Source of the DNA: Prochlorococcus marinus str. MIT 1013
Lineage (GTDB): Bacteria; Cyanobacteriota; Cyanobacteriia; PCC-6307; Cyanobiaceae
NCBI RefSeq assembly: GCF_027359395.1
Contig: NZ_CP114778.1
Span: forward strand, 1,798,001 to 1,862,000
DNA length: 64,000 nt
Direction of reading: 5' to 3'
Position numbers and translations under genes: made by a program. The notes below the pieces were generated by a model that saw nothing but the letters and a program-made list of their open reading frames with translations, was not told the DNA's origin and searched no databases. How positions within the stretch are numbered: the stretch's first letter is position 1; every line of letters starts with the position of its first letter. Shown piece after piece: positions 1 to 64,000 of the stretch.

Positions 1-642
1 ATGAACAGAAGCTTTTGTTAGCTCAGAGATTATAGGTTTTGCTCTTATAAGTTCTGATTTAGATAACAAGACAAGCTCATCGAGATTAGCTTGAGTTCTG
101 TCAAATTGTTGAATAGATTCTGATACCTTATTTACTATTGCTTGTTTATCTGCTTCATCAATAATTCCATTTATACCCTCTGTTAAGCTAGAAATACTAA
201 TCATTTCTAAACCTTTAATCTTATCTCCACTACATAAAATTCTTTTATTTGGGCAATCTTTTTTGACTGTAATTAGTTCGTTCCTATTTAATGATTTACC
301 TAATGAGACTAGCGATAATTGAGCATCTCCACCAAGCATAGAGCTTGTAGTTATTTTGGCAATTACAGGTTTTGGTAAAATTAAATTATCGTTGTTTAAT
401 TTGATTTTAGTTTCAACAGTGTTTGGGGTGAAATTTATCTTTTGAACAGAGCCAACAATGATTCCTCGATAAGTAACTGGAGACATCTTGGCAAGACCAC
501 TTGCATCTTTGAAGCTTGCAGATATCTCCCATGTTTTTGAACCTAAACGAAAATCTCTTAACCAAAGCATTGCTCCTGAAAAGATAATTAATCCACCTAA
601 TAGTGAAAATCCAACAAACGCATCTCGTAAACTTCTACGCAT
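1..642 (-). CDS. MCE/MlaD-family substrate-binding protein, C-terminus beyond window
   Basis: Reading frame open from an ATG at 642 down to base 1 without a stop (214 codons), so the C-terminus is missing. The N-terminus MRRSLRDAFVGFSLLGG starts a single membrane anchor (about residues 8-28). It is followed by an MCE/MlaD-type domain with the typical stretch SPVTYRGIIVGSV (about residues 54-66). Proteins of this family are membrane-anchored, lipid-binding partners of an ABC transporter; in plants and cyanobacteria the relatives are TGD2-like. The partner ATPase gene lies immediately upstream on the same strand, with its stop 4 bases before this start, so the two are surely co-transcribed. The lipid transported cannot be deduced from sequence. 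Confidence 0.85.
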   Translation of the reverse strand, partial: MRRSLRDAFVGFSLLGGLIIFSGAMLWLRDFRLGSKTWEISASFKDASGLAKMSPVTYRGIIVGSVQKINFTPNTVETKIKLNNDNLILPKPVIAKITTSSMLGGDAQLSLVSLGKSLNRNELITVKKDCPNKRILCSGDKIKGLEMISISSLTEGINGIIDEADKQAIVNKVSESIQQFDRTQANLDELVLLSKSELIRAKPIISELTKASVH

Positions 643-646
643 AAAT

Positions 647-1432
647 TTATAAGTCCTCAGGTTGCATTGGTCCTTGAAGATTACCTGTGCGAAATTGTTT
701 TACATAGGAATTTTCACTTTGTTTAAATTGATCTATGGATCCATCCCATTGAAATTTCCCATCGTAAAGCAAAATAACTCTATTAGTTGTTCTTTCAATT
801 GTACTTGCAACGTGACTTACAACGATTGAACAGCCTTCCGCAGCATCAGTTGTTTTAATGATTAGATCTTCAATACGAGTGCAAGCTATTGGATCTAAAC
901 CAGCAGTTGGTTCGTCATATAGAAGAAGAGGAATAGAGTCTTTTCTTTTCTTGCAGTCACTAATTAATGCACGAGCAAAACTTACTCTTTTTTGCATCCC
1001 TCCACTAAGTTGATTCGGAAATTTATCTGCAACATCATACAAGCCTACTTTCTGTAAACAATTTATGACTTTTTTATTGATATTTTCTTCGGAAACAACT
1101 TTCTGCTTTTCAAGTAAAAAACCTACATTTTCCTTAACTGTTAATGATGCTAATAATGCTGGGTTTTGAAAAACTAATCTCACATCGGGAGGTTCGTTTT
1201 GATCAAGCCTTAAATAATTTTGCTCAATACCTGATATTTCAAGACTTCCTTTAGTAGGTAATAGCAAGCCAGCTATGAGGCGAAGTATTGTTGATTTCCC
1301 TGCCCCAGATGGACCAACAATTGCAAGTCTCTCTCCAGCACCTATGGCAAGATTGACTTCATTGAGAACTTTATTTGATCCCAGTTCAACACTGAGATCT
1401 TTCATCAACAATACTTGAGTGTTTTTTGGCAC
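647..1432 (-). CDS. ABC transporter ATP-binding protein, MlaF/TGD3-like
   Basis: A 261-aa ATPase with all ABC landmarks: Walker A GPSGAGKST at residues 40-48, Q-loop at VFQNP (about 88-92), signature LSGGMQKR at 142-149 and Walker B LLLYDEP at 169-175. The MCE-type substrate-binding gene follows with a 4-base gap, which points to a lipid (Mla/TGD-like) importer or phospholipid trafficking system rather than a nutrient transporter. The permease (MlaE/TGD1 type) is not in this window. The start ATG at 1432 lies close to the divergent gene at 1551, leaving about 118 bases for two promoters. The family call is firm; the substrate is inference. Confidence 0.88.
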   Translation of the reverse strand: MPKNTQVLLMKDLSVELGSNKVLNEVNLAIGAGERLAIVGPSGAGKSTILRLIAGLLLPTKGSLEISGIEQNYLRLDQNEPPDVRLVFQNPALLASLTVKENVGFLLEKQKVVSEENINKKVINCLQKVGLYDVADKFPNQLSGGMQKRVSFARALISDCKKRKDSIPLLLYDEPTAGLDPIACTRIEDLIIKTTDAAEGCSIVVSHVASTIERTTNRVILLYDGKFQWDGSIDQFKQSENSYVKQFRTGNLQGPMQPEDL

Positions 1433-1550
1433 ACTCTCTCCTAATGTCTGTTTACCTATCTCATTTTGTATGAGATAGGTAAATTGGGAAGTTTTATTAG
1501 AATTTATATGAATTAATTATTTAGGTCTCTTTGTTGAAATCTTCTCTAAC

Positions 1551-2957
1551 TTGAATCCATTGAACCAAAGAAGGAAAAGAAAATTAAGAAGATCTACTTT
1601 GCGTAAAAGCTATTTCGCTAGTTTGTCTTTTCATCTTTACTCGCGCTTTAAAAGAGCTATTAGATGGCTTTTGCCAGGGCTAGTAGTTAAAAGGTGGATG
1701 ATGACATCAGGCTTGGGATTATTAATCGCTTTGATTGGAGCGTCAATTTGGGCCGATCTACGTCCAATTTATTGGGTAGTTGAAATACTTTTTTGGTTTT
1801 TAGGATTCATAACTACTTTTATTCCTAGAAATATTTCTGGGCCAATAGTCTTTTTGATAGGGATATCTCTTTTGATTTGGGGTCAAGGAAGAAGTTTTGA
1901 ATCTATTAGGCAGGCCTTAGGTTCCAAAAAAGATACTTTTTTAGTTGATGCATTGAGAGCTAAACAAAAATTAAATAGAGGTCCAAACATTGTTGCTGTT
2001 GGAGGGGGCACAGGTTTATCGTCATTATTAAAAGGTTTAAAAAGATATAGCAGTCGAATAACTGCAATAGTTACTGTTGCAGATGATGGAGGAAGTAGTG
2101 GAGTGCTTAGAAGAGAGCTGGGAGTTCAGCCCCCAGGAGATATAAGAAATTGTTTAGCAGCTTTAGCAACAGAAGAGCCACTAATAAAAGGTCTTTTTCA
2201 GTATCGCTTCCCTTCAGGAAGTGGACTTGAGGGACATAGCTTTGGGAACCTTTTTCTATCCGCTTTAACTGCAATAACTGGAAGCTTAGAGACGGCAATC
2301 ACAGCATCAAGCAGGGTCCTAGCTGTTCAAGGTCAAGTTGTACCAGCAACTAATGTAGATGTCCGTTTATGGGCCGAACTTGAAAATGGTGATCGAATAG
2401 ATGGAGAATCAGCGATTGGGAAGGCTCGCCTACCAATAATCAGAATCGGTTGTTATCCTTCTCGCCCTCCAGCTTTGCCAAGAGCACTGGAAGCAATCAG
2501 AAATGCTGAAATTATTTTGATAGGGCCAGGAAGCCTATACACTTCAATTCTTCCAAACCTACTTGTTCCTGAAATAGTCGAAGCTATTGAGAGAAGCAAA
2601 GCTCCAAAGCTTTATATATGTAATCTGATGACTCAACCAGGTGAAACTGATGGACTTGACGTTACTGGTCATGTGAGGGCTATCGAAGCGCAATTGGCAT
2701 CTAGAGGAATTACTAGGAAAATATTTAGTTCAATACTTGCCCAAGGTGAATTAGAACCCTCCCCATTGGTTGATTACTACAAATCAAAAGGGGCTGAACC
2801 AGTGAAATGCAATAAATTTGATCTTTTATCTAGAGGCTATAAGGTTTATTTGGCTTCTCTTCAGGGCTCAAAGGCTACTCCAACTTTGAGGCATGATCCT
2901 AGGAGTCTCGCTTTAGCAATAATGAGATTTTATAGAAGATACAAAAAAGGGAAATAA
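1551..2957 (+). CDS. YvcK/CofD-like protein (gluconeogenesis factor family)
   Basis: A 468-aa protein with a basic N-terminal tail, two hydrophobic segments (about residues 52-70 and 74-112), then the YvcK-type nucleotide-binding domain beginning NIVAVGGGTGLSSLLKGL (about 146-163) with TVADDGGSSG and GDIRNCLAAL following. In Bacillus and mycobacteria YvcK binds UDP-GlcNAc and influences cell-wall/carbon metabolism; the membrane-anchored long form is common in cyanobacteria. The start used is TTG at 1551, because no ATG occurs in frame before the first membrane segment (the next Met is near residue 50). An alternative start at that Met would remove the basic tail but keep the domain. Domain assignment is strong; physiological role here is unknown. 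Confidence 0.85.
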   Translation: MNPLNQRRKRKLRRSTLRKSYFASLSFHLYSRFKRAIRWLLPGLVVKRWMMTSGLGLLIALIGASIWADLRPIYWVVEILFWFLGFITTFIPRNISGPIVFLIGISLLIWGQGRSFESIRQALGSKKDTFLVDALRAKQKLNRGPNIVAVGGGTGLSSLLKGLKRYSSRITAIVTVADDGGSSGVLRRELGVQPPGDIRNCLAALATEEPLIKGLFQYRFPSGSGLEGHSFGNLFLSALTAITGSLETAITASSRVLAVQGQVVPATNVDVRLWAELENGDRIDGESAIGKARLPIIRIGCYPSRPPALPRALEAIRNAEIILIGPGSLYTSILPNLLVPEIVEAIERSKAPKLYICNLMTQPGETDGLDVTGHVRAIEAQLASRGITRKIFSSILAQGELEPSPLVDYYKSKGAEPVKCNKFDLLSRGYKVYLASLQGSKATPTLRHDPRSLALAIMRFYRRYKKGK

Positions 2958-2958
2958 A

Positions 2959-3480
2959 TCAGTATGCATCTTGCATTTCATAAAAATCTGGCTGAACATA
3001 GTCCTTCCTAAGTGGCCATCCTTTCCAATCTTCAGGCATTAAAAGTCTTTTAGGATGAGGGTGGCCTGTGAAGTTGATACCATACATATCGAATGTTTCT
3101 CTTTCTTGCCAATCTGCTCCTCTGAAAAGACCGTATAAACTAGGAACAGTTAAGTCCCCATTTCGAGTTAGGAATACTTTTAATCTTACTTCGCGAGGTG
3201 AAAAATCTTTTTTAAATTCACTCATTTCTATTAAATTATAAAAACAAACAATATTTAAACCAGGACCTTCATCGTATCCACCCTGGCATTGAAGGTAATT
3301 AAACCCATCATTTTTTAACGCTTCAACTATTGATAAAAGATTGCTTGGCGTAATTTTTATTATTTCAACTCCTAAGTGATCATCTTGGAGAGGAATGTGG
3401 TCAAATCCATTTTTAGAAAGCCAAACGCTTATTGGACCTGAGATTTTTTCTTCTACTACAATTTCTGAATCGTTTGTCAT
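2959..3480 (-). CDS. ndhJ: NAD(P)H-quinone oxidoreductase subunit J
   Basis: A 173-aa NuoC/30-kDa-type subunit of cyanobacterial NDH-1, a thylakoid complex in cyclic electron flow and respiration. The C-terminal signature is visible: [18 protein letters not shown] followed by [18 protein letters not shown]. It is the last gene of ndhC-ndhK-ndhJ; ndhK ends 17 bases upstream. It meets yvcK tail to tail with only a 1-base gap between stop codons, so there is no room for a terminator between the convergent genes. Length is normal for picocyanobacteria. Confidence 0.95.
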
Positions 3481-3497
3481 TTTTTTATAAGAGATGC

Positions 3498-4256
3498 TTA
3501 ATTGCTTGAAAGTTCTTCAGATATTTTTTGAACCTCTTTTAATGATTGATCAAATTTTTCAGATAAGGAAGGATTTAATGCAATTAGTTGGGATTTTGCA
3601 TTTAGATATTGTCCATTAACTTTTGACTCTGCTCTCTTCATCCTATGAGGAATAGTTAAATAACGATGAGTTTGAGTGATCTTTGATCTTTCAGAGATAG
3701 ATTCGTTGGCAACTTTTTTTCTTAATTTGATCACAGCATCAAATATTGCTTCTGGTCTTGGAGGACAGCCAGGAAGGTAAAGATCAACTGGTATTAATTT
3801 GTCAACACCTCGAACTGCCGTAGTTGAATCTGCGCTGAACATGCCACCAGTAATAGTGCAAGCTCCCATAGCAATTACGTATTTCGGATCAGGCATTTGC
3901 TCATATAGTCTTACAAGGGCGGGTGCCATTTTCATAGTTACAGTACCTGCAACTATTAGTAGATCTGCTTGCCTAGGAGAACTTCTAGGTACTAATCCAA
4001 ATCTATCAAAATCAAATCGAGATCCAATTAAAGCCGCAAATTCAATAAAACAGCAAGCAGTTCCATAAAGAAGAGGCCAAAGACTGCTTAATCTCGCCCA
4101 GTTGTGAAGATCTTCAAGGCTAGTAAGGATTATGTTTTCGCTTAAATCATTTGTTACTGTTGGCGTTGCCACCGGGCCACAAGAAGCTTCTCTAAGGTTT
4201 CTTGCGGCTTCAGAAGAGGGAGATTTATTCAAATTGTTCAAAGGATTCAACTCCAT
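3498..4256 (-). CDS. ndhK: NAD(P)H-quinone oxidoreductase subunit K
   Basis: A 252-aa NuoB/PSST-type subunit that carries the N2 iron-sulfur cluster at the quinone-facing end of NDH-1. The cluster ligands are visible: GTACCFIE (adjacent cysteines), then [12 protein letters not shown] and [11 protein letters not shown] polar C-terminal extension of about 50 residues after the conserved core is typical of cyanobacterial NdhK. Its start overlaps the end of ndhC by 10 bases, supporting translational coupling in the ndhCKJ operon. Confidence 0.96.
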
Positions 4257-4609
4257 TCAAGGGCACCTTTTCTCCATGCATATGCTAATGCAACAACCAA
4301 TATTGTGATGAAAACAAGTGCTTCAATAAATGCTAATAACCCAAGTTTGTTAAATGCAACTGCCCATGGGTAAAGGAACACCGTTTCGACGTCAAATATA
4401 ACGAAAACAAGAGCAAACATGTAGTAACGAATATTAAATTGGATCCATGCTCCCCCAATTGGTTCCATGCCAGATTCATATGTAAGCTGTCTTTCTCCTG
4501 CTTTACTGCTAGGAGAAATTAGCTTATTTGTTGTGAGCGCAAGAATAGGAACTGCTCCAGAAATAAGAAGAAATCCTAAAAAATACTCATAACCCTGAAG
4601 GGTAAACAT
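4247..4609 (-). CDS. ndhC: NAD(P)H-quinone oxidoreductase subunit 3
   Basis: A 120-aa membrane subunit of NDH-1 (NuoA family). Three hydrophobic segments are visible (about residues 6-26, 64-84 and 89-111) together with the family motif [20 protein letters not shown] (residues about 44-63) and [15 protein letters not shown]. It is the first gene of the ndhCKJ operon; the 60-85 bases to the divergent rubredoxin gene must hold both promoters. Length is typical. Confidence 0.96.
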
Positions 4610-4693
4610 GAATGAATTACTGATTTCAATATCAGTTTGACAGTCATTTTCTAGATTAGTGCCATAGAGTTGTTATGTGTGAAAGTGAAAACT

Positions 4694-5119
4694 GTGAGTA
4701 AAGACAACAAAACAGAAACAAATCCTTTGGAAGATTTCAATTCTGATGAAAAACAAAACCAAGTTATTTCATTTGCACCAAAAAACTCAACCGAGGAATT
4801 TGATCCAAAAGCAAATCGCTTCGAATGTATTAGCTGTGGTTTTATTTATGATCCTGATGAGGGTATAAAGAAGCTTAATATTGAGCCAGGAACTGCATTC
4901 TTAGATATAGATAGAGAGAAGTTCAGATGTCCAGTCTGTCGAGTAGGATTTGTTGGATACAAGGATATTGGACCTAAATCAAAGCCTAGTGGATTTGAAG
5001 AAAACCTTACATATGGCTTTGGATTTAATAAACTTCCTTCAGGCCAGAAAAACGTTCTTATTTTTGGAAGCCTGGCTTTAGCTGCTGCCTGTTTTCTCTC
5101 TCTTTATTCTTTGAAATGA
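4694..5119 (+). CDS. rubA: Membrane-anchored rubredoxin
   Basis: Small iron protein with two Cys-x2-Cys knuckles, CISCG and CPVC, forming a rubredoxin fold in the middle of the protein, and a C-terminal hydrophobic helix (LIFGSLALAAACFLSLY) anchoring it in the membrane. The cyanobacterial/plastid family (RubA/RBD1) is needed for photosystem assembly. Several in-frame GTG/TTG starts exist (4670, 4679, 4685, 4694); GTG 4694, giving MSKDNK, is chosen because the N-terminal extension is not conserved-looking. The stop overlaps the ATG of ycf48, the usual arrangement ahead of the psbE operon. Confidence 0.9.
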   Translation: MSKDNKTETNPLEDFNSDEKQNQVISFAPKNSTEEFDPKANRFECISCGFIYDPDEGIKKLNIEPGTAFLDIDREKFRCPVCRVGFVGYKDIGPKSKPSGFEENLTYGFGFNKLPSGQKNVLIFGSLALAAACFLSLYSLK

Positions 5120-6132
5120 AACGTCTGTTTTCAAATGTCATTAATTTGACCCTTGTCTTAATAGTAGGAGTAGCTCTTAGTGGTTGTACTGTTAGTAATG
5201 CATCCATTGGCTCATCAAGCCCTTGGACACAAGTCGACCTAGATACTGAGGCAAATCCTCTAGATGCTGACTTTGTTGATGACAAAAATGGGTTTTTAGT
5301 TGGCACCAATAGGTTAATTCTAGAGACAAATGATGGCGGAATTACCTGGAAAGAAAGAAATTTAGATATCCCAAGCGAAGGTAACTTTCGTCTAATAAGC
5401 GTTGATTTTAAAGGCCCAGAAGGTTGGATTGCAGGTCAACCAGGATTGATTCTTCACACAACTGATGGAGGGAAAAATTGGACTCGTCTCGATTTGGGAA
5501 ATAAGTTGCCTGGAGATCCATATTTGATAACAACAATTGATAATGATTCTGCTGAGTTGGCAACTACTGCTGGAGCAATTTATAAAACAACTGATGCTGG
5601 TGAGAATTGGGAAGCAATAGTTGTTGATACTTCAGGCTCTGGAGGCATAAGAGAATTAAGACGCACAAATAATGGTGGTTATATAAGTGTAAGTAGTCTT
5701 GGTAACTTCTTCTCAGTATTAAGTCCAGGTCAGGAGTCATGGAGCCCTCATCAAAGAGCAAGTAGTAAGAGAGTTCAGAGCGTTGGTGAGCAGCCAAATG
5801 GTGATCTATGGATGCTTTCTAGAGGAGCTGAAATCAGGTTTAATGCAGATTCGGATGATATCGACTCCTGGTCAAAACCCATAATCCCAATCGTCAACGG
5901 GTATAACTATCAAGATCTTGTTTGGGATCCATCTAAGTCGATTTGGGCAGCTGGAGGAAACGGAACTTTATTAGTGAGCAATGATGATGGAAAAACTTGG
6001 GAGAAAGACCCTGTTGGTGAATCTGTTCCTACTAATTTCATAAGAATTCTATTTGTGGACGATTCAAATAGTGTCAATCCTAAGGGATTTGTTTTTGGAG
6101 AAAGGGGAAATTTATTGCGTTGGAATGGTTGA
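5116..6132 (+). CDS. ycf48: Photosystem II assembly protein Ycf48 (HCF136)
   Basis: A 338-aa lipoprotein: hydrophobic signal followed by the lipobox LSGC (Cys near residue 23), so it is probably lipid-anchored on the lumenal face. The body is a beta-propeller with repeated turns such as ETNDGGITWKER, HTTDGGKNWTRL, KTTDAGENWEAI and SNDDGKTWEKD. Ycf48 helps insert D1 and stabilises early PSII reaction-centre intermediates including cytochrome b559. It starts within the rubA stop (ATGA overlap) and is followed by psbE after 108 bases. Confidence 0.95.
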   Translation: MKRLFSNVINLTLVLIVGVALSGCTVSNASIGSSSPWTQVDLDTEANPLDADFVDDKNGFLVGTNRLILETNDGGITWKERNLDIPSEGNFRLISVDFKGPEGWIAGQPGLILHTTDGGKNWTRLDLGNKLPGDPYLITTIDNDSAELATTAGAIYKTTDAGENWEAIVVDTSGSGGIRELRRTNNGGYISVSSLGNFFSVLSPGQESWSPHQRASSKRVQSVGEQPNGDLWMLSRGAEIRFNADSDDIDSWSKPIIPIVNGYNYQDLVWDPSKSIWAAGGNGTLLVSNDDGKTWEKDPVGESVPTNFIRILFVDDSNSVNPKGFVFGERGNLLRWNG

Positions 6133-6240
6133 AATCATCAAAAATTCTATGATTTCCATGACTCTGTGTAACCACCTTGCAACAGAGATCGTTTCTTTTG
6201 ATTTCGCTTGATAAGATCACTGAGCTGATTAAGTGAGGCT

Positions 6241-6489
6241 ATGGCTGCCGGCTCTACCGGGGAACGCCCGTTTTTTGAGATCATTACTAGTGTCCGCTAT
6301 TGGATTATCCATGCTGTGGCACTTCCTGCGATCTTCGTGGCAGGATTCCTATTTGTGTCTTCTGGGCTTGCCTACGACGCTTTTGGAACTCCTAGACCAG
6401 ATACGTATTTTCAGGCTGGAGAAAGCAAAGCTCCTGTTGTTGTTCAGCGCTTTGATTCCAAGGCTGAACTTGACACGCGTCTGAAATAA
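6241..6489 (+). CDS. psbE: Cytochrome b559 subunit alpha
   Basis: An 82-aa PSII protein. The N-terminus [21 protein letters not shown] and the single membrane helix with the heme-ligand His in [10 protein letters not shown] are clear, followed by the lumenal tail [10 protein letters not shown]. It contributes one of the two histidines that hold the b559 heme; the other should come from PsbF, whose gene is absent downstream. A ribosome binding site (GTGAGG) lies just before ATG 6241. First gene of a psbE-psbL-psbJ unit here. Confidence 0.97.
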
Positions 6490-6518
6490 CCAAATTTCAT
6501 CTGATTGCTTTTTTATCC

Positions 6519-6638
6519 ATGCAAGTCAATCCAAATCCAAATAAAGTTCCGGTTGAATTAAACCGAACAAGTCTTTATCTTGGACTCTTACTTGTTTTTG
6601 TAATGGGAATTCTTTTTTCCAGTTACTTCTTTAACTAA
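6519..6638 (+). CDS. psbL: Photosystem II reaction centre protein L
   Basis: A 39-aa single-helix protein of the PSII core beginning [20 protein letters not shown] and ending in SSYFFN, both diagnostic for PsbL. PsbL lies near the QA site and stabilises the dimer. It starts only 29 bases after the psbE stop, a distance too small to hold psbF, which in most cyanobacteria separates the two. psbJ follows after 11 bases. Confidence 0.95.
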
Positions 6639-6649
6639 ATCTCTTTATC

Positions 6650-6847
6650 ATGAGCAAATTAAAAGGACCTGATGGGCGAGCAGGAGATCGTCTGCCAAAT
6701 GGTATGCCTGCAGTCTCCTGGCAAAGACGGTGGACAGAGGGAGCACTTCCTTTATGGTTAGTGGCTACTGCAGGTGGAACAGCTGTTATTTTTGTTCTTG
6801 GTATTTTCTTTTATGGTTCATACACTGGTATTGGTAACGCTGGTTAG
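6650..6847 (+). CDS. psbJ: Photosystem II reaction centre protein J
   Basis: A 65-aa PSII small subunit with the extended N-terminus found in marine picocyanobacteria ([18 protein letters not shown]) and one C-terminal membrane helix ending in the family sequence [13 protein letters not shown]. Last gene of the psbE operon; a strong hairpin plus T-run follows at 6886-6922. Confidence 0.95.
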
Positions 6848-6885
6848 TTTTAACTAGAAAAATACTATTTATTTGAAATAACTTT

Positions 6886-6922
6886 AAAACCAACTGGCAT
6901 TAAATGTCGGTTGGTTTTTTTT
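6886..6922 (+). terminator. Terminator after psbEL J operon
   Basis: AAAACCAAC ... GTTGGTTTT inverted repeat followed by a run of eight T on the plus strand. It ends the psbJ transcript. The poly-A side also faces the converging mtnP gene (stop at 6921), so it may act in both directions. Confidence 0.8.
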
Positions 6923-7883
6923 AAAGCCAATATTTATCTGTAAATAATTTGATCTTGTTTTTAGTTGTATTTGGTACATGCTCTTTTGGAGTGACTAGCG
7001 CATTTTTTAATGCATTATGAAAAGAGCTTGAAGGCCTTAATGATGAGATTCTTTTGGCGGCAGCAGATATTATTAATTTTGCAAAATTTGCATTTTCCTG
7101 AAGATTCTCAATGACCATCTCGACAGATACATTTTCGCAATTTTGATTCCAGCAATCATAATCAGTAACCATGGAAAGGCTTGAATAAGCGATTTCGGCT
7201 TCTTTTGCTAATCTGGCTTCCGTATGGTTTGTCATGCCTATGACTGAGCATCCCCAATCTCTATATAATTTTGATTCTGCTTTTGTTGAAAATGCTGGCC
7301 CTTCCATAGCAAGATATGTTCCTCCAATATGCATGCTTTTTTCTTTGGTTAAAAGTTTTTCTATTTCTTGCGACAGTATTTGAGAAAGAATTTCGCAAAA
7401 TGGATTTGCCATGCTTATGTGAGCTACAACTCCATTGTTGAAAAAGGTCAATGGCCTTTGATGAGTTCGATCAATAAATTGATCAGGTATAACAATGTCG
7501 CAAGGTTTGATATTTTCTTTTAATGAACCCACAGCTGATGCTGATATCAACCATCTAACATTTAGATAACGCATAGCCCAGATATTTGCTTTATATGGAA
7601 TTTCACTTGGATTTAAGGTATGTTTCTCTCCATGGCGAGCTAGAAAAACAATCTCTATTCCAAATAGATTGCCTATTAGTAATTTATTAGAAGGCTTTCC
7701 ATAGGGAGTGTCTAAGCTTAATTCGACTATGTTTTTAAGATTTTCTATCTTATATAGTCCGCTTCCGCCAATAATTCCTAATCTAGCTTCTTTGAAATCA
7801 TAGGTATCTGATTGTGTTCCAGAAATATTCAAAAAATCATGTTCAGTGATCATCTCGTTCTTGCTGGTGGTGGTCATACTCAT
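6921..7883 (-). CDS. mtnP: S-methyl-5'-thioadenosine phosphorylase
   Basis: A 320-aa member of the PNP/MTAP family. Visible motifs are LGIIGGSGLY near the N-terminus, ARHGEKHTLNPSEIPYKANIWAM split into the phosphate-binding ARHG and the purine-site residues, and EGPAFSTKAES and GMTNHTEARLA, typical of MTAP. It cleaves the methylthioadenosine formed from SAM, feeding salvage of adenine and methylthioribose-1-phosphate. The start at 7883 (or the Met at 7853) lies inside the 5' end of the divergent SelD-fusion gene, so the two coding regions overlap head to head. About 35 residues precede the core; the true start could be the inner Met. Confidence 0.9.
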   Translation of the reverse strand: MSMTTTSKNEMITEHDFLNISGTQSDTYDFKEARLGIIGGSGLYKIENLKNIVELSLDTPYGKPSNKLLIGNLFGIEIVFLARHGEKHTLNPSEIPYKANIWAMRYLNVRWLISASAVGSLKENIKPCDIVIPDQFIDRTHQRPLTFFNNGVVAHISMANPFCEILSQILSQEIEKLLTKEKSMHIGGTYLAMEGPAFSTKAESKLYRDWGCSVIGMTNHTEARLAKEAEIAYSSLSMVTDYDCWNQNCENVSVEMVIENLQENANFAKLIISAAAKRISSLRPSSSFHNALKNALVTPKEHVPNTTKNKIKLFTDKYWL

Positions 7884-10019
7884 GCCCTTGTGATGCTTCG
7901 ATGGGCAATGAATCCAAAATTGAAGCCTGCTGGAATGATTACTTTAGTCAATAAATCAAGTACTACTATTTATTCTGGGATGTTTCCAGGTGTCATAGCA
8001 GGTAAATACAAGATTGATGAAATACTAATTGATTTGAGGAATCTCGCTTCAAAAGCAGGAGTTTCATTTGTGATGGCAGAAATTGAGGGGATTGACCTTA
8101 AGAAAAAAAACTTACTTTTATCAGGACGCCCAGAAATTGAATATTCTTTATTATCTATGAATATAGGAACAAAAACTAACTTCAATTCTAAATCTGAAAT
8201 TGCATGGGATAAAGATTTAGCTGTTCCCATTAAACCTTTTTCTGAGTCTTATAAATTTATTGTCGATCAAGATATTCACAAGGATAATTCTTCTGCTAAA
8301 CCATTTGTAATTATTGGTGGCGGATTCGCTGGGATAGAAATAGCTTTTTCTTTAAGAAAAAGATGGCCAGAAAGATCAATTATATTAAAAGTTAAATCTC
8401 GAAGAAAATTTAGTAAAAATCTATTAAAAAAATTAAAAGATTTAAAGATTCAGATCATAAAAAAGGACCCATCTGTTTTATACCCAACATTAATATGTAC
8501 TGGTAATAAATCATTTGAATGGATAAAAGATAGTGGTTTTCCTATAGATGAAAATGGGAGGATATTAACAAAAAAAACTCTTCAAGTCCTTAATTATCCA
8601 GGGTTATTTGCCGTAGGAGATTGTGGAGTTATTAAGGATCATCCCCGCCCTTCTTCTGGAGTATGGGCTGTTCGCTCAGCAAAACCATTGGCAAAGAATT
8701 TAGAGAGAATCAGTAAAGGTTTAAAACTTAAGGAATGGAAACCTCAACGAAAAGCAATACAACTTTTAGATATCAACTATATAAACATGAAATCCAAAGC
8801 TTTTATTTCTTGGGGTGAAGTGATTATTGGCCCTTTTGATTTTCTATCAAGATTAAAAGAATCAATTGATAAAAAATTTGTCTCGAAATTTCATTTTATT
8901 CAAGATATAAATACAGAAATGCTTGCGGAAAAGGAGATGATTAAATGTAGAGGTTGTGCAGCAAAATTACCATTTACCCCATTAAGCTCAGCATTAAAAA
9001 AATTAGATTTAATAGAATCTCCAAAAGATGATTCTATTGATATAGGAATATTAAATTCTTGTAAGACTTTAATACAAAGTGTAGATGGATTCCCTTCTTT
9101 AATTAGTGATACATGGCTAAATGGAAGGCTTTTGGCTTTTCATTCTTGCTCTGATATTTGGGCATGCGGAGGATCTGTGATCTCTGCACAATCTGTTGTG
9201 AAATTGCCATCCTTACCTAATGATTTACAGCAAGAGTTATTATTTCAAGTATTGGAAGGTATCAATTCTGCTTTATCTATTCAGGGGGCGAAACTTATAG
9301 GTGGACATACATTAGAATCAAGAAAAACATCTAAAGAGCCATTCTCTCTAGGAATTGAAGGCTCGTTAACTGTTAACGGAGTTATTGATGATAAAAAATA
9401 TTTTTGGTCTAAGGGAGGAATGAAAAAGGGAGATCAAATTCTAATTAGTCGTTCGTTAGGTACTGGAATAATATTTTCTGCATTTATGAATAGCCAAGTA
9501 AAACCTTATGTACTTGATTCTGTTTTAAAAGAAATGAATAAAAGTCAGCATTATTTAGTTGATTTTATTTATCAATTAACAAATATAAATTCAAACTCAA
9601 AAATTGTAAATGCATGTACTGATATCACTGGTTTTGGTTTGCTAGGTCATTTATCTGAAATGTTGGAATCTACAAATAGTGATCGATTAAAGATGAACAT
9701 AGAACCCTTAAAAATTATTCTTGAGCTAGATCATATACCTATATATGATGGAGTTAAAGAACTTTTAGAAAAGGGTTATGAAAGTACTTTAGCCTCTTCA
9801 AATCAGGTTTTTTTAAAAAATATTGATGGAGATAAAAACTTGAGATTTGAGCTTGTCTCCAATGATTTTGTTCCTAATAAATCGCTTTATAATGCTATGC
9901 TAAAAATTTTAGTAGACCCACAAACATGTGGACCTTTGGTTGTTAGTTGCCCATCGATTCATTCAGAAAAACTAATAGAGAAAGGACCTTGGATTCGAAT
10001 TGGGTTTGTTTCTGAATAG
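7839..10019 (+). CDS. selD: Fused FAD-dependent oxidoreductase-selenide water dikinase (SelD) protein
   Basis: A 726-aa two-domain protein. Residues about 1-355 are an NDH-2/pyridine-nucleotide-disulfide type flavoprotein with LVLAGGGHTHALVM at the start, a second dinucleotide site FVIIGGGFAGIEIAF and the C-terminal FAD motif GLFAVGDCGVI. From about 365 comes a SelD/AIR-synthase domain that opens KCRGCAAK (Cys370, Cys373), with CTDITGFGLLGHL and DPQTCGPLV further on. This fusion is known in cyanobacteria; SelD makes selenophosphate, used for selenouridine in tRNA or for selenoproteins. ATG 7839 is preferred to an upstream TTG at 7812. It overlaps the 5' end of mtnP on the other strand. Confidence 0.88.
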   Translation: MFSDHLVLAGGGHTHALVMLRWAMNPKLKPAGMITLVNKSSTTIYSGMFPGVIAGKYKIDEILIDLRNLASKAGVSFVMAEIEGIDLKKKNLLLSGRPEIEYSLLSMNIGTKTNFNSKSEIAWDKDLAVPIKPFSESYKFIVDQDIHKDNSSAKPFVIIGGGFAGIEIAFSLRKRWPERSIILKVKSRRKFSKNLLKKLKDLKIQIIKKDPSVLYPTLICTGNKSFEWIKDSGFPIDENGRILTKKTLQVLNYPGLFAVGDCGVIKDHPRPSSGVWAVRSAKPLAKNLERISKGLKLKEWKPQRKAIQLLDINYINMKSKAFISWGEVIIGPFDFLSRLKESIDKKFVSKFHFIQDINTEMLAEKEMIKCRGCAAKLPFTPLSSALKKLDLIESPKDDSIDIGILNSCKTLIQSVDGFPSLISDTWLNGRLLAFHSCSDIWACGGSVISAQSVVKLPSLPNDLQQELLFQVLEGINSALSIQGAKLIGGHTLESRKTSKEPFSLGIEGSLTVNGVIDDKKYFWSKGGMKKGDQILISRSLGTGIIFSAFMNSQVKPYVLDSVLKEMNKSQHYLVDFIYQLTNINSNSKIVNACTDITGFGLLGHLSEMLESTNSDRLKMNIEPLKIILELDHIPIYDGVKELLEKGYESTLASSNQVFLKNIDGDKNLRFELVSNDFVPNKSLYNAMLKILVDPQTCGPLVVSCPSIHSEKLIEKGPWIRIGFVSE

Positions 10020-10034
10020 ATACTTATTAATAAT

Positions 10035-11291
10035 TCAGGAAAGACTTTTTTTATCAATTAATTTCATTCTTTGTCGTTTTATTTCAATTCCTATTTCTGG
10101 TCCAGGTGTCCAACCTTTAGCTATTAAATCCTCTCCTTTTATTGGAGACTCTATATCCTTCCAATTGTATAGCCAAGATTTTAAGTATTCTTTTAGAGGG
10201 TTTTCTTTGTATATTTCAAGTATGAATGAAGATTCATTAGCATTTATTTCCTCTAGAAAAATTGTCCACTTGGATGGGGACCACTTTTTATATAAATTAT
10301 TAGCTGTTAGATTTTCAAGATATTTGCTTAACTTAAAGGCTCCTTCTATTATTTCTTTTTGTTGTTGATCTAAGTTTAATCTTTTAGCAAGATAAATAGG
10401 GTCTTTAGATTCATAAACTAATGCTGTTAGAGGTTCAATGTTTGACTTCTTTGCAATGAATATTTTTTCGATAAGTCTTTGATCATTCTGTAACCTCGAA
10501 TCTAATATTGTTAATCCTCCCCAATCTTGTAGATTTTTTAATGCATTTTTCCAATACTTACTTTTTAAAAGCAATACGAGTTCCATTTTTAATCTTATTG
10601 ATAATGCTGAAGGTGCTAAATCAGCTTTATCTCCAATATGCCAATTCCAAGGCCAACGATTTATAGTATCTTTTATTTGTCTTAAGGCTTGATTTGATAG
10701 ACGAAAATCTAACTTGGCTGAATAGCGAGAAGCTCTAATAATTCTAGTTGGGTCTTCTAGAACGCTTGATTCATGTAAAAAGTCCATTTCCTTGTTATTT
10801 ATTGCATCTAATCCTGAAAATAAATCTATTAGCCTATTATCTTTCAGTTCAATTGCCATAGCATTTATATTGAAGTCTCTTCTAATTAGATCCTCTTTGA
10901 TAGTTGATGATTCGACTAATGGATTTTCTCCAGGTATAGGGTAAGTTTCTTGACGAGCAGATGCAATATCAACTTTTATGCCATTAATTGTTATTTCTGA
11001 GGTTTTATAAGTTGTGTTATTGCGTATGATTTTTACTCTTTCTGGCCCAAGAACTTTTTGCAATTTTTTTACATAGATTGATGTCTCGCCTTCTATGATT
11101 AAATCTAGATCATTAAAGATAATTTTATAATCTTTATTTTTAGAAATTTTTATTAAGTCTCTAACAACTCCTCCAACTATCGCTATTGAATTTATATTAA
11201 CTGAGATTGCTACATCTAATAGAATAGATAAGATTCCATTGGGTAATTCTTGTATCTCTTTTTCAATTTTATATTTATCAAATAATTCCAT
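10035..11291 (-). CDS. tRNA nucleotidyltransferase/poly(A) polymerase family protein
   Basis: A 418-aa class II nucleotidyltransferase. The active-site region is visible: IVGGVVRDLI (residues about 38-47) and FNDLDLIIEG with the metal-binding Asp-x-Asp (about 59-68), then RRDFNINAMAI and DPTRIIRASRYSAKL, which are hallmarks of CCA-adding/poly(A) polymerase enzymes. Several tRNAs in this window lack an encoded CCA (for example tRNA-Thr, tRNA-Ile, tRNA-Ala), which requires such an enzyme. Sequence alone does not separate full CCA addition from A-adding or CC-adding forms. It lies 46 bases downstream of the uvrD gene on the same strand. Confidence 0.85.
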   Translation of the reverse strand: MELFDKYKIEKEIQELPNGILSILLDVAISVNINSIAIVGGVVRDLIKISKNKDYKIIFNDLDLIIEGETSIYVKKLQKVLGPERVKIIRNNTTYKTSEITINGIKVDIASARQETYPIPGENPLVESSTIKEDLIRRDFNINAMAIELKDNRLIDLFSGLDAINNKEMDFLHESSVLEDPTRIIRASRYSAKLDFRLSNQALRQIKDTINRWPWNWHIGDKADLAPSALSIRLKMELVLLLKSKYWKNALKNLQDWGGLTILDSRLQNDQRLIEKIFIAKKSNIEPLTALVYESKDPIYLAKRLNLDQQQKEIIEGAFKLSKYLENLTANNLYKKWSPSKWTIFLEEINANESSFILEIYKENPLKEYLKSWLYNWKDIESPIKGEDLIAKGWTPGPEIGIEIKRQRMKLIDKKSLS

Positions 11292-11337
11292 GATAGATAT
11301 AATTTTTAATTGATTAACATGTCTTGTTTGAATTTTA

Positions 11338-13752
11338 CTAATCTATTAATTTCAATGGAGCTAGTCTTGGGTCCAATATTTTGGGTCCCATCCCTGAGAA
11401 TTTTATAGCAAGTGAGATTTTTTCTCCTGAACCAAAAACATGTGTTATTTTTCCTTCTCCAAATGAAGAATGTTCAACTCTATCGTTAACTGACCATCTT
11501 TTCCCTGGGGAAGGACCAGAATATGTTTTTCTTACTCCATTTTCACCTCCACTAAGAAAAGACTTTTTATTACTTTGGCGATCAATTCTAGTAAGTCTAT
11601 CTAGATTTTTTTCTCTTCTCAGTGAAGCCCCACCAGATAATGGGATATCTCCTTGAACAAGATCTTCCGGGATTTCAGAAAGAAATATAGATGCGATAGC
11701 AGGTTCTCTCATCCCTCCCCACATTCTTCTCTCAGATGCATGAAAGAGAAATAGTTTTTCTTTCGCTCTAGTAAGTCCTACATAACAAAGTCGCCTTTCT
11801 TCCTCAAGTGAAGATGGATCATCAAGTGATCTATAGCTTGGGAATAAACCTTGCTCCATTCCCACAAGACAAACAACAGGAAATTCCAAACCTTTACTGC
11901 TGTGAAGAGTCATTAATGTGACGCGATTTGATGCAGTGTCTTTATTATCTACATCGCTTGATAAAGCAGCCGTTGATAAAAAACCTTCTAAATTTGCATC
12001 TTCACTTTCTTCCTGATATTGCAAAGCTGCATTCACTAACTCTTGAAGATTGCGCCTTCTTTCCTCTGCCTCATCTGTTCCTGTTGCAATTAATTCACTT
12101 AAATAGCCACTTTTTTCTAAAACTAATTGAACTAACTCGGCCGGGCTTGAAGAAAGAAGATTACTTTGCAATTCATTTATAAGCTCACTAAAAATCAAAA
12201 GACCTTTAGCTGATCTTCCCGCAAGAGATCTGACAGCTTCGGGGTCATTTACAACTTCCCAAAGGGGAATTTGTAATTGACTAGCAGCATCACTCAATCT
12301 TTGAACTGTTGTTTTACCAATCCCTCTTTTAGGAACGTTTAAAACTCTTAGAAGACTGACACTGTCAGATGGGTTAATTAAAAGTCTTAAATAAGCTAGT
12401 AGATCTTTAATTTCTCTTCTGTCATAAAAACGCAATCCTCCAACCACAATGTATGGAATACTCCACCGGACTAATGAGTCTTCGATTGCTCTTGATTGAG
12501 CATTAGTTCTATAGAGGATAGCCATATCTCCCCAATTTAATTCTGGATTCGATGCGTCTAAAATTCTTAGCCTATGAATGACTGCCTCTGCCTCTGCTAT
12601 CTCATCGTCACACCTTGTTAATTTGATAGGTTCACCTTCTCCTCTAGTTGCTCTAAGAACTTTATCTATTCTTTCTTTATTGTTGGAAATTAATGAATTT
12701 GCTGCTTCGAGAATGGTAGCTGTAGACCGATAATTTTCTTCAAGTTTTACGAGAGTTGAATCATTTATATTGTCTTGATTTTTTTTCCCAAAGTCCTCCT
12801 GAAATCCCATTAGTATTCTAAAGTCCGCAGCTCTGAAGCTGTAAATACTTTGATCTGCATCGCCAACAACAAAAACTGATCGATTATTCCAATCTTTAAA
12901 AGAAGATGGTTCTTTACCATTGGTAACCAATTGTTTGATTAATTCGTATTGTGTCCAATTAGTATCTTGGTATTCATCGACTAGAACATGTTTGAAACGA
13001 TTGTGCCAATAAGTTCTAATATTTTCATTTTGCTGTAGTAATTGAACAGGTATTAATAGAAGATCATCAAAATCTAATGCATTATTAGCAGCTAAAGCTT
13101 TCCTATAAAGTCTATAAGTTTCAGCAACTAATTTGACTCTCTGACCTTCTTGACTTTTTGACAAATCATCAGGAAGTAAGCATTGATTTTTGGCATTACT
13201 GATTGCCCAGCGAACTTTTTTGGGCTCAAATCTTTTAGGGTCTAATTGCAGGTCTTGTGTAACTATTTCTTTGATCAGACTTTGTGCATCTGTTTCGTCG
13301 TATATTGAAAACTGCTTAGTCCAGGTCAATCCTTCAGGATCTTTGAACTTGTCAATATCAAAGCGTAATAATCTTGCAAATAAAGCGTGAAAAGTTCCTA
13401 TCCATAATTCACGGCTGATTTCACGATATATACGATTACGAATTTGTCTTTGTTCTGCTACTTGCAAGGAAGACCAAGGCTTACCATGACTTACATTTGC
13501 TAATCTTTTTGCTAAAAGTAATTCAAGTCTATCTTTCATTTCTCTTGCAGCTTTATTGGTAAAGGTGACTGCAAGAATAGAGCTTGGATCAACTTTATAT
13601 TCAATAATTAAATGCGCAATACGATGAGTAAGTGCTCTAGTTTTACCACTCCCTGCTCCTGCTATAACTAATAATGGACCATGAAAATGATCGACTGCTT
13701 GAGACTGAGCTTGGTTTAATCCATTTAAAAATATATTGTTTGATTGTTTCAT
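11338..13752 (-). CDS. uvrD: UvrD/PcrA-type DNA helicase
   Basis: An 804-aa superfamily 1A helicase. Motif I LLVIAGAGSGKTRAL is near residue 28-42; TFTNKAAREMKDRL, GTFHALFARLL, LVDEYQDTN (motif II), VVGDADQSIYSFRAAD (motif III), LEENYRSTATIL (motif IV) and VTLMTLHSSKGLEFPVV (motif V) follow in order, then GLTRAKEKLFLF (motif VI). It unwinds DNA in repair and replication. The C-terminal 70 residues form the small basic tail typical of PcrA/UvrD. The gene precedes the nucleotidyltransferase on the same strand. Confidence 0.95.
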   Translation of the reverse strand: MKQSNNIFLNGLNQAQSQAVDHFHGPLLVIAGAGSGKTRALTHRIAHLIIEYKVDPSSILAVTFTNKAAREMKDRLELLLAKRLANVSHGKPWSSLQVAEQRQIRNRIYREISRELWIGTFHALFARLLRFDIDKFKDPEGLTWTKQFSIYDETDAQSLIKEIVTQDLQLDPKRFEPKKVRWAISNAKNQCLLPDDLSKSQEGQRVKLVAETYRLYRKALAANNALDFDDLLLIPVQLLQQNENIRTYWHNRFKHVLVDEYQDTNWTQYELIKQLVTNGKEPSSFKDWNNRSVFVVGDADQSIYSFRAADFRILMGFQEDFGKKNQDNINDSTLVKLEENYRSTATILEAANSLISNNKERIDKVLRATRGEGEPIKLTRCDDEIAEAEAVIHRLRILDASNPELNWGDMAILYRTNAQSRAIEDSLVRWSIPYIVVGGLRFYDRREIKDLLAYLRLLINPSDSVSLLRVLNVPKRGIGKTTVQRLSDAASQLQIPLWEVVNDPEAVRSLAGRSAKGLLIFSELINELQSNLLSSSPAELVQLVLEKSGYLSELIATGTDEAEERRRNLQELVNAALQYQEESEDANLEGFLSTAALSSDVDNKDTASNRVTLMTLHSSKGLEFPVVCLVGMEQGLFPSYRSLDDPSSLEEERRLCYVGLTRAKEKLFLFHASERRMWGGMREPAIASIFLSEIPEDLVQGDIPLSGGASLRREKNLDRLTRIDRQSNKKSFLSGGENGVRKTYSGPSPGKRWSVNDRVEHSSFGEGKITHVFGSGEKISLAIKFSGMGPKILDPRLAPLKLID

Positions 13753-13840
13753 TTTACAGACTGAAAATACATTAATCTAAATTTAACTTTAGCCAAATTA
13801 ATAGAGATCATTTTATATGATGTAAGCAGATAAAATAAAG

Positions 13841-14065
13841 TTATTTTATTAAACTAGAAGTCATATTTTCTTTTTGTTTATTTAGTTTAGAAAGTATTAT
13901 TTTTATTTGATTAATCTCTGAATGTGAATTAATAATTGAGTTGATTTTTTTTTGAGGCATTTTTAGCTTGTTTGAAATAGTTGCAACCTCTTTTTCTAAA
14001 CGATTTTTGTACTCGGTTAGTTCCTTAATTGATTCTTCTAACTCTTCTTCTGTAGGACTTTGCAT
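13841..14065 (-). CDS. Small coiled-coil protein of unknown function
   Basis: A 74-aa protein from the Met of MQSPTEEELEESI (a start 15 bases further upstream is also possible). It is highly charged and predicted by heptad pattern to be helical/coiled-coil over residues 5-40. No cysteines and no membrane segment. No family recognised. It lies between uvrD and the cpeB leader and points away from the phycoerythrin genes. Confidence 0.5.
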   Translation of the reverse strand: MQSPTEEELEESIKELTEYKNRLEKEVATISNKLKMPQKKINSIINSHSEINQIKIILSKLNKQKENMTSSLIK

Positions 14066-14172
14066 TTTTTGTCTTAACAATAGCTCAAATCAGTGATATC
14101 CCATTTGCTTATAAGCTTTTTGAGATAACTCTATGAATGATGTGAGTAGAAATTCTTTTTACAGTTAAGAAG

Positions 14173-14270
14173 CATTGCGTTCTTAGGTCTCTTTCAGTGA
14201 AATTTGACTGTAAGTCTTAAGTTAAATAAGCAATGTCTTTATAGTCATTGCTTATTTAACTTTTTTTTAT
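14173..14270 (+). promoter_or_regulatory. Terminator-like hairpin in the cpeB leader, possible attenuator
   Basis: A perfect 15-bp inverted repeat (14221-14235 and 14246-14260, arms GTTAAATAAGCAATG and its complement) with a 10-base loop is followed at once by eight T. It has the form of an intrinsic terminator but sits only 30 bases before the cpeB start codon, with no plus-strand gene upstream. The hexamer CATTGC at 14173-14178 repeats the first six bases of the right arm and could pair with GCAATG of the left arm, which would break the hairpin. Regulation by attenuation, or production of a short leader RNA, is inference. Confidence 0.6.
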
Positions 14271-14272
14271 AG

Positions 14273-14839
<567 letters not shown>

Positions 14840-14902
14840 ATATTCAACTCAAATTTCAATTCCTCTTCTAAGTCATTTTAAACTAAATCTTATTAACTCA
14901 CT

Positions 14903-15370
14903 ATGAAATCTGCAGTTACAACCGTTGTTAGCGCAGCTGATGCAGCAGGAAGATTTCCTAGCATGAGCGATTTTGAGTCGGTTAAAGGTTCTTTTGATAG
15001 AGCTAAAGCTCGTCTAGAGGCCGCAGAGAAACTTGCTTCTTGCATTGATAAATTTACCAATCTTGCTGTTGATGCTGTATATCAAAATGGTTCATATGAA
15101 CAGGCTAATAAAGATAAATGTGTAAGAGATATTCATCATTACTTGCGTCTTATTAATTATTGCTTAGTAACTGGTGGTACTGGTCCCTTAGATGAATGGG
15201 GGATATCAGGCATGAGAGAAATTATTCGTATTCAGCTATTGCCAACCGCAGCATATATAGAAGCATTTATTTTTATACGAGATGAAATTAAAATCAATGA
15301 AGTCATGAGTCAGCAAGCTGAAACAGAATTTAAAGGATTATTAGATTATTTAATAAATGCACTTGCATAA
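14903..15370 (+). CDS. cpeA: Phycoerythrin alpha subunit, shortened
   Basis: A 155-aa phycobiliprotein starting MKSAVTTVVSAADAAGRFPS like other CpeA chains, which are usually 164 aa. About ten residues are missing before the first bilin site, and the Cys82-equivalent is Cys73 (DKCVRDIHHYLRL). The second usual site (Cys139, in a context like RNRGCAPRDM) is replaced by RDEIKINEVM, without cysteine. The alpha chain should therefore carry a single bilin. This agrees with the reduced phycoerythrin III of Prochlorococcus. Co-transcribed with cpeB. Confidence 0.95.
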   Translation: MKSAVTTVVSAADAAGRFPSMSDFESVKGSFDRAKARLEAAEKLASCIDKFTNLAVDAVYQNGSYEQANKDKCVRDIHHYLRLINYCLVTGGTGPLDEWGISGMREIIRIQLLPTAAYIEAFIFIRDEIKINEVMSQQAETEFKGLLDYLINALA

Positions 15371-15393
15371 AAATATATTAATTGAAGTATAAT
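15363..15393 (+). promoter_or_regulatory. Possible promoter before cpeZ
   Basis: TATAAT at 15388-15393 preceded by TTGCAT at 15363-15368 with a 19-base spacer, 38 bases before the cpeZ start. It could give cpeZ transcription independent of cpeBA. Confidence 0.35.
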
Positions 15394-15430
15394 ATCTTTT
15401 ATAGATTTTAAGTAATGGTTGGAAATTATA

Positions 15431-16027
15431 ATGACTAATTCTTTATATTTAGATAAATATATTGAACTTTATAAAGATTTTTTGCATCCAAATCCAAATA
15501 TAAATTCTAAAGCACTTTTGATATTAAGAAAAGATTTTGAGGTTAAATTTATGGATAATCTTTTAGCTAATCTCAAGGAAAAAGATTTAATAATAAGAAG
15601 AAAATCAATATTGGCTTTGGGTAGCTTTGGAAATAAAACTTTAAAATCAATAGTTCCAATTTATATGACTACAAGCAATAAAATTGTTAAAGTTAGCTGC
15701 CTTAAAACAATGATCAAAGTTGTCGTTAATTTTAATTTAATAGAATTAACTCAGGAGGAGATGTCAGTAATTGATTTAGCGCTTAAAGATGATTCACCTG
15801 AAATAATATTGACTGTTATTTCTCTTTTGAGGCAATTAGGTACAAATGGTAGAAATATTTTGATGAAAACTTGTAGGGATAAAAACTTGTTAAGAGCAAA
15901 AGCTTCGATTAGCGCTCTTTTAGAAATGAGAGATCAAACTATTGAAGATTTATTTGGTGAGTTATTGAATGATAAATCTATTGATCCAATGATAAAAGAA
16001 GATATTTCAATAGCTAAGATGAGTTAA
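15431..16027 (+). CDS. cpeZ: Phycoerythrin bilin lyase subunit CpeZ-like
   Basis: A 198-aa helical protein built of HEAT-like repeats (for example IIRRKSILALGSFGNKTL and RAKASISALLEMRDQT), the fold of the CpcE/F lyase class. In other cyanobacteria CpeZ acts with CpeY to attach phycoerythrobilin and can serve as a chaperone for CpeB. Size (about 200 aa) and position directly behind cpeA favour CpeZ. The start ATG 15431 is preferred; a TTG four codons upstream is in frame. Confidence 0.75.
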   Translation: MTNSLYLDKYIELYKDFLHPNPNINSKALLILRKDFEVKFMDNLLANLKEKDLIIRRKSILALGSFGNKTLKSIVPIYMTTSNKIVKVSCLKTMIKVVVNFNLIELTQEEMSVIDLALKDDSPEIILTVISLLRQLGTNGRNILMKTCRDKNLLRAKASISALLEMRDQTIEDLFGELLNDKSIDPMIKEDISIAKMS

Positions 16028-16052
16028 TATTTTATCTTATTTTACAAGCCTT

Positions 16053-16931
16053 TTAGTTATCGATTTTTTTTATAGCTAATTTAATTATTGCTCTAACATT
16101 TTTATCCTGCTCAATCTTAAGGAGGTCTTTTAGTGGATTTATAGCTTCGTTAATATTAAGTTGCATCAACGATAATACGGAAGCTTTTCGAATATCTAAG
16201 CTATTATTATTTAATTTTAATATTAAGGTAGAAACTAAAGATTCTATTCTATACAATTTACCAACTAATTTAATAGCTTCAATCTGAACATTTTCATCAG
16301 TATCATTAATAGCACTTTCTACTAATTGAATTGCTTCTTGATCTTGAGAGTGTCTAATATGCTCTTCAAGTGCAGAAATTGCAGCTGATTTCACATTGGT
16401 ATTTTTTGATTTAGCTGCTTTTTTTATTGCATTAGGGGCTTTAGCTCCAATAAATTCTAAACACCAGGCTGCAAGACCATATTGCATTTCTGTATGGTCT
16501 TGATTCTCTAAGAGAATGATTAGATGGTTTGCAGCATCCTCGCCAAAAATCGCAATTGCACCAGCTGCGGAGAATTGCACTACAGCATCTGAATCATTGG
16601 TAAGTGCTTTTATTAAATGAGGTAAGGCTGTTGGATCTTCAACTAACTTTAAAGTCTTTGCTGCAGCTCTTCTCTGTATTACGTTTTTACTATTAAGAAG
16701 TACTTTAATTAACTCAGGTAAAGCGGCAGCACCTACTTGGGCTAATTCTTTTGCATGCATTCTTCTGGCTAGACCATTGTCATCACCAAGGCCTTTGATT
16801 AACAACTTGATGTCGGTTTGACGTGATTTTTTCTTACTTCTTTTGTTGTGGTTGCCTCCCTTGTTTTTTTTCTTTTCTTTTTTGTTTGTTAGGTTACTCT
16901 CCGAGTGATTATCCACTTTTTTATTATCCAC
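16053..16931 (-). CDS. HEAT-repeat bilin lyase-like protein with basic N-terminal tail
   Basis: A 292-aa protein: a lysine/asparagine-rich N-terminal tail of about 40 residues (runs such as NKKEKKKNKGGNHNKRSKKK) followed by six or more HEAT/PBS-lyase repeats (GLARRMHAKELAQVGAAALP, VIQRRAAAKTLKLVEDPTALP, AVVQFSAAGAIAIFGEDAA). It belongs to the CpcE/MpeU/MpeV lyase superfamily; an MpeX-type name has been used for the gene at this place in related genomes but I cannot confirm it. It reads opposite to cpeZ (stop codons 25 bases apart) and diverges from cpeY. It probably attaches or isomerises a bilin on CpeA or CpeB. Confidence 0.7.
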   Translation of the reverse strand: MDNKKVDNHSESNLTNKKEKKKNKGGNHNKRSKKKSRQTDIKLLIKGLGDDNGLARRMHAKELAQVGAAALPELIKVLLNSKNVIQRRAAAKTLKLVEDPTALPHLIKALTNDSDAVVQFSAAGAIAIFGEDAANHLIILLENQDHTEMQYGLAAWCLEFIGAKAPNAIKKAAKSKNTNVKSAAISALEEHIRHSQDQEAIQLVESAINDTDENVQIEAIKLVGKLYRIESLVSTLILKLNNNSLDIRKASVLSLMQLNINEAINPLKDLLKIEQDKNVRAIIKLAIKKIDN

Positions 16932-17083
16932 TTGAAAGCTTATTATATAATCTAGATTAAATTATTCACTATAATCTTATTACATGTATTTTCATAAATA
17001 ATATCCTTTTATATTCAGCATAAATTTTATACTGAATATAATGCATTCATCTTATCTACTAAATACAGATCCTTATATTCAAA

Positions 17084-18403
17084 GTGCAATACAATCCATT
17101 TAATAATCTACCGAAAATCAATAAAACCGATGCTATTAATACTCTTAGAAAACCAATTTCAGAAATTAAGATCTTAGCCGATTATTATAAAGCTGTATTT
17201 CACTTAGCAAATTTTCCATGCGAAGAATCAGAACTTGTACTTCTTGACTTTATTAAATATGACTGTGAAAAACTTGAATATAAGATAGCAAGAAGAAAAG
17301 CGATAGAAGTTCTTGCTGTTTTTGATTGTAAAAAAGCGATACCCATTATTGCAGATTTTCTAAAAAATGATGATGATTATCTTGTTGAGACAGCTATTTG
17401 GTCATTAGGTAAACTTAAATGTAATGATATTGATATTATTAATATCATTTGCTCATTATTATATAAGCAATTTAATAACAAAAGAGTAGTAATACAAACA
17501 TTAACTAATTTAGGTGTTAGAAAAGAAATAGATAAGATTAGATCATTATCAACTGATACGCAATCTTCTAATGGAGTTAAAGGAGCCTCTCTTGCGGCAT
17601 TAATAAAACTTTGTGGCGAAGAGGATAAACTTAATGATTTAAAGGATCTCTTGAGACTATCTAATCAAAATGATAGACATTGTGCAGCTCAAGATATTAT
17701 AAATGCTGGTAATTTGTCTGTTTTACCTTTTTTAATCAAGTCTCCAATTTCTCCATCATTTAAATTACAGGTAATAGACTCTCTTTGGATTGATGAATGT
17801 GGATCTCGGGAAAATTTAAATCTAATCAATTCCCTTGATTCAGTTATTATTGATGATCCTAAAAAGATAGATACTTTAGAAATTTATAATTTTGAAAAAG
17901 ATTTAAGCTTTTTAATAGAGCAGCTTTTTCATACAGATTTTAATAGATGCTATCAATCAATGAAAGAATTAGAAAAATTTCCTTCTGAAGAAGTCTTGTA
18001 TTGTTTAAATAATAATTGGGATAGAGCTAAATCAGATTATGGGGCAATATATTTCTTTATAAATTCATATAAATTTCTATTAGATCAGCAATTATATGAT
18101 AAATCTATTTTAGATAAAGTAGATTTTTTATTATCAGATAATTGGCCTAATTATATGAAATTTAAATCTTCAGCAATACAAATATTGGGTTGTTTAAATG
18201 AAACTAAATTCTATAATAATATAAATCATTTTATAGATGAGAGGCATACACCTTATTGGAAAAATAGATATACAGCCTTGCTAGTATTGCAAAATAAGAA
18301 AATTCATATTAAAAAAGATTACGCTAAATTATTTTTTAATGATAGTCATAGATTTGTGAGATTAAAGGCACAAGAAATTTGTTCTAAGTTAATTCCCCTT
18401 TAG
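17084..18403 (+). CDS. cpeY: Phycoerythrin bilin lyase subunit CpeY-like
   Basis: A 439-aa HEAT-repeat protein of the E/F-type lyase class; its N-terminus (ADYYKAVFHLANFPCEESE, then a repeat with KIARRKAIEVLAVFDCKKAIP) matches the CpeY pattern and length. CpeY, usually with CpeZ, attaches phycoerythrobilin at the alpha Cys82 site, which is the single site left in this CpeA. The start is GTG 17084; an overlapping ATG reading frame at 17041 in another phase ends after 20 codons and is judged spurious. Confidence 0.78.
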   Translation: MQYNPFNNLPKINKTDAINTLRKPISEIKILADYYKAVFHLANFPCEESELVLLDFIKYDCEKLEYKIARRKAIEVLAVFDCKKAIPIIADFLKNDDDYLVETAIWSLGKLKCNDIDIINIICSLLYKQFNNKRVVIQTLTNLGVRKEIDKIRSLSTDTQSSNGVKGASLAALIKLCGEEDKLNDLKDLLRLSNQNDRHCAAQDIINAGNLSVLPFLIKSPISPSFKLQVIDSLWIDECGSRENLNLINSLDSVIIDDPKKIDTLEIYNFEKDLSFLIEQLFHTDFNRCYQSMKELEKFPSEEVLYCLNNNWDRAKSDYGAIYFFINSYKFLLDQQLYDKSILDKVDFLLSDNWPNYMKFKSSAIQILGCLNETKFYNNINHFIDERHTPYWKNRYTALLVLQNKKIHIKKDYAKLFFNDSHRFVRLKAQEICSKLIPL

Positions 18404-18421
18404 TAAAGATAAATTGATGTT

Positions 18422-19021
18422 CTATTTCCAATTCTCGTCAATAAAACAATCGAAATCATCTATTTTTTTAAATATTAATGGACCAAAGTCTGACCCCCAA
18501 ATTTTTTTATTAGTTTCTACTTCATATCCAGAATCTTCAGAAATAAGACTTTTTTTATTAACTGTCACTTCACTTTTCACATAAGTTTTATCTTTCCCAT
18601 ATTGTACATAGCATTTACAACCTGATTCTATAGTTCCTGAAAAAATTCCTGGCTTTATTTCTCTAAAATACATAGAACACCCAGACTTTTTACATAACTT
18701 ATATTTAGATATATTGTCTAGAAGAGATATATCTAAAGCACCACCAGTGAATCTTTCTTTATCTTCAATCTTATGATTAGTTAAAATAAAAAAATCTTTT
18801 TCTTGGTATAATTTATTTATAGACTGTCTGTATGGATTCCATATATCGTGTTGATATCTCTGCTCTGAGTAAAACGCAAAACATTTATATGTTTTAAAAA
18901 ACAATGGCCGAATATGTATTTGAATATGCGCAAAGTTTTTTGGATTATCTAATGCTTGTTTCTTATTACTAAATACTCCTGAAACTATCTTTGCAAATTC
19001 AAGTATATTTTTGTTTCCCAT
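18422..19021 (-). CDS. cpeT: Chromophore lyase CpeT/CpcT
   Basis: A 199-aa protein with the CpeT N-terminal signature FAKIVSGVFSNKKQALDNP followed by FAHIQIHIRPL, and SEQRYQHDIWNPYRQSI further on. CpcT/CpeT lyases attach bilin to Cys153/165-type sites of beta subunits, which is present here as CpeB Cys163. Reads in the same direction as cpeS (14 bases upstream) and the linker gene, forming a three-gene unit on the minus strand. Confidence 0.88.
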   Translation of the reverse strand: MGNKNILEFAKIVSGVFSNKKQALDNPKNFAHIQIHIRPLFFKTYKCFAFYSEQRYQHDIWNPYRQSINKLYQEKDFFILTNHKIEDKERFTGGALDISLLDNISKYKLCKKSGCSMYFREIKPGIFSGTIESGCKCYVQYGKDKTYVKSEVTVNKKSLISEDSGYEVETNKKIWGSDFGPLIFKKIDDFDCFIDENWK

Positions 19022-19035
19022 CTTTTAGATATATT

Positions 19036-19569
19036 TTATTTTTTTATATATCGAATTTCCGATGCATAAGATGTTTGCAGGATAGCTAATGAACCTATTG
19101 CTCTAGTAACAGAAGATCTACTCCTTAAATTGTTTGAGACAAACCATATTCTTTCTTCTGTACAAATATCACTATAGTTTGAATAAATAATTAGTGTCTC
19201 ATCAACAAGAATTTTATATGATGATACGACTTGTACTGCTTCAGAGTATCCAATGCTCCTAATTATCTTTCCTTCTGTTTTAGAAATCTCTATTGGAACA
19301 AGTATACTTTCTCCAGAAGAGTTTTCTTTTTGATTCTCATCATCCCATTCACTTTTTGCTTCCCAATTAATTAGGAATGCTTTATTTACTGCACTAGTAG
19401 TGATTGAATTATCTTTTAGAAATTTAATAACTCTAGAATCGTTGCTTTTAGAACGAAATATTTTTATTTTACTTCTTATTTCTTCAAATTCTTGAAATGC
19501 TAGTGAATGTCCGCTTCTCATTGAGTTCCATTCCCCAACGCTTTTTAAAAAAAAATCTTCAATATTCAT
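19036..19569 (-). CDS. cpeS: Chromophore lyase CpeS
   Basis: A 177-aa S-type lyase beginning MNIEDFFLKSVGEWNSMRSG, which matches the family pattern FFxxSxGxWxSxRTxHxL, and with the beta-barrel segment NYSDICTEERIWFVSNNLRSR near the C-terminus. CpeS proteins of Prochlorococcus have been shown to attach phycoerythrobilin at Cys82 of CpeB, a site conserved here. Second gene of the ppeC-cpeS-cpeT unit. Confidence 0.9.
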   Translation of the reverse strand: MNIEDFFLKSVGEWNSMRSGHSLAFQEFEEIRSKIKIFRSKSNDSRVIKFLKDNSITTSAVNKAFLINWEAKSEWDDENQKENSSGESILVPIEISKTEGKIIRSIGYSEAVQVVSSYKILVDETLIIYSNYSDICTEERIWFVSNNLRSRSSVTRAIGSLAILQTSYASEIRYIKK

Positions 19570-19607
19570 TACTTTATTTGAGTTTGGATTAATTTATTTT
19601 TAGACAA

Positions 19608-20399
19608 TTAAATAATTTGAGAAATGTCACTCGTAGCGAAAGCTTTTGTTATGGATGAAGTTTCTAGAAAACTTTTTGTTTTAAAACCAATTGGAGAATT
19701 CCATGGCCTCATATATGGAACTATATCTTCACCAAAAACATTATTATATTCATCAGAATCTATTAGAAAATCAATATGAGCCTCAAAACCTAGGTTATTT
19801 ATAATATTAGAACTTAGAGTTAGTTCGACTTGACTTTTGATGGTCCTACCAAGAATATGCTTATATCTTAACTTGATAGATTTATATTGGCTAATACTAT
19901 CAAAGTAGAAATTTCTATAAATAATTGATTTGCAAATTCTTCTTGTAAATTCTCTTACGGTGATATCACCATTTCTTAGTTTCCTTTCAATATCAATTGG
20001 ACGCTCCGATTGCATTAAAGATAAGTTTCCAAAGATATTTTTATATAATGCATTGATTGCTACAAGTAATGCATCATCATCATTAGGAACAAATTCTTTT
20101 ATTTGAAGCATATTTATTCCAGCACTTTCTTTATTTGGTATTTTGTATTTATAACTTTCAATTTTATCCCTTCTGTAACTGCTCATGACTTTGTTATTAA
20201 TTAAGTTTTCGAATTGTTTAGGTTTGGTTTTAGATGTGACTGTGAATTTTTCTTTTTCTCCTGGCATGGATACTCCTCTTATATGTAATCCATAGGTTGT
20301 TTTTTTACTTCCAGACACTCTGCTTTTATTATACTTAACTGGATTTTTATTAATAGATTCTGCTCCTATTTTGAACGCTTTAAATGGAATACTTGACAT
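19608..20399 (-). CDS. ppeC: Phycobilisome-linker-type phycoerythrin linker polypeptide
   Basis: A 263-aa protein. Residues about 100-245 form a PBS linker domain: ALYKNIFGN, ERKLRNGDITVREFTRRIC, RYKHILGRTI, then IDFLIDSDEYNNVFGEDIVPYMR. The N-terminal 95 residues are basic and low in recognised motifs. There are no rod-core genes around it, so it probably connects phycoerythrin to the thylakoid or to other complexes, as proposed for Prochlorococcus PpeC. First gene of the minus-strand unit with cpeS and cpeT. Confidence 0.85.
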   Translation of the reverse strand: MSSIPFKAFKIGAESINKNPVKYNKSRVSGSKKTTYGLHIRGVSMPGEKEKFTVTSKTKPKQFENLINNKVMSSYRRDKIESYKYKIPNKESAGINMLQIKEFVPNDDDALLVAINALYKNIFGNLSLMQSERPIDIERKLRNGDITVREFTRRICKSIIYRNFYFDSISQYKSIKLRYKHILGRTIKSQVELTLSSNIINNLGFEAHIDFLIDSDEYNNVFGEDIVPYMRPWNSPIGFKTKSFLETSSITKAFATSDISQII

Positions 20400-20505
20400 A
20401 TCAATATTTAGTACTAAGTAAGTTTAACAATATAAAGAGAATAAATATAAATTTTTTCTTTTTAGTTACCTATATTATTTGATTTCTTAATAAATCGTTT
20501 TGAAT

Positions 20506-21165
20506 TCAATGGCTTTTCTCTTGAGTTGCGGAGACTCTATTTTTATTAAATCCAGCGATGGTTGCTAGTGCAAACACTCCAAGTAGTGCGCCCCCAAGCA
20601 TTAGTCCGGCGCCCTGACTTACGCCTGCTCCAACAGCAACAATAATTGAATCACTTATTAATAAACTGATTATTAGAGCGGGCGTAAAAAGCCTCCAACG
20701 TGTTCCCCCTATCCCTAGGGCATAGCTTAAAAAATCAAAAAGTCCAGTCATTAGTAGTCCAGTCATTAGAAAGAAATTTCCTTCTAGTTGATTTTGATTA
20801 AAACTCTCAATTCTTTTCATGGCTTTTATGCCAACTAATTTCCGAACAGGAGCACGCCCGAAATTTCTAGCTATAAAAAATGCTAACTGGCAGAAAATTA
20901 GGTCAGATATAAATATAGTAAGATAGCCTGTTTTGAAACCAAGTAATGATCCAGCTAAAAGTGAATAAACTGAGCTAGGCAATGCTGGAAGGATTACGCT
21001 TATGCCTCGAAGTATAAGAATTCCCAGAGGTGCCCAAATGCCCATTTCTTTAACGGCACTTCTTAATGGTTCAATTCCATACGTTTGAATTAAGAAGACA
21101 AGTAAAATGAAAGCACCTGTGAATAATGCAATAGAAAGGAACTTTTTTAATTTTTCTTTTTTCAA
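20506..21165 (-). CDS. TVP38/TMEM64 (VTT domain) membrane protein
   Basis: A 219-aa protein with about five hydrophobic segments and the VTT-domain sequences RGISVILPALPSSVYSLLAGSLLGF and FFIARNFGRAPVRKLVG, plus LMTGLFDFLSYALGI. The family (DedA/VTT superfamily) sits in the inner membrane and is implicated in lipid scrambling or membrane homeostasis. A diverged second copy lies at 56328-57077, sharing FxxARxxGR and TGLxDFxxYAxG patterns. No operon partner; it stands between the phycoerythrin cluster and the sugar-nucleotide genes. Confidence 0.85.
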   Translation of the reverse strand: MKKEKLKKFLSIALFTGAFILLVFLIQTYGIEPLRSAVKEMGIWAPLGILILRGISVILPALPSSVYSLLAGSLLGFKTGYLTIFISDLIFCQLAFFIARNFGRAPVRKLVGIKAMKRIESFNQNQLEGNFFLMTGLLMTGLFDFLSYALGIGGTRWRLFTPALIISLLISDSIIVAVGAGVSQGAGLMLGGALLGVFALATIAGFNKNRVSATQEKSH

Positions 21166-21323
21166 ATTGAACTCCTAGCTATAGAGGATAAGCTCTTAAA
21201 AGATTTCTAATTTAATTATCTTATTTAAAATGTGTTTGATTTAGTTAATCCATAAAGATTTACGTGACATGAAATTAATCAATTTCATGATTTTTGGCAC
21301 GATACTAAATAAAATTGTAAAGC

Positions 21324-22251
21324 GTGAAATTTATGCCCACATCTCCTTTGAAAAACTTGGTTACTGGAGGAGCTGGCTTTGTGGGTTCTCATTTTGTTAA
21401 TAGCTTAATGAAGTCTGAAGAAAAAGTTATATGTTTGGATAATTTTTTTACTGGTAGTAAAGAAAATATTGAACATTGGATTGGGCATCCATCTTTTGAG
21501 CTTATACATAATGACTTTACCGCATCAATCAAGCTTGATGTAGATAGGATTTGGCATTTAGCTTGTCCAGCTTCTCCAATTCATTATCAATTTAACCCTA
21601 TTAAAACAGCTAAAACGAGTTTTCTCGGAACTTACAATATGCTTGGATTAGCGAGGAGAGTTGGCGCTCGAATATTATTCGCAAGTACTAGTGAAGTTTA
21701 TGGCAATCCTTAAATACAACCTCAAACAGAGGAATATAGTGGAAATGTAAATCCCATAGGAATTCCTAGTTGTTATAACTAGGGTAAAAGTGTCGCCGAA
21801 TCATTGTGTTATGACTATATGAGAATCCATAAAATAGAGATAAGAATTGCCAGAATATTTAATACTTATGCTCCTAGAATGTTATTAGATAATGGAAGAC
21901 TTATTAGTAAATATTTATTGTATGGTAATCAAACTCGAAGCTTTTTTTCATTTATGACTTGATCGACAGTTTAATTTTATTTATGAATTCTTCAAATACA
22001 GGCCCTATAATTTAAGTAACCGAGAAGAATTATCTATTCTTGAAATCGCAAACTTAGAAAGAAGTACATCTATTAAAAAAGTAAATCTAAATTTTTTAAT
22101 AGGACTAGAAGATGATTCTTTAAAAAGAAAACCTTCAATTAGTCTTGCACAGAAAGAATTGGGATGGAACCCAAAAATCAAGTTTAATGAGGGATTGGAA
22201 ATTACACGTGAATATTTTCAAAAAAAAAATTACTCTGCGAAAAATCAATAA
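21324..22251 (+). pseudogene. Decayed UDP-glucuronate decarboxylase (UXS-like) gene
   Basis: The first 129 codons encode an extended SDR start (NLVTGGAGFVGSHFV, CLDNFFTGSKENI, RIWHLACPASPIHYQFNPI, FASTSEVYGNP), then TAA at 21711-21713. Translation resumes in the same frame with PQTEEYSGNVNPIGIPSC, hits TAG at 21781-21783 where family members have Glu of the YxEGK active-site region, and continues to about 21960. A further frame change and a deletion follow; the C-terminal part (ELGWNPKIKFNEGLEITREYF) is readable in another frame to 22251. Several independent lesions make sequencing error unlikely. The intact homologue would convert UDP-glucuronate to UDP-xylose. It lies 81 bases before an intact UDP-glucuronate epimerase. 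Confidence 0.88.
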
Positions 22252-22332
22252 TCAATTATTTTTCTATATTAAGATTTGATTAGTAAAATGTTATAATAAA
22301 AAATATTTTATTTTTTTAATCATAATAAATCC

Positions 22333-23379
22333 ATGAATCCAAAGCAAGTTATTGAGGAGATTATAGTTACAGGTGCCGCAGGTTTTATAGGAGCAGCTTT
22401 GGTAAAAGCTCTTCTTTCTTTTGATTTTAAAGTTATTGGTATCGATAATATAAATGATTATTATTCTACTTCATTAAAAAGAGCAAGATTAAAGGAAATC
22501 GAGAAATTCTCTGAGAAAAAAGGGGAATGGATTTTTCATGAAATTTGTATTGAAGATAATAAAGTATTATCAGAAATAATTAACAGATATAGTCCAAAAA
22601 GTTTTGTTCATCTTGCAGCTCAAGCTGGTGTTCGCTATTCAATAACAAATCCTTCTGCTTATATACAAAGTAATCTAGTAGGTTTTGCTAATGTACTTGA
22701 AGTGTGTAGGCAGAACAAAATTCCCCATTTGATTTATGCCTCTAGTAGTTCTGTATATGGTGGTAATAAGAATCTTCCTTTCAATGAAGCGCAAGCAGTA
22801 AATCATCCAGTAAGTTTATATGCTGCAACTAAGAAATCTAATGAATTAATGGCCCACACCTATAGCCATTTATATGATTTGCCAACGACTGGTCTTCGCT
22901 TCTTTACTGTTTATGGGCCTTGGGGTAGACCAGATATGGCCCCAATGATTTTCGCGAGATCAATTTTAAAAAATGAGCCAATTAAAGTATTTAATCAAGG
23001 AGAAATGCAGAGAGACTTTACTTATATTGATGACGTAGTGGAGGGGATAATCCGATGTTGTTTTAAGAAGGCTACTATTGATGATGATTTTAATCCACTT
23101 ATTCCAAATCCTTCTACTTCATCTGCACCTTATAGGATTTTTAATATAGGTAATTCAAGTCCAATTCAGCTTACATATTTTATAGATTTATTGGAGAAGA
23201 GTTTAGGAAAGAAAGCAATAAAAGATTTCCAACCCATGCAGCCTGGAGATGTTGTTTCTACTGCAGCAAAGATGGACTTGCTTAATTCATGGGTAGACTA
23301 TAAACCAACAACTTCTATAGAAAAAGGCATTCAATTGTTTTCAGAATGGTATTTAGATTATTTTAAAAATATATCTTAA
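22333..23379 (+). CDS. UDP-glucuronate 4-epimerase-like NAD-dependent epimerase
   Basis: A 348-aa extended SDR. The Rossmann motif TGAAGFIGAAL is at residues about 13-23; INDYYSTSLKRARL, typical of UDP-glucuronate epimerases (CapI/LpsL/GAE), follows; the catalytic Ser-Tyr-Lys set appears as ASSSSVYGG and YAATKKSNE. It would interconvert UDP-glucuronate and UDP-galacturonate for cell-surface polysaccharide. The upstream gene of the same pathway is a pseudogene. Enzyme specificity is inferred from the N-terminal signature. Confidence 0.85.
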   Translation: MNPKQVIEEIIVTGAAGFIGAALVKALLSFDFKVIGIDNINDYYSTSLKRARLKEIEKFSEKKGEWIFHEICIEDNKVLSEIINRYSPKSFVHLAAQAGVRYSITNPSAYIQSNLVGFANVLEVCRQNKIPHLIYASSSSVYGGNKNLPFNEAQAVNHPVSLYAATKKSNELMAHTYSHLYDLPTTGLRFFTVYGPWGRPDMAPMIFARSILKNEPIKVFNQGEMQRDFTYIDDVVEGIIRCCFKKATIDDDFNPLIPNPSTSSAPYRIFNIGNSSPIQLTYFIDLLEKSLGKKAIKDFQPMQPGDVVSTAAKMDLLNSWVDYKPTTSIEKGIQLFSEWYLDYFKNIS

Positions 23380-23409
23380 GAAAATAATTTCTTCATCCTT
23401 TAGTATAAA

Positions 23410-23640
23410 TTAGTAAAGACCTAATAATTTTATCCTGAAGAGAGCTATTCTTTTGGATTCGATTGGATTTTCGATTAGGAAAGGATGGGTTTCAATTTCC
23501 TGAAAAGCTATTTTAATTTTCTCTTCTATGTTTTTATCTTTATCTTTTCCAGTAACATTTTTTTTCCATGCATCATCAAATGCCATAGCAAAACTATCGG
23601 CATTATTATATAAATTTTCATTAGAAGAATGTGAATTCAT
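23410..23640 (-). CDS. Small hypothetical protein
   Basis: A 76-aa soluble, charged protein beginning MNSHSSNENLYNNADSFAMA. Central part is lysine-rich, C-terminus hydrophobic-amphipathic. No family recognised. It converges on the epimerase gene (30 bases between stops). Base composition is like that of its neighbours. Confidence 0.45.
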   Translation of the reverse strand: MNSHSSNENLYNNADSFAMAFDDAWKKNVTGKDKDKNIEEKIKIAFQEIETHPFLIENPIESKRIALFRIKLLGLY

Positions 23641-24972
23641 AAGTGGAGGCTTAAATGCTTAGTTGATTTAATATACCAAATAAGATTATTAAAAACAGGC
23701 ATGGTTTTGTAACTTATTTAAGCATTATTTGATTTATTTGATAAATTTTAGCTAATGTTTTTCTTAATTCTAAAAACATAACAAAGTAATTTCAAGATAA
23801 ATGATTTTAAACCCAACATAATTTATGAATATTGTTTAAAGTAGATTTGGCTATCAAATACTCATTTTGCCAGATATTAACGATTTTTTAGTTTTATTGA
23901 TTGTGCTCTTCATAGTGCTTATAAACTTCATACTAAGACGAAGAGATTAGAAAAATCATATGGTTATTAAATTAAAAAATCTATTATTTATTTTTCGTTA
24001 GGATCGACTGTGAGTTAATGACTTGTAATTTGGTTTTTATGAGATTATTTGGAACTATGAATCTCTAAGAGTTGTTCCAAGCCTCAAAGCTAGAACTCCA
24101 GCAAACATAACCATTAAAAAGGTGATGCCGGCAAGATCAGGTGAGTTTATACCTAGACCTGAGGAGAAATCCACTTTGGATAAATCGAAAGTGCTTTGAA
24201 CTCCAAGTAAAAGGTTGATCATTTCTTAACTACTAATTGCTTTCATGCTAACCCAAGATAGAAATGATCTTTTATTTTTTAAGCATCCAGTATCAACTCT
24301 TATACAGTTTTGTAATAATCAGGAATCTTCTCAAATAGATTAAAAAGGCCTTGAGATATAAGACCTTGCTATTTAAAGGGTTACTTGCTGCTTGAAAAAA
24401 TAAATTAAGTTTCCCATAGGGAAAGACAAAATCAGTTCCCCCCCCCATTTTCAGTTAATCCAGTTTTCTCAGAAACTATTTTGTAGTTCTATCCTTACTT
24501 ATTTGCAGAACGATAGTTCGTCGAGATTAAAATTTTGGATTCATCAGCGCTTAACTCAAAGTAGGGGAAATAAAATCTTGCTTCTTCATTCAAGTTTGAA
24601 GAAAATTCCTCATATTACTCTTGATTAGCTTATTAAAACACAAAGCTATATGTACTACGGGTCTAAATTAAAGAATGCTTTTTGTAAAAGGTTTTAAAAA
24701 TTGGAAGAACCGAGATTTGGAGAAACACAAAATAATCAATTGTCATCAAAAATTCGTATACACCATTAAAATCTTTTTTATGAAATTTCCTTTTGCGGAT
24801 CAAATTAAATTAATAATAAATATATTTCATGCTAATAACTTGCTGTAAATTAAATAAACTCAATTTTCAATGCAGAAATTGGAAAATATTTATTTTTAAT
24901 CTGTATTCAATTAAACCTATAACAGATACAATATTCTTATAAATTCTTTCAGAGTTAAACCATTTCTTAAAT
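23641..24972. other. 1.3-kb gene-poor stretch
   Basis: Apart from the 55-aa membrane peptide at 24055-24222 I see no convincing gene here. A possible 27-codon reading frame with one hydrophobic segment starts at a TTG near 23873 (ending RRRD before TAG at 23948-23950), but it has no ATG and is too short to call. A run of nine C (24438-24446) is conspicuous in such AT-rich DNA. A small hairpin TTTCCC-atag-GGGAAA-like sequence lies near 24411-24424. The region could contain a decayed gene or untranslated RNA, but nothing specific is recognised. Confidence 0.5.
24055..24222 (-). CDS. Small single-helix membrane protein
   Basis: A 55-aa frame from ATG 24222: it begins MINLLLGVQSTFDLSKVDF, contains the hydrophobic segment ITFLMVMFAGVLALRLG and ends TTLRDS. 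It lacks the ExxNGRxAMxG pattern of high-light-inducible proteins, so it is not one. The sequence looks protein-like (balanced helix, polar ends) and the frame is uninterrupted, but the function is unknown. It could be a photosystem-associated small subunit; that is speculation. Confidence 0.5.
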   Translation of the reverse strand: MINLLLGVQSTFDLSKVDFSSGLGINSPDLAGITFLMVMFAGVLALRLGTTLRDS

Positions 24973-26868
24973 ATGAGTGATTCTAGCAAAGGTTTTAATG
25001 AAAAGAAAATAACTAGCAGAGAAAAGACATTCCCTGTCCCATACCCATTAAAAACTAACAATAAAGAAAACATTAAATCGAGAAATCGATCTAAACAATT
25101 GTCTAAGGAAGACATTATTAGCAATGCATTTAAATTTCATTCAATAGGAAATATAAATAATGCAGTAAAATATTATAAGATGTTTATTAATAAAGGTTTT
25201 GAAGATCCAAAAGTATTTTTGAATTACTCAATTATATTACAAGATCTTGGTAGGCTAGAAGAAGCAGAGATGACTTTACGGAAAGCCATCAGATTGAATA
25301 CTGATTATCCAAAAGCTTACTGTAATCTTGCTACTGTTTTACAAGAACTTGGTAAATTTAAGGAAGCAGAAATATCCTGCAATAAAGCCATTAAGTTAGA
25401 TCCTAATCTTGCTGAGGCCTATTATAATCTAGCTAACATCCTTAAAGATATTGGGAAGTTAGAAGAAGCAGAGAAATATGCACTAAGGGCAATAAAGTTA
25501 AAGCCTGATGTTGGTATTTTTTATTCATCTCTTGGATCTATTCTAAGAGAAAAAGGAAATTTAGAGAAGGCTGAAGTGGTAATACGCAAGTCTATAGAGT
25601 TAAATCCTGAACATGCCATATCATATTCCAATCTAGGATGCATATTAAGAGATTTAGGAGAAATTAAAGAAGCTGAAAACTATGCTCTTAAAGCAAGTGA
25701 AATGAAACCTAACTCCTTCGATATACTAATTAATTTGTCATCTATTTTCAAGGATATTGGAAAAATAAAAGAAGCTGAATTATCTATACGTAAAGCAATT
25801 AAAATAAAGCCTAATAATTCAAAAGCATATAGTAATCTTGGGTGTATATTACTTGATTTAAATAAATTAGAAGAAGCAGAATTTTTTACTCGTAAAGCTA
25901 TTGAAATTGAACCTGAATTTATAGATGCCCATTTACACCTCTCTCATATTCTTCTCAGATCTATGAAATTCCTCGAAGGTTGGGATCAATACGAATGGAG
26001 ATGGAAAATAATTAGACACTTTAAAGTGAAAAATAAATTAAAGACTTCTAAACCTGAATGGAAAAGAGATATGAAACAACGAGTTTTGTTGTGGCCTGAG
26101 CAAGGGCTAGGTGATGAAATATTATTTTTATCGTTATTACCTGATATGTTAAAGTTAGTAGACAAATTAATTGTTCAAGCGGATAAAAGATTAATTCCGC
26201 TTTTGAAAAGATATTTTAATCAAGAAATTGAGTATAAAGAGAGAGGTAATTTAATTGATGAGGCTGAATATGATTGCCAAATATCTATGGGATCTTTACC
26301 AAGAATTCTAAGACCAACTCTTAAAAGTTTTCAATGCTCAGAAAAAAAATATTTAGAATCTAATAAAAAAAGATCTAAGGAATTAAGAGACAATCTTATA
26401 AAAGATCAGCAAAAAAAGCTTTTTGGGATCTCATGGAAAACAAAAAATATAGAATATTTTAATAGTGAAATATCATTAGAAAAGTTAATTTTAGCTATTA
26501 ATTCATCTAATATTTGCTTTGTAAGTCTTCAATACGGAGATGTTAAAGAGGAAATCAATAACCTAAGGTTAAAACATGGTATTTGTGTAAATGAAGTTGA
26601 AGAGATTGATAAGTTTAATGATATTGATGGTTTATCTTCATTAATAACTGCTTGTGATGAGGTGATAAGTATTGAAAATTTAACTGCCACACTTTCAGCA
26701 TCCCTAGGTGTAAAGACGAATGTTTTACTTCCCACTTCTTGTTATTGGCCTTTTGGTTCTAATGAGATTGAATGCTATTGGTTCTCTTCAATGAAACTCT
26801 TTAGGCAAAATGAATTTGGTATTTGGGATGAACCATTAAATAAAATAAAGAAGGAGTTACAAAAATGA
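24973..26868 (+). CDS. TPR protein with glycosyltransferase-like C-terminal domain
   Basis: A 631-aa protein. The N-terminus contains KTFPVPYPLKTN (about residues 18-29), then about eight TPR units of 34 residues (AYCNLATVLQELGKFKEAEI, AYYNLANILKDIGKLEEAEK and others) up to about residue 325. A linker WDQYEWRWKI is followed by LLWPEQGLGDEILFLSLLPDM, the sequence typical of TPR proteins that carry a GT-B, heptosyltransferase-like domain. Members are thought to act on glycans or proteins, but no acceptor can be named. The N-terminal leader and first repeats are closely similar to those of the protein at 60158-62488. Flanked by a gene-poor region on both sides, as in an island. Confidence 0.8.
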   Translation: MSDSSKGFNEKKITSREKTFPVPYPLKTNNKENIKSRNRSKQLSKEDIISNAFKFHSIGNINNAVKYYKMFINKGFEDPKVFLNYSIILQDLGRLEEAEMTLRKAIRLNTDYPKAYCNLATVLQELGKFKEAEISCNKAIKLDPNLAEAYYNLANILKDIGKLEEAEKYALRAIKLKPDVGIFYSSLGSILREKGNLEKAEVVIRKSIELNPEHAISYSNLGCILRDLGEIKEAENYALKASEMKPNSFDILINLSSIFKDIGKIKEAELSIRKAIKIKPNNSKAYSNLGCILLDLNKLEEAEFFTRKAIEIEPEFIDAHLHLSHILLRSMKFLEGWDQYEWRWKIIRHFKVKNKLKTSKPEWKRDMKQRVLLWPEQGLGDEILFLSLLPDMLKLVDKLIVQADKRLIPLLKRYFNQEIEYKERGNLIDEAEYDCQISMGSLPRILRPTLKSFQCSEKKYLESNKKRSKELRDNLIKDQQKKLFGISWKTKNIEYFNSEISLEKLILAINSSNICFVSLQYGDVKEEINNLRLKHGICVNEVEEIDKFNDIDGLSSLITACDEVISIENLTATLSASLGVKTNVLLPTSCYWPFGSNEIECYWFSSMKLFRQNEFGIWDEPLNKIKKELQK

Positions 26869-26983
26869 GTTTTGCCTAAGAGCTCTAAATACTTCTTATA
26901 TTAATAAGAGTAAAAACTATATCGAAATACTTAAACCTGTTGAGGAGATATTATCAAAACTGATAAGAAATAAGAATGACTAA
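26861..26983 (+). pseudogene. Possible gene remnant after the TPR gene
   Basis: In a frame different from the TPR gene, codons up to TAA 26981-26983 read as a plausible protein end: LRALNTSYINKSKNYIEILK then PVEEILSKLIRNKND. It has no start codon of its own. The pattern resembles the C-terminus of TPR-linked sulfotransferases, but the similarity is weak and based on memory only. It may be the end of a gene whose body was lost. Confidence 0.25.
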
Positions 26984-27142
26984 TTAATACAGGCAAGAAG
27001 CCTTTCCCAGTAGATAAGACACAAATAAACTTACAGAACTGGGGGAGGTTTGAAGAAAAACATCCCAAGACCTTCGCAGGTATGTATCAGTTCTCGGTTT
27101 CTCAAGGCGAATAAATAATTATTCTAAAAACAAGAAGATCAA

Positions 27143-27352
27143 ATGAGAACACAAGGCATTTACATAAATGTTTCACGCAGAAATGATGACCTACCTCAAT
27201 TAATTCAGGAGTATTCAGAACAGTTCAACCTATCCAAACCAGATACGGTTGCTGAGAATTTTAGAGCATATCCAAAACTTCTCAGAATCGCCTCTAATGC
27301 CCTTGTTTTTCACGGAAGGTATATTCTGTTTCCCTTTAAAACGCTATATTGA
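27143..27352 (+). CDS. Small hypothetical protein
   Basis: A 69-aa frame beginning MRTQGIYINVSRRNDDLPQL. Mixed polar/hydrophobic, no cysteines, ends in an aromatic-rich tail. No strong ribosome binding site (AAGAAGATCAA precedes). No family recognised; could be a fragment of a larger lost gene. Confidence 0.35.
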   Translation: MRTQGIYINVSRRNDDLPQLIQEYSEQFNLSKPDTVAENFRAYPKLLRIASNALVFHGRYILFPFKTLY

Positions 27353-27394
27353 TAGGCGATTAGAGCATAGTGAAGTAGATAGTAAATAGGCATT

Positions 27395-27416
27395 AAAAAA
27401 GCACCTTTCGGTGCTT
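27395..27416 (-). terminator. Terminator after tRNA-Phe
   Basis: On the minus strand AAGCACC-GAAA-GGTGCTT followed by a T-run lies six bases downstream of the tRNA-Phe CCA end. Confidence 0.75.
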
Positions 27417-27421
27417 ATTAA

Positions 27422-27497
27422 TGGTGCCAGGACCCAGATTTGAACTGGGGACACGGCGATTTTCAGTCGCCTGCTCTACCAACTGAGCTATCCCGGC
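27422..27497 (-). tRNA. tRNA-Phe (anticodon GAA)
   Basis: Complete cloverleaf on the minus strand: acceptor GCCGGGA/TCCTGGC, D arm AGCTCAGTTGGTAGAGC, anticodon loop CTGAAAA with GAA, T arm with GTTCAAATC. The CCA end is encoded (27422-27424). Confidence 0.96.
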
Positions 27498-27636
27498 TTG
27501 TCTTCTAATAATGTACCAATTCATTAGTACCTTATTGAAAAATAAATTGAAATCTCCTTAATTTCCTTCCCTCTCATTGAAGAGGTAATTTGAAAATATT
27601 GAGAAATCTAGCTTTTTTGTCTCTTTGCAGTAAATT

Positions 27637-27906
27637 TTATTTCGAGGGAATAGCTTTAATCATCTTAACCAAAGTTTTATGTGCATCTGAACAGTCTTTA
27701 AGAATATGATCAAACTTTATGTCTAATATTTTATCATCAACTTTAAGCTGAATTGATTCTGGACAGAGGCTAATAATTCTTGCTGATCTAAAACTTTTTA
27801 TGTTCCCGTAATATTCTGCATATGCATTTACTGCGTCTTGGTGGTCTTTATTCATGTGATTGCATATTCTTTTACTTGACTCTTTAGTGATGGGTTCGGA
27901 ATTCAT
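27637..27906 (-). CDS. DUF2470 family protein
   Basis: An 89-aa protein with the DUF2470/heme-utilisation-like pattern ICNHMNKDHQDAVNAYAEYY (the conserved NHMNxDHxDA) and a C-terminal beta-alpha segment. Related domains are found at the C-terminus of heme oxygenase-like and pyridoxamine-phosphate-oxidase-like proteins and are linked to heme/tetrapyrrole handling. Here the domain stands alone. It lies between tRNA-Phe and the FGGY kinase on the same strand. Confidence 0.8.
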   Translation of the reverse strand: MNSEPITKESSKRICNHMNKDHQDAVNAYAEYYGNIKSFRSARIISLCPESIQLKVDDKILDIKFDHILKDCSDAHKTLVKMIKAIPSK

Positions 27907-27991
27907 GAATCTTTGTTTGGATAATTAATTCAACTATTAATTAATAAGCTAGTTAAATTTTTATCAATTGAGTTTAAAACTTTTCAAGATT

Positions 27992-29239
27992 TTAATTCTT
28001 TATTGATAATAAGGCTTTTAATGCAATACTCGCTACTCCTGCTGCAGGTGGCCTGTTACATATTTTTATTGGAATGCCAATTTCTCTTTCTCTTATTTTC
28101 TTCCAAGTAATATTTTTTGCACCTCCACCAATGGTAATTATTTGTCTAGGTAAATCAGCTCCTAATTCATGAAGTTTTTGCCAGCCTCTTGCTTCAATTT
28201 TAGCTAAACCTTCAAATAATGCATGAAGATAAAGAGAATCACTGACTGGTCTTGGCTCAAGTTTAGGTTGTAAATTGGGGTCGTCTACGGGAAACCTTTC
28301 TCCCGGATTTGATAGTGGAAGAAGATTTAATCCTGTTGATTTATTAGGATTTATTTGTTTGCTTAATTCCTCAATATATTCAAGATTAAAGAAATCTAAT
28401 AGTATTGCAGCCCCAGCATTAGATGCTCCACCAGATAGCCAATTTCCTAATAATTTATGATTTGAGATCCCTTTACCTGAAAGGGACTCACTAACAAACT
28501 TCTTAATGACTATTGTGCTGCCAAGGATTGTTATCCCATCATTCTTATTAGGAAAAGTAGCTAAAACTCCCGCATTGGAATCTGTCGTCCCTGCTATTAC
28601 TTGAAGATTCTTAGGTAAATTTAATTCATTGGCTTTTTTAGTACATATATTTCCCATGATTTGACCTGAAGGGATTATTTTAGGAAGACATTTTAACCAT
28701 TTTAAATTTTGAAAACTCTCTGGCCATGAACTATTTGATATTTCCCAACCCATCCTAATATTGTTACCTTCTTCTCCATAATCCCAATTATTGATAAGCC
28801 ATCCACTAATCCAATCTGCTTGGTGCCTTAAGATTATTTCATTACCGTATAAGTCTAAAAGTCTTAGTGCTCTCCCAACGCTTCCACTGATACTTGAGCC
28901 GGCACATTCTTTTGTAAATAGCTTTTCAAGCACGTATTCATATTCAGCACAGGATAAAAAATAAGGTAGAGCTTTTCCTATAGGCGCTCCATTTTTTTTG
29001 CATGCTAAAAGTGTTCCGGATGTCCCAGCTACTGAACAGGAAATCAACTTTTCCTTTAGATCTTTTGGAATTTCTTGTATTAGAGCTTTGAGGCTATTTA
29101 TCCAGTCTTCTGATATCTCAAGACCTTTAGAGTATGTTTTCGAAGATGTGAACAGTATTTTTTTTTTAGTATTAATGACTGCAATTCTTACTCCCGATGT
29201 ACCAAGATCAATACCGAGTACAAGAGAACTATTTAACAT
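27992..29239 (-). CDS. FGGY-family sugar kinase (probable ribulose/xylulose kinase type)
   Basis: A 415-aa kinase of the actin/hexokinase fold. N-terminal phosphate loop LGIDLGTSGVRIAV (residues about 8-21), AGTTDSNAGVLAT in the middle, and C-terminal ATP site ITIGGGAKNITWKKIRE. The size is short for the family (usually 480-520) and matches the cyanobacterial/plant group shown to phosphorylate D-ribulose (SePSK-like); the exact substrate is inference. It lies 17 bases downstream of metK on the same strand. Confidence 0.82.
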   Translation of the reverse strand: MLNSSLVLGIDLGTSGVRIAVINTKKKILFTSSKTYSKGLEISEDWINSLKALIQEIPKDLKEKLISCSVAGTSGTLLACKKNGAPIGKALPYFLSCAEYEYVLEKLFTKECAGSSISGSVGRALRLLDLYGNEIILRHQADWISGWLINNWDYGEEGNNIRMGWEISNSSWPESFQNLKWLKCLPKIIPSGQIMGNICTKKANELNLPKNLQVIAGTTDSNAGVLATFPNKNDGITILGSTIVIKKFVSESLSGKGISNHKLLGNWLSGGASNAGAAILLDFFNLEYIEELSKQINPNKSTGLNLLPLSNPGERFPVDDPNLQPKLEPRPVSDSLYLHALFEGLAKIEARGWQKLHELGADLPRQIITIGGGAKNITWKKIREREIGIPIKICNRPPAAGVASIALKALLSIKN

Positions 29240-29256
29240 TTTTTGATTAAAATCTT

Positions 29257-30486
29257 TTATATGAGCAAACTTAGTTCTTTTGCTTTTTCAGATACATCTT
29301 CCCATGGAAGAGCAATATCAGTTCTTCCAAAATGACCATAAGCTGCAATATCCCTATAAAAACGTCCTCCTCTAAGCATAGGAAGTTCTTGCAGGTTAAA
29401 AGATTCCATAATTGCTCCTGGCCTTAAATCAAAATGTTCTTGAACAATTTCAGTTAAGTCAGCGTCTGAAACTCTACCTGTGCCATAAGACTCCACAAGT
29501 ATTGATACTGGTTTGGCTACACCAATTGCATAACTTAGTTGGACTTCAACTTTTTTTGCAAGATTTGCTGCAACCAAAGCCTTCGCTACAAATCTTGCTG
29601 CATAAGCTGCTGATCGATCAACTTTTGTAGGATCTTTCCCAGAAAAAGCCCCACCCCCATGGCGAGCATATCCACCGTAGGTGTCTACAATTATTTTTCG
29701 ACCCGTGAGTCCAGCATCTCCTTGAGGTCCACCAATGACAAATTTCCCTGTTGGATTTACTAGAAAGCGTGTAGTTTCTAGTGAAGGTTTTAAAGCAAGA
29801 TCCTCTGTGGCTGGCTCAACAACCAATTTCCATAGGTCTTGTGCAATTCTTTTTTGGATTTCCTCTTCAAGAGTTATTCCATCGACTTCTGATTTGTGCT
29901 GAGTAGAAATCAGTATTGTGTCTATGGAGCAGGGGACTCCGTTGTCGTACGAGACACTTACTTGGGTTTTTCCATCAGGTAAAAGATAATCAATTAATTT
30001 TTGATGCCTAACTGATGCCAACCGTCTTGCTAGCCGGTGAGCGAGACTGATTGGCAATGGCATCAGTTCAGGAGTCTCGTCACAAGCAAAACCAAACATA
30101 ATTCCTTGATCACCAGCACCAACTTGATCTAAAGGATCTGTTGAATGATCTTCAGCTTCATCTACTCCTTGAGCAATATCTGAAGACTGTTGGTCAAGTG
30201 CAACTAAGACTGCACAACTATTTGCATCAAATCCACCAGCACTTGCACTTTCATAGCCAATGCTTTTGATGACTTCTCTAACAAGCTTATTGAAATCAAC
30301 TTCCGCTTTAGAAGTTATTTCTCCAGTTATTAGGCATAAGCCAGTATTTACTACTGCCTCACATGCAACCCTACTTGTTGGATCTTCAGTTAAGAGAGCA
30401 TCTAAAACAGCATCACTTATTTGATCGCAAATTTTATCAGGATGTCCTTCTGTTACCGATTCAGAGGTAAAAACGTATCTACTCAT
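29257..30486 (-). CDS. metK: S-adenosylmethionine synthetase
   Basis: A 409-aa enzyme making SAM from methionine and ATP. Clear motifs: [20 protein letters not shown] at the N-terminus, [16 protein letters not shown] (adenosine binding) and [19 protein letters not shown] (P-loop-like). Soluble, homotetramer in the family. The methylthioadenosine by-product of SAM use is handled by mtnP at 6921. Full length, start [10 protein letters not shown]. Confidence 0.98.
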
Positions 30487-30510
30487 TGGAAATCTGAATT
30501 GAATACTACT

Positions 30511-31299
30511 TTAGGTGTTTATCTGAATATTTAATTCATTTAACTTTTCGATAATGAATTGTTTTTCAGTAAGAGTGGGAGGATTTTTCCATCCACCAGT
30601 AAAGCCAATTATTATTGGCACGTCAGCTTTTTTGGCCATTTTTAAATCAGTATCGGCATCTGAAATGAGTGCACACTCTGAAGGATTTATCTTCATTCTT
30701 TTGCAAAGTTCTATAACTGCTTTTGGGTTAGGTTTTGCCGGTTTATTCTCAGCACTCCAAAGATAATCAAATCGACCTTCCAATTTATTGCTACAAATAA
30801 ATTCTTCTATTCCTGCTTGCGTATCATTTGTCATTAATGCAATACGCACTCCATTTTTTTTTAGCGCAACTAATAGATCAAATGCCCCTGGAATTAAAGT
30901 CCTTTTTTTTTGTATATTGTCTTTATTATTAGAAAGGAAAAAATCTACTTCATCGAAGATTGTTTGACTTATTGATAGTGAATTAGACCAATCAAAACCC
31001 ATTAAAGTAAATATTGTTGCTGTAGATACTATATTTTGCTCTTTAGAAGCTACAGCCAGACATGCACTAGCGGAAAGAGCTTGATTTTGTAATCCATAAA
31101 TAGAATTAAGTAATTTTCTTAATAAAAAAATTTTAAAATAGTTTATTTTTAATTTTTTAAATTTAGCTACTGTAAACTCTACTCTGGTTTTTGCCAGTTC
31201 TAATAAGTATTGCTCACTATTGGATAATGTTCCATCCTTGTCAAATATTATTGCCTTAATAAAACCAACAGAACTATTTTTTATTAACAGCTCTGCCAT
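30511..31299 (-). CDS. HAD-family hydrolase, phosphoglycolate phosphatase-like
   Basis: A 262-aa HAD phosphatase from the Met of MAELLIKNSS. Motif I is AIIFDKDGTLSNSE (catalytic Asp pair), motif II ALMTNDTQAG (Thr/Asn), motif III around KPNPKAV and motif IV CALISDADTDLKMAKKAD. The cap is a helical C1 type. Many cyanobacterial members are annotated as phosphoglycolate phosphatase; the true substrate is not shown. A start seven codons upstream would overlap the rpsA stop; the inner start leaves a 17-base gap. Confidence 0.82.
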   Translation of the reverse strand: MAELLIKNSSVGFIKAIIFDKDGTLSNSEQYLLELAKTRVEFTVAKFKKLKINYFKIFLLRKLLNSIYGLQNQALSASACLAVASKEQNIVSTATIFTLMGFDWSNSLSISQTIFDEVDFFLSNNKDNIQKKRTLIPGAFDLLVALKKNGVRIALMTNDTQAGIEEFICSNKLEGRFDYLWSAENKPAKPNPKAVIELCKRMKINPSECALISDADTDLKMAKKADVPIIIGFTGGWKNPPTLTEKQFIIEKLNELNIQINT

Positions 31300-31316
31300 T
31301 TTATAAAAGTAAATAA

Positions 31317-32426
31317 TCAAATAGTCATTACTGCAATAGGATCTTCTCCTTCTTCGGCTTGCTCAAGAAGCATTTGTTTATATCTTGCTGCCATTTCTTC
31401 AGCTTTATCAAAAACTTTTTTAGGGTCAGTCAGCATATCTCCAGGTTCTGGTTCAAGTGCTTTTGTAGAAAGGGAAATTCGTCCTCTTTCAGCATCAAGG
31501 TCTATTATCATTACCTTCATTTGGTCATTGACGTTTAAAACAGAGTGAGGAGTTTCAATATGCTCATGACTTATTTCGGAAATGTGAAGCAATCCACTTA
31601 CACCCCCAATATCAATAAACGCTCCATAAGGTTTAATTCCTCTCACAGCTCCTACAACAACTTCTCCAACTTCAAGACGATTCATTTTCCTTTCAACCAA
31701 AGCTCTGCGATGACTTAGAACCAGCCTATTCCGTTCCTCGTCAACTTCTAAGAATTTCAAAGGTAGAAAATCAGCAACTAGTTCTTCTTTGGCCTTTCTA
31801 GTGCTTATATGGGATCCAGGGATAAAGCCTCTAAGCCCTTCTACTCGAACAAGTGCACCTCCTCTATTCGTAGCAAAAACCTCTGAATAAATTGTGGCAT
31901 CTTCTTTTTGTAATTGCCTAACTCTTTCCCAAGCTCGTTGATATTCAATTCTTCGGATAGACAACGATAATTGACCATCTTCATTCTCTTCAGTCATTAT
32001 GAAAAATTCTCTAATTTCTGAAGGTTGTAAAACATCACTCAAACCCTCAACTCTATTTATTGATACTTCTTGCATAGGCATGAAAGCTGCTGTTTTGGCT
32101 CCAATGTCAATCATTGCTCCTTTGGATTCAAGAGCAAAAACAGTTCCATTGACTATGTCACCAGGTTTAAAATTGTAGTCATATTTGCTTAGCAAAGATG
32201 CAAATTCATCAAGAGTGAAACCTGCACTTTCAAGATCACTTTTATTAATTCTGCTTGAAGAATCATCAGCAGCTGGAATGTTTTTGGGAATATCGTCATC
32301 CTTAATCTCATTGATGGAATTATCTTCAAATTCTGGACTTACGGAATTTGAGATATCTTCTTCAGGTATTGATGTTTCTGTTTCGAGATTTTTGTCTTGA
32401 ACTTTGCTTGCTGGATTTTCAGACAT
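31317..32426 (-). CDS. rpsA: 30S ribosomal protein S1
   Basis: A 369-aa S1 protein with three S1/OB domains: GDIVNGTVFALESKGAMIDIG (about residues 93-113), then the second starting near ATIYSEVFATNRGGALVRVEG and the third GEVVVGAVRGIKPYGAFIDIG. An acidic N-terminal tail of about 70 residues precedes them. Cyanobacterial S1 has three to four domains rather than six. It binds mRNA on the 30S subunit. Confidence 0.95.
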   Translation of the reverse strand: MSENPASKVQDKNLETETSIPEEDISNSVSPEFEDNSINEIKDDDIPKNIPAADDSSSRINKSDLESAGFTLDEFASLLSKYDYNFKPGDIVNGTVFALESKGAMIDIGAKTAAFMPMQEVSINRVEGLSDVLQPSEIREFFIMTEENEDGQLSLSIRRIEYQRAWERVRQLQKEDATIYSEVFATNRGGALVRVEGLRGFIPGSHISTRKAKEELVADFLPLKFLEVDEERNRLVLSHRRALVERKMNRLEVGEVVVGAVRGIKPYGAFIDIGGVSGLLHISEISHEHIETPHSVLNVNDQMKVMIIDLDAERGRISLSTKALEPEPGDMLTDPKKVFDKAEEMAARYKQMLLEQAEEGEDPIAVMTI

Positions 32427-32528
32427 GCTTGATTGGCGGTATGCCTTTTAGGACAGTGCGATAGAAATACAAAATGGCCCGCCGACCAAATTGAACTTAA
32501 ATTCTACTTTATTGATAGGTCTTTCTTG

Positions 32529-33008
32529 TTAAAGAACTGACGCTAATTGTTCTTTTTTTAGTGGTTTTAGTGAGTCAAGGGTTTTTATGAAATCATTAAT
32601 TCCATGAAACTGTCTATAAACAGAGGCAAATCTAATATAGGCAACTTCATTTATATCTTTTAAATGTGTAAGAACCATTTCTCCAATCTCATTTGTTTTA
32701 ATTTCTTTACGAACCCCTTGATGGAGTTCTAATTCTATTTCATCAACAATAAATTCAATTTTAGATCCATTTATAAGTGTTTTTTCACATGCTCTATTTA
32801 AACCACCAATTATTTTAGTTCGATTAAATAATTCTTTTGCTCCGCTTCTCTTTATCACGGTAATTGGTATAGTTTCTACTCTTTCATAAGTAGTAAATCG
32901 GAAGTCGCAATTTAAGCACTCCCTTCTTCTTCTTACGCTTCTTCCAGAATCAGCCGAACGAGATTCAAGAACTCGACTGTCTGTATTTTGACAAGATGGG
33001 CACTGCAT
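32529..33008 (-). CDS. nrdR: Transcriptional repressor NrdR
   Basis: A 159-aa regulator of ribonucleotide reductase genes. N-terminal zinc ribbon with CPSC and CLNC pairs around RRRREC, then an ATP-cone domain ([16 protein letters not shown] ... [11 protein letters not shown]). No nrd gene is in the window, so its target is elsewhere. It lies downstream of the psbB-psbT unit, separated by a strong terminator. Confidence 0.96.
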
Positions 33009-33156
33009 GCAGCCCTTTTCAATGATTTACCTAACTTTAAACATTTATTTGGCTTCTGAGAAGGGGTAGATTAAATAAAACTACTTTTTAATTAAAAAAA
33101 TTTTATTTATATTGAACTTTATAATTAATAAATTTTTTGATTTAAAGTCTAAACAT

Positions 33157-33190
33157 AAAAAAAAGCCCTGAGTTATCAGGGCTTTTTTTT
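33157..33190 (-). terminator. Terminator after psbB-psbT
   Basis: AAAAGCCCTGA-GTTA-TCAGGGCTTTT with A and T runs on both sides, eight bases beyond the psbT stop. Symmetrical, but the gene it serves is on the minus strand. Confidence 0.85.
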
Positions 33191-33197
33191 ATGTTAA

Positions 33198-33293
33198 TTA
33201 CTTATCGTACTTCGGTGGATCACGAAATGCGACAGCAAAGAAGAGCGTTACGAGTGCCAATGTAAGGATTAGCACGTAAGAGAAAGCTTCCAT
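33198..33293 (-). CDS. psbT: Photosystem II protein T
   Basis: A 31-aa single-helix PSII subunit: starts [14 protein letters not shown] and ends [10 protein letters not shown], diagnostic of PsbT. It sits at the dimer interface near D1 and CP47 and is co-transcribed with psbB, whose stop is 37 bases upstream. Confidence 0.95.
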
Positions 33294-33330
33294 CTAAGTT
33301 CTCGGTATAAGGGGGGTAAAGAATCCTGGA

Positions 33331-34854
33331 TTAAGCTCGACCAGGAACTCGGCGGGTTGATTCGTCTCCAAGTTTTTTGAAGAGACCAAACTCAACCTGA
33401 TCCCCAAGCTCTGGATCGATACCTGAGAATCTGTCGCCAAAGAGAGTCCTTGCGGCATGCCACCAGTGCCCAAAGAGGAATAACAAGCCAAAACACAAGT
33501 GTGCATAGGTGAACCATGCTCTTGGAGAGCTTCTGAATACACCATCTGACTTGTAACGATCTCTGTCAAACTTGAAGGCTTCTCCAAGTTGAGACTTTCT
33601 TGCTAGACGTTTTACTATTACTGGATCAGTAAATGTTTGACCATTTAATTCACCACCGTAAACAGTAGCTTTGACGCCAGTTTGTTCAATGGAATACTTA
33701 GCTTCTGCGCGACGGAAAGGAATGTCAGCTTTAACATTTCCATCTTTATCTTCAAGAATGACAGGGAAGTTTTCAAAGAAATTTGGAATTCTTCTTACTT
33801 CTAAGTCATTACCATCGCTATCAGTAAATGAAATGTGACCTTGCCATCCACTTGGAACTCCATCGCCGTTAACCATTGCTCCTACTCTGAAGAGACCTCC
33901 TTTAGCAGGACTATTTCCAACATAGTCATAGAAAGCAAGTTGTTCAGGGATAGCTCCATATGCTTCAGCTTTTGAGGCACCGTCATTCATAGACTCTTGA
34001 ACTCTGCGGTTGATTTCTGTTTTGAAATACCCAGAATCCCATTGATATCTAGTAGGACCAAATAACTCAACTGGTGTTGTTGCTGATCCATACCACATGG
34101 TTCCAGCGACTACAAAAGATACAAAAAGAACAGCAGCTAGAGCACTAGCAAGAACGCCTTCAAGGCTACCTAGCTTTAAAGCTCTATAAAGCCTTTCTCC
34201 AGGTCTATTGGTGATATGGAATATTCCACCAATTATTCCTAAAAGTCCTGCCCCAATGTGATTAGCGACAATTCCTCCAGCATTGAATGGATTAAATCCT
34301 TCTGCACCCCAAACTGGAGCAACTTTTTCTACATGACCAGTCAAGCCATATGGGTCAGAAACCCATATGCCAACGGTTGAGCAATGAAATGCGCCAAACC
34401 CAAAGCATGTCAAGCCAGCTAAGAAAAGATGGATCCCAAAGATTCTTGGAAGATCTAAAGCTGGTTCACCAGTGCGGGAATCTTCCCATAATTCAAGATC
34501 CCAGTATGTCCAGTGCCATACGGCAGCGAGCATCAAAAGACCACTGAAAACTATATGAGCTGCAGCAACACCTTCGAAGCTCCAGAAACCGGGGTCAATT
34601 CCGGTTGCACCGGTTATATCCCATCCGTTCCAGCTACCTGTGATTCCTAGGCGGGCCATGAAGGGCATGACATACATGCCTTGGCGCCACATTGGATTAA
34701 GTACTGGATCCGAAGGATCAAAAATGGCCAATTCATATAAGGCCATTGAGCCGGCCCAGCCGGCTAACAAAGCAGTATGCATGAGGTGCACGGCCAAGAG
34801 GCGGCCAGGGTCGTTAATAACAACTGTGTGCACCCGATACCAGGGCAATCCCAT
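33331..34854 (-). CDS. psbB: Photosystem II CP47 chlorophyll protein
   Basis: A 507-aa core antenna protein starting [20 protein letters not shown]. Six membrane helices and a large lumenal loop are visible; the sixth region ends with [20 protein letters not shown] and the C-terminus RRVPGRA. Histidines for chlorophyll binding are in each helix. Full length and near-canonical sequence. Upstream psbM is divergent at 35347. Confidence 0.98.
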
Positions 34855-35346
34855 GGGTCAGGTTCGTATAACGAAGCTGCTTAATGCAGCAAGACTCGAA
34901 TGATCGTAAATGGTATTGCTTGAGTTAATGCACAGGATGTAGAGACCTGAAATGACTTTTGACACTCTTGGATAAAATTTAGCTTGTTTTAAGCGGCTTG
35001 AATTCGTAAATAAGCAGTGGTGGACAAGAAAAAGTTAAAAAAAAAAGAAAAAAAAGAATTTTTCAAATTTCAATCGATTTTGTAATTTTAAGTTGTTTTT
35101 CTATCCAATCAGTTTGAAAACAGTTTGAAAAAAACGAAAATTCAGGCATTAAATTCACTTCAAATCCATCGATTTAAAAAATTTTTTAAAACTACTCAGA
35201 TTAAAATAATTAAAAAAGACGAATTCAACTTATTATTTTTCGGCAAATTACAAAATCTCAGACTCTTTGATTTAAATCACGGTTTTTCTGCTGAAGGGAT
35301 ATATAGTTTATTTCAGTAAAAATTGTTCTGAGTAAAAACCTCGGTT
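34855..35346. other. Intergenic region between psbB and psbM
   Basis: About 490 bases. It must hold the psbB promoter (minus) and the psbM promoter (plus). It is very A-rich around 35020-35065. One 64-codon frame lies at 35125-35319 and is listed separately at low confidence. No hairpin or RNA gene recognised. Confidence 0.4.
35125..35319 (+). CDS. Doubtful small basic protein
   Basis: A 64-codon frame starting MKKTKIQALNSLQIHRFKK, very lysine/phenylalanine-rich as expected of translated AT-rich DNA. No clear ribosome binding site and no recognised family. It could be a real small basic protein but is as likely to be chance. Confidence 0.2.
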   Translation: MKKTKIQALNSLQIHRFKKFFKTTQIKIIKKDEFNLLFFGKLQNLRLFDLNHGFSAEGIYSLFQ

Positions 35347-35505
35347 ATGGAAACCACTAGTTTTGGCTTTGCCGCAAGTCTTTTATTTGTTGGAGTACCA
35401 ACGATCTTTCTTATTGGTTTATTTGTTTCTACCAGTGAGGGTGAGAAATCAAGCTTTTATTCGGATTCCAGCAAAGGTAGATTGAGTCCTGAGCCTAAAA
35501 AGTAA
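35347..35505 (+). CDS. psbM: Photosystem II reaction centre protein M
   Basis: A 52-aa protein: METTSFGFAASLLFVGVPT, one membrane helix, then a polar tail STSEGEKSSFYSDSSKGR. PsbM lies at the PSII dimer interface. The polar tail is longer than in plants but usual in marine picocyanobacteria. Followed by a hairpin at 35526-35552. Confidence 0.92.
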   Translation: METTSFGFAASLLFVGVPTIFLIGLFVSTSEGEKSSFYSDSSKGRLSPEPKK

Positions 35506-35525
35506 TTTAGGACTTTTTCTATTCA

Positions 35526-35552
35526 AAGATCTCAAGAAACACTTGAGATCTT
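35526..35552 (+). terminator. Hairpin after psbM
   Basis: Perfect 11-bp repeat AAGATCTCAAG / CTTGAGATCTT with a 5-base loop, 20 bases after the psbM stop. The T-run is weak, so termination strength is uncertain. Confidence 0.5.
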
Positions 35553-35642
35553 AATTGCTAATGAGGTCTTATCTTGGAAGGGTATTACTTCAAAATTTTA
35601 TTTATTCAATTAAAGAATTAAGATATATGGTCTTTCTTTCTG

Positions 35643-36092
35643 ATGAGCTCAATAAATAATCATTGGAAATTAATAAAAACGGTTCTTCCTCAGCACACTG
35701 ATCATGCTGGAGTTATGTGGCATGGCTCTTATTTAAACTTTTTAGAAGAGGGGAGAATTAATGCATTGGATAATGTTGGGCTTTCGTATTCAAAATTATC
35801 TAAAAATGGTTTTGAAATCCCAGTGATTTCAATTCAACTTAAATATAAAAAATCTTTTATTCATGGAGAAAAAATTCTTATGTTAAGTCAATTTAAGCTG
35901 GAAAATAAAATACGACTTATTTGTAAAACTTTATTTTTAAAATCAAATGGTGATATTGGTGCAGAAGCAAAAATTGAACTTGTTGTTGTAAGAAAAATAA
36001 ATGACTCAATAAAGTTAGTAAGAGAATTACCAGTACAAATTAAAAATATATTATTAAGTCTAGAAGAAGGCCCAAAAATTTCAAAGAATTAG
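35643..36092 (+). CDS. Hotdog-fold (4HBT) acyl-CoA thioesterase
   Basis: A 149-aa protein with the active-site helix pattern QHTDHAGVMWHGSYLNFLEE, typical of the 4-hydroxybenzoyl-CoA thioesterase family (Asp near the conserved position). In cyanobacteria one member is the DHNA-CoA thioesterase of phylloquinone synthesis; this could be that enzyme, but substrate specificity cannot be read from the sequence. It precedes prmC with a 7-base gap. Confidence 0.78.
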   Translation: MSSINNHWKLIKTVLPQHTDHAGVMWHGSYLNFLEEGRINALDNVGLSYSKLSKNGFEIPVISIQLKYKKSFIHGEKILMLSQFKLENKIRLICKTLFLKSNGDIGAEAKIELVVVRKINDSIKLVRELPVQIKNILLSLEEGPKISKN

Positions 36093-36099
36093 ATAATTC

Positions 36100-36972
36100 A
36101 TGATTTTTAAATCCATTTCTGGTGAAGCTTTTCTGCAATGGAGAAAAAAAATGATTTTGAAAGGCGGTAGGAAGGTTGATTTTGATTGGCTTTTAGATAT
36201 AGCGGCTGGAGTTTCTTGGGCTAAATTGCAAAGCATTATTTTGAATCCTAAGAATTTTATTTCCTTAGAAATCTCAACTGAAGAAATAGAAGTTATTTGG
36301 GACTCTCATTTAAAAGATCAAACCCCACTTCAGTATTTGATTTCTAAGTGTCCCTGGAGAGATATTGAGTTAGAGGTTTCAGCTGATGCTCTGATCCCCA
36401 GGCAAGAAACAGAATTTTTGATTGATGTTGCTTTAAAAAAAGTTACTAATATTGATTCTGGAAGATGGGCTGATCTGGGTACAGGCTCTGGAGCTATTGC
36501 AATATCTTTAGCTAAATCTCTTCCTAATTGGGATGGACATGCAGCTGATATTAGTAATGAAGCATTAGAACTAGCACAAAGAAATTTAAAATCTATAGTG
36601 CCAAGTGCGAATGTGATATTTTCTTTGGGTGATTGGTGGGAGCCTTTGAAAAGATGGAGGGAAAGCTTTGATTTGGTTTTAAGTAATCCTCCTTATATCC
36701 CCTCTGCTTTAATTGAAGAGTTAGAACCAGTTGTTAAAAATCATGAGCCACTTATAGCTTTGGATGGTGGAGAAGATGGAATGAATGCTTCTAGGAAAAT
36801 CATCCTTGGGGCATTAAATGGACTTGCTAAAGGAGGTTGGTTAATTCTTGAACATCACTATGATCAGAGTGAAAAGATAATTAGTTTTATGAAGAATATT
36901 GGCATGGAAGAAGTTTCTTTTGAAAAAGATTTAAGTGGAATCAAGCGCTATGCAATTTGTCGTAGAAAATGA
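36100..36972 (+). CDS. prmC: Peptide chain release factor N5-glutamine methyltransferase
   Basis: A 290-aa methyltransferase. N-terminal helical domain to about residue 100 with LIPRQETEFLID, SAM-binding WADLGTGSGAIAISLA and the catalytic LVLSNPPYIP (NPPY). It methylates the GGQ glutamine of RF1/RF2. Located between a thioesterase and a YrdC-type gene; the downstream gene starts one base after its stop. Confidence 0.94.
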   Translation: MIFKSISGEAFLQWRKKMILKGGRKVDFDWLLDIAAGVSWAKLQSIILNPKNFISLEISTEEIEVIWDSHLKDQTPLQYLISKCPWRDIELEVSADALIPRQETEFLIDVALKKVTNIDSGRWADLGTGSGAIAISLAKSLPNWDGHAADISNEALELAQRNLKSIVPSANVIFSLGDWWEPLKRWRESFDLVLSNPPYIPSALIEELEPVVKNHEPLIALDGGEDGMNASRKIILGALNGLAKGGWLILEHHYDQSEKIISFMKNIGMEEVSFEKDLSGIKRYAICRRK

Positions 36973-36973
36973 A

Positions 36974-37549
36974 ATGATTACCGAGCAATTTGGAATTTCT
37001 GACTTGGCTTTAAAGTTGAAGAAGGGATCTTTAGCCTTATTCCCTACTGATACTTTGCCAGCACTTTGTTCATATCCAAAATACTCAAAAAAAATATGGA
37101 CCATTAAGAAAAGGCCTTCAAATAAGCCACTTATATTAATGGGAGCTTGCTTAGATGATTTGTTTGAATTTGTTCATCCTTGTGCTATTGAAGAAGGCTT
37201 GAAATTGGCAAAAATCTATTGGCCTGGAGCATTAACAATAGTTTTGCCAACAATAGGAAATTTTTCTGAGCATTTGAATTGCCATTCTAATTCTGTGGGT
37301 TTTAGAGTCCCCGCATTAAGACTTGCAAGAGATTTGCTTATGAAAACTGGTCCTCTTGCAACTACAAGTGCAAACGTTTCTGGAGAAGAACCTGTTAAAG
37401 ATGCGACAGAAGCTTCTATTCAATTCCCTGGGATTCCTATACTGGCTCCTATTCCTTGGCCAAATTCTTCTGGCATGGCAAGCACAGTTATTGAATGGCA
37501 AAATGGAAAGTGGAATTTGTTAAGGCCTGGCTCAGTTGTTTTGAAATAA
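36974..37549 (+). CDS. Sua5/YciO/YrdC-family protein (threonylcarbamoyl-AMP synthase type)
   Basis: A 191-aa protein from the Met of MITEQFGISDLA. The YrdC core is clear: LALFPTDTLPALCSYP, IKKRPSNKPLILM, YWPGALTIVLP and GFRVPALRLARDLL, then LATTSANVSGEEP. Enzymes of this family make threonylcarbamoyl-AMP for the t6A modification of tRNA. Frames starting upstream inside prmC are possible but would overlap it by up to 38 bases. Confidence 0.88.
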   Translation: MITEQFGISDLALKLKKGSLALFPTDTLPALCSYPKYSKKIWTIKKRPSNKPLILMGACLDDLFEFVHPCAIEEGLKLAKIYWPGALTIVLPTIGNFSEHLNCHSNSVGFRVPALRLARDLLMKTGPLATTSANVSGEEPVKDATEASIQFPGIPILAPIPWPNSSGMASTVIEWQNGKWNLLRPGSVVLK

Positions 37550-37558
37550 AAGTTACTA

Positions 37559-37717
37559 ATGATTTATCTGTTATTAATAGTTTTGTTAGTGCAATCTATT
37601 TTTTGGTGGCTTTTCAGACTCCCCATAATGAGTTTTGATTCAATTTTTCAGTTAAAATTTTTCAACCTATTTATTGCAACTTTTATAATTTGGATAATCT
37701 CTGGTAAATCTAAATAG
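37559..37717 (+). CDS. Small membrane protein
   Basis: A 52-aa frame: MIYLLLIVLLVQSIFWWLFR, a short polar stretch and a second hydrophobic segment FNLFIATFIIWIISG ending KSK. It starts nine bases after the YrdC-type gene on the same strand, so it is probably co-transcribed. Function unknown. Confidence 0.6.
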   Translation: MIYLLLIVLLVQSIFWWLFRLPIMSFDSIFQLKFFNLFIATFIIWIISGKSK

Positions 37718-37742
37718 ATCTTTTTAGAACTGGTTTTAAAAA

Positions 37743-37814
37743 TGCCGGCTAACAGATTTGAACTGATGACCTTCGCTTTACAAAAGCGCTGCTCTACCGC
37801 TGAGCTAAGCCGGC
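37743..37814 (-). tRNA. tRNA-Thr (anticodon TGT)
   Basis: Cloverleaf on the minus strand: acceptor GCCGGCT/AGCCGGC, D arm AGCTCAGCGGTAGAGC, anticodon loop TTTGTAA giving TGT, T loop GTTCAAAT. No CCA encoded. One anticodon-stem base pair (first) is a G-A mismatch. Confidence 0.92.
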
Positions 37815-37934
37815 AACTCTTCTATCCTACCTAAAAATATAATCCAAAAGTTAATCCATTTAGAAAATTTGTTGAAAATACTTTTTTAAACTTTTTTGAT
37901 CTTATCCAAAAAATAAATAACATCTTTGAATTGG

Positions 37935-38276
37935 TTAAGGATTTTCAACTGTGCTTTCTGATCCTTGAGAATTTTCATCTGGTTGATTAGATGCTTCTAT
38001 AAGCTTGATTTGACCATTTAAAGTTCTTTTTATTGGTAAGTTTGCAACTAGTGCGGTCATTCGATCTTCTGTCTCTAAACTTACTGCTCCTTCATCCATA
38101 TCTATTTCGACATACTTTGCAACGACCTCTAAGATTTCTCTTCTCATTTGATCCAGTAGTTCTGAACTAAGATCTGAACGGTCATGAGCCAAAACAAGTT
38201 GAAGCCTCTCTCTCGCAGTGCTAGCACTTGCACGCTGTCTTCTTAGTAATTTGTTGATAAGGTCTCTAAGTGTCAT
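37935..38276 (-). CDS. minE: Cell division topological specificity factor MinE
   Basis: A 113-aa protein. The N-terminal MinD-activating region contains [20 protein letters not shown], the typical MinE amphipathic helix. It drives MinD off the membrane and sets the position of the division site. It follows minD with a 4-base gap. A 25-residue polar C-terminal tail is longer than in E. coli. Confidence 0.95.
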
Positions 38277-38280
38277 TGGT

Positions 38281-39117
38281 TTAGAAAATTTTTGTTTGCA
38301 TTAGTCTTCTAAATTTTGCACCCAACCCAGAACTTTCCTCTATGGGATTAATCATTGGAATATCCTCACCTTTTAATCTCCTCGCAATATTCAGATAACA
38401 TTTAGCTGCTGGTGAATTAACGCTATTTAAAGTAAGAGGTTCCCCTCGATTCGTACTAACAATAACTTGTTCATCTTCGAGAACTAGACCAAGCAAAGGT
38501 AAGGCTAAAATATCAGTTACATCATCAATAGATAGCATCTCTTGGCTAGCCATCATTTTTGGTCTAACTCTATTAAGCACTAACTGAACTGGCTTAATCC
38601 CATTTGTATTAAGTAAACCTATTACTCTATCTGCATCTCTGACGGCAGAGACCTCTGGATTGGTAACAACGATTGCTTCTTTGGAGGCCGACATAGCATT
38701 TTTAAATCCATCTTCAACTCCTGCAGGGCAATCAATCAGAACGTAGTTGAACTGTTCTTTTAACATGTCTACTATGCGTTTCATATCTTCTGGTTTTAAC
38801 CAATCAAGCATTCTTGGATTACCAGCAGGAAGTAAAGATAGATTTGATTCTTGTTTATGCTTGACCAAGGCCTGATCAAGTCTGCACTCTTCTTCAAGAA
38901 CTTCCTGGGCTGTATAGACTATTCGATTTTCTAGACCTAACAGTAAATCTAAGTTTCTCAGACCAAAGTCTGCATCTAAGACAGCAGTACTTAGTCCTTG
39001 TCTGGCGAGTGAAATGCCAAGATTTGCAGTAAGAGTTGTCTTGCCAACACCACCCTTTCCTGAGCAGATAAGAATGACGCGTGTATCTGTCTTCACGGAC
39101 CTCCTTGAATTCGACAA
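38281..39117 (-). CDS. minD: Septum site-determining ATPase MinD
   Basis: A 278-aa ParA/MinD ATPase. Deviant Walker [18 protein letters not shown] with the signature lysine, then [15 protein letters not shown] and [12 protein letters not shown], and a C-terminal amphipathic tail ([14 protein letters not shown]) for membrane binding. Middle gene of minC-minD-minE. Confidence 0.97.
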
Positions 39118-39254
39118 ATCTTAATTCGATTTTGATTAAGAAAAAAGCTTTATTGTTAGATCGGTTGCATTGGGTTTGCTTTTGAAGACATCTCTAAGGG
39201 CTTTTTTCAATTTTCCCAACTTTTTTTAAAACTATTTGCAGTTAGAATCTCGAA

Positions 39255-39902
39255 TTAAATAGAGTCCAGTGGAGAAATTACAATTTCTTCGGAATTAATA
39301 CTTGCTTGCTCTGCAAGACCAATTTGAGGTTTCTCCTTTGGGCCTCTAGCAACTTTCTTAGCGATTCTTAGTTGAACAGGTCTGAGTTGAAGTGCCGATA
39401 TTGTTGCTTGAGTGTTACCTTTGCTTCCTGCATGCGCAATCCCAAGAAGTCTCCCCCAAATAATAATATTCCCTTCTGCACTAACTATTGCCCCTGGATT
39501 AACATCACCAAGGATTAACAAATCCCCGGGACTGTCAAGATAATCCCCAGATCGGACAGTTCCATGATGAAAATGGGTTTTTGAAAAAATTAAATTTTGC
39601 TCATTAATCTGTAAAGTGCTATTTGAACAATTTTGAACAATAAATTGAGATCTATAACCTAATGATTGAGAGCTTACTATTGTCTTTGTAGATGTTGAGC
39701 AAAAACAAGTAATTTTACAGTTGTTTTGATTTGCAATATCTGATATTTCTGAAATATCTGCACATGAAAGGTCGAGATCTTTACAATCAATTTCTATAAG
39801 ATTTGATTTAAGAATTCTTAATTTATTTTTTAAACATAATTTCCAATTCGTATATTTACTCTCCTCGATAGTAATGATTGTTTTTTGATTTTCCGAATTC
39901 AT
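39255..39902 (-). CDS. minC: Septum site-determining protein MinC
   Basis: A 215-aa FtsZ-assembly inhibitor. The C-terminal beta-helix is clear: VRSGDYLDSPGDLLILGDVN then PGAIVSAEGNIIIWGRLLGIAHAG; the N-terminal domain is poorly conserved. Its start overlaps the stop of the HD-domain gene by four bases (ATGA). 137 bases separate it from minD. Confidence 0.93.
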   Translation of the reverse strand: MNSENQKTIITIEESKYTNWKLCLKNKLRILKSNLIEIDCKDLDLSCADISEISDIANQNNCKITCFCSTSTKTIVSSQSLGYRSQFIVQNCSNSTLQINEQNLIFSKTHFHHGTVRSGDYLDSPGDLLILGDVNPGAIVSAEGNIIIWGRLLGIAHAGSKGNTQATISALQLRPVQLRIAKKVARGPKEKPQIGLAEQASINSEEIVISPLDSI

Positions 39903-41164
39903 TTTAAATTATGTTTTATTTTTAGTTTTTCAATCTCTATTTTTAATTCATTTTCAATTTCTTTTGGATAAATTAACCATGAAGATTGATTAGGCTCTAT
40001 TAATCTTTCAACTAATGGAGAAGCTTTCTCTAAAGCCTGTAGCATGTCTCCATCCCATAATCGAAGTCCATGTTTATAAGGATGGTAACTTTTGATTACT
40101 TGCTCTCTTAACCCACATGATATATCTGGTTCGATATGATATTTCTCTGATAATATCCTCGCTTTTGATAGAGCTTCTAACCTTATCTCTAAAGTAAAGG
40201 ATGATATATTTAAGGCTTTTAATAAATTTCTATTTATAAAACGTTTACAGAGATTGGATAGATTATCTGAACTAGATTGTTGCCATCTATAAATATGATA
40301 ACTAGTTACGATGTCATCATTAGATAAAAAACTTTCTAAGGTCATTTCTTTATGATTCCATAGCCATTCAGACATGTTTCTATCTGCCCATACTTTTTTT
40401 GGCCCCAATTTTCTTGCTGTTATTATAATTTGTTCTAATAGCCAATTGCAAACTTCATTTAATCGATGGTTATATACGCTTCTGTACATGAGATTTCTTA
40501 TAACTAAATAATGCTCAACTGCCATTAAACCTTTGGGGTGTATTGCTAAATTACCATCTGGCGCAATTGTCATTGCTGAAATTATTCGATCAATATCTAA
40601 CTGTCCATATTTTGCACCTGTTGTATAACTATCCCTCATTAAGTAATCAAGTCTGTCACAATCTAGCTGACTACTAATTAGTGAAATTATTAATTTATTT
40701 GAGGCTTTCCTTGAATGAATTAAATCTGAAATTGATTCTGCATTTCTCCTCCCATACTTGTTCAGGATTAAAGTAATTTCTTGACTAGATTTTATTAACT
40801 TGGCTGTCCAATCCTCATGATTTATTTTGAATATTTCCTCACTTGTATGACTTAGAGGTCCGTGCCCTAAATCATGTAAAAGCGCTGCGCCGTAGAGAAT
40901 TAATTTGTGTTCTTTTAATTTAGAGTCCAACTTAGCTAAATGATTTATTGCTCTTCTCGCTAGATGAAAGACACCAAGAGAATGAGTAAATCTGCTGGAT
41001 TCTGCACCATGAAATGTTAGATAAGCAGGGCCTAATTGCTTTATTCTTCTTAATCTTTGAAATGGGGAGGAATCTATTAACTCCATCACCATTTGTTCCT
41101 CTGGAATTGAGCTGTTTAACGAAATGGAGTGATGCAGAGGGTCATAATACGTTCTGATTGACAT
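39899..41164 (-). CDS. HD-domain phosphohydrolase (dGTPase-like)
   Basis: A 421-aa member of the HD superfamily. Metal ligands are visible as FTHSLGVFHLAR (His61), LLHDLGHGPLSHTSE (His97, Asp98, His101 region) and later LDCDRLDYLMRDS (Asp). The arrangement matches bacterial YwfO/SAMHD1-type dNTP triphosphohydrolases rather than classical Dgt. The substrate is not shown. It lies between ctpA and minC and overlaps the latter, so it belongs to the same transcription unit. Confidence 0.85.
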   Translation of the reverse strand: MSIRTYYDPLHHSISLNSSIPEEQMVMELIDSSPFQRLRRIKQLGPAYLTFHGAESSRFTHSLGVFHLARRAINHLAKLDSKLKEHKLILYGAALLHDLGHGPLSHTSEEIFKINHEDWTAKLIKSSQEITLILNKYGRRNAESISDLIHSRKASNKLIISLISSQLDCDRLDYLMRDSYTTGAKYGQLDIDRIISAMTIAPDGNLAIHPKGLMAVEHYLVIRNLMYRSVYNHRLNEVCNWLLEQIIITARKLGPKKVWADRNMSEWLWNHKEMTLESFLSNDDIVTSYHIYRWQQSSSDNLSNLCKRFINRNLLKALNISSFTLEIRLEALSKARILSEKYHIEPDISCGLREQVIKSYHPYKHGLRLWDGDMLQALEKASPLVERLIEPNQSSWLIYPKEIENELKIEIEKLKIKHNLK

Positions 41165-41167
41165 GCC

Positions 41168-42472
41168 TTAATTAATTTCGTTGCCAATTAATTGCTCTTT
41201 TTCTTCTTTAAATTGACTTTCTTGTGATACCTCTTCTTTGTCTAAAGTGGCTTGCATAATTAGCTCTGCATCTAATAGCCATCTGTCTTCATCAGAGCCT
41301 GGGTTAAGTGGCTCTGGCATTTCTAAGAGGCGATCAGGATCTATTCCTAAATTTTGTATATCTCTTCCACTTGGAGTTAAATAACTGGCAACTGTTACTG
41401 CTAAACCACTGCCATCACTTAGGTTTGTTAAAGATTGTATGAGGCCTTTCCCAAATGTTTTACTTCCTATTAGCTCAGATCTTTTATTGTCTTGTAAAGC
41501 ACCCGCAAGAATTTCACTAGCACTTGCTGTACCTTCATTTACAAGCGTAACCATGGGACCGTTATAAAAAGTTTCTATTCCAGAGCGGATCGGATCATTT
41601 ATTGAATCTCTTTTCTTTGTTTCAACAATAGGCATATTGCTAAGGAAATCGTCGGCAACGGCAAGTCCCGAACTTACTAGTCCTCCAGAGTTATTTCTTA
41701 AATCTAAAATCAGTCCTTCGATATCTTTGCCAGAAAGTTCTTCCAAAGCTTCCTTGACTTGCTCAGGGACCCCTTCACTAAATTGTGTAATTCTTAAGTA
41801 GCCAAGTGTGTGAGATTCATTTCTTATTCTCTTAGTCCTAACTGGCCTTAAGTCAACACTTCTTCTCTCTAAAGAAATTTCCTTTAGTTCTTCATTAGGT
41901 TGCTGTAATTCAACAATTACTTGCGTTCCAGTTTGCCCTCTCAATTTCGCTGCTGTTGCTTCAAGTCCCAATTGTTTTGGAGATTGATCATTGACTTTTT
42001 TTAAAATCGTTCCGCTTTTGATACCTGCGTCTGAGGCAGGAGAGCCTTCAAGAGGTGATATCACAACAATTTCTCCATCTTCTTTTCTTGCTCCTAACTG
42101 AAGTCCAACCCCATTGATTTCGCTTCCTATGTTGCTTTTTTTCATTGCTTCATAATCATCTGGTCTCAATAACCTCGTATAAGGATCTCCAATAGGTATA
42201 AGCATTGCTTCAATGGCTGAATATGCTTGTTGAGAATTGTTTATTGGCTTTTCAAGTGCTTTTTGACGAAGTTTTTTCCATTGAATTGCATCAAATTTCT
42301 CAGGAGCTAGATACCCCTCATTAACTAGATTCCAGGCCTCAATAACTAGCAATTGCCCATCGTTGAGTGCAAAAGCGGGCTTGGTAAAGACTTGAAATAA
42401 AATACCAAAGCTAATTAAAACTGCAAAAAATCTTTGCAGCAGCTTAGTTAAAGATTTAACAGATGGAAGCAT
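41168..42472 (-). CDS. ctpA: C-terminal processing protease (CtpA family)
   Basis: A 434-aa S41 peptidase from the Met of [13 protein letters not shown], which starts a signal peptide ending near FTKPAFA. The PDZ domain ([20 protein letters not shown]) and the catalytic Ser/Lys ([12 protein letters not shown] and [12 protein letters not shown]) are clear. CtpA removes the C-terminal extension of D1 in the lumen. The start at 42472 leaves 69 bases to petB on the other strand. First gene upstream of HD-minCDE. Confidence 0.92.
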
Positions 42473-42541
42473 TGGATTGATCTTTTGCGGCGACCAAGGG
42501 GCACATCGAGTAAGATATTTGAAAGTACAGTGCATAAGTGG

Positions 42542-43198
42542 ATGGCGAACTCTTCACCGGTTTATGACTGGTTCCAGGAACGTCTTGAGATACAGGACAT
42601 AGCTGATGACGTCACTTCAAAATACGTTCCTCCACATGTCAACATTTTTTATTGTCTTGGTGGGATAACACTTGTTTGTTTTTTGATTCAATTCGCGACT
42701 GGATTCGCGATGACCTTTTATTACAAACCTACAGTAACTGAAGCTTATAGCTCAGTTAGTTATCTCATGACAGACGTGAGCTTTGGTTGGTTGATTAGGT
42801 CAGTGCATAGATGGAGTGCCTCAATGATGGTACTCATGCTTATTTTGCATGTTTTTCGCGTTTATTTAACTGGAGGATTCAAAAGACCTAGAGAATTGAC
42901 ATGGATTACTGGTGTTGTTATGGCAGTTATAACAGTTGCTTTTGGAGTTACCGGATATTCTTTACCCTGGGATCAAGTCGGGTATTGGGCAGTTAAAATT
43001 GTTTCAGGGGTACCTGCAGCCATACCTGTTATTGGTGACTTTATGGTTGAGCTGCTTAGAGGTGGTGAGAGTGTTGGTCAATCAACCTTGACTAGGTTTT
43101 ATAGTCTCCACACTTTTGTAATGCCATGGCTATTAGCGGTGTTTATGTTGATGCATTTCCTAATGATTAGAAAACAGGGAATCTCTGGTCCTCTATAA
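42542..43198 (+). CDS. petB: Cytochrome b6
   Basis: A 218-aa cytochrome b6f subunit beginning [17 protein letters not shown]. Four membrane helices hold the b-type hemes (histidines in [20 protein letters not shown] and [20 protein letters not shown]), and Cys in FYCLGG binds heme cn. The start is chosen from the family N-terminus; upstream codons in frame are not part of it. petD follows after 81 bases. Confidence 0.98.
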
Positions 43199-43279
43199 GC
43201 TATAAATATAATTATTTATAATTATTTATCCAAATTTATCCAAACAACCTTTAAATTTTTTCCATAAATTTTTTGATCC

Positions 43280-43762
43280 ATGTCTACTCTTAAAAAACCA
43301 GACTTATCTGATACCAAACTAAGAGCAAAACTTGCTAAAGGCATGGGGCATAATTATTACGGTGAACCAGCATGGCCAAACGATCTATTATATATTTTCC
43401 CTGTAGTAATTCTTGGGACAATTGCTTGTGTTGTTGGTTTAGCAGTTTTAGATCCTGCATTTCTTGGAGATAAAGCAAATCCATTTGCAACTCCCTTAGA
43501 GATTCTTCCTGAATGGTATCTATACCCAGTTTTCCAAATCTTACGTGTTGTACCAAATAAGTTACTTGGTATCGCTCTGCAGACATTAATACCTCTTGGC
43601 TTAATGATCCTGCCTTTTATTGAAAATATCAATAAATTTGCTAATCCTTTTAGAAGACCAGTAGCGATGTCATTATTTTTATTTGGAACAGTTTTGACAA
43701 TTTATTTAGGAATAGGAGCATGCTTACCTATTGATAAATCTCTAACATTAGGTTTCTTCTAG
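43280..43762 (+). CDS. petD: Cytochrome b6f complex subunit IV
   Basis: A 160-aa protein: [20 protein letters not shown], then [16 protein letters not shown], three membrane helices and the PEWY quinol-site motif in [15 protein letters not shown]. It shares its stop region with the convergent invertase gene: the two stops overlap in a CTAG at 43759-43762. Confidence 0.98.
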
Positions 43763-45210
43763 AAGTTTTCCTCTAAATCAAGCATTAAGACATCATCAGG
43801 TTCAGCTCTTAATAAATGGTGCAATAACAGGAATCCAACAATAGTCCAAGTTTGATAAGTCCTTGATTGTTGACCTACCCACGTACCGGTTGGCCCATCA
43901 AAATATTCTGCCCATTTTTGTCTTGGGAGTTGATTCAACTGACTCCAATAACATTCTTCTATAAGAGCTCTCATTTGTCCCATTAGTAGGACATCAGCTT
44001 TTGGGTAACGTTTTTCATGAAGCAGTATAGAAGCACCAAAAAACCATAAAAGACTAGGCCAATGCCCGCCATTGTGATAACTCCATGGCCAGTTCTTTGG
44101 ATCTGAACCGGTTTTGTTTTGCCACTCTTCTACATCCATTGGTGGATGGCAGATTCTCATTGGCATTTGAGCCATAAGGTGTTCCCGATTATGCAGAACT
44201 AGACGAAATAAGGCTCTTTGTTGAGGTGCTGTCAATACTCCGAACATGCATGCTAAGGAATTTCCTAAGCTATAAAAGCGAAAATCTGGCCTACCAGTTC
44301 TTATGTTTCCGATAAGATATCCACCTCTATTTTCAAGCCAATCTTGAAGCCATGAAGGGACTACTTGAGGCTGTACATTGAATTCATTTTGATGTTGATC
44401 TTCACCATATTGCTCGGTAGGTCTTCTTCTCAGGACTTGCATTGTTTTGCTTGTGACCCAATAGTGCTTCAAAAGAAATTGTCGAAGGTCATGCACCCAC
44501 TGACGAGTTAAAACAAGTCTCTGATCAAGTAATCGACTTTTTTGATGTTTTCTGCTTAATTCCATTAATTGAATACAACTTTTAAGACATGCATGCAATA
44601 AAACCTCTACCTCAAGGGGAGCCCCCCAAACATCCATAGGTCGATCGATCATGAATGAACAATCTGGTACAAATAAAACTGGATTACCCTCAAAAGTTGG
44701 ATGTAGAACTAAATCAAGAAGAAGTTGAACCCCTCTTTGAACCTGTTGACTTGTTCCAAAACTTTGATCGCCACTTTTTTTTACATATAGCCAACAAAGT
44801 ACTGGCCACCATAGGCTCGCATCAGCAGAGGTAATTCTTCCTATAGATCTCTGACCATAATCTGCTATTAAGTTTCCTTTTTCCTCGATAAAGCTTGTTG
44901 GGAAAACCCCTCTGGTTTGATAAGTGGTGCTTTGTAAATCCAGACTGACTGTCAAGAATTTTTTGACTATGTCAAATCTTTTTTGAGTTAGTAGATAAAT
45001 CATTACCGGGACGTTGTCCCTTAAAAAGATCTCTCCATAATTGAGAGCATCATTTTTTGTAGGATGCTCTAAGGCAGCGACACTACCTGCAATATCTCCA
45101 GAAATTTCAATGAGAGTTTTTTCAAAATGCTCTTTAGCTCTTGCCACAACTTTGTCTTCATTTGAGTTGGGACGTACTCTTTGGTGCTGTTGGCTAAAAC
45201 GTGCGGGCAT
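43759..45210 (-). CDS. Alkaline/neutral invertase (GH100)
   Basis: A 483-aa enzyme with typical GH100 sequences: [57 protein letters not shown] and [20 protein letters not shown]. It hydrolyses sucrose to glucose and fructose; in marine picocyanobacteria sucrose can serve as compatible solute or carbon store. The enzyme has no signal peptide and is expected in the cytoplasm. Stop overlaps petD; the rRNA operon lies upstream in the other direction. Confidence 0.9.
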
Positions 45211-45851
45211 TAAAATAATTTGATGCCATCGCTAAAAGCTAGTCATGGCTTACTCCTCTTACGTCAATACTAAGAGGTAAAACATTTCATTTGCAACTTT
45301 GTTGCATGTGAGTACGTCGAGGGTCTACAATATTTTTCTGCGCGGAAGTTAATCTGAAGCGTAGTCACTGAGCGAAATTACGAAAGTTTTTAGTTAAGTG
45401 GTAGTTCTATAACATTTGAAGACTAAACCCTTCTCTGTTGTAAGCTAAAAAACGGTCGAAAGATCGAAAAACGTTTTGGCTTTTTTGGCCAAAACAGAAC
45501 CTAGACAACTTAAAAAATTTAGGAACTGACGCTTTTATCGCGTCTGATTCGTGTTCGAATCAGATGTATTGCGATAAAGGTGTGAGGTCCCGTCAAAAGA
45601 AATTAGTTGCATGATTTTGTCACTATTTCAAATTGGAGTTTCACGGCTCCATTTTGATATTCGGTGTTACAGAGTTAGAGCAACGACGGATCTGAGATCC
45701 GGGAAAGTCACGAAGATAAAACTAAGTGCACTCTTGAGAACCCTTATTAAAAACAAGGTGGCAACAATCACAAGCAGTACGCCAGTGCTGTTATCTGTGG
45801 GAGAAGCAAATCAGACTGAGTAGAATTTATTTTTACAATAGGGCCTGACTA
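45211..45851 (+). other. rRNA operon promoter and leader region
   Basis: 640 bases before 16S. A promoter TTGCAT (45302-45307)-18-TACAAT (45326-45331) is followed by about 500 bases of leader. It contains a boxA-like GAACCTAGACAACTT (45497-45511), similar to GAACCTTGAAAACTG in the spacer (47810-47824), and a two-stage hairpin (inner arms 45543-45551/45556-45564; outer 45534-45541/45571-45578). A 70-codon frame at 45611-45823 is judged chance. Confidence 0.6.
45302..45331 (+). promoter_or_regulatory. Probable rRNA operon promoter
   Basis: -35 TTGCAT and -10 TACAAT with an 18-base spacer, about 520 bases upstream of 16S and before the boxA-like leader element. No experimental start is known to me. 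Confidence 0.55.
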
Positions 45852-47335
<1,484 letters not shown>

Positions 47336-47504
47336 CAGGGAGACAATAAATCGATTGTTATGTCTAAGTTATTTATTCTTAGGCGACAATCCTGTCACCT
47401 TAAGGTCGATCGGTACCTCAGATTTATCTATTAATTTTATAATTAATTTTTGAATTTCAGTTCCTAAATTTTTGTCTAGGTCACACCCAACAAGGTTTTC
47501 TCCT

Positions 47505-47578
<74 letters not shown>

Positions 47579-47587
47579 TGCGTTGTT

Positions 47588-47660
47588 GGGGGTATAGCTC
47601 AGTTGGTAGAGCGCCTGCTTTGCAAGCAGGATGTCAGCGGTTCGAGTCCGCTTACCTCCA
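47588..47660 (+). tRNA. tRNA-Ala (anticodon TGC)
   Basis: In the 16S-23S spacer, nine bases after tRNA-Ile. Acceptor GGGGGTA/TACCTCC, anticodon loop TTTGCAA with TGC, T loop GTTCGAGT. CCA not encoded. Confidence 0.97.
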
Positions 47661-47809
47661 CTGAAAACTACCCTGATAACTAATTTCAGGTGGAAATTTG
47701 TAAATGTGACTTAGAATTGTCTATTTGAAAAGAACCTAGCTTCTTATCATCTTCTTATACGTTGATAATATGCTGGGCTCCCATGAATTTATTTCATGAG
47801 AATTCAGTA

Positions 47810-47824
47810 GAACCTTGAAAACTG
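47810..47824 (+). promoter_or_regulatory. Spacer boxA-type antitermination sequence
   Basis: GAACCTTGAAAACTG, the usual boxA-like element found before 23S in cyanobacterial rRNA spacers; a related sequence occurs in the 16S leader. Confidence 0.6.
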
Positions 47825-47968
47825 CATAGATTAGAAAGAATAAAGCATCTCATGGATGCATAATTCTGTTTTGATTTTTTAGCTTACATACTAAATGATC
47901 AAGTTTCAGAATTCATGTTTAATTCTTGAGTAATAGCCGAGCACAATTGATTTTGTGTTTGTATTTAA

Positions 47969-50846
<2,878 letters not shown>

Positions 50847-50935
50847 CTTTTGCTTTTACTCAAATTATTGCTTTATTTTTTCTGATTATTTTTTAATAAT
50901 TTCTATGCAGTCTTCAGGGTTCACAAATAACACTA

Positions 50936-51052
50936 TCCTGGTGTTCATGGCGATGTGGAACCACTCCGATCCATCTCGAACTCGGTTGTGAAACGCATAA
51001 GCGGCGACGATATTTGGGGGGTAGCCCCCTGAGAAAATAGCTCAATGCCAGG
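50936..51052 (+). rRNA. rrf: 5S ribosomal RNA
   Basis: TCCTGGTG at the start pairs with TGCCAGG at the end; CGATGTGGAACCACTCCGAT and GAACTCGGTTGTGAAACGC are the usual loops. It closes the rRNA operon. Confidence 0.95.
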
Positions 51053-51061
51053 TAAAATATT

Positions 51062-51090
51062 AAAAAAAGAGCCCTTAGGGCTCTTTTTTT
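51062..51090. terminator. Terminator at the end of the rRNA operon
   Basis: AAAAGAGCCC-TTA-GGGCTCTTTT flanked by A and T runs. Symmetrical, so it can also end the converging mutM transcript. Confidence 0.85.
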
Positions 51091-51099
51091 AATGCTCAA

Positions 51100-51948
51100 T
51101 TATTTTTGGCAATTAGGACACCAGTGAGTGCTTCTCCCACATATTTTCTCTCTCAAGATCTTCTCTCCACATTTCTTACAACTTTTACCACCTCTTCTAT
51201 ATACCCAGGCTTGTCCACCATAATTTCCATTGCTTCCTTCTAAATCTCTAAAATCACTAAAAGTAGTGCCACCTTCTCCAATACTTACATTTAAAATTTT
51301 AACAAGACTTTTGCAAAGCTTTTTTAATTGATGGCTTTTTAAATGCCTACTTTCTGTTTTCGGATTAATACCTGCATCAAATAATGTTTCATCTGCATAT
51401 ATATTGCCAACACCAGCAACAATTTCTTGATCTAATAAAGCAGATTTAATTGAGCGTTTCTTGTTCTTAAAGTATTGTTTTAAATAATAACTATTAAAAA
51501 TATCGCTAAAAGGTTCTGGACCTAATTTCTTAATCCCAGTTACGATTTCTGATATTGGTTTCGAAGATGGTACGAACCACATTTGTCCAAAGTTTCTTAT
51601 ATCTATAAAACGAAGTTCTTGTCCTCTCTTTTCGAAAAACCTCACTCTCGTATGCTTACATGGGAGTATTTGTTTATCTATTAACTTGAATTGGCCAGTC
51701 ATTCTAAGGTGAACAACTAGAAAACCTTTATTATTTTTATCTTTCGTATGTAGTGAGCCTAGTAAATACTTACCTCTTCTTTCCCAAGTACCTAAATAAC
51801 TATTTTTAATATTATTTATGAAATATTTTGAACCACCACTACTCGCAATTGATCTTTCTTTTAATACTTCTACTCTTTCAATATAAAAATTATTTAAAAG
51901 TTTCTCAAGTCCCTTTCTAACTGTCTCAACTTCAGGTAATTCTGGCAA
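51100..51948 (-). CDS. mutM: Formamidopyrimidine-DNA glycosylase
   Basis: A 282-aa Fpg/MutM. N-terminus MPELPEVETVRKGL (catalytic Pro2/Glu3), the helix-two-turn-helix LLDQEIVAGVGNIYADE and a C-terminal zinc finger CKKCGEK ... CPNCQK. It excises oxidised purines. Directly downstream of psaE (14-base gap) on the same strand. Confidence 0.97.
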   Translation of the reverse strand: MPELPEVETVRKGLEKLLNNFYIERVEVLKERSIASSGGSKYFINNIKNSYLGTWERRGKYLLGSLHTKDKNNKGFLVVHLRMTGQFKLIDKQILPCKHTRVRFFEKRGQELRFIDIRNFGQMWFVPSSKPISEIVTGIKKLGPEPFSDIFNSYYLKQYFKNKKRSIKSALLDQEIVAGVGNIYADETLFDAGINPKTESRHLKSHQLKKLCKSLVKILNVSIGEGGTTFSDFRDLEGSNGNYGGQAWVYRRGGKSCKKCGEKILREKICGRSTHWCPNCQK

Positions 51949-51962
51949 AAGTATTAATGCTG

Positions 51963-52181
51963 CTAGCTTGCGGCAGCTTCTAACTCTTTCACTGAAAATT
52001 GACTGGTATTTGCACCACCATCAACACCACTAAAAGCTTTGAAATCACATTTTTCAAATTTGACAGTTACTGGGTACCTCATTGCTGGAGATTTATCGAT
52101 AGAGACTATTTCTCCAATCTGATTGAACCAGTATGATTCTTGACGCAAGATGCGAACCTTGTCTTTTCTAGCAAAGCTCAT
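51963..52181 (-). CDS. psaE: Photosystem I reaction centre subunit IV
   Basis: A 72-aa stromal PSI subunit: MSFARKDKVRILRQESYWFN, SH3-like fold, with PVTVKFEKCDFKAFSGVDGG. It stabilises ferredoxin docking. Co-oriented with mutM. The 204 bases upstream, shared with the divergent gene at 52386, hold its promoter. Confidence 0.97.
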   Translation of the reverse strand: MSFARKDKVRILRQESYWFNQIGEIVSIDKSPAMRYPVTVKFEKCDFKAFSGVDGGANTSQFSVKELEAAAS

Positions 52182-52385
52182 CTGACTTTCCTAAATAATT
52201 TTAATAACTTTATTATCTATCAGAACAGGAGATATTTGTATTTGTGTCACAGACTGTCGCTGGTATTTTAAAAAATAGATCGCTTTTAAAAGATTTTTTA
52301 CTTTCAGAGAAAATAATTCATATTGATTTAAGGGCGAATTTTCAATTAGCTTTGAAATGTTTAACTTTAAAGGATTTTATTTTTT

Positions 52386-53435
52386 GTGATATCACAGCCA
52401 GCTTTAGACCCCTCTTCTCTTAGCTTTGATTTGCCTGATCCCGAGCAAGACGACCTAAGTAATACTGATTTCATTGATAAATTAGAGAATGCATGGTCAA
52501 TTTGCGAGCAGTTTGATTTGCAAACCGAAATTTGGCGAGGAAGGATTTTACGTGTTGTAAGAGATAGAGAAAAGAGAGGTGGGGATGCTAGAGGCACTGG
52601 CTTTTTGCAGTGGTTAAGGGAGATGGAAATCAGCAAAAGCAAAGCATACTCTCTTATTCAATTAGCTGATTCATCGGATAATCTTGTCGTTGATGGGATT
52701 CTTGAAGAATCAAGTGTAAATAATTTTTCAAAAAGAGCTTTTATTGAAACGGCACACGCTGAACCTGAGATCCAACATATGATTTCTGAGGCTGCCAATG
52801 AAGGAAAGGGCATAACCAGAAGACAAGTAAAGAGCTTGACTGATCAATTTATGGCTGCAACCAGCACTCTTTTGCCTGAAGAAATTAGAGAAAGAACGCA
52901 ATCAAATTTATTACCAGCCAAGTTTGTTGCACCATTGGTAAGAGAATTATCTAAATTGACGCCTATTCAGCAAGAAGAAATCTGCGAAACTTTAAGAGAA
53001 AATCCTGAAATTGATTCAGTAAAAGATATGACGAATACTGCTAAATGGATGGGCAAGTCTTTTGACGCTTCTCTAGCGTTAAGAGCCTTTCAAAATAAAA
53101 ATTTAAATCTAGATAAAGCTACTCAGGAAGCTCTCAGATTAGATTCTTTAGGATTGCTTTCAGATGCTTTCGGACAAGCAAAAACCATAGAGAGTTCTAT
53201 TTTAAAGTTTCATTCTGCTTGGAAAAGACTAGAAGGCTTGCAAGAGAGACTATGGGTCGAATCTGGCAGTAGTACGCCTTATTTAAGAGAGCTTTTGGAT
53301 ACCCTACAAACACTAACTGGTTCGACAATAAGAGTTTCTCTTGGAGAACTTTCAGGAGGAAAAAGGTTGAGATTGCAACTTGTTGAGGAAGACGCTGAAA
53401 GATTGGAACCCCCATCTCTTGAAATGAATAAATAA
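52386..53435 (+). CDS. Conserved-looking protein of unknown function
   Basis: A 349-aa soluble, mostly helical protein starting with GTG (MISQPALDPSSLSFDLPDPE). Segments such as GFLQWLREMEISKSKAYSLI and GKGITRRQVKSLTDQFMAAT look like DNA-binding helix-turn-helix stretches, with a faint resemblance to ParB/KorB-type helical domains; I cannot place it in a family. The C-terminal 80 residues form a mixed alpha/beta segment (STPYLRELLDTLQTLTGS). Divergent from psaE. Confidence 0.6.
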   Translation: MISQPALDPSSLSFDLPDPEQDDLSNTDFIDKLENAWSICEQFDLQTEIWRGRILRVVRDREKRGGDARGTGFLQWLREMEISKSKAYSLIQLADSSDNLVVDGILEESSVNNFSKRAFIETAHAEPEIQHMISEAANEGKGITRRQVKSLTDQFMAATSTLLPEEIRERTQSNLLPAKFVAPLVRELSKLTPIQQEEICETLRENPEIDSVKDMTNTAKWMGKSFDASLALRAFQNKNLNLDKATQEALRLDSLGLLSDAFGQAKTIESSILKFHSAWKRLEGLQERLWVESGSSTPYLRELLDTLQTLTGSTIRVSLGELSGGKRLRLQLVEEDAERLEPPSLEMNK

Positions 53436-53436
53436 T

Positions 53437-54300
53437 TTAGAATTTAAAATCCTTATCACAAAAATCACTAATTAATTTAAATTCAAAATCATTTTTTGGG
53501 AAATACCAGCTTGTCCAGTAAGAATTATTTAAAGTATTATTTAACGCTCTTTTTTTACAGCTAAGAGCTAAATAAAAGGATGTATTTTTCTTTGTTTTTG
53601 CTGGAGCAATATAATTGCCATCAAAATATGTCCAGTCTGACCACTTTATTGTTATCGAGCCATATTTTAACCATTTCAAACGATTTTTTACCCTTATTTT
53701 AAATTTAGTATTAGGATCAATTGCCTCAGAATCATTTAACTTATTTAAAGTAATAATTTCTTCTCTTGGAACTTTATGTATCTCTGCAATGTCTGAAAGA
53801 AATTCTCCATGAGAAGTTTGGTGATAAAAAACTTTCTTACGTGCTAATTTAAAATCTTCTCTATTAATTTCTTTCTTATGGATGGCTCCCTCTGGTAATA
53901 AGATGATCTGATTGAGCTTAAGATAAGAATCATTATTTAGATTATTTATGGAAATAATATCTTTTAAATTTAGGTTGTAATCTCTTGCGATCTTGTAAAG
54001 AGTATCTCCTTTGATAACTTTATAAGTAGTATATTGATTTTTTCTTTCTTTATTATTGCTTTTAAGAGGTATTATTATAATTTCTCCTTCTATAATTTTG
54101 GTTGCATCGGTGATATTATTTTTATACATTAGTTCTTTTAGAGGAATTCCATATTGCTTAGATATCTTGAAAAGATTATCGCCATTTTTTGCAATAATCT
54201 TTGTTTCTGCATTAACTTCGAAAGCAAATATTGACAAGAGAAAAACAATGCTATTGATATAAAATAAACCGAGATTTTTTTTTATCTTTTTGATCATCAC
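53437..54300 (-). CDS. LysM-repeat protein
   Basis: A 287-aa secreted or membrane-attached protein with an N-terminal hydrophobic signal (LGLFYINSIVFLLSIFAFEV). Three LysM units: IIAKNGDNLFKISKQYGIPL (about 34-77), YKVIKGDTLYKIARDYNLNL (about 92-136) and HGEFLSDIAEIHKVPREEI (about 164-207). LysM binds peptidoglycan. The last 80 residues, with two Cys, are not recognised. No catalytic domain seen. Stop is adjacent to that of the gene at 52386 (convergent). Confidence 0.85.
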   Translation of the reverse strand: MMIKKIKKNLGLFYINSIVFLLSIFAFEVNAETKIIAKNGDNLFKISKQYGIPLKELMYKNNITDATKIIEGEIIIIPLKSNNKERKNQYTTYKVIKGDTLYKIARDYNLNLKDIISINNLNNDSYLKLNQIILLPEGAIHKKEINREDFKLARKKVFYHQTSHGEFLSDIAEIHKVPREEIITLNKLNDSEAIDPNTKFKIRVKNRLKWLKYGSITIKWSDWTYFDGNYIAPAKTKKNTSFYLALSCKKRALNNTLNNSYWTSWYFPKNDFEFKLISDFCDKDFKF

Positions 54301-54342
54301 TAGGCTAAATTAATAATCTTTTTTGTAGATATTTAAGTTATT

Positions 54343-55722
54343 TTAACCTATTAATTTGTTAAGTAAAGATAAGTCCAACTTGTAAGGAGGGTACCTGAAG
54401 TTTAGATCTAGCCAAAAAGGTCTTTTTAGGACTGATTTATAATGAGTAAAGTTATCAAAACCTGCTTTGCCGTGGTATTTCCCCATACCACTTGTTCCAA
54501 CTCCTCCAAATGGAAGTTCTGGAATCCCAGCCTGTAAAACGACATCATTAAAGCAAACCCCCCCAGATGAGGTCATTGAAAGTACTTTCACTTGCTCTTT
54601 CTCACCCCCTCCAAAAAGATACAGAGCAAGCGGTTTAGGCAATAACTTAAAGTCTGCAATGGTCTCGTCGAGATCTTTAATACATAAAATAGGGAGCAAT
54701 GGACCGAAAAGTTCTTCCTTCATTAGTGGATCATTTCGATTATCGATTTTGATCAGAGTAGGGCTAATTCTTTTCTCCTTTTCATTGCTATCTCCTCCAT
54801 AGATAATCTGGTTATTCTTTTTAGCTTGTTTTAGTAAATTATTAAGTCTATTAAATTGGTTTTGATTGATAATGCTCCCCAGATGTTTTGAATCTAAAGG
54901 TGTATTTCCGTAAAAATTATTAATCGAACTTTTTAAATTTGTAATTAAAGAATCAAAAAGTTTATGCTCAACCAATAAATGATCCGGAGCAATACATGTT
55001 TGACCAGCGTTTAAACTTTTCCCCCATATAATTCTCTTTGCAGTTACTTCGAGATTTGCACCATTGATTACGATTGCTGGGCTTTTGCCTCCAAGTTCTA
55101 AAGTTACTGGAGTAAGGTTTTTTGAGGCAGCTTCCATTACTTTTTTTCCTATATTTTCTCCACCTGTAAAAAAGACGTGATCAAATGGTTGAGTCATTAA
55201 ATCAGCAGCAATATTTCCATCTCCTTCGAAAACTTGGACGATCTCTGGTGGAAAGTATTTTTCTATAAGGTTTTTTATTAGAGTTGACACATTAGGTGCA
55301 TGCTCTGATGGTTTTAAAACAGCAGTATTCCCAGCAGCTAATGCTCCTACTAATGGTTGCAAAGTAAGCGAAAAAGGATAATTCCATGGACCAATTATCA
55401 AAATGCAGCCCAAAGGGTCTGGCTGGATCAATGCTTTCGCAGGTCTAAGAGAAACAGGAACTGTGATTTGCTTCGCCTTCATCCAATTAGATAAATTTTT
55501 CTGAGCAAGTTTTATTTCTTGTTTGACAGCAATAATCTCAAAGAACGCTTCTGTTGAAGGCTTTCCTAAATCCAAATTTAAAGCGTTTAAAATTTCATTC
55601 TGATGATTATCTAATAAATTTGATAAAGCTTGAAGTTGTTTTCTTCTCCATTTTTCATTTCTTGTTTTACCAGATAAAACTAGATCTTGTAATTGATTAA
55701 GCACGAAATCTTGTAATGACAT
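54343..55722 (-). CDS. Aldehyde dehydrogenase, class 3 type
   Basis: A 459-aa NAD(P)-dependent aldehyde dehydrogenase. Motifs: LIIGPWNYPFSLTLQPLVGA, FFTGGENIGKKVMEAA, VTLELGGKSPAIV with catalytic Glu and GQTCIAPDHLL with catalytic Cys. The single-domain class 3 form lacks the C-terminal membrane tail of fatty aldehyde enzymes but ends hydrophobic. Fatty aldehyde oxidation is likely; substrate unproved. Confidence 0.92.
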   Translation of the reverse strand: MSLQDFVLNQLQDLVLSGKTRNEKWRRKQLQALSNLLDNHQNEILNALNLDLGKPSTEAFFEIIAVKQEIKLAQKNLSNWMKAKQITVPVSLRPAKALIQPDPLGCILIIGPWNYPFSLTLQPLVGALAAGNTAVLKPSEHAPNVSTLIKNLIEKYFPPEIVQVFEGDGNIAADLMTQPFDHVFFTGGENIGKKVMEAASKNLTPVTLELGGKSPAIVINGANLEVTAKRIIWGKSLNAGQTCIAPDHLLVEHKLFDSLITNLKSSINNFYGNTPLDSKHLGSIINQNQFNRLNNLLKQAKKNNQIIYGGDSNEKEKRISPTLIKIDNRNDPLMKEELFGPLLPILCIKDLDETIADFKLLPKPLALYLFGGGEKEQVKVLSMTSSGGVCFNDVVLQAGIPELPFGGVGTSGMGKYHGKAGFDNFTHYKSVLKRPFWLDLNFRYPPYKLDLSLLNKLIG

Positions 55723-55933
55723 TGTTCTTTACGATTTTCATTCCTTCTAACAAAATAAATCATTTATCGAGGTTAAAGCCTAAGAAGATGGCCCCTATAA
55801 GCATTTTAACTCAGTTTTTTACACCTAAAAGCATGACGGTAACTATGCTGTTGATCTGATGATCAATAAGACTAGTGATTAAAAATATAAATGCAATAAC
55901 CACTGTTTTCAGTAAACAATAAGGAAAAGGGTT

Positions 55934-56260
55934 TTGAGTATTATTTACGAGTTACTTTTGTTTGATACTGTGCCTAATATATTAAACCCTAGAAGAGAAA
56001 GATTGATTAATCATTTATTTGTTATTTTTGCATTCTCCTTGGCTTTTATATTGGTTGCTGAGGTGATGTACTGGCTGTATAAAAAAGAATATCTTAGGGC
56101 AAGAGCTAAATATTTAAGAGAATTAATAGATCAAAAAAATGATTTAAGTAGCTTAAATGAGCCTTTTTATACATGTGTATATGAGAAATGGAACTCTGGA
56201 GAAATGCCTTTAACAGAGGCTAATACAATGTGCAGCTTAAAGTTTGAACAGAATTATTGA
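55934..56260 (+). CDS. Small protein with one membrane segment
   Basis: A 108-aa frame starting with TTG after AAGGAAAAGGG. Hydrophobic segment HLFVIFAFSLAFILVAEVMYW (about 27-47), then a charged amphipathic helix and a Cys-containing tail (YTCVYEKWNSGEM, NTMCSLKFEQNY). No family recognised. Conserved spacing of two Cys (about 28 apart) is suggestive of a structure. Confidence 0.6.
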   Translation: MSIIYELLLFDTVPNILNPRRERLINHLFVIFAFSLAFILVAEVMYWLYKKEYLRARAKYLRELIDQKNDLSSLNEPFYTCVYEKWNSGEMPLTEANTMCSLKFEQNY

Positions 56261-56327
56261 TTTTTCAGCAATTTTTTATAATTTCATTACTATAAAATTA
56301 AGATAGACTTAGATTGAAAAATATTTT

Positions 56328-57077
56328 ATGTCCAACAAGTTGATCAGTAGTAAATATTTTAAGTATGCAATAATAACTTTCTTCGTTGTTATTTTAAGCA
56401 TTTCTCTTATTCTCTTGGATGTTAATATTATTAGTGATTTCTTTTATGACGTTGTTAGTAGTTTAAATTCGAATAATTCTTTTAGCCTAATATTAATATT
56501 CTTATTATTTATTTTAAGATCCATTAGTATAATCATACCGATTCTACCTGGAACAATATTTTCTGCAGCTGCTGGCTTTCAGTTTGGCTTTACGCAGGGA
56601 TTATTTATTATATTTTTTGCTGATTTTGCCTCTTGTTCAATATCATTTCTACTGGCTAGAAAATTAGGAAGAAATTATATTGCTAGATTACTTGGTTCAA
56701 GACAAATGCGAAGAGTTGAAAGCATTAGTCAATATTATCTAGAAAATAATTATTTCCTGATGACAGCTTTGTTAATGTCAGGTTTTTTTGATTTTGTTTG
56801 CTATGCCATAGGGCTAACAAAAATAACCTGGAAAAGGTTTATGCCTGCTTTGATTTTTAGCATAATAATCTCAGATTCACCTTTTATAGCTAGTGGTTTT
56901 GCTGCAAGAAAAATCAAGGATATGGGATTAAAGAATTTCTTACAAAAAATATTAAACGGAGAATTAGATATGATTACTGGAAATTATTTTTTTCTATTCA
57001 TAGCATCTTTTTTAATAATTTTTACCTTGGCAATGATAAATATTTATTTAAATAAAAGATCAAATATTATTAAGTAA
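56328..57077 (+). CDS. TVP38/TMEM64 (VTT domain) membrane protein, second copy
   Basis: A 249-aa protein with the same plan as 20506-21165: ILRSISIIIPILPGTIFSAA, FLLARKLGRNYIARLLG, LMSGFFDFVCYAIGL. Longer N-terminal region with one more hydrophobic segment. Probable lipid-scramblase-like or membrane homeostasis protein. Followed by a terminator at 57095-57122. Confidence 0.85.
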   Translation: MSNKLISSKYFKYAIITFFVVILSISLILLDVNIISDFFYDVVSSLNSNNSFSLILIFLLFILRSISIIIPILPGTIFSAAAGFQFGFTQGLFIIFFADFASCSISFLLARKLGRNYIARLLGSRQMRRVESISQYYLENNYFLMTALLMSGFFDFVCYAIGLTKITWKRFMPALIFSIIISDSPFIASGFAARKIKDMGLKNFLQKILNGELDMITGNYFFLFIASFLIIFTLAMINIYLNKRSNIIK

Positions 57078-57094
57078 TTTATTAGTTTGCATTA

Positions 57095-57122
57095 AAAAGC
57101 CCTTGAGAAATTAAGGGCTTTT
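57095..57122 (+). terminator. Bidirectional terminator between TVP38 and DUF4278-like genes
   Basis: AAAAGCCCTT-gagaaatt-AAGGGCTTTT flanked by A/T runs; lies between two convergent genes. Confidence 0.8.
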
Positions 57123-57137
57123 AAGAATTAGATTTTT

Positions 57138-57302
57138 CTAGCTTTGGTAAGATTTCCCTCGATATGTAAGTTGTACATGCTGCTTTTCTGCAACTGTTTT
57201 TTGCTGGCTGTACTTCAGACCTCTATAGGTTAAAGACATTTTTTTCTCCGAAATATGCTCAAGTCCCCGTTCCTTGGCTTGAGTCAAACTGCGGCTCATC
57301 AT
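57138..57302 (-). CDS. DUF4278-like small protein with repeated LTYRG motif
   Basis: A 54-aa frame from ATG 57302: MMSRSLTQAKERGLEHISEK, then MSLTYRGLKYSQQK and VQLTYRGKSYQS at the end. The LTYRGxxY motif is the hallmark of the small DUF4278 family common in cyanobacteria, and it occurs twice in this peptide. A shorter product starting at the Met before SLTYRG (57239) is possible. Function unknown. Confidence 0.6.
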   Translation of the reverse strand: MMSRSLTQAKERGLEHISEKKMSLTYRGLKYSQQKTVAEKQHVQLTYRGKSYQS

Positions 57303-57989
57303 TTGATGAGTTGAACGTTTTTGGTAGTTTTTGCTACAAAAAAAATTATAAACAAAATTGTATATCCCTGGTGTTCAGCTTGTTACATAAAGCTAATTGT
57401 CTTTGCAAAAGCAAAAATTTTAAATTCTTTTGATCTGTGACAGTTGAAAAACTTTACTGATTGTTGCTCTTATTTCTTTAAATCAAACTATTTTGTATTT
57501 GTGAGGAGTTGGAATCCTCCGCAGTGGAAACAAGGAAACACTTGCGACTGATTTCACAAAAAAACCGCCTTGTTCAGAACGGGCGGTTTTTTTGTGCCTA
57601 TTAATCCTCTTATCTAATATTATTTTCTCGACTTTTAATAAATAGAATCATTTGAAAGAATAGGTTTGAAGGTAATGAAATATTTTTAAGCAGAAAGAGA
57701 TTCATACCCTGCGCCACATTGAAATTATCTTTCTTTTTACTCATATAGTTTTTCCGAAAAAGAGATTTAGGTTGTAGATATTGTTTGCTTGTATAAAGAA
57801 TAAAGGCATAAGTAGAATTTACCTCCTTTTGGTAATTAGGAATTGATCCTGATGGAACTCTTTGTGGGTTTAATTAAAAAAAAAGCAGAACAACTCCTCA
57901 AACAATCTGTTCTGTAAATGAATAGGGGGGCTCTAGTCGCCAAAACAGCAGGGGTCCCCTTTCTTAATACAGGTTTTTGATAAAGACAA
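57303..57989. other. Intergenic stretch around the Yfr2-type RNA
   Basis: About 690 bases. Contains the small RNA at 57501-57593; left and right of it I see no gene. A short run of six G (57926-57931) lies in an otherwise AT-rich tail. Confidence 0.45.
57501..57593 (+). ncRNA. Yfr2-family small RNA
   Basis: Just after a TATTTT -10-like sequence (57489-57494) the DNA reads GTGAGGAGTTGGAATCCTCC then GCAGTGGAAACAAGGAAACA and CACTTG, matching my recollection of the Yfr2-5 small RNAs: a first small hairpin (GAGGA/TCCTC), a second one with the family loop AGGAAACA, and a strong Rho-independent terminator with perfect 15-bp arms (57555-57569/57582-57596). Yfr2 RNAs are abundant in Prochlorococcus and Synechococcus; their targets were not clear to me. 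Exact start is inferred. Confidence 0.75.
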
Positions 57990-58160
57990 TCAGTCTCCTT
58001 TGTCGTGAATATCGCCTGAATAAGACTGGGTCCCTATCTCTGGTGGAGGATTATTACCGAAGTCATCAACTAAAGCATCCGCTTCACTAGTGAAAAGTTT
58101 AGAGAACCATTGTCTAGTTGCAATGATTGCAGTCCATATTTTGTCTCTTTTTCTATTCAT
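57990..58160 (-). CDS. Small hypothetical protein
   Basis: A 56-aa frame from ATG 58160 with a GAGGT ribosome binding site at a good distance (ACGAGGTATCAACATG). Begins MNRKRDKIWTAIIATRQWFS, ends acidic (YSGDIHDKGD). No family recognised. The same GAGGT-type site occurs before the other micro-genes nearby. Confidence 0.5.
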   Translation of the reverse strand: MNRKRDKIWTAIIATRQWFSKLFTSEADALVDDFGNNPPPEIGTQSYSGDIHDKGD

Positions 58161-58242
58161 GTTGATACCTCGTAAAAAGCGAATGTGCGTCTAATTGCCC
58201 CTTTAGAGACCATCCCCCAGATATTGAAATTATCTAATCATT

Positions 58243-58339
58243 TTTACTCCTCTTAGGTTGAAATTAATATGGGTGAGATCACCAAGGTATTTCTACTTTT
58301 GGGTTTCTCCCATAGATATTTTCAATTAAGAGGAGTAAA
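58243..58339. repeat. Long imperfect inverted repeat (hairpin-forming)
   Basis: TTTACTCCTCTTA at 58243-58255 is exactly complementary to TAAGAGGAGTAAA at 58327-58339; the arms continue with TTGAAA/TTTCAA and ATATGGG/CCCATAGAT pairings, so the 97-base segment can fold into one long hairpin with a loop around 58283-58300. It lies between two divergent small genes, 33 bases before the 61-aa gene. Could be a structured leader, an untranslated RNA, or a miniature mobile element; I have no basis to choose. Confidence 0.65.
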
Positions 58340-58371
58340 CATAAATCAAAGCACTATTAGGAGGTCAAGCT

Positions 58372-58557
58372 ATGTCATGCGGCAATCCTTTTAAACATGC
58401 AATAGAAGACGTAAAGGAAACATTCTCGAAATCTTGTGGAGTTCCTATCCAGGGAAACGATTGGTGTGGTCTGGTTTCTAATTATGAAACTGATTTTGAT
58501 GAGGTCGATTACGAGAATGAGTGTTTGCAGTTCGGAATCTGCTCAATGGACTATTAA
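58372..58557 (+). CDS. Small cysteine-containing acidic protein
   Basis: A 61-aa protein with an excellent ribosome binding site (AGGAGGTCAAGCTATG). Begins MSCGNPFKHAIEDVKETFSK and contains five Cys (CG, CGV, CGL, CLQ, CSM), a pattern that could bind metal or form disulfides. Acidic overall. No family recognised. First of three closely spaced plus-strand micro-genes. Confidence 0.65.
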   Translation: MSCGNPFKHAIEDVKETFSKSCGVPIQGNDWCGLVSNYETDFDEVDYENECLQFGICSMDY

Positions 58558-58587
58558 AAAAACATTGAACTCAAATGAGGTCTAATC

Positions 58588-58722
58588 ATGCAAACAACCC
58601 GTAGTTTCAGATCTAATGGATCGAATACTCATTCATCAATCTTTCTTTGGTTTTCTGTCCTTTTAATTTCCTTTGGAATGCTGCCACACCTAATTCCTTA
58701 TTACTTTCAGTTAAAATATTGA
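58588..58722 (+). CDS. Small single-helix membrane protein
   Basis: A 44-aa frame with a GAGG site (CAAATGAGGTCTAATCATG). Begins MQTTRSFRSNGSNTHSS, then one hydrophobic helix IFLWFSVLLISFGMLPHLIP and a short tail. 30 bases after the cysteine-containing gene, likely co-transcribed. Confidence 0.55.
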   Translation: MQTTRSFRSNGSNTHSSIFLWFSVLLISFGMLPHLIPYYFQLKY

Positions 58723-58730
58723 GGTAAACA

Positions 58731-58793
58731 ATGATTCTTGATCTTCTTAAACTAATCCTTAGAAAACACAAAGATTACTGGGTTGTTGGTTAA
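58731..58793 (+). CDS. Possible 20-residue peptide
   Basis: MILDLLKLILRKHKDYWVVG with GAGG seven bases before the ATG, eight bases after the previous stop. Amphipathic and basic. Too short to be sure, but the ribosome binding site and spacing match those of the two genes before it. Confidence 0.3.
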   Translation: MILDLLKLILRKHKDYWVVG

Positions 58794-58929
58794 ACAGGAG
58801 TTTTTTCACATGTTCACCTGATCTGGATTTGTTAGAAATGGGTTAGGAGTTCTAGCACTTCCGTTCCAGTAGATGGTTGGGTTAGTAAAGGTTGGATTGT
58901 TCAGTTGGATACAAAAGTGCTGAACTCAA

Positions 58930-58958
58930 AAGGGGCGACCAAATCTCGCCCCTTCTTT
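58930..58958 (+). terminator. Terminator of the micro-gene cluster
   Basis: AAGGGGCGA-ccaaatc-TCGCCCCTT with TCTTT after it; about 140 bases beyond the last small frame on the plus strand. Confidence 0.65.
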
Positions 58959-59192
58959 AATGGAATCCCCTTTGTAGGTGGCAAAAGCCACCAATGAGCA
59001 GGTGACTTTTGTCGTTTGAATTAAGAGAATGAACCAACCAATAAGAGAATCATTGCCAACTCTATCAGGATGATTAGTTGCTACTGCCAGAGATTTCTGC
59101 TTTTTCTTTATTCCTGACCCGCAATCGGTCATAGTTGCTTCGACTGTCTTTACTCAACTTTGGTATTGAACAGAAAAGGCCTTCCGACCAAG

Positions 59193-59303
59193 TTGAAAAA
59201 CACAAGAAGACTGGATTATGAATCTGCACATGAAACGCGGAATGAATTGCTATCTAATGATTGGGAATTAATTGAACATCAGATTAATGACGCTTTTGCT
59301 TAA
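59193..59303 (+). CDS. Possible small protein or gene remnant
   Basis: 37 codons from a TTG: LKNTRRLDYESAHETRNELL and on to QINDAFA. The composition is protein-like (acidic helix), unlike random AT-rich translation, but no ATG or clear ribosome binding site is present. Either a small gene with an unusual start or the end of a lost gene. Confidence 0.25.
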   Translation: MKNTRRLDYESAHETRNELLSNDWELIEHQINDAFA

Positions 59304-59600
59304 GCACTTGTTTACCAACATGGTCTCCTGATACAGATTTGGTCTCAATGATTCAACTAATTAATCCAAGTAAGATTAATGATCATAAAAATCTCAAGCT
59401 CAAATTATAAGCTATTAAGAGAGAGTTGATGGTTGTTTTGGATGAATAATATTGGTGACTATTGATTGCCTTCTCTTGGGAAATTCTCAACAATCTTCTA
59501 GTCCAATTACAGATAATTCGGTTAAAAGATTACTTCTTACTCCTTGCCAGATTCATGGCGAGATTAAGGTAGACGTTAAAAAAAAATCTAGTTGGTAAAA

Positions 59601-59632
59601 AAAAGTTCTTAACCAGACCGCTAAGAACTTTT
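59601..59632 (-). terminator. Terminator after the high-light-inducible gene
   Basis: Perfect 11-bp arms AAAAGTTCTTA / TAAGAACTTTT with eight T following on the minus strand, 64 bases beyond the hli stop. Confidence 0.75.
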
Positions 59633-59695
59633 GTTAGATCTTTTCAAAAGGTTTTGAAAAAATTGTTGATAGGGTTTAAATGGATTGAGCTCCAC

Positions 59696-59803
59696 TTAGA
59701 AAATTCCAGGAATGATTTGACCTGTTGTTGCATATGCACCAAAGGCTGCAACGAAGCCAAGCATTGCTGCCCAACCGTTAAACTTTTCTGCTTCAGGAGT
59801 CAT
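59696..59803 (-). CDS. hli: High-light-inducible protein (single-helix, chlorophyll-binding)
   Basis: A 35-aa protein: MTPEAEKFNGWAAMLGFVAA and then FGAYATTGQIIPGIF. The ExxNGxxAMLG motif and the ATTGQIIPGIF end are diagnostic for Hlip/SCP proteins of picocyanobacteria. Hlips bind chlorophyll and carotenoid and protect photosystems under light or nutrient stress. Only 35 residues, i.e. with almost no N-terminal tail, like the short phage- and island-type hli genes. Single copy in this window. Confidence 0.93.
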   Translation of the reverse strand: MTPEAEKFNGWAAMLGFVAAFGAYATTGQIIPGIF

Positions 59804-60157
59804 GGCAAAAAATGAAATATGAAGCAAATATAAAGAACAATTAGCAATACTGTGAGTGTCTACTCACGGCTTTTGATTATGAGAATTGATGCTTCTTATA
59901 AGAAAAGTTTATTTAATCATCGAGATGATTTGTGCTGAGTGCAATCTTTGCTCTCGTTCTTTTTTTCTGGCTAAGTGGTTATTCAAGCTGGAGGAGCTAG
60001 TACTGCATTTAGAAGCAAGATTCAATTCGGACTGATGTATTGCTTTTCTTTTTAGATTTATACTGCTCTCTAAAGCCTTTCATTTTTAAAACTTTCAGGT
60101 GCTTTAGTTGTTGTAAGAATAGTATTATCGCAAGAAACGAAAGAGAGAATAGAAAAA
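59804..60157. other. Upstream region of the TPR-OGT gene
   Basis: About 350 bases between divergent hli and the TPR-OGT gene. Must hold the hli promoter (minus). No other signal recognised. Confidence 0.35.
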
Positions 60158-62488
60158 ATGGATAGATCTAGTAAAGAAGTAGAAGGAAAGCAGAAAATTA
60201 CTGAGGTAAAAATATTTCCAGTTCCATTTCCTTTAGGAGAAATCAAAGAAAATATCACTATTACTACTCATACTCCTTCTAATCCTTCTAAAGAACAAAT
60301 AATTAATCAAGCATTTAAGTTTCATTCCCAAGGAAACATTTCAGAAGCAGCAAAGTATTACCAATATTTTATTGATCAAGGATTCAAAGATCACAGGGTT
60401 TTTTCTAATTTTGCAACAATCTTAAAAGGTCTTGGTAAATTAAAAGAAGCAGAATTTTTGCAACGTAAAGCAATTAAACTTAATCCTAATTCTGCAATAG
60501 CATATTATAATTTAGGGAACACATTGAATCTTCTTGGTGAATCACAAGGAGCCGAAATATCAATACGTAAAGCAATTGAATTTAATCCTGATTATAAAGA
60601 AGCTCATTACAACTTGGGAAATATATTAAAGAAACTTGGTAAATTAAAAGAAGCAGAAATATCATTGCGTCAAGCAATTAAATTGAAACCTGAATTCGTA
60701 AAGGCTTATTGTAATCTTGGACTCATATTAAAAGATCTTGGGAACGCAAAAGAAGCGGAATTATTTACTCGTAAAGCAATTGAACTGAAACCTGATCTCG
60801 CAGAGGCGCATTCAAATCTGGGAATCATATTGAGAGATATTGGCAAATTTCAAGAAGCAGAATTATCTACTCGCAAAGCAATTGAACTTAAACCTGGTTT
60901 CGCAGAAGCTCATTCCAGTCTGGGAAACATATTGAATGATCTTGGCAAATTAAAAGAAGCAGAATCGTCTTTTCTTAAAGCAATTGAACTTAAACCTGAT
61001 TTTGCTGAAGCATATTCTAATTTAGGAAGTATATTGATCGATCTTGGAAGATTTTCAGATGCAGATAAATATCTATCATCTGCATCAAGTCATGCTCCTG
61101 ATAATGTTTTTCATTTTATAAACTCGAATTTAAGACTATCTCCGATTGTGGAGAATAATTCACAAATTGATAATGAAAGAAGTCACTATAAAAAAGAAAT
61201 TAATAATTTAAAAAATAAGGACAATATGATTTATGAATATCCAAAGAGTTTTACTTCAAGTATTTTTTATCTAGCATACCAAAATAGGCTGGATGATAGA
61301 AAGATTCTAGAAGATTTTTCCGACGCAATCTCAAAATCAAAGGGGATGATATTGAATGGATTCTCTCATGATAAATATTTGGTTGCCTCAAGTAAAAGGA
61401 AAAATTTAAAAATAGGTGTTTGCTCAATGTTTCTTAGAGCAAATCATAGTGTGGGTAAGTGTTTCATTAATGTCTTGAAAGATTTATCAGAAACTGATAT
61501 TGATATGACAATATATATCATTCCAGACGAAAAAAATCATTCACAAATAAGAGAAATAAATGACTCCTTTAAAAAAGTAATAGATTTACCCAATTGTCCA
61601 CAAATGGCAGCAAAAGAAATACTTTCACACCAACTTGATGTGATGTTTTATCCAGATATTGGTATGAATAGCTTTTCATATATTCTGGCTTTATCAAGAT
61701 TAGCATTAGTGCAAATTAATGGATTGGGACACGGATCTACATCGGGTATAAAAAATATTGATTATTATATTACTCATGGAATAGAACCTAGTAAGTCCGA
61801 TTTAAACTACACAGAAACCTTGATAAGATTTAGAAGATTACCCTTCAATTTTTCTGCTCCTAAAATAAATGAAAGCAATATTACACTGAAAAATATTATA
61901 AATTCACCAAGTAATTTTTATATTGGTTTAATTCAGTCATTAGTCAAACTTCATCCAAGTTATGACGAGATACTTGAATCAATATTATTAAACATCAAGA
62001 ATTCATATTTAGTTCTAATCACAGACAAAAGTAATTATAAATTCAAATTAATTCAAGATCGATGGAGAAAAAAGAATAATTTGTTGATAGAAAGATCAAT
62101 TTTTCTTGATCGGATGGGAACAGATGATTTCCTCCACATAACAAGAAGCTGCGATATAATGTTGGATCCTTTTTACTTTGGTGGTGGCGTCACTTTTTAT
62201 GAAGCGATGGCATATGGAATCCCATTTATTACATATCCCCACAATCAAAAAGTAAGAATTGTCTCTGCAGGCTATAAACAAATGAAGATACAGAATCCAC
62301 CTATAGCTGCATCTCCGCAGGATTATATAAATTGGTGCAAATTATATTCTAAAGATAAAATGTTATTAGATTCAACAAAGAAAGAGTTAAAGCAACAAGC
62401 AGAAAAATATTTATTCAATGATAATGAAATATATAAAGAGTACTATAAATTCTTTAAAGAAGCTGTTAAAAGCTCAAGAAAAGGATAA
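60158..62488 (+). CDS. TPR protein with O-GlcNAc-transferase-like (GT41) domain
   Basis: A 776-aa protein. N-terminal leader with KIFPVPFPLGEI (about residues 19-30), then about eight TPR units (AIAYYNLGNTLNLLGESQGA, AEAHSNLGIILRDIGKFQEA) to about residue 325. From about 405 a GT-B domain of the SPINDLY/OGT type: FYPDIGMNSFSYILALSRLA, GLGHGSTSGIKNIDYYITHG, IQSLVKLHPSYDEIL and DPFYFGGGVTFYEAMAYG. It would transfer a sugar to protein or glycan; donor and acceptor unknown. The first 110 residues are similar to those of the 24973 protein (FPVP leader, AFKFHSxGNIxxAxKYYxxFIxxGF). Confidence 0.87.
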   Translation: MDRSSKEVEGKQKITEVKIFPVPFPLGEIKENITITTHTPSNPSKEQIINQAFKFHSQGNISEAAKYYQYFIDQGFKDHRVFSNFATILKGLGKLKEAEFLQRKAIKLNPNSAIAYYNLGNTLNLLGESQGAEISIRKAIEFNPDYKEAHYNLGNILKKLGKLKEAEISLRQAIKLKPEFVKAYCNLGLILKDLGNAKEAELFTRKAIELKPDLAEAHSNLGIILRDIGKFQEAELSTRKAIELKPGFAEAHSSLGNILNDLGKLKEAESSFLKAIELKPDFAEAYSNLGSILIDLGRFSDADKYLSSASSHAPDNVFHFINSNLRLSPIVENNSQIDNERSHYKKEINNLKNKDNMIYEYPKSFTSSIFYLAYQNRLDDRKILEDFSDAISKSKGMILNGFSHDKYLVASSKRKNLKIGVCSMFLRANHSVGKCFINVLKDLSETDIDMTIYIIPDEKNHSQIREINDSFKKVIDLPNCPQMAAKEILSHQLDVMFYPDIGMNSFSYILALSRLALVQINGLGHGSTSGIKNIDYYITHGIEPSKSDLNYTETLIRFRRLPFNFSAPKINESNITLKNIINSPSNFYIGLIQSLVKLHPSYDEILESILLNIKNSYLVLITDKSNYKFKLIQDRWRKKNNLLIERSIFLDRMGTDDFLHITRSCDIMLDPFYFGGGVTFYEAMAYGIPFITYPHNQKVRIVSAGYKQMKIQNPPIAASPQDYINWCKLYSKDKMLLDSTKKELKQQAEKYLFNDNEIYKEYYKFFKEAVKSSRKG

Positions 62489-62863
62489 TCGTGATTATTC
62501 AAAAGTCCAAATAGAACTAATATTTTGAGATGCTCTTCTATCCAATCTGGGCGACCAAATTGATACTACCTATGAAAAAAGTGTTCTGTAATTTGCCTCG
62601 ATGTTTTCCTGTCGGTTTATTATTAGTTTCTTCCTTAGAACCCATTTCCGTTGTATTGACTTCCAGAAGAACGAGCAGTGCCACTGCAACATATTCTCTG
62701 GAAACTTAAGCAGAAATAGTAGTTCTTAAAAAGCTTGAAATCAGATTGATGGGAACAAAATATTTTTTCATTGGTTAATTCTTCACACCTTATCCTTATC
62801 TAGTCCTGAGTGTTCTTGATGGATGCTTTTTATACATCCTCAGTTACTCCAACGCATTCGCAT

Positions 62864-62892
62864 GAAAAAAAGACCCCTTCTGGGGTCTTTTT
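62864..62892 (-). terminator. Terminator beside the tRNA remnant
   Basis: AAAAAGACCCC-ttct-GGGGTCTTTTT; read on the minus strand it lies 25 bases beyond the tRNA remnant, as the native terminator of that tRNA gene would. Confidence 0.7.
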
Positions 62893-62916
62893 AGTGCTCT
62901 TAGTAGAGGGTCTTTA

Positions 62917-62938
62917 TGCCCTCGTCGGGACTTGAACT
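62917..62938 (-). repeat. tRNA 3'-end remnant, probable attachment site (attL-like)
   Basis: On the minus strand the DNA reads AGTTCAAGTCCCGACGAGGGC plus A: the T loop, the 3' half of the T stem, the 3' acceptor strand and the discriminator base of a tRNA. The 5' part is missing and the T-stem partner is not present. Tyrosine integrases commonly use such 3' ends as core sites; an integrase gene starts 470 bases to the right. Confidence 0.75.
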
Positions 62939-62997
62939 GTTAGGCATGTCTTGTTGATGATTGGTCTTGTGGCGTGTAACTACGTTTTTATTGTTGA

Positions 62998-63031
62998 TTT
63001 TGGGGAACTTTTGGGGAACTTTTGTCCCCAA
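62998..63031 (+). repeat. Tandem 11-base repeat with inverted arm
   Basis: TTTTGGGGAAC occurs twice in tandem (62998-63008, 63009-63019); the following TTTTGTCCCCAA makes an inverted pair with the second unit (TTGGGGA/TCCCCAA). Possible integrase arm-type or excisionase binding sites, or a small structure. Confidence 0.55.
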
Positions 63032-63090
63032 CTTCTCTCGCTAAATATAAACTAATTAACTCTTAGAAACTAGGCGTGGAAAGGGATTTA

Positions 63091-63099
63091 TGCTATAAT
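63091..63099 (+). promoter_or_regulatory. Extended -10 promoter before the AlpA-like gene
   Basis: TGCTATAAT, an extended -10 consensus, 77 bases before the start codon at 63177. No good -35. Confidence 0.5.
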
Positions 63100-63176
63100 A
63101 GCAGTATTAGATGCGAAGAGAAGGATCTTTAAGGTTTAATTAGCGTCTCTAATTCTTTATTCTAAGTTAATTGATT

Positions 63177-63404
63177 ATGACCTTAACTAACGTTGGTGCA
63201 GTTGATCTGCGAAATTATTTTTTGTTTTGGAAGGATGTAATTGCTTTGACTGGTTCATCGGAAATGACCATTCGTCGAGCAATTGCAAGAGGTGACTTCC
63301 CTCCTCAAGTGAAGTTGTTTGGGAATAGAGGAAGAGTTGGATTTCGCAAGGCAGACATTCACCTTTGGTGCGAAGGGGGTTGGAGTGCAGAAGGAAATAC
63401 GTGA
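63177..63404 (+). CDS. AlpA-like excisionase/regulator
   Basis: A 75-aa DNA-binding protein with the AlpA/MerR-type helix-turn-helix TGSSEMTIRRAIARGDFPPQ followed by GFRKADIHLWCEGG. AlpA-type proteins control integrase-encoding elements and can serve as excisionase. Start ATG 63177 (a TTG two codons earlier is in frame). Its stop overlaps the ATG of the integrase (TGATG). Confidence 0.85.
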   Translation: MTLTNVGAVDLRNYFLFWKDVIALTGSSEMTIRRAIARGDFPPQVKLFGNRGRVGFRKADIHLWCEGGWSAEGNT

Positions 63405-64000
63405 TGCCTATTAGTGCAAGACAGATTAATAAAGCAATATCAGGAACGCTATCAGTTGAAAAGGGAAGTAGTTGCTATTTGCTTGTTAAGGGCAAGAGCA
63501 AAAGATTCTATGGGGTAACAAATATCGGATCGTCAGGTAGACGAAAGTACAAAGTTTATTTGGGTTATTGGCAGAAGGATTTCAACTCATCGGATAAAGT
63601 CCTTCAGCAATGGAATGAGATGAAAACTTGGGGTCTGGAAAATAATTGTGATCTCAGAAGATATGGGGAACGTTTTAATGTCAACAAATCAGAGGTGACA
63701 TTGAAAAAAGTTGTTGATCTTTTTATTCAACATAAAACCCATCATCAAAAATCTGATTCCAGTAAAACTTTCAGAAATCGTTTTGATCGCATCCTTCGGC
63801 GATTGCCTGATGGGATATTGGTTGACGACCTCGCTGGTTATGAAGGAACTCAGTTCATAAAAGAAAAAGTTCTTGATCCTGATGTTGCTCAAGGAAAAAT
63901 TCCAACTGCAAAAAGATACAGGCAAATGTTGAACAATCTTTTTAACTATGCGGTCGCTGATCGCTTGGTGCATCCAGAGCAAATTCCATACCGTTTAGAT
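63404..64000 (+). CDS. Tyrosine-type integrase, C-terminal part beyond window
   Basis: 199 codons open to the last base. The N-terminal arm-type DNA-binding domain is visible (FYGVTNIGSSGRRKYKVYLG), followed by a core-binding SAM-like domain (VVDLFIQHKTHHQKSDSSK and KIPTAKRYRQMLNNLFNYAV). The catalytic domain with its Arg-His-Arg-Tyr set lies to the right. Phage/island integrases of this type act on tRNA 3' ends, and such a remnant lies 470 bases upstream. Confidence 0.85.
   Translation, partial: MPISARQINKAISGTLSVEKGSSCYLLVKGKSKRFYGVTNIGSSGRRKYKVYLGYWQKDFNSSDKVLQQWNEMKTWGLENNCDLRRYGERFNVNKSEVTLKKVVDLFIQHKTHHQKSDSSKTFRNRFDRILRRLPDGILVDDLAGYEGTQFIKEKVLDPDVAQGKIPTAKRYRQMLNNLFNYAVADRLVHPEQIPYRLD

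Follow-up and report, generated by a model that had tools for sequence, protein, structure and literature searches.

Positions 57,990–58,793 of the window analyzed here carry four very small open reading frames, and the question they raise is whether such frames are genes at all and, if so, what kind of system they form. The window is the whole 64,000-nucleotide stretch from 1,798,001 to 1,862,000 of the 2.05-Mb single-contig genome of Prochlorococcus marinus str. MIT 1013, and coordinates below refer to it unless a locus is named. A sequence-only reading of this DNA had proposed an undescribed small-peptide system, related to stress, toxin–antitoxin-like or surface-located, in which each frame is preceded by a strong ribosome-binding site. 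The four frames, of 56 codons on the minus strand and of 61, 44, and 20 codons on the plus strand, are present exactly as that reading gave them, and we refer to them as A, B, C, and D.

Four Conserved Small-Protein Genes

Gene A (57990–58160, minus strand) encodes a protein of 56 aa with an N-terminal helix followed by a ...NNPPPEIGxQxYSGD tail, and it runs in the direction opposite to B, C, and D, which follow one another on the plus strand. Gene B (58372–58557) encodes 61 aa, including the five cysteines already noticed in one of the frames, and ends in the signature ECLQFGICS. The 44-aa product of gene C (58588–58722) has a single hydrophobic stretch, in agreement with the membrane helix proposed for it, which by eye we also see there, and gene D (58731–58793), the weakest of the four, encodes 20 aa that by eye are indeed basic and amphipathic. 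Shine–Dalgarno sites precede the ATG of every frame (GAGG for A, C, and D; GGAGG for B), but the spacers are 7, 7, 7, and 6 nt for A, B, C, and D, respectively, and not the 7–10 nt first estimated. The site of D overlaps the stop codon of C (58720–58724), which suggests that translation of the two may be coupled.

Composition makes the cluster no more than mildly unusual: of 30 random sequences drawn from a first-order Markov model, 2 likewise packed four small frames of this kind into 810 nt. Because composition says so little, we take A–D to be real genes on the strength of their conservation. In codon-aligned sets that include the window sequence (A, n = 22 after three gapped rows were dropped; B, n = 26; C, n = 27; D, n = 27), pooled in-frame pN/pS lies between 0.11 and 0.18 (A, 0.153; B, 0.112; C, 0.180; D, 0.139), versus more than 1.1 in the shifted frames (1.1–2.8). 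All four genes are thus under purifying selection in the frames given. Third codon positions hold most of the variation, at 39 of 56 positions in A, 36 of 61 in B, 35 of 44 in C, and 17 of 20 in D, with Fisher p values for the excess of 3e-9, 6e-7, 2e-7, and 3e-4 that are optimistic because the sequences are related. Amino acids are conserved along the entire length of A, B, and C.

The ribosome-binding sites are conserved as well: GAGG is kept within 18 nt upstream in 22 of 24 relatives for A, 23 of 24 for B, 22 of 26 for C, and 24 of 26 for D, and GGAGG is found in 27 of the 28 distinct B leaders. The impression that sites elsewhere in the genome are weak is borne out within this window, where GGAG or GAGG occurs at −16 to −4 in none of the 40 large ATG frames (at least 150 aa, with the first ATG taken as the start). 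The four genes form a conserved small-protein set that is probably well translated. D is the least certain member, because it lacks an ATG in 4 of 26 relatives (L014, L019, L026, and L034) and also ends early, with five rows stopping at codon 16 and L038 at codon 13. Frameshifts or breaks affect A at L013, L014, and L018, and genome G033 has B, C, D, and the RNAs described below together with a broken A.

The set also appears to be undescribed, as had been suspected: no credible match in Pfam, NCBIfam, PHROGs, or PADLOC names A, B, C, or D, and a literature search exclusive of supplements tied no paper to the four proteins. At E ≤ 1 Pfam gave only a weak fn2 match for B, and a search of PDB sequences, made with B only, returned two weak matches (E 0.35 and 0.98). 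AlphaFold predicts one helix in A (residues 3–36; mean pLDDT 68.1) and gives B a mean pLDDT of 56.5, and thus proposes no confident fold for either protein. Two known kinds of protein invite comparison. The high light inducible (Hli) proteins are likewise small and multi-copy, and an hli gene (59696–59827, minus strand; phrog_178, 1.4e-20) neighbors the cluster, but none of A–D matches the hli family models in Pfam or PHROGs. CP12-type small redox proteins are acidic and have a Cys-pair tail ending near DY. B resembles them in its small size, its acidity, and a Cys-pair tail that ends near DY, but it has no match to the CP12 domain of Pfam at E ≤ 1 and carries a CX5C signature in place of theirs.

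Gene B and Its Signature-Bearing Relatives

Judged by its sequence, B is a member of a nameless family of mostly 50–65-aa proteins defined by a C-terminal CX5C signature, [DE]C-L-x-[FY]-G-x-C, within a small protein. A degenerate form of the pattern, E-C-x-x-[FY]-G-x-C, occurs at four places in the MIT 1013 genome, where a control pattern occurs at none. One of these is B itself, and the other three, at 485–487.5 kb, are a cluster of further small proteins with the signature ECLQFGIC (L119, 7300–9540; ∼485–487.5 kb of G000). A slightly narrower pattern is found in 35 of 300 genomes of the family, including all 24 of the same genus, and the control pattern in the same scan had one match each in G066 and G118; the pattern matches in other genera are not all small genes, as that in G080 lies in no such frame and those in G165 and G211 were left out. 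In another genus (G313; L158, ∼5135–5230), the signature with an IPYFYY tail lies between hli genes in a frame that has no ATG, GTG, or TTG start and is perhaps a remnant. Across the signature proteins the N termini vary and the tail is common, with several ending in PYFHF, and Pfam and NCBIfam gave the paralogues only weak matches and no family name. The two signature cysteines may have a redox or metal function.

The genomic surroundings of these proteins lean toward stress. Five complete genomes (G000, G011, G020, G026, and G033) have 14 loci that bear the signature, of which 3 lie within 2.5 kb of an hli gene among the matches listed (random mean 0.41; as high in 120 of 20,000 draws) and 9 lie within 10 kb (random mean 1.23; as high in 0 of 20,000), although the loci come from related genomes and so are not independent. 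If B relatives that lack the signature are also counted, 5 of 15 are within 2.5 kb and 10 of 15 within 10 kb of an hli gene among the matches listed. At least 36–43 hli matches per genome (E ≤ 0.001), many of them clustered, were seen in the same five genomes. Adjacency to hli is, however, not a fixed trait of the cluster, because at five of the seven loci of B itself in these genomes the nearest hli gene among the matches listed is 28–412 kb away.

Two further associations involve other relatives of B. A protein that has the N terminus of B but lacks the signature, including its two cysteines, precedes psbA in G004, G020, and G026 (L155, L165, and L168); psbA was checked at L168, with a Photo_RC match recorded for the G020 gene, and in G020 and G026 the same B relative adjoins an hli gene. 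In G012 and G031, the gene facing A is not B but another signature protein, with a rubredoxin frame 13 nt behind it; that frame matches Rubredoxin at E 1.6e-21 in G031 and has an in-frame stop in G012. At L166 the signature protein and rubredoxin occur twice in one contig (4355–4709 and 7641–7995) with identical proteins, which may reflect a duplication or an assembly effect.

Other features of the window include, at 59006–59300, the remnant of a multi-copy protein of ∼91 aa that is intact at L109, L112, and L120, and, at 60158–62488 on the plus strand, a protein combining TPRs with a family-41-type glycosyltransferase. By eye, large proteins with similar N termini lie near the cluster or near copies of its RNAs at other loci.

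RNA Genes on the Flanks and the Leader Region of B

A and B–C–D are arranged divergently around a shared promoter-leader-like region, with RNA genes on the flanks. Upstream, a Cyano-1 RNA with its terminator (57495–57605, plus strand) matches RF01701 at 61.2 bits, above the gathering score of 41. We take Cyano-1 to be Yfr2, and a computed 8-bp site for the Yfr1/Yfr10 motif supports this. It is followed by a Yfr10-like RNA (57829–57970, plus strand) in which an ACUCCUCAAAC loop is borne on an 8-bp stem and followed by a terminator-like stem, and of which partial copies occur elsewhere in the genome. The loop holds 10 of the 11 letters of ACUCCUCACAC, given in the available account as the motif of Yfr1 (PMC2190773), and in the account available for Yfr10 the motif sits in a loop on a stem (PMC6778093). 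Rfam's Yfr10 model had no match at E ≤ 1 between 55000 and 62000 of the window and sub-threshold matches in relatives, and the loop is altered in several relatives. Also in this part of the window, a Glutamine-II riboswitch (57138–57320, minus strand; 70.3 bits) lies ahead of a small DUF4278 protein.

The terminator that had been placed at ∼58930 is there, absent from the output of a simple terminator scan, and it is contained in a new multi-copy structured RNA (58791–58962, plus strand) that abuts D. This RNA, referred to as the 3′ RNA, consists of an 11-bp stem and the terminator stem, occurs at four places in this genome, and had no Rfam match at E ≤ 1. In the 26 copies considered, out of 39 distinct ones found, the structure is maintained, with 96.7% of cells paired versus 33–48% when the partners are slid. 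The covariation score is 0.242, versus 0.123 after shuffling, and was reached in 0 of 500 shuffles. Changes on both sides are seen in seven pairs, a number reached in 38 of 500 shuffles and owed in good part to one clade split, and the 12 further pair types fall below the shuffled mean of 13.9. Yfr106–108, RNAs of strain NATL2A in the available description (PMC7368042), may include some of the RNAs of this region.

Between A and B lies an inverted repeat (58240–58342) that folds strongly in the window (z −4.7) and that had been taken for a hairpin. As a conserved functional hairpin we reject it, since its arms diverge in relatives and most relatives bear an insert there. Read outwards, each arm has GAGGAGU after what by eye resembles a −10 box, and the repeat is better explained as two divergent promoter-leaders of common origin; a sigma-70 promoter scan gave nothing useful. 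In most relatives an RNA-like insert lies between two direct promoter-leader copies (24 distinct sequences); at L012, L013, L015, L021, and others it has a CACACCUCCU-type stretch and a terminator.

The B leader opens with GAGGAGU, which is complementary to the ACUCCUC of the Yfr10-like loop. Computed pairing of the loop with the B leader reaches −12.1 kcal/mol, a strength attained by one of 40 leaders of large frames (−12.3; median about −4), and its pairing with the Cyano-1 RNA reaches −12.4 kcal/mol, whereas the values for the A, C, and D leaders (−7.4, −6.8, and −7.7) fall within the range of the best few of the background. The comparison is partly circular, because any strong Shine–Dalgarno site pairs with ACUCCUC. 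GAGGAGT is present in 18 of the 28 distinct B leaders and absent from 10, and AGGAGT is present in 21.

A Possible Light/Redox-Stress Module Under Control by Small RNAs

Taken together, these observations lead us to propose, tentatively and as a possibility somewhat short of probable, that the cluster is a light/redox-stress small-protein operon in which Yfr1/Yfr10-type RNAs target the leader of B. In such a module, B would be a thiol- or metal-dependent partner protein that C holds at the thylakoid membrane, and D, translationally coupled, might form a helix at the membrane surface. Yfr1/Yfr10-type RNAs would act post-transcriptionally, their ACUCCUC pairing with the GAGGAGU that opens the B leader, and the Yfr2-type RNA, which bears the same site, would compete for them and free B–C–D. 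According to the available account of strain MED4, Yfr2 interferes with the interaction of Yfr1/Yfr10 with their targets, and its level goes up in high light and under nitrogen starvation (PMC6778093). It is this biology, together with the computed pairing of the loop with both the B leader and Cyano-1, that suggests that Yfr1/Yfr10 hold B down and that Yfr2 frees it. The likeness to the Yfr1/Yfr10–Yfr2 network, as far as it is described in the available sources (PMC6778093, PMC2190773), extends to a Cyano-1 RNA and a motif loop beside the cluster and to the complementary B leader; it differs in that the pairing at this cluster is known from computation only and that here the Yfr2-type RNA comes first and the Yfr10-like RNA downstream of it, whereas an upstream position is reported in HL strains.

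A broader version, speculative and on balance unlikely, is that the small CX5C proteins are a new family and form a layer of the light/redox-stress response of Prochlorococcus that works with local partners, namely A, C, and D here and rubredoxin elsewhere. The consensus Shine–Dalgarno sequence would then be the handle of anti-Shine–Dalgarno RNAs, with Yfr1/Yfr10 silencing through it and Yfr2 releasing. Small ORFs and noncoding RNAs next to hli genes in genomic islands of MED4, some of them responsive to light or phage, offer a precedent in the description available (PMC2518516), to which the comparison is confined: small frames, RNA genes, and hli are packed together in both cases, but B and C were confined, among 300 genomes, to a single genus and one genome of another, apart from weak partial matches of C in three.

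Distribution of the Cluster and Alternative Explanations

As small-protein genes, A and B–C–D are conserved within a single genus-level group of Prochlorococcus. All 24 relatives with named contigs are Prochlorococcus. Among 300 genomes of the family, a profile of B has matches at E ≤ 0.01 in 25 and full-length matches (E < 1e-40) in 24. Of these, 23 are from the same genus, of which 24 genomes were sampled, and one, G086, is from another; the same-genus exception, G013, has a completeness of 87% and retains a paralogue only. C is found at E < 1e-30 in the identical 24 genomes, with weak partial matches in three others. In a second sample, a DNA search recovered the B region in 25 of 36 same-genus relatives, many of which are incomplete, and the 11 without it are 51–87% complete. 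A is wider, with matches at E ≤ 0.01 in 71 of the 300 genomes and strong ones (E < 1e-24) in 29, 23 of the same genus and 6 in other genera, and so it extends to genomes in which searches for B and C had no match.

This distribution bears on an explanation in which the genes encode constitutive subunits or assembly factors of thylakoid complexes, C being a one-helix membrane subunit and B its soluble assembly partner. The single hydrophobic stretch of the 44-aa C, the B relative upstream of psbA in three genomes, and the rubredoxin that follows another B relative in two would all suit such roles. Yet the cluster is doubled in two genomes (G011 and G026) and has lost part of one copy at L112, and this, with a range limited to a single genus-level group plus one more of the 300 genomes, is ill suited to a core subunit and leaves the explanation unlikely.

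The cluster also sits at differing positions in different genomes, which, with the doubled copies, is what might be expected if the genes were cargo of mobile islands, derived from phage or defending against it. An AlpA-type regulator lies in the window (63171–63404, plus strand) and an integrase and a resolvase just past it (L120, 1366–2646 and 12004–12648), so that an integrative element may border the cluster. However, neither the DNA of the region nor protein B found a match in 50,697 phage records, one scan of viral contigs had no match to protein B, and PHROGs gave no credible match for A–D, so that the conservation in cyanophages suggested earlier was not found. The purifying selection on A–D and the presence of the cluster in 23 of the 24 same-genus genomes sampled also argue against mere cargo, and we regard this origin as decidedly unlikely.

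That the locus encodes a type I toxin–antitoxin or other small-toxin system, with C or D as a membrane toxin held in check by an RNA, is more improbable again. A hydrophobic 44-mer and an amphipathic 20-mer beside RNA genes do fit the outline, but the RNA-like insert upstream does not run antisense, and the window locus, L010, L011, and L014 are all without it while retaining B and C, as though recombination between the direct copies had removed it. The genome of L014 does carry the insert where the cluster recurs (L085), and that of MIT 1013 has a partial copy at L122, just before a copy of the 3′ RNA. D lacks an ATG in 4 of 26 relatives, and PADLOC contributed no match. Of the kinds of system first envisaged, the toxin–antitoxin variant is thus poorly supported, whereas the leaning toward stress is strengthened by the hli, psbA, and rubredoxin genes near B relatives and by the Yfr2/Yfr10-type RNAs.

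The frames might instead be mainly regulatory, as upstream or leader frames or as parts of bifunctional RNAs. Several RNA genes are packed at the cluster, the 3′ RNA adjoins D, and RNAs with peptide frames appear in the available account of Steglich 2008; the conservation of amino acids throughout A, B, and C makes this highly improbable. Least probable of all are secreted or surface peptides for signaling or antagonism (RiPP-like), for although the peptides are small, Cys-bearing, and amphipathic, no NCBIfam peptide-precursor model was matched, including the leader models of lanthipeptide/Nif11-type precursors (prochlorosins), and D is inconstant.

The reading we favor, that of a light/redox-stress module, would give the Yfr1/Yfr10/Yfr2 network a concrete and testable set of targets in A–D. 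Genes this small fall under the usual limits of annotation, yet A–D are conserved and have strong ribosome-binding sites that are without counterpart among the 40 large frames of the window. Together with the relatives of B, they place a nameless protein family near photosystem-stress genes in one of the main primary producers of the ocean.
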